This document shows, piece by piece, positions 1 through 21,118 of a stretch of 21,118 nucleotides of DNA; the first letter of the stretch is position 1; each line of letters starts with the position of its first letter. The DNA comes from Paraglomus occultum. Taxonomy: Eukaryota; Glomeromycota; Glomeromycetes; Paraglomerales; Paraglomeraceae. The notes below the pieces were generated by a model, which searched no databases, was not told where the DNA came from, and was given only the letters and a program-made list of their open reading frames with translations. Location of the stretch: contig CAJVPJ010000598.1 of assembly GCA_910592205.1 (NCBI GenBank), positions 1 through 21,118 on the forward strand, read 5' to 3'. The position numbers were made by a program, and so were the translations under genes.

Positions 1-171
1 CGGCAATTCCGTAAGGCGATTTCTGGAAATGATCTACAGATCAGCGGCGGAATTTTGGGGGGGTCGCTGTGTGAGTTGACTAAATATCGTACAGCCATTC
101 GTCCATCAATTTCTGTATTTTATTGTTCACGCTCTCAAAGACGAGTTCTGGCTATGGTAACAGACGTATAA
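1..171 (+). CDS. Possible C-terminal end of an unidentified gene cut by the window edge
   Basis: Frame 1 is open from the first base to a TAA at 169-171, 56 codons. The first 100 bases are less AT-rich than the DNA that follows, which is why I list it. The peptide carries a short glycine-rich stretch (S-G-G-I-L-G-G-S) near residues 19-26. I do not recognise it, the second frame is also open over the first 97 bases, and the complementary strand is partly open as well, so this may be chance. No function is proposed. Confidence 0.18.
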   Translation, partial: RQFRKAISGNDLQISGGILGGSLCELTKYRTAIRPSISVFYCSRSQRRVLAMVTDV

Positions 172-1699
172 ATTTAGTTAGCACCATGCGGCGAATAAGC
201 GTTGTTTTTACTTCAATGTTCAATTCAATATTCAACTTAACTTCAATATTCAATTAAAGTTAAGGAACGAAAGTTGTTATATGTGTTTCGTAACGTAAAA
301 AAAATTGGTTTTGGCGCGGCAGCAAAAATGCGCGCTATACACAACCGTGCGGCGATCAATCCTTGGGTATTCTACATGTAAAATTTTCTTCAATGCGAGT
401 CCAAAGTAGTTATATCGGATATTGATTTTTGGGCTTAGCATTAAACAAAGCAATTAGTTGTGTTTGTGAATCAAAAAAAAAAGAATCGTGTCCTCAACGT
501 GTGCGCCAACTGTTCGGAATAAACCACTGTGTATGATTATCATTAAAATTTAGGTGTGCTATTTTGTAAGCATCGATTGTTCGATTGGTTTCCATACACC
601 TATTATTCGTGTCTAATAACGTAATAGTACTACTAATAACGCACGACACACAATTCGACTCAAGCCCATTCTTCTCAATTAAAAATAGCTTTGCCTTAAT
701 ATTTCGCGCTAATATTAATTCTGTCAGCTTATCAAGAAAAAACAATAAAATGAAAGCAGAAAAATTGATAATATTTATTATATTACCTCAGAAGTTATAG
801 ATAAAAAGAGACCTGTGTTTACTCACAACTTGAAGACTATTTATTACCCAATAACCCATTATTACTGATTATTACTGATGTATTCTCATTTCGAAACTGG
901 TCGAACACTTAATCGGTAACAATACAAGTAATGCCGATCACCAAAGCAGGCCAATATATATTGACCTATTCCACCTAATGGACGTTTAAATAACGGTATT
1001 ATCAAATCAAAAAACATTCGTTGGTAGTAACTGAAAAAATTCTTTCTTGGACAAGCAATTATATTGCGAGTTGTTGAAATTTTAATTTATCTCGACTAAA
1101 GTTGAAAACAATACCGCTATCAATATTCAGTAAAAAAGTACTAACTGACCAAACTAATGGAAAGTCGGATAAAGAACAAAAAATTGCACAAATTTGCCAA
1201 AAACAATCTCTACAAGAGTCATCTCTACCAATGTGTCTAAACAAAAAGCACCGACAGTTGCAAAAATTTTCTCGCTGTTTTTCCACAGTATTACTGAAGC
1301 AGACACCCGTATCGACACACCTAACGAAGAAGCTGTCAGCGACAGTAATAATGATAAACACAAGAAAAAAACGTGTAACTAGGACTACTACAAACAAGAA
1401 ACAGAAAACAAATTAAGTTGATGACCATTTTTTTTTACAGGTCTACTACATTATTACTAGAAAAGGCGCACGTTTTTTATATACTTTTTTTTCTTTTCTT
1501 AATTAATAAAAATCTAAACGCCAGTATATCGATTTTGTTTCTGGTACGTAAATCATCAATCAATTTCTCGTGCCAATGATTGGTTTGATTTCTGTAACAT
1601 AGCGACATTTTATCGCGGTCGACTCGCCACAAATAATTCCTCAACCTCACCGAAATTCTTGAATGAAGCAAAATTCGAAACCAATAATATGTGGATATT
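172..1699. other. Non-coding stretch, no supported gene
   Basis: AT-rich DNA of about 1.5 kb. Several open frames of 60-110 codons exist on both strands (for example + strand 1102-1416 and - strand 1059-1397), but they overlap each other, start at non-ATG codons and show no recognisable family. Bases 211-257 hold a small imperfect tandem repeat of the type TTCAATATTCAA. A polypyrimidine run ending in TTTACAG at about 1430-1440 looks like a 3' splice site, but I could not attach it to a gene. Confidence 0.5.
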
Positions 1700-1868
1700 A
1701 TGCCGAGTATCCTCACGTTACCTTGCGTCTCCTTAGGACTTGAACAAACTTTATTCTCAGCTGGACAAGCTTATGTTGCCTTAAGTAGATGTCCTAAATG
1801 AAAATTATTAGCTTATACAAAGATTCTTTTAAGACTAGCTAAAGAATACCAGCAATTACAACAAATTA
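1700..1868 (+). pseudogene. C-terminal remnant of a Pif1-like (Helitron-type) DNA helicase
   Basis: Pif1 helicases are ATP-dependent 5'-3' DNA helicases; Helitron transposons carry a related domain. The frame starting at ATG 1700 reads LTLPxVSLxLEQTLF, then SAGQAYVALSRCPK, which is the classic Pif1/RecD-type motif VI block (G-Q-x-Y-V-A-L-S-R). A TGA at 1799-1801 stands where the family usually has tryptophan (C-P-N-W / C-P-K-W). Beyond it the same frame continues with a degraded stretch ending in KEYQQLQQI, matching the usual E-Y-x-R-L-x-x-I end of these helicases. All upstream helicase motifs (Walker A and B) are missing: only about the last 55 residues survive. The frame then runs into the start of the kinase fragment in a different frame. 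Relic call is firm; the Helitron origin is inference. Confidence 0.72.
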
Positions 1869-2630
1869 ATGACACAAGACCCAGAAACACAAGAATACAT
1901 GATTGTTATGCAATATGCTAACAATGGTAGTCTTTTGTCTTATTTGGTTCAAAATATTAACAAATTGACGTGGTTGGATAAATTACGGCGTTTGAGGGGG
2001 ATTGCACGTTATCTGGATAAGATTCATAATGTGGGATTAGTACACTGTGATTTACATGGTGGAAACATAGTTATACACAAAGCCAATACGCGTGGTATTA
2101 ATTCATTTATATGCGATTTTGGTCTGTCACGATCGGTGAATTCACACGAGTCCAATTCAACCATCCAAGGCGTTTTGCCCTTTATTGCACCGGAAGTCTT
2201 CCATACCAGCAAATTTACTCAAAAGTCAGACGTGTATTCTTTTGGTATCATTACGTATTTGATGGCAACTGGTGAACCACCTTTTAGAAATAGGCAATTC
2301 GATAGAGATTTAATATGCGATATTATGGGTGGACTACGACCATCGATGCCCGACTCCACACCAGAGGAATACAAGAAATTTACCGAGCGGTGTTGTGATG
2401 CGGATCCCGAAAAGCGTCCAAATGCAAATACACTTTGGAAATATATTGACGATCTTATTAATAAGGTGAAGAATGACAATACGTGGAATACCGTTTATCA
2501 TAATGATATAAAACCCTTATCACGTTTCGAAAAGGAGAGTAAATATTCTCGTAAACTCTTATCTACTACTACTGGAGATTTACCTAAACCAAGAAATAGT
2601 TATGAGATGTCAATTGAGTTTCAAGTATAA
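1869..2630 (+). CDS. Kinase-domain protein lacking the N-lobe (fragment, HCD/DFG retained)
   Basis: A 253-residue frame from ATG 1869 to TAA 2630. It begins at the kinase hinge (TQDPET..EYMIVMQYA, residues 2-17) and contains a full C-lobe: catalytic loop HCDLHGGN (59-66, catalytic Asp61 and Asn66), DFG (83-85), APE (107-109), and SDVYSFGIITYLMATGEPPF in the F-helix region. A C-terminal tail follows with SRKLL and LPKPRNS, a tail I recall from Glomeromycotina kinases. The glycine loop, beta-3 lysine and helix C are absent, and in-frame DNA upstream reaches a TAG at 1836, so no N-lobe is encoded next to it. It cannot be a normal active kinase unless an unseen upstream exon is spliced on. It is homologous to exon 4 of the two pseudokinase genes on the other strand, and its 5' edge falls inside that exon. 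Fragment or pseudogene is the likely status. Confidence 0.75.
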   Translation: MTQDPETQEYMIVMQYANNGSLLSYLVQNINKLTWLDKLRRLRGIARYLDKIHNVGLVHCDLHGGNIVIHKANTRGINSFICDFGLSRSVNSHESNSTIQGVLPFIAPEVFHTSKFTQKSDVYSFGIITYLMATGEPPFRNRQFDRDLICDIMGGLRPSMPDSTPEEYKKFTERCCDADPEKRPNANTLWKYIDDLINKVKNDNTWNTVYHNDIKPLSRFEKESKYSRKLLSTTTGDLPKPRNSYEMSIEFQV

Positions 2631-2736
2631 AGACAAGAATGCAATACGCTGTGAGCAGTAAGTCCTTCATAAATATCTAGTGTTGTTAACTTTTCTGACA
2701 TCAGATTATTAATTAAATTTCATATAAGTCGAAAGC

Positions 2737-2742
2737 AATAAA
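2737..2742 (+). terminator. Possible poly(A) signal AATAAA
   Basis: An AATAAA hexamer 107 bases after the stop of the kinase fragment. In DNA this AT-rich the hexamer is common, so it is only a candidate. Confidence 0.25.
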
Positions 2743-5335
2743 TATTACGCAAAGCAAAATAAGCTTGTCAAAAACGTTTATCTTCGGGATAGTCGCAAAC
2801 ACTATCGCTATAATATTCTGCTATAAATGAGCCATAATGCTCGTGTTTATCAACATATTTTAAAATCAAAGTTTGTGATAAATTTTTATAACTTCACAGA
2901 ACATTGATAACAAATTTCTTTAGTTAAACATCGACTTCGGAAACAATACCTCTAAACTATACCATTGACATCGTACAATATGCGTACTGGGAGGACTTTC
3001 GGTAAATAATGAAACGGTTCAATCAATGCGTTGAATAAAAAATACATCGATATAATAATGATTGGGAAGACATTTCTTGCCGCAAGAAAATAAGCAGAGA
3101 AAATTACACAGTACATTGTCATATTTGGGAAGCTGCCGCAAATACGACTAAAATTACATGACTATTTACAATCATAATCATGTATTGTACTATTTGCACA
3201 AACATTAGATAGAGAATAGAATTAACGGAATAATTTTACGCCAAAGGTTACCAGAAAGCACCATCAAACTGGGCTTTTGAACGTTTGTTTCAACTTGTTC
3301 GAATAAACTTTTCTACTACAAAATCTTTCTAAAGCCATTGGTGGTTAAAGCCATTAACCTGACACGTCGTACAAGTCCATAATATTTTCATTTATTGCAG
3401 GAACAGAAAGTTATCCGACAGGTCACACAAACCGATAACCGGCATATAGAAACCAATAGTATTCCTAGTTTTTAAATTAATTTTCAACGTAAGTGTTAGT
3501 TTTTATTGCTGTTTTAAACGTTAACGGTAGAGTGATCTATAGCAAGTGAATTTATTATTTGGGCTATGCTTCGTTTTGGGGCGCTCTTAATGTATTTACA
3601 AAGTTTACTAGGCCTGTCTTAAACTATTTTGGACATGCAAAGTTAATGAGAATTAATTTGTGACGATATTTAAAGCAATAAATATTAAATTTAGACGCGT
3701 AATTTTGAAAAATAATGGACACCAAACCATATTTTTTTATCTATCGTATATCAGCACGCACATATTTCTTATCCAGATTCCCTATAATCTCCAAAAAATT
3801 TATCACATTAACTACACTTTCTATTGCAATCTTTAAATTTAACCCGAATATCTTGTTGAAATATGAATAGAATATGAAACGTTTAGAACCGTCTCAGATT
3901 TCAAGTGCTTGTCGCCCTAACAATATTAATGTATATAGTCACCCATATCCTCAACGTTTCAAATACTATAATTACAAAAGACGTTAATTAAGAATAAAAT
4001 CAAGTTTGCTTTCGTAAGAACATTACTACACTGCGCGGTTGCAACAACGAAAAACAACTTTTCGTTAAGACTTGCTCTGTGTGATCAGAAAGTAACTTCT
4101 CTTGACATAGCTCCCGATAAAGACTTTAGTTCAGTTTTAACACGTTCTGCTTTAATAAATACGACCGGTGCGGAAACCGTATATAAATCTTGAAACCTTT
4201 TTGTTGATAAACCATGTTGTAGGTTTTAGTTAATACGGTTTAATTAGTTACGTTATGAATAAGTTGACATAATGCTTATTCGACTGTACACGTATATTCT
4301 ACTGGTAGTTAACGACTTGTATAATTTATATATGTATTAATTGTTAAATTTCTCAGTAATGTTGTTACTCATACACTACCTTCACCGTAATGGCGCGATT
4401 CTTAGACATTAAAAAAAATTATATTTTGTTCAAAAACGTAAACATTAACATTTATCTAGTATATTATAAACTGGTAAAATAACGCTAATAAAATAACATA
4501 ACTTGATAATAAAATTATTCGTTCTTAAATGTATCTTTGGATGACCAAATATCTGAACGTTTTCTTGTCTTGGTTTTTGTGTTGCAACAACTTTGCTGTA
4601 GCCACTTAAATTCACTTGACCAAAGGTTCTTACCGTTAGAGTTTATCATATTACTTGCTTATTTGACTCATAGTTACATTGCCAGGCACTCTCAAAAGTC
4701 GTTCTACCAATAATGTATATTAGAAATTGTATTAATTAAAGTCAATATTACAGTTAATTCGAGTTAAAGGTCTCTCTGTACTAATATGCACAAATTATAT
4801 TGTCAATTGTATTCTGCTACCTCTAATAGTTTATGGTACTAATTATATTCGGTATGTTATTACGCGTTAGGCGTTCGTAGTTGAAAAAGGCGCTTTCGTT
4901 TTTCTTGCACGCCCGATGATGATTATTTAGCCGTACTTATAAAAGTCAACGTCCTTTTGTACAATGTTATGCGTTGCACCTTGCGAGCAATAGAATTAGA
5001 TAACATAATATTCTTCAACATACAGCATTGTTGATTTCTGGTCGATATTCATATTCGAATATTCAATAGTGTACTCGACAACAATAAATTTAATTTTTGT
5101 GATTTATCTTGATACATTAATCTAAGTTTGATGTGTACTAACATTATCTGCATATCTCACCCGTCTCGGAAAATTGTTGTAAGTATGACCTTATAATGCG
5201 ACAGATTTTAAATTTGACCAGTAAAAGATTTTGTTGTGTTGTACTGCACACAACGAAACTTCTGTGTTGATGTGTACGTTTATTTAGAAAAAGTATTTAT
5301 ATGAGCGAAAACTCCTTTCCCCCTACTACTACTCT

Positions 5336-5343
5336 TATAAAAA
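5336..5343 (+). promoter_or_regulatory. Isolated TATA-like box (TATAAAAA) without a recognisable gene
   Basis: TATAAAAAGGG follows a pyrimidine-rich stretch. The first ATG downstream, near 5384, opens only a four-codon frame and the next gives a frame of nine codons. It may be chance, or the promoter of a non-coding transcript or of an intron-rich gene I cannot see. Confidence 0.2.
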
Positions 5344-5816
5344 GGGCATCTTTACTTAATCATTGGATCATTAATACGACACAATGAAAAAGCAATAATA
5401 AAATTTTTCGCCAAGTATTCTGTAGGTAAAGCAATCAGTGAACAACAATACTGAAGAACATCTTTTTGCAATCAGGAAAAAAGACACTGTATCGTATGGA
5501 TTTAAATCGTTTAGTTTATTCTTAGATCGATTCAGTTCCTTAAATTAATACGTTCAGTTGTTATTCTCTTTTGAATTAACTAATACCAGGGTTTATTTGT
5601 TTCTCCCACTTTGTCTTGCTATTAGAAATAAAACTGTGTTGGTAACTTGTTAGAAACTTTGCAAAGGGCGTCCCAGCATATAGAGCCTATGTTATCTACC
5701 GATCGTGGTCACAAGAAAAATATGGCACATAATTCAGTCTTGGTAATAGGCTCCTAAATGTTGCATCCCAGCATGCAGCTTTTATAATAAAAATATCAAT
5801 TGCAATAATAACAATC

Positions 5817-5822
5817 TTTATT
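5817..5822 (-). terminator. Possible poly(A) signal for the Sel1-repeat gene
   Basis: AATAAA on the minus strand, 60 bases after the ancestral stop at 5882 of the Sel1 gene. Position is typical for a fungal poly(A) signal, but the motif is frequent in this DNA. Confidence 0.3.
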
Positions 5823-5881
5823 TATATATTTGATTATAAAAATAATTGTGTTCTAATATTTCCATTTTTACTTTTTTCTTT

Positions 5882-7604
5882 TCACTGATAAAACTCTGAC
5901 AGTTTTTGAGTCACTGCTTTTAGTTTAGAACTATCATTATATTCAAAAAAGTAAACCTTACTTCGTGCCTTAGTGTAACCTTGTTCAGCTGCTTTTTGAT
6001 ATAATTCAATAGCTTTTGCTCATCTTGGTTTACTCCAACTCCTTTCTCATAACACCAACCAAGGTTATATTGTCCATATGGATGTCTTTGTTCAGCAGCT
6101 TTTTGGAACAATTCAATAGCCTTTTGAATATCTTGGTTTACTCCAATTCCATTTTTATAACACAGACCAAGACTAACACATGCATAAGCATTCTCTTGCT
6201 TAACTGCTTCTTGATACAGTTCAACTGCCCTCTGAGCATTTTTATCTACACCTATTCCATTTTCAAAGCACCAACCAAGGCCAGCCTGTGCAAAAGAATC
6301 CCCTTGCATAACTGCATCTTGATATAATTTGACAGCTTTTTGATAATCTTTCTCATTTATACTCGTTCTATATAAATGACCAAGATTATTCTGTGCACCA
6401 CTATGTCCTTGTTCAGCTGATTTTTGATACCATTCAACAGCCTTTTGTTCATCTTTTTCTACTCCAGTTCCATTATTGTAAGACAAACCAAGATTATATT
6501 GTGCTTGAGCATACCCTTGTTCAGCTGCTTTTTGATACCATTCAACAGCCTTTTGTTCATCTTTTTCTACTCCAGTTCCATTGGCATAACACACACCAAG
6601 ATTACATTGTGCTTGAGCATATCCTTGGTCAGCTGATTTTTGATACCATTCAACAGCCTTTTGTTCATCTTTTTCTACTCCAATTCCATTGGCATAACAT
6701 ACAGCAAGATTATAATGTGCTTGAGCATATCCTTGTTCAGCAGCTTTTTGATACCATTCAACAGCCTTTTGTTCATCTTTTTCTACTCCAATTCCATTAT
6801 CATAACATACAGCAAGATTATATTGAGCATTGGCATATCCTTGTTCGCTGTTTTTTGATACCATTTAACAGCCTTTTGTTCATCTTTTTCTACTCCAGTT
6901 CCATGTCTATAACACTAACCAAGATTACATTGTGCTTGAGCATCTCCTTGTTCAGAAGCTTTTTGATACAATTCAACAGCCTTTTGTTCATTTTTTTCTA
7001 CTCCAGTTCCATAATAATAACAACTACCAAGATTATATTGTGCATCAACATATCCTTGTTCAGCTGCGTTTTGATACCATTCAACAGCCTTTTGTTCATT
7101 TTTTTCTACTCCAGTTCCATTATCATAGCACCAACCAAGATTATATTGTGCTTGGGCATCTCCTTGTTCAGCTGCTTTTTGATACCATTCAACAGCCTTT
7201 TGTTCATTTTTTTCTACTCCAGTTCCATAATAACAACAACTACCAAAATTATATTGTGCATCAACATATCCTTGTTCAGCTGCGTTTTGATACCATTCAA
7301 CAGCCTTTTGTTCATCTTTTTCTACTCCAATTCCATTATCATAACACCAACCAAGATTACATTGTGCTTGAGCATATCCTTGTTCAGCTGCTTTTTGATA
7401 CCATTCAACAGCCTTTTGTTCATCTTTTTCTACTCCAGTTCCATTGGCATAACATACAGCAAGATTATAATGTGCTTGAGCATCTCCTTGTTCAGCTGCT
7501 TTTTGATACCATTCAACAGCCTTTCTCCCAGTTCCATAATAATAACAATTACCAAGATTATATTGTGCCTTGGCATCTCCTTGTTCAGCTGCACTTTCTT
7601 GCAT
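5882..7604 (-). pseudogene. Sel1-repeat protein gene, broken by one stop codon and two frameshifts
   Basis: Sel1 repeats (SLR, TPR-like) are 36-residue alpha-helical hairpins that build protein-binding solenoids; they are highly expanded in Glomeromycotina. About 16 units are visible, consensus AAEQGxAxAQYNLGxCYxxG followed by TGVEKDEQKAVEWYQK. ATG 7604 is the first ATG in frame. The first unit lacks five codons of the VEKDEQ loop. In unit 7 a TAG at 6917-6915 replaces the conserved Trp of L-G-W-C-Y, and one base is missing near 6847, so unit 8 continues in another frame from about 6864. A second single-base loss near 6013 (CAAAAGCT for CAAAAGGCT) shifts the end: the shifted frame stops at 5920. 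The other frame continues the repeat (AIELYQKAAEQG) and ends KLSEFYQ-stop at 5882, evidently the original terminus. Units 12-15 are more divergent than 2-11. No kinase or other domain was seen on either side. A spliced or error-affected functional gene remains possible. Confidence 0.85.
6013..7595 (-). repeat. Tandem array of 108-bp Sel1-coding units with a 216-bp higher-order repeat
   Basis: The coding repeats are also strong DNA repeats: the + strand shows the same 108-base pattern (TGTTCAGCTGCTTTTTGATA, then a run ending CCAAGATTATATTGTG) again and again. Units at about 6949-7164 and 7165-7380 are a near-identical pair of 216-base double units, sharing the unusual GCATCAACATATCC and GCGTTTTG variants at a spacing of exactly 216. 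This marks a recent two-unit duplication. Because 108 is a multiple of three, the opposite strand is also open over long distances; those frames are by-products. Confidence 0.85.
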
Positions 7605-7663
7605 ATTGAAAAGCAAATGTTGGTTATGATTGTTTAATATTAATATTAATAAAGAAATAGCAG

Positions 7664-7683
7664 TATAATAATAATAATAATAA
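7664..7683. repeat. ATA/TAA trinucleotide microsatellite
   Basis: About six and a half copies of a three-base unit, just upstream of the Sel1 gene start. Likely length-variable among strains. Confidence 0.8.
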
Positions 7684-9180
7684 GTATTCACAGCACAGCC
7701 CGCTTTTTGTGTGACAATTGTATTTCGTCACACTGGATGGGACTTCTACAAATAGTAATAGTAAGTTATTTTTCATAAACATTTATTTCTTTGGTCTTTC
7801 AATATACTAAGTTGTGAACCATTCATAACAATTATTAGAGCAACTACTGGCAGACAAATTACTTACTGCTTGACAATAATTTATGGCCAAACCAGTTAGC
7901 AAATGATTGAGAAATGTTGTAAGCAGTATTCTTATACAGCGTTGTCGCAGGTGACCAATGTCCAACATGACATGTTGGCACTTTCAAACGTTTTCTTCTC
8001 TCTCAGCGGCTTTAAGTTGGTAAGTTTCTTATCATCTCAGAGTCAACGATGGCGAAACTGGGTCGAAATTTAAAAAGCTGCCGGAAAAAGAGGACAACAA
8101 TGTTAATATAATGAAATTTCTATAATTTTTTTTTTAACATAAATGTCGGACGTCCTTTAATCTGTGCGGTTTATTTTCGACTGGTTTCGGCGACATGAGC
8201 CCCCGTCGTTCGATGATGTTATTCAATTTATCTATTGTCTAGGTTAAGTAGCCAGCCTCATTGACTCGAATAAACATGCGCTTTTACTTACTGAAAAACT
8301 GGTGCAGGGAGTGTTTTTTGCTATACATGGGCTTCCGATGACAAACTATGCGTCTCCTGATAGTTTTCGATGATCCACCTAAAAATCTTGGTCGCGGTGA
8401 ACATAATGACTATTTCATGTAAAAAGTTTAATTACGTATTATTACTTGTGGAGTTATCAGTTATATTATGACGTTGTGCAAACAACATATAATGTAAATA
8501 TAGTTTGCGTGATTGAACGACGGAACCAAAATAACAATTGATATAACTGTCACTACAGCGTGAAAATTTTTCTCGAAAACTATGCTAAAAGTTATGGATT
8601 ACCCAAGTTCCGATTGAAATGTCAATAACTTGTAATTTAACGAGTTATATCAGTCTATTTTGTTAGGCAAAAATCCTAATGCCACGCACGCTAAGCGTCA
8701 TGTATTATTCCCTCAACGATTTTTAACTCTGTCTTGCTTTGGTAAGTATCTAAAGGAGCAAACGGCATAACAGGCACTTGTAACCTAGAACATTTCACCA
8801 AATCAGCTTTGATTACTTCTTGATTAGACAATGCGTCTCGGTTTATTTTTTGTTTCAATTTTCACTTCTTTTTTTCCCCATCAGCAGGATCTTTCATCCT
8901 TCGCATTTGCCCACTACCTTACCGGCAAATCACATGTATGCAAAAACTGTTACAGACTTTCTTGCAGCAGGGGTACGTAATAATTTATTGAGCACTTAAA
9001 TATGCCAGAAAATTTTAATTATGGAGATATGAATTTCCATTTATTAAACCAAAGTATTCGCAGCAGACATTTCCAACACATATCAGATCAGCCAGAAACG
9101 AGATCAATATCTACAACAAAGGATCGGGATATTGTTTGTGGACATATAAACATACGCATAGATCTAACTTGATTAGCCGG

Positions 9181-9321
9181 CCCTCTGTCAAAAAAGTGGT
9201 AGTTTACAAATGGTTTTGACAGTCTCATTATCGTCACGTCACAAATGCGTAAAGGTGGTGCGCTGTCGGAGGCTATTTATTCGTCAAGAGCTGTTTGCCG
9301 GTAGCTGTCTTTGACAGAGGG
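9181..9321. repeat. 140-bp segment bounded by a 12-bp inverted repeat
   Basis: CCCTCTGTCAAA at 9181-9192 is the exact reverse complement of TTTGACAGAGGG at 9310-9321. The enclosed DNA is richer in G and C than its surroundings. No target-site duplication is visible, so a small non-autonomous transposon (MITE) is only one possibility; a hairpin or chance pairing is another. Confidence 0.35.
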
Positions 9322-9393
9322 GACAAAATGATAGTTTTCAGTACGTTATATAAAACGATATATTAAAACTTGTAGTGTTAATATAATCTCACG

Positions 9394-10114
9394 CTATGCT
9401 TGGTATTTCTTCAGCGTTGCGATCTCTTCTAGCATCTGTCGTATCTCGTCGTCTTCGAATCTCCTTGCCAGACTGGTTAAAAGTTGAGAATAAATGAATT
9501 GTAATGTAGAAACATATACAACCAACTCGTATTGATGATAGTACCTTGGAACTAACGATTTGGCTTCATCCAATTCTTCAGGGCATAAATTTACTAACTG
9601 TGCGAGCTCATATTTGTGTAGATTGTGCTTAACCAGTGTTCTATGACGAAAAATGGGAAAAGAACAACAGAGATGATGACAAGCAAGGGGATGGATCGGA
9701 AATATCAAAAGTTTTGTAACATACGTGCGTAAGTCTTTCACAGCATCCTCATTGTTAAACTTTCCAAACTTTCTCACATATTCCCAAGTCTTTCGATATA
9801 CGCTGTTAGGATGTGGACCGTAAGCGATTGAACATCTCAATTGTAACAAAATGTTTGAATAATGCCTGAAACACTGACTCTGTATTTGTATTATTTTGCT
9901 GTGACTTGGTCTTGTCCATGATCAGATAGGCCTCCGATATAAAGAGGACTTCAACGACATCTTCAAAGTCTAAAGCGGATGGATTAGAAACCATATATAC
10001 ACATACAGATGTCAATGACGCAATCATACCTTCTCCAAATTTGAGTTTAGTAGCATCTTCTTCATCCGGGAGTAATTTACGACCTCTTTCTACTCTACCG
10101 ACGTAGTGGGACAT
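9394..10114 (-). CDS. RPB4: RNA polymerase II subunit RPB4 (five exons, 142 aa)
   Basis: RPB4 pairs with RPB7 to form the stalk of RNA polymerase II, acting in initiation, RNA binding and mRNA fate. Exons inferred from splice sites and family match: 10114-10030, 9969-9866, 9789-9725, 9640-9545, 9472-9394; total 429 bases, 142 residues, which equals the length I recall for human POLR2D. Family hallmarks: N-terminal KLKFGEDFEDVVEVLFISEA, then TWEYVRKFGKF, then LHKYELAQLVNLCPEE, then LVPSLARRFEDDEI and a C-terminal L-K-x-Y-Q-x end. The motifs rejoin only if introns of 60, 76, 84 and 72 bases are removed. Donors are GTATGA, GCATTA (or GTGTTT nine bases upstream), GTATGT and GTACTA; acceptors end TTTAG, AAAG, CATAG and CCAG. 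ATG 10114 is chosen because the upstream in-frame residues are hydrophobic and unlike the family. It is transcribed alone, away from the kinase genes. Intact. Confidence 0.93.
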
Positions 10115-10170
10115 GGTGAGAGAGATCGAGGTGACTATAAATAAAGCGATGTGGTAAAAAAGGGGTATTT

Positions 10171-10176
10171 CACGTG
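10171..10176 (-). promoter_or_regulatory. CACGTG palindrome upstream of RPB4
   Basis: An E-box/G-box core (CACGTG), the site type bound by fungal bHLH factors such as Cbf1 or Pho4, lies 57 bases before the RPB4 start codon. Only position and sequence support it. Confidence 0.3.
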
Positions 10177-10207
10177 ATTGTCGAGGCTGATTTGCTCGGG
10201 AGATCAT

Positions 10208-12930
10208 ATGAGCGAGCGCTTACAATAATGGTTTCCTAAAAAGTATGAATGATGCGACTTTAATTTGACAGCTGTAAAAAAATGCCTGACTTTAACGTTT
10301 TCCGCCACAATCACAACATGTGAAGTCAAGGTTTTTGTGATAGGTATAGTATCTGGTGCAGCGTTGATAAATCATGCAAGTGTTACGTTTTCTTATGTCC
10401 ATTGACATGTGTGTCGAAGATTTATCATTCTAACATACAGTACTTGTATCATGATAACTAATTTTCCTGAGGTAAAATTTAAACCTGCATAAGTTGAGGA
10501 GTTAGCGTTGTTGCGCTTTTTACTTACCGAGAAACGGCATTCCATGATGAATACGATAACGATGCGGTGTTAAATATATGGTATGATGAAAAAGTTAGAT
10601 GGGTTATCCGACTGACGGGAAGAGTTTGTCGAAGTCGACTCCATACTTGCATTGTAGTATTCTAAGACACTTTCTCGTCGCGGCAATGATAACATCATTG
10701 AAAATTGCCACTATTAGTATTATATTAATAACCATTTAATGTTCAACGAATGGCTGCCTATTTGGGTATGCAATAAGTAAATAAATAGCGCCTTGCTCAA
10801 GTAACAATGCATTTAAGTGCTAATGCTATTTACACGGTTATTTAATCGAAACCTTATAATAAATTCTATTTCGTATACTAATAAACTGGTGTTTATAAAG
10901 ACTGGTTTTTCTTACAACGAGTGGCATATCGGACTACATTAACTTACAAACTAAACAACGCAAATAAAAAGACATAGATAGCGCGTGTATATGACAAAGG
11001 TTGATCCATCTACGAACGAGTCAGTAAAGTAGTTTCCGCGAAGAGACGGATATAGACTTATCATTACAGACGAGTCAACTTAACCACGTCATTGTATCTA
11101 ATGAATTTAATATCAATACCAAAATACCAGTATTTATTTGAGTATTACATACTGTGAAACTCATATGACGGATACGAAAATTTTCATGAAACAACCACAG
11201 CTCTAATAAAATTGTGAGTAAGCAGCCAACCAATGTATTAATTTGCTACTTACATCAAACCTTGTCCCATGAAGCGAATCAAACCATGAGGCGGCGTAAA
11301 AAAATTTCCCTTAGGCGTACAGGGAAATATTGTGCAAAATGAAACACGAATAAGCGAGCAATCGATATCAGACATACTCAAAGGTCTGAATTCTGGTCGA
11401 ATTTTGGTGACTCTCAAGCATTTGGAACAGAGTTACGTAAAGCAAAAGAAAGAGTTTGCCGAATTGCTGAGTTTAAGCATATTGCAGATTAAATTACCAG
11501 CTTAAATAGGATAAACTTTTTCTTCATACCGGCATAGATGAGAAACTGGCAGTGCACCGTTACAAGGTAGTTATTAGCGCATTCTTAGTGGGAAGGATTT
11601 ACACAATTTTAAAAGGCTTATTATCTACGGAAAGCTAGAAAATTTATCTATTTTACTGTTTATTGATTTCTTGTATAATAACTATACAGTAATTAAATAT
11701 AATATTCATAAGCAGAATACTTCCTGGCATACGTGGTACTAAATTGTGACTGTAAGGTCTGAGCTTTAATACTGTAATCCGATGCATACAAGGCAAGGCT
11801 ACGTACTATCCAAGATGTTTCAATATATTGCTGCCCAGGAAGTGACATAACATTAGATTTTGAAACATATTGGTATTGGATTATTGGAGTGGTGTATAGG
11901 ACAATGTAAGACCGGGCAGCAGTTTCTAAAATATTACTAAGACGATGATAGAATAGACGAGTGTTACGATAGCTTTTCCGGCATGACTATTGCGGTGAAA
12001 TTCTATGTTCAGATAAACATTACGATTGTGAAGAAGATTTGCACCGACAATTTGTCAAAGAGGTTGCTTATTATTTTCTGCTACGTTACATTCAAATTTA
12101 CGCCTTGACTAATAAATTGTTCTCTCGATAGCTAAAACATCACAAGAAAACAAACAATTATTCTAACGTTATTTGTTTTTTGGGCTTATACAAAAATTTG
12201 TTTATAAGCAATAGATTATTGATTTTTCATGCAAGTACAGGTATTCTTTTTATTTTATTTTCTTCCGCCAACAGACGCTTTTACGTATCGTTACCTAAAA
12301 ATTTGCATTCATTATTTGCGTACACGTCGCGAAAAAAAGTTTATCTCTTTTTCCCGTAGCATTGTATCAGACGAAACTTTCCGATATTGTTTACCTGGGC
12401 TTGATACGTTCGGCATTATAAATAAACGCTTCGGCATATAGTGTATAGTTATCTCACTTCATAAGAATCATGGACGACACACCGACCATTGGTATAAATC
12501 AGCTTTTTATTCACTCAAAGCGTTCCAGTTGCTTTTAATATGTTATTTAATGTCAAGTGACACAGTATTATATTAATATAGATGAGTAATAAATTGAAAT
12601 GACAATGGAAGCGGTAAACGTTTTTATTCTACTATTTGTGCAACAATACACGTGAGATACGTGCAGTCGCCACAGTAATAGAGTAAATGACGAAATGAAG
12701 TTCTGCGGGATCAAATGGTATTCCAACGCATTATAAATAGATAATAAAATTTAACGCCAAATTGAAAATATTTTGCTGTCATAAGATAAACTTAACCGCG
12801 TCAATCATTACCGATAGTAATCTGCGTACATTCAGTTAATTGTTTAAAACCCAACGCAATAATAATCACTAATCAACGTCACGCATCAATTGTTATTTGT
12901 AGAAAAACGTATTTGATTTTTTTTATTTCA
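10208..12930. other. Gene-poor stretch of about 2.7 kb
   Basis: No supportable gene. Two weak open stretches were noted: 11286-11492 (+), an ATG frame interrupted by one TGA at 11340, and 12229-12441 (+), a 70-codon ATG frame rich in Phe and Tyr. Neither matches a family I know. The rest is AT-rich DNA without visible repeats or RNA genes. Confidence 0.5.
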
Positions 12931-13060
12931 ACTCGCATTGACATACAATAAATTCGCAAATATAATAAATTGAAAAATTTTGAGTTTTAAATTATATGTA
13001 AATGGCTGATGTTAGTATTAGTATATAACACACACCCATTACCATTGAACCAAAATTGTA

Positions 13061-13126
13061 GCTGTTTCCTGGTTTAGGTAAACGTACTAGAATATTTGCT
13101 CCTTCTCAAGACATGATAGGAGTTCA
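13061..13126 (-). pseudogene. Fossil C-terminal kinase tail behind the stop of pseudokinase gene 1
   Basis: Just after the TAA at 13129-13127 the minus strand still resembles the tail of the kinase fragment at 2518-2610. GAGAAGGAGCAAATATTCT (within 13107-13089) matches the DNA coding for E-K-E-S-K-Y-S, and 13081-13061 still reads L-P-K-P-G-N-S against L-P-K-P-R-N-S. Stops and indels separate the pieces, so the tail is no longer translated. Confidence 0.7.
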
Positions 13127-15561
13127 TTATTTATAATATATGGTTTCCCATATGTCAGACCTATCAGATAATGCAATAGAAATAAAATCAATGAGTTTGT
13201 CGGCATCTGGACGCTTGTCAGGATCGGCATCCCAACACATCTCAGCAAGTTCCTTATATGCCTCAGGTGCAGAATCTGGTATCTGTGGTCGCAATCCATC
13301 TGTAATATCACACAATAAATTTCTATCAAATAGCCTATCTGTAAAAGGTGATTCACCAGTGGCCATCAAATACATAATATGGCCAAAAGAATATATGTCT
13401 GACTTTTTTGTAAATTTGCAAGTATGAAAGATTTCAGGTGCAATAAAGGATAAAACACCTTGCATACTCGACTTTGACCTATTACTATATGACTTCACTG
13501 ATCTTGAGTGGCTAAAATTACATATGTATGCAGTAGTATTACTTAATAAGACGGCTTCTTTTTCTGGCTGAGCCAACATATAACTCAAAACTATGCTTCC
13601 ACCATGAAGATTGCAATGTACAATTTCTGAATAATGTATATTGTACAAACAATGTGCAATATCATGCAAATATTGAAATTTCATCCTCCAAGTCAGCTTG
13701 TCAAACTTTTTTGCCAAAAAAGGTAAAAGATTGCTAGAATTAGCATATTCCATAACAATTATGTACTCTCTTGTTTTTGGGAATTGTGAGACTCCATAAA
13801 TTCCAAGTAAAGCCCATTCATCATTCCGGCCACCAAGACACTTGGCATGATTTCTGAACTGTTAAATAAAAATTAAATATAATCAGATCAAATAAAACTT
13901 TGATATTGAGTCAATATCAATATAAGATTTTTACCTCATTAATGAATAATTCTGGTATTTTATCAGAACCTTTAATATGTTTGAGTACAATTGCTTCTGG
14001 CAGACCTTCTTGTAGATAGTTTCTATGTTGTGCAGTATAAACTGTTTCATAGGCACCAGATCCAATCTCCTTGATATTATGAAAGTCATCATACTCCATG
14101 TAATTCATGTTTTCATTGGCATACACAAATTTGTCTACTACTTCTTTCACTTCTTGATAGAACACCAAATAATAGTCTTGAGTAAATGGTTCTTGTGTGA
14201 TACCAACAACCCAAATATTATCTGGTGTTAATATGTCAGGGTATTCCTTGGATAGCTGTTGAAATAAATGAATAATCAGTTTCAACACATAATAATAATA
14301 CATGCTCATGTGAGTTGCATTCTTTAGACATTCAATAATTTACCTGATAGAAGTCGAATGATTGAGCATTCCGTCCCTCAACTATTTGTTTGAGTGAGAC
14401 TGTCATCCATTCATTTGTAATATTATTGTACCAATTTGCTATGTATTTGCATTCAGATGCTGTCATCTCTCTTATGCCTGTCAAAAGAGAGTGGTCAATC
14501 CATTGGATATAATAATAGTAGTCAGCTTCCTCTATTTCCTTCACATTATTCCATGATTCCATAATAAATGAATCCAAAGACTTGTTGCCAGTTGTCCAAT
14601 CAACAGGTCTTGGTGCTTTACATTCAAAGCAGAATGCTACAATTTCAGATCGCCATAGTCGTGTACATGACAGACATAATCCACCCCCATAGCATTCTTT
14701 TATTAAATAATACATCTGTCTGTTTGCATCATATGTAAATCCAATGGTTGTCCAAACATCTTTGGAGAGAATATCTAGATACTCAATACACAACTAGTAA
14801 AAATGATGCACGGCTATTACTATTATTATTATTATGTTAAGTAATAATCATCCAATACCGTGATGCATAATTATAATTAAATAGCTTACCATGTCATATG
14901 TCTCATCTGTTATCTCAAGTGAGATCAATTTTATTCTTTCACGGGTAGGCAGACCATTTAAAAATAATCGGCTACAATTCGTAATTTCAATACAGTCAAA
15001 TGGAATCCATTCCAAATAAGCCTCATTTGCCGAATTTGTTCTCATTTGTGATTTCTTTATAAATTCGTCGAGGAGCTTGTTGTTGCTAGTCCATCCGTCA
15101 GATAATTGCTTGTATCCACAAACGCACCATACCGGACTACACCGAAGTATTCCGCATGCAGAGCAGAATCCATAAACAGAGTAACAATGATGAAAGTTTC
15201 CCTCAGCAACCATATAATATTTATCTTCATACTTGGTAAATCCCTGTATGAGCTTGTTGCGCTTCTTAAGCCAGATTGCGTATCTTTTAAACTGGCTGAC
15301 ATCGTTATTGTAATTGTGCGTTGGAAGTGAGTATATTCTGGCAAATTCACTCACTAATGCAGGTGTGCATGTTTCTTCACTTCCGAGTAATAGAAGCATT
15401 ATCTTTCCACAATAATAGCTTTTATTAACAGCATAATGTATAGCGTCAATGTGACTTGGTTTTATGTCGGTGATGTGCGAGCATGGAATCCATCTAACAT
15501 TCGGCAAGGAAGATTGAATCAAGCTATCAATTGCTTTATGAGCTTCTGAAAGTAATGACAT
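13127..15561 (-). CDS. Pseudokinase gene 1: four serial kinase N-lobe-like segments and one degenerate C-lobe (724 aa)
   Basis: Exons 15561-14890, 14793-14344, 14255-13935, 13858-13127; introns of 96, 88 and 76 bases, all GT-AG and phase 0. ATG 15561 is the first in frame and agrees with gene 2. Layout: N-lobe-like segment 1 (residues about 22-120, WIP, GKIMLLLLGSEE, QGFTKYEDKYYMV); Cys-rich linker (C133, C136, C141, C146, C148; WTSNN 157-161); segment 2 (about 184-258); second linker (C264, C267, C279, C282; WTTGN 290-294); segment 3 (about 320-406, VSLK with K359); segment 4 with glycine loop GSGAYETV (439-446) and K466; then the C-lobe. The C-lobe has HCN (562-564) for HRD, Ser569 for the metal-binding Asn, NFS (595-597) for DFG, and an intact APE (621-623). 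Catalysis is therefore unlikely; a scaffold or signalling role is inference. The Cys4/W-T-x-x-N prelude is known to me from Glomeromycotina kinases, normally once per protein. No signal peptide or membrane segment. Confidence 0.88.
13900..13920. other. 21-base palindrome around TGAGTCA in intron 3 of pseudokinase gene 1
   Basis: Two exact 10-base arms (13900-13909 and 13911-13920) flank one central base; the centre is an AP-1/Gcn4-type TGAGTCA. The matching intron of gene 2 is shorter and lacks it. Function unknown; chance is plausible. Confidence 0.4.
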
Positions 15562-16520
15562 CTGAATAGATTTTCGGAAAGCAAGTAATACAGCGCAGGG
15601 AAAATTGATTTTCTGTGAAGATGGCAACGATCGGTATCCCTATATATTACTATGGTTTTTGTAATACGTTGTTCAATTACGAGGTGCGTCATGCTAAGAT
15701 CTTGTCTACTAAATAAGGCTAATTAAAAAATCGATCTGCCTATTATCTCAATTTTTTGCTCGATTACTACAGTACTATTACTATTACAGAATATTTGATC
15801 CGGACTTTCAACCATGATCCCAGTTAACATTAAATAAATTAGTAAAATTGTTTTGTCAGGTCCCGATAACATTTGGGTTGTAATCGAGCGATGACATAAA
15901 ATGCAACCAACTCATTATAACAATTTTTCTTGAATAATGAATATGCATTTTCACGGCGCGTAGATTAATTGGAGTATAATGTCAGTCAGTATTGAACAAT
16001 TCTAGATTTATCCAATACTGCAATACAGTTGTCATGTCTGTTCTGAATAATCCGTAATAGGAAATTCCGATATGTTGACGGGATTTACGTGTATGCGACA
16101 TATACGACATATTTATCGTCTCAGACCGGCACATTCATACAACTGAGCGAGGCTAATTAATCATAAAGTTACAGTGCAATTTATATGTTTCCAATTTCAT
16201 ATACAGTATCTTTACGGTCAGTACGATTTCGTGGTTATAATATACGTGTATAATACGCTTTACGTAAACTTTCATGATTCCATTTTCAGCAAAAAGCGTA
16301 GCCAAGTTCGACCATACAACCCCGTTCGTGCACCGTACGTTTCTTATAAATTATGATTAATTATGCATAAAATAAAGTTTATCAATTACTGGCAGTTGTA
16401 TTAAATTCCATATATATTTTAATGGTAGATTTTACAATTCCCATATTAATATACTTTTACTAGGTGGGTTATTGAGTCGAGCGAACAGACTTTTCCATCC
16501 ATTTATATGACTAATCTATT
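15562..16520. promoter_or_regulatory. Upstream region of pseudokinase gene 1, conserved with gene 2
   Basis: No gene is visible. The block GGTTTTTGTAATAC, TTGT, CAATTACG (15654-15681), about 93 bases before the ATG, recurs 79 bases before the ATG of gene 2 (19921-19949). Further upstream the two genes share several more blocks, for example ATCGAGCGA, CATAACAAT and TGTATAATACGC. Some of this is simply duplication; the box nearest the ATG is the best promoter candidate. A + strand frame at 16174-16356 is not supported because it lies inside this duplicated DNA and is not kept open in unit B as far as I can see. Confidence 0.45.
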
Positions 16521-17044
16521 CATTGTTCATGGTGTCTATATTCTTGAAGTTCTCGGGAGAAGTTTTGATTCCATTATAGTCTACTTTTACTTCTCCGAGC
16601 ATTAGCGAAAACAACTGTAAAAAACCTTGACACTGACAATTAATTAATTTAAATTAATTAATATTAATATATAACATTATTATATTAAGTGCAATAACGT
16701 AAAATTTTGACGTTTCCCATCTACGTGTGTCTCTAGATTACTTCTGTAGTTTACTTGAGCAGTCTTTCAAGCTTATTGCAATAACTAAATTGACGTTTAT
16801 GGTTTAGTAAATTTTGCTGTACAGTTAAAATCCAGGGCGTGTCTACTGTATATATTAGGGTATTTACTGAGGTGATATAATATAAAGCGCTTTTGTTGGC
16901 AAATCCAAATCGGAGGCAAATTCGCCACCAATGTAATTTAAGGAACAGCACCGTTGAGCAAAAAAACATCTGGCTGCATTCTCATGTGCGAATATAATCA
17001 GTATGTACATCATTAATAAACATACATCAATTGATATTTTTTGC
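16521..17044. other. Spacer between the two duplication units
   Basis: About 520 bases without a recognisable gene and without an obvious counterpart in the other unit. It includes a perfect 24-base all-A/T palindrome at 16639-16662, of the kind that can form a cruciform; in DNA this AT-rich it may be chance. Confidence 0.5.
16639..16662. repeat. 24-bp perfect A/T palindrome
   Basis: ATTAATTAATTT at 16639-16650 is the exact reverse complement of 16651-16662. No loop. It lies close to the junction between the two duplicated units. Confidence 0.6.
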
Positions 17045-17303
17045 AGATATATTTCATTAATTCAATTTGTATTGACACACAATAAATATTTGTAAGCGAT
17101 TAAATACATCAACAATTTAAACTGCTAATTATAAAATAAAAGAGCTGCTATCAATTATTATTGTAATTAATTGATATATTTTAAAACCAAAACACAAAGC
17201 CCACCCAGTTCTTGTTTTCATGCTGTGCAATTAAATCAAATTTGTATGTTTTCTGACTTAACCTGTAGGTAAGCTTTGTTTATATAGTTCTTTTATTAAT
17301 ACC

Positions 17304-17309
17304 TTTATT
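17304..17309 (-). terminator. Possible poly(A) signal of pseudokinase gene 2
   Basis: AATAAA on the minus strand about 72 bases after the stop codon. Candidate only. Confidence 0.3.
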
Positions 17310-17364
17310 AAAAATAAAAGTGGTCACTTTTCAAACATGCCTTCAAAATTAGCCTCTATTTTGA

Positions 17365-17381
17365 GAGCTTACTAGATATTT
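17365..17381 (-). pseudogene. Short fossil of the kinase C-terminal tail behind gene 2
   Basis: The last coding residues Y-H-N-D-I match the kinase fragment near 2500, then a TGA intervenes. A few bases on, AAATATCTAGTAAGCTC (minus strand) resembles AAATATTCTCGTAAACTC of the fragment's tail (about 2540-2557). Short, so only moderately supported. Confidence 0.45.
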
Positions 17382-19842
17382 CAAGATGTAATATCATTAT
17401 GATAAATGGCTTCCAATATGTCAGAACTATCCTTTAACACATTTTCAATAAAATTACTGAGTACACTTGTCTCTGGACGCTTGTCAGGATCAGCATCCCA
17501 ACACATCTCAGCAATTTCCTTATATGCCTCAGGTGCAGAATCTGGTATCTGTGGTCGCAGTCCATCTGTAATATCACACAATAAATTTCTATCAAACAAC
17601 CTATCTCTAAAAGGTAATTCACCAGTGGCCATCATATACATAATAAGGCCAAAAGAATATATGTCTGATTTCTCTGTAAATTTGCAAGTATGGAAGACCT
17701 CAGGTGCAATAAAGGATAAAACACCTTGCATACTCGACTTTGACCTATTATGTGACTTCACTGATCTTGAGTGGCTAAAATTACATATGTATGCAGTAGT
17801 ATTACTTAATAAGATGGCTTCTTTTTCTGGCTGAGCCAACATGTAATTCAAACCTATACTTCCACCATGAAGATTGCAATGTATAATTTCTGAAGAATGC
17901 ATACTGTGCAAACAATGTGCAATATCTTGCAAATATTGAAACTTCATCCTCCATGTCAGCTTGTTAAAGTTTCTTTCCAAAAAAGGTAAAAGATTGATAT
18001 AATCACAATAGTCCATAACAATTATGTATTCTCTTGTTTCTGGGCTTTGTGTAATTCCATAAAGTCCGGGAAAAACAGACTCCCCAGATCCAAAAACACA
18101 CCTGGCATAATTTCTGAACTATTAAACAAAAAGTAAATACAATCAGATCAAATAAAACTTTGAGTTAATATTAATATAAGATTTTTACCTCATTAATAAA
18201 TAATTCTGGTATTTTATCAGAGCCTTTAATACATCTAAGTACAACTGTTTCTGGCAGACTCTCTTGTAAATAATAGTTATAGTTATAGTGTTTATATTGG
18301 GCATTATAAACTGTTTCATAGGCACTAGACTGGATCTCCTCAATATTATGAAAACCATCATAATCATACTCCACATACTTCATATGTTCATTTCCATATA
18401 AAAATTTGTCTATCACATCTTTCACTTCGTGATACAACACCAAATAATAGTCTTGAGTAAATGGTTCTTGTGTGATACCAATAACCCAAATATTATCTGG
18501 TGTTATTATATCTGGATATTTCTTGGTTAACTGTTGAAATAAACAAAAAGTTATGACATCCAATAATAATAATCAGTTTCAACACATAATAATAATACAT
18601 GCTCATGTGAGTTGCATTCTTTAGACATTAAATAATTTACCTGATAAAAGTCAAATAAATGAGCGTTCAGTCCCTCAACTACATGTTTGAGCGAGACTGT
18701 CAACCATTCATTTGTAATATTATTGTACCAATCTGCTATGTATGTGCATTCAGGTACTGTCATCTCTCTTACATTTGTGAAGAGAGAGTAATGAATCCAC
18801 TGGATATAATTGCTATATCCAGCTTCCTCCAATTGAATAATATTACTCCAAGATTCCATAATAAATGAATCCAAAGACTTGTTGCCAGTTGTCCAATCAA
18901 CAGGTCTTGGTGATTTACATTCATAGCAGAATGCTACGACCTCATGTTGCCATTGTTGTGTACATGCCAGACATAATCCACCCTCAAAGCATTCTGTTAT
19001 TAAATAATACATTTGTGTACTTGCATTGTATGTAAATCCAATGGTTATCCAATCATCTTTGGAAAAAATATCTGGATTCTCATTACACAACTAATGAAAA
19101 TAATGCATTATTATTATTTATATTATATTAAAGCAATAATCATCTAACATTAATAGCTTACCATGTCATAATATGAATCTTCTGTCTCATCTGTTATCTC
19201 AAGTTGCATCAATGTTACATTTTCACGAGTAGGCAGACCATTTAAAAGTTTTACTATGTCATTTTCCACATATCCAATACAGTCGAATGGAATCCACTCC
19301 AAATAAGGCTCATTCGTTGAGTTCGTTTGTATTTGAGATTTCCTAATAAACTCGTCCAGTCGTTTATTATTGCTGGTCCATCCGTCAGATAATTGCTTGT
19401 ATCCACAAACACACCATACCGGACTACACCGAAGTATTCCGCATGCGGAGCAGAATCCATAAACAGAATAACAATGATAAAAATTTCTCTTAGCAACCAT
19501 ATAATATTTATCTTCATGCTTGGTAAATCCCTGTATGAGCTTGTTGCGTCGCTTAAGCCAGATTGCGTATCTCTTAAACTTGCCAACGTTATTGTACTTG
19601 GACGTCGGGAGTGAGTATATTCTAGTAAACTCAGTCGCAAACACTGGTGTGCATGTTTCTTCACTTCCAAGTAATAGAAGCATTATGGGAATATTACCAT
19701 TATTTCTTGTACGAGATGCATAGTAAATGCTATCAATGTCGGCCGGTTCTACATTACTAATCTGTGAAGAAGGAATCCAAACAACTTTGCCATCGTATTC
19801 ATTGTATTCACGTTCTAAGAAAGCTTCTAAAACTGAAGACAT
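17381..19842 (-). CDS. Pseudokinase gene 2: paralogue of gene 1 with further loss of kinase motifs (736 aa)
   Basis: Exons 19842-19162, 19090-18641, 18530-18189, 18118-17381; introns of 71, 110 and 70 bases, GT-AG, all phase 0 and in the same places as gene 1. ATG 19842 is the first in frame. Layout matches gene 1: segment 1 (about 20-117), Cys-rich linker (C131, C134, C139, C144, C146; WTSNN), segment 2 (from WIPF 183-186), Cys4 linker with WTTGN, segment 3 with VSLK kept, segment 4, C-lobe. Exon 2 is exactly as long as in gene 1 (150 codons). The C-lobe has HCN (571-573), Ser578, NFS (604-606) and APE (629-631). Segment 4 is more decayed than in gene 1: QSSAY (444-448) replaces the glycine loop and Arg476 replaces the beta-3 lysine. 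It also has a small Y/N-rich insertion (about 458-464). All exons are open, which argues for continued expression. Function unknown; a catalytically dead signalling partner is inference. Confidence 0.88.
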
Positions 19843-21010
19843 CGTCGAAGTAAAAAAAAAAAGTTTAATCTTGCGACAAAGCAATGATACAACTATCGAT
19901 ATTTCCTTATTATTTATGGTGGTTTTTGTAATACCTTGTACAATTACGCAATATGTCTAAACAATACGCGTTTGTCTTATCGTTATTCATAATCGGGATA
20001 TTGTCCGACATGCTACTAATGCATTAACATGTTACACAACGAAATATTTGAAAACTCAAGGGGATCGTGTAACATGTCGTATGTATACGTGTAACGTCCT
20101 TGCCTGATTATTAGATAATCGATTAACCATTGTATATTATGTGTTTCATAACCATTCTCTGGCCTTATTGTCTCTACTTCTTCGCAATTCTTTTTTCTAT
20201 AACGAGCTATCTGACAATTGTAATTCTCGCTAATTATCGCACGTTGGTGGTCCACCAAAGTGTCCGGCTGCCTGTATGCACGCACGTTTGTAAGCTGAAC
20301 ATATACAGACGAGACGCTCTTTGGCTCGTATCGACCTTTCCCAACTGAGTGATCCATTATTTAATTTTCATTTGTGTAGTTGTTAAAGATGGCCATTCAC
20401 TATTCTTTGCCACTTATACATAACGATAATTAGAAATTACGACCTTTCGATTATGATTCCAGTTTAACAGTAAATAAGCAATAAAATTGTTTTGCCATAG
20501 GATCGATAAGATCGAGCGAATATGCGACTCAACAATCATAACAATATCTCTTGAACAATTGAGCATACATGCTCGACATGTAGATTAAAATTCACTATTG
20601 AACAATTTAGCTTTAATTCAATTTGGTTTGTCGTGTATAAACTCCGGTTTGGGCAAATTACGACATAATCAGTCGCGGCCAATTAGTTATGAAGTTATAG
20701 TGTAATAATATATTAAGTCCATCCGGTTTATTTTGATTTTATATACGGCATGTTCCCAATTAGGGACTATTTATGTTTGTTGTATTTGTATAATACGCCT
20801 TACGATAAACTCGTCATGATTCCATTTAGCAAAATAACCATATAATTATGAAAATCTTGATAGTTAAAGTACACCCTAAGTTTAATGGTTTTTATAACTA
20901 TAATCATTTTGCCAAATCTACAATAAAGAATCTAATTTTACCTTTTTACTAAGTGAGTATATTAAATCGAGCGAACATACTTTTCCATTCGTTTATATGT
21001 CGACGCTTGG
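19843..21010. promoter_or_regulatory. Upstream region of pseudokinase gene 2
   Basis: The conserved box GGTTTTTGTAATAC, TTGT, CAATTACG lies at 19921-19949. From about 20450 to 21010 the DNA again matches the upstream region of gene 1. Between them lies DNA without a clear counterpart in unit A, which contains a 113-codon frame. Confidence 0.45.
20016..20357 (-). CDS. Hypothetical 113-residue open frame
   Basis: ATG 20357 to a stop at 20016. The peptide is of mixed composition, with charged stretches (ARYRKKNCEEVE near residues 51-62) and no obvious membrane segment, so it does not look like plain low-complexity AT translation. I recognise no family. It lies in the extra DNA of unit B that unit A lacks, divergent from nothing and in the same direction as gene 2. 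It could be a small accessory gene, an exon of something larger, or chance. Confidence 0.28.
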   Translation of the reverse strand: MDHSVGKGRYEPKSVSSVYVQLTNVRAYRQPDTLVDHQRAIISENYNCQIARYRKKNCEEVETIRPENGYETHNIQWLIDYLIIRQGRYTYTYDMLHDPLEFSNISLCNMLMH

Positions 21011-21047
21011 GTCGAATTACTTTGTGAGACAATTAGTCAATTATATA

Positions 21048-21118
21048 CACTCACTGGACAAAAGTCTACGTAATTTTTGTCGATCACATAGTAAAACATA
21101 TGAAAAATCTATTTTTTC
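21048..21118. mobile_element. Probable end of a Tc1/mariner-type transposon, cut by the window edge
   Basis: CACTCACTGGACAAAAGT follows a TA dinucleotide at 21046-21047. Tc1/mariner elements insert at TA and many have terminal inverted repeats with a C-T-G-G-A-C-A-A-A-A-G-T core. The body and the other terminus lie outside the window, so no transposase can be seen. Called from the terminal motif alone. Confidence 0.5.

What the first reader, a model, noticed from the sequence alone, without database searches (positions are those of the whole stretch)
13127..15561. Kinase-like protein with four serial N-lobe-like segments and a single C-lobe
Reading the 724-residue product, the kinase N-lobe pattern (W-I-P-like entry, beta-3 strand, helix C, then G-x-T-x-x-x-x-x-Y-Y-x-V hinge hairpin) occurs four times: QGFTKYEDKYYMV, IGFTYDANRQMYYLI, VGITQEPFTQDYYLV and YGVSQFPKTREYIIV are the four hinge hairpins. 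Segments 3 and 4 align without a gap for 55 residues, from W/Y to the intron, placing VSLK (K359) exactly opposite IVLK (K466). Only the fourth is followed by a C-lobe; the first two lead into Cys-rich W-T-x-x-N linkers. I know of no described kinase family built this way, although the prelude itself occurs once in Glomeromycotina kinases.
Basis: partly seen in the sequence, partly recalled or inferred. Interest (0 to 1): 0.8.

Follow-up and report, generated by a model that had tools for sequence, protein, structure and literature searches.

The report
Kinases with serially repeated upper lobes
A fungus-like genome carries many copies of a signalling-enzyme gene in which the upper half of the kinase domain is repeated four times, or seven times in related genes, before a single lower half, apparently because one exon was copied repeatedly; my searches found no description of such an enzyme.

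The parts
15202..15495 (-). Gene A unit 1 (residues 23-120): degenerate kinase N-lobe without an intron; beta-3 Lys absent, helix-C Glu E72 kept
15079..15183 (-). Cys-rich linker 1 ending W-T-S-N-N (residues 127-161)
   Evidence: C133, C136, C146, C148 Cys in 31 of 31; C141 also invariant in the 17 rows of A1; zinc binding inferred
14695..15015 (-). Gene A unit 2 (residues 183-257): N-lobe-like, split by intron 1 at 14889-14794 in helix C
   Evidence: hhalign to unit 3: 97.2%, 94 columns; core 95%, 0 of 100 shuffles
14578..14682 (-). Cys-rich linker 2 ending W-T-T-G-N (residues 262-296)
   Evidence: C264, C267, C279, C282 Cys in 31 of 31; zinc binding inferred
14157..14511 (-). Gene A unit 3 (about residues 319-407): kinase N-lobe with beta-3 Lys K359, split by intron 2 at 14343-14256
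   Evidence: hhalign core to unit 4 91%, to serial lobes 94%, 0 of 100 shuffles each; K359 in 30 of 31
13742..14099 (-). Gene A unit 4 (residues 427-520): N-lobe of the kinase domain, K466, E481, split by intron 3 at 13934-13859
   Evidence: Pfam PK_Tyr_Ser-Thr 434-705; K466 in 29 of 31, E481 in 31 of 31
13187..13741 (-). Gene A single C-lobe (residues 521-705) with N564 for the catalytic Asp and N595 for the DFG Asp
13127..15561 (-). Gene A: four exons, 724 aa
17381..19842 (-). Gene B: tandem paralogue, four exons (19842-19162, 19090-18641, 18530-18189, 18118-17381), 736 aa, same architecture, also HCN and NFS

Best explanation
Gene A encodes a tyrosine-kinase-like (TKL, by Pfam and RIPK resemblance) kinase, here probably a pseudokinase, whose regulatory part is a string of extra kinase N-lobes. 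SHOWN: single-prelude relatives such as P0097 run Cys-rich linker - WTSGN - helix - W-I-P - N-lobe - C-lobe; in the window's family and in L079 the introns lie inside helix C and can be spliced in phase 0. INFERRED: an exon running from helix C through beta4-beta5, linker, WTSGN and W-I-P to the next helix C can be copied in frame, and each copy adds one N-lobe with its linker and never a C-lobe. This exon series is seen with seven lobes in two other genes; the four-lobe family looks like a worn form that lost one intron and one linker. INFERRED mechanism: without C-lobes the extra lobes cannot catalyse; they act as folded interaction modules that bind partners and/or pack against the terminal kinase through helix C and the beta sheet, controlling its activation or assembling complexes. 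The array is kept in members that lost the catalytic Asp, so binding rather than phosphorylation is its main role.
For: Same gene structure in 29 of 40 fetched own-genome loci. Unit 3 core (W-I-P entry removed) against unit 4, serial lobes, canonical lobes and both sets: 91, 94, 69, 95% hhalign probability, 0 of 100 column shuffles each; four other pieces of the same proteins reach at most 1.8% against units 3, 4 and the joint set. Unit 2 to unit 3 97%. Residue before the intron: unit 2 E 22 of 31, unit 3 Q 27 of 31, unit 4 E 31 of 31; after it L 31, L 31, F 29 of 31. L079 and L080: seven modules and one C-lobe; beta-3 Lys and helix-C Glu each in 6 of 7 L079 lobes (read). Unit 1 fold. dN/dS over the 8 closest of 465 pairs: U1 0.20-0.52, U2 0.32-0.79, U3 0.21-0.44, C-lobe 0.40-0.89; U3 below the C-lobe in 8 of 8 pairs, U1 and U2 in 7 of 8. 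L079/L080: 0.16-0.38 in six exons. Catalytic Asp 22 D, 9 N of 31. Canonical relatives: P0097; in this genome 22 of 150 matches of its N-terminal piece end near the helix-C Glu, 15 of them outside the array contigs C749, C1104, C263 and C1049.
Against: Pfam and PDB profile searches with units 1, 2, 3 found no kinase (Pfam for all three; PDB for units 2 and 3 only). Unit 1 by hhalign beats all 100 shuffles against the canonical set only (4 sequences, 21% probability); against five other targets 2, 4, 4, 20 and 43 of 100 shuffles do as well. Unit 2 core to unit 4 is not significant (44 of 100; reversed 5 of 100), to serial lobes 11 of 100, to the joint set 1 of 100, to canonical lobes 0 of 100 but at 2.4% probability. 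Foldseek E-values stay above 0.001; one of five AF2 models is much better than the rest (pLDDT 73 against 51-60). Linker 2 dN/dS is 1.08 and 1.66 in two of eight pairs, on few codons. My splicing scripts looked only for phase-0 GT-AG introns near the expected places, so phase and exon length are imposed there; the open frames are the check. In L080 module 2 is frame-broken as assembled. No transcript, protein or binding data; the functional step is inference.
Confidence: 0.62

Rival explanations
1. The array grew from whole tandem kinase domains whose C-lobes were later deleted, rather than by copying one exon.
For: Tandem pseudokinase-kinase proteins are well known (recalled); 10 of 150 matches of the P0097 piece in this genome run across the helix-C site, so not every kinase here has a break there.
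Against: In the models each inner N-lobe is followed by a Cys-rich linker or, after unit 3, a short linker, with no C-lobe remnant seen in 31 family models or in L079; the breaks lie in helix C.
Confidence: 0.1
2. Only the linker-helix-WIP entry and the hinge hairpin were duplicated; segments 1 and 2 fold as something else and the N-lobe reading holds for segments 3 and 4 only.
For: Unit 1 and unit 2 cores are weak against true N-lobes; no Pfam or PDB profile hit.
Against: Unit 1 AF2 models give N-lobe topology with 50 of 50 listed PDB rows kinases; unit 2 aligns to unit 3 over 94 columns with the intron at the same aligned residue.
Confidence: 0.13
3. The loci are decaying kinase pseudogenes or gene fragments that only look like one protein.
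For: 4 of 40 fetched loci give early stops in my models (L042, L058, L071, L073), L080 is frame-broken in module 2, and A and B have lost the catalytic and DFG Asp.
Against: 29 of 40 loci are open over four exons, dN/dS of all lobe units is below 1 in 8 of 8 close pairs, linker Cys are invariant and K359 nearly so, and exon 1 has 502 relatives in public collections.
Confidence: 0.06
4. The extra lobes are decoys or sensors: copies of kinase targets that bind foreign or partner effectors and trigger the terminal kinase, as proposed for plant tandem kinases (recalled); the large divergent family would be a recognition repertoire.
For: At least 89 places, 51-73% identical to A over exon 1 (A itself apart); members without the catalytic Asp keep the array. 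In Rhizophagus irregularis high-copy kinase and other genes form strain-specific sets proposed to act in perception (passages of PMC8647823).
Against: Whole-unit dN/dS gives no sign of diversifying selection in units 1 and 3 (no site test was run); no partner known.
Confidence: 0.25

Closest known systems
Glomeromycotina kinases with a Cys-rich linker-WTSGN-EWIP prelude (e.g. P0097 Paraglomus occultum, P0116 Rhizophagus clarus)
   Same: Same linker, helix, W-I-P entry, N-lobe and C-lobe order; among the nearest named relatives of the kinase domain
   Different: They show the prelude and N-lobe once; the window's genes have four N-lobes and two Cys-rich linkers, L079 and L080 seven of each
Tandem pseudokinase-kinase proteins (JAK JH2-JH1, wheat tandem kinases; recalled)
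   Same: Extra kinase-derived domain in front of the terminal kinase, thought to regulate it
   Different: There the extra domain is a whole two-lobed domain; here only N-lobes are repeated
RIPK / MLKL (TKL) kinases
   Same: RIPK N-lobes are among the best structural matches of unit 1; Glomeromycotina-specific MLKL-like expansions are reported (passages of PMC8778642)
   Different: Single kinase domain (recalled); the reported MLKL-like fungal proteins carry Sel1 repeats, not serial lobes

Membership tests
Eukaryotic protein kinase (TKL-like), residues 427-705 | Match to the Pfam kinase family above its cut-off | tested here: met
   PF07714 117.9 bits against 23.1
Eukaryotic protein kinase (TKL-like), residues 427-705 | Gly-rich loop, beta-3 Lys and helix-C Glu in unit 4 | tested here: met
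   K466 in 29 of 31, E481 in 31 of 31; loop G-S-G-A-Y-E in gene A, G-S-G-G-Y-G commonest in the family
Catalytically active kinase | Catalytic-loop Asp and DFG Asp | tested here: not met
   Gene A N564 and N595, gene B likewise; family 22 D/9 N and 24 D/7 N of 31. A and B are not filed as active kinases
Glomeromycotina linker-WTSGN-EWIP kinases | Cys-rich linker, W-T-x-x-N, helix, W-I-P entry before an N-lobe | tested here: met
   Linker present twice, helix and entry repeated; compare P0097
Glomeromycotina linker-WTSGN-EWIP kinases | Prelude and N-lobe present once, directly before the catalytic N-lobe | tested here: not met
   Four N-lobe-like units; no Cys-rich linker between units 3 and 4
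Tandem pseudokinase-kinase | Second complete two-lobed kinase domain | tested here: not met
   Pfam finds one kinase stretch; no C-lobe between units in the alignment
Kinase N-lobe fold, unit 1 | Five strands with helix C between beta3 and beta4 | tested here: met
   Predicted only: models mc406d32f3938 and m0d66485544e5
Kinase N-lobe fold, units 2 and 3 | Five strands with helix C, as a structure | not testable with these tools

The most novel reading that the evidence does not exclude
A new class of kinase architecture, 'serial N-lobe kinases', in which half of the kinase fold has become an exon-encoded repeat domain in its own right (four or seven copies per protein in the genes seen, at least 89 loci in one genome), used as a binding array that can outlive catalysis; the extra lobes may even exchange with the terminal N-lobe on the single C-lobe.
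Probability: 0.5. Interest if true: 0.88.

Novelty: new variant of a known kind. Interest (0 to 1): 0.75.

Why it matters
The kinase domain is normally treated as an indivisible two-lobed unit. Here evolution repeats one lobe alone, and the gene structure suggests how: introns inside helix C make the exon between two of them a cassette that adds one N-lobe per copy. It gives a direct test of whether an N-lobe can fold and work alone, and it bears on the large kinase expansions of arbuscular-mycorrhizal-type fungi, some of whose lobes Pfam does not see.

Tried and rejected

Rows dropped: 11 of 40 fetched loci are not in the 31-member alignment: L039, L051, L055 end at contig ends; L042, L058, L071, L073 give early stops; L056, L069 no start found by my script; L059, L072 an intron not found. 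For five of the seven L079 introns more than one in-phase acceptor was possible and I took the first. The canonical lobe set holds 4 of the 8 proteins tried, as my pattern missed the rest, and the serial set 12 lobes: 7 of L079 and N3-N7 of L080. Exon 2 of L080 is left out of the dN/dS table. Of 120 listed exon-1 proteins I aligned 80 (A2) and 108 (A5); A1 has 15 of the 29 locus models, A3 14 and A4 12 of 31. The hinge pattern was written after seeing the hairpins.

Full report
WHAT IS THERE. Gene A lies on the minus strand at 15561-13127 in four exons (15561-14890, 14793-14344, 14255-13935, 13858-13127) and gives 724 aa; the predicted introns (96, 88 and 76 bases) are GT-AG and phase 0, after residues 224, 374 and 481. 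Pfam sees only a kinase domain at 434-705. In order the protein has unit 1 (about 23-120), a Cys-rich linker ending WTSNN (127-161), unit 2 (183-257), a Cys-rich linker ending WTTGN (262-296), unit 3 (about 319-407), and unit 4 (427-520) with the C-lobe (521-705). The 55-residue ungapped match of segments 3 and 4 is 53 residues with 5 identities, too few to count alone, although K359 does fall opposite K466.

IT IS A FAMILY. A tandem paralogue, gene B, lies at 19842-17381 with the same four exons. In the window's genome (32.3 Mb, 1408 contigs, unnamed) I counted 89 exon-1-like places, A and B included, among 172 matches; the search scores only its best candidates, so this is a lower bound. I fetched 40 of the 87 others. 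All 40 match gene A by tblastn, and 29 of 40 give open models over 690 aa with three introns in the corresponding places; the script looked only for phase-0 GT-AG introns near those places, so the open frame is the test, not the phase. In the 31-member alignment (29 loci, A, B) the eight linker Cys that I counted are Cys in 31 of 31, K359 of unit 3 is Lys in 30 of 31, K466 of unit 4 in 29 of 31 and E481 Glu in 31 of 31. A profile of exon 1 found 502 proteins in public collections (best E 1.2e-124); none of the 120 listed bears a species name, and those with a contig given lie on short ones, apparently metagenomic. A scan of prokaryote genomes found none. With the kinase domain alone the named relatives among the 120 listed are Paraglomus occultum, Gigaspora and Rhizophagus proteins, so I take the organism to be a Glomeromycotina-type fungus (inference).

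WHERE THE ARCHITECTURE COMES FROM. Canonical relatives, such as P0097, have Cys-rich linker, WTSGN, helix, EWIP, N-lobe and C-lobe once. Searching this genome with that piece gave 150 matches: 22 end and 58 begin near the helix-C Glu, 10 run across it, 48 cover the prelude only and 12 fit none of these. Of the 22, seven lie on the array contigs C749, C1104, C263 and C1049; I take the other 15 as canonical kinases, but looked at only two loci of that kind, L006 and L007, by tblastn. Strings of matches on C749 and C1104 led to two genes (L079, L080) with seven linker-N-lobe modules followed by one C-lobe; in L080 module 2 is frame-broken as assembled. In L079 all inner exons can be spliced so that they begin with Leu just after the helix-C Glu site and end at the next such site; five of the seven introns had more than one possible acceptor. 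Lys at the beta-3 site and Glu at the helix-C site are each present in 6 of 7 lobes (lobe 2 has Arg and Gln), read. Inner exons are 33-44% identical to each other. So the repeat unit at DNA level looks like an exon from helix C to helix C; each in-frame copy adds one whole N-lobe with its linker and can never add a C-lobe. In the window's family the residue before the intron is Glu in 22 of 31 (unit 2), Gln in 27 of 31 (unit 3) and Glu in 31 of 31 (unit 4), and the residue after it mostly Leu, Leu, Phe (31, 31, 29 of 31). The lack of an intron in unit 1 and of a linker between units 3 and 4 are best read as losses (inference).

IS IT FUNCTIONAL? Over the 8 closest of 465 pairs dN/dS is 0.20-0.52 for unit 1, 0.03-0.38 for linker 1, 0.32-0.79 for unit 2, 0.21-0.44 for unit 3, 0.33-0.74 for unit 4 and 0.40-0.89 for the C-lobe; linker 2 ranges 0.24-1.66 on few codons (pairs share members, and no likelihood test was run). 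Unit 3 lies below the C-lobe in 8 of 8 pairs, units 1 and 2 in 7 of 8. L079 against L080 gives 0.16-0.38 in six exons, 0.225 overall. Genes A and B have Asn for the catalytic and the DFG Asp; in the family these are D in 22 and 24 of 31 and N in 9 and 7. In the A-B pair, both without the catalytic Asp, units 1-3 still have dN/dS 0.37-0.42. The array is kept when catalysis is lost, which points to binding or regulation (inference). Two functional readings stay open: cis-regulation and assembly around the terminal kinase, or a sensor/decoy repertoire.

NOVELTY. Nine searches of the open paper library listed nothing that I could recognise as on serial N-lobes. I saw passages only of PMC8778642 (Glomeromycotina-specific MLKL-like expansion with Sel1 repeats) and PMC8647823 (high-copy kinase and Sel1 genes in Rhizophagus irregularis). 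Kinase expansions in these fungi are known; the repeated half-domain is, as far as I could search, not described. I file it as a new variant of a known kind, and give even odds to the bolder reading that the N-lobe has become a repeat domain in its own right.

Noticed in passing
window 1839-2630 (+): A third kinase piece with intact HCDLHGGN and DFG; it begins at the hinge, and tblastn with gene A finds no exons 1-3 upstream in the window. Possibly a 5'-truncated copy.
   Followed up: partly
window 5920-7727 (-): Sel1-repeat coding stretches (Pfam E 2e-90 and 5e-78) in two separate open frames, 5920-6864 and 6915-7727; how they join was not worked out.
   Followed up: no
window 9394-10219 (-): RNA polymerase subunit Rpb4-like gene (Pfam E 3e-14) in two overlapping open frames; the upstream one has no Pfam match.
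   Followed up: no
L079 (C749) and L080 (C1104); matches on C263 and C1049: Seven-lobe kinase genes; further close matches (up to 70-88% identity) on two more contigs, so more such arrays may exist in pieces.
   Followed up: partly
L079 lobe 2: The only lobe of the seven in which both the beta-3 Lys (Arg) and the helix-C Glu (Gln) are replaced.
   Followed up: no
window 13127-15561 and 17381-19842, alignment columns of units 1-3: As aligned, no added lobe of the four-lobe family commonly keeps both partners: unit 1 and most of unit 2 keep the helix-C Glu without the Lys, unit 3 keeps the Lys with Gln for the Glu.
   Followed up: no
G000 contig C224: Four same-strand linker-WTSGN matches 4-9 kb apart with long open frames, perhaps a cluster of separate genes.
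   Followed up: no
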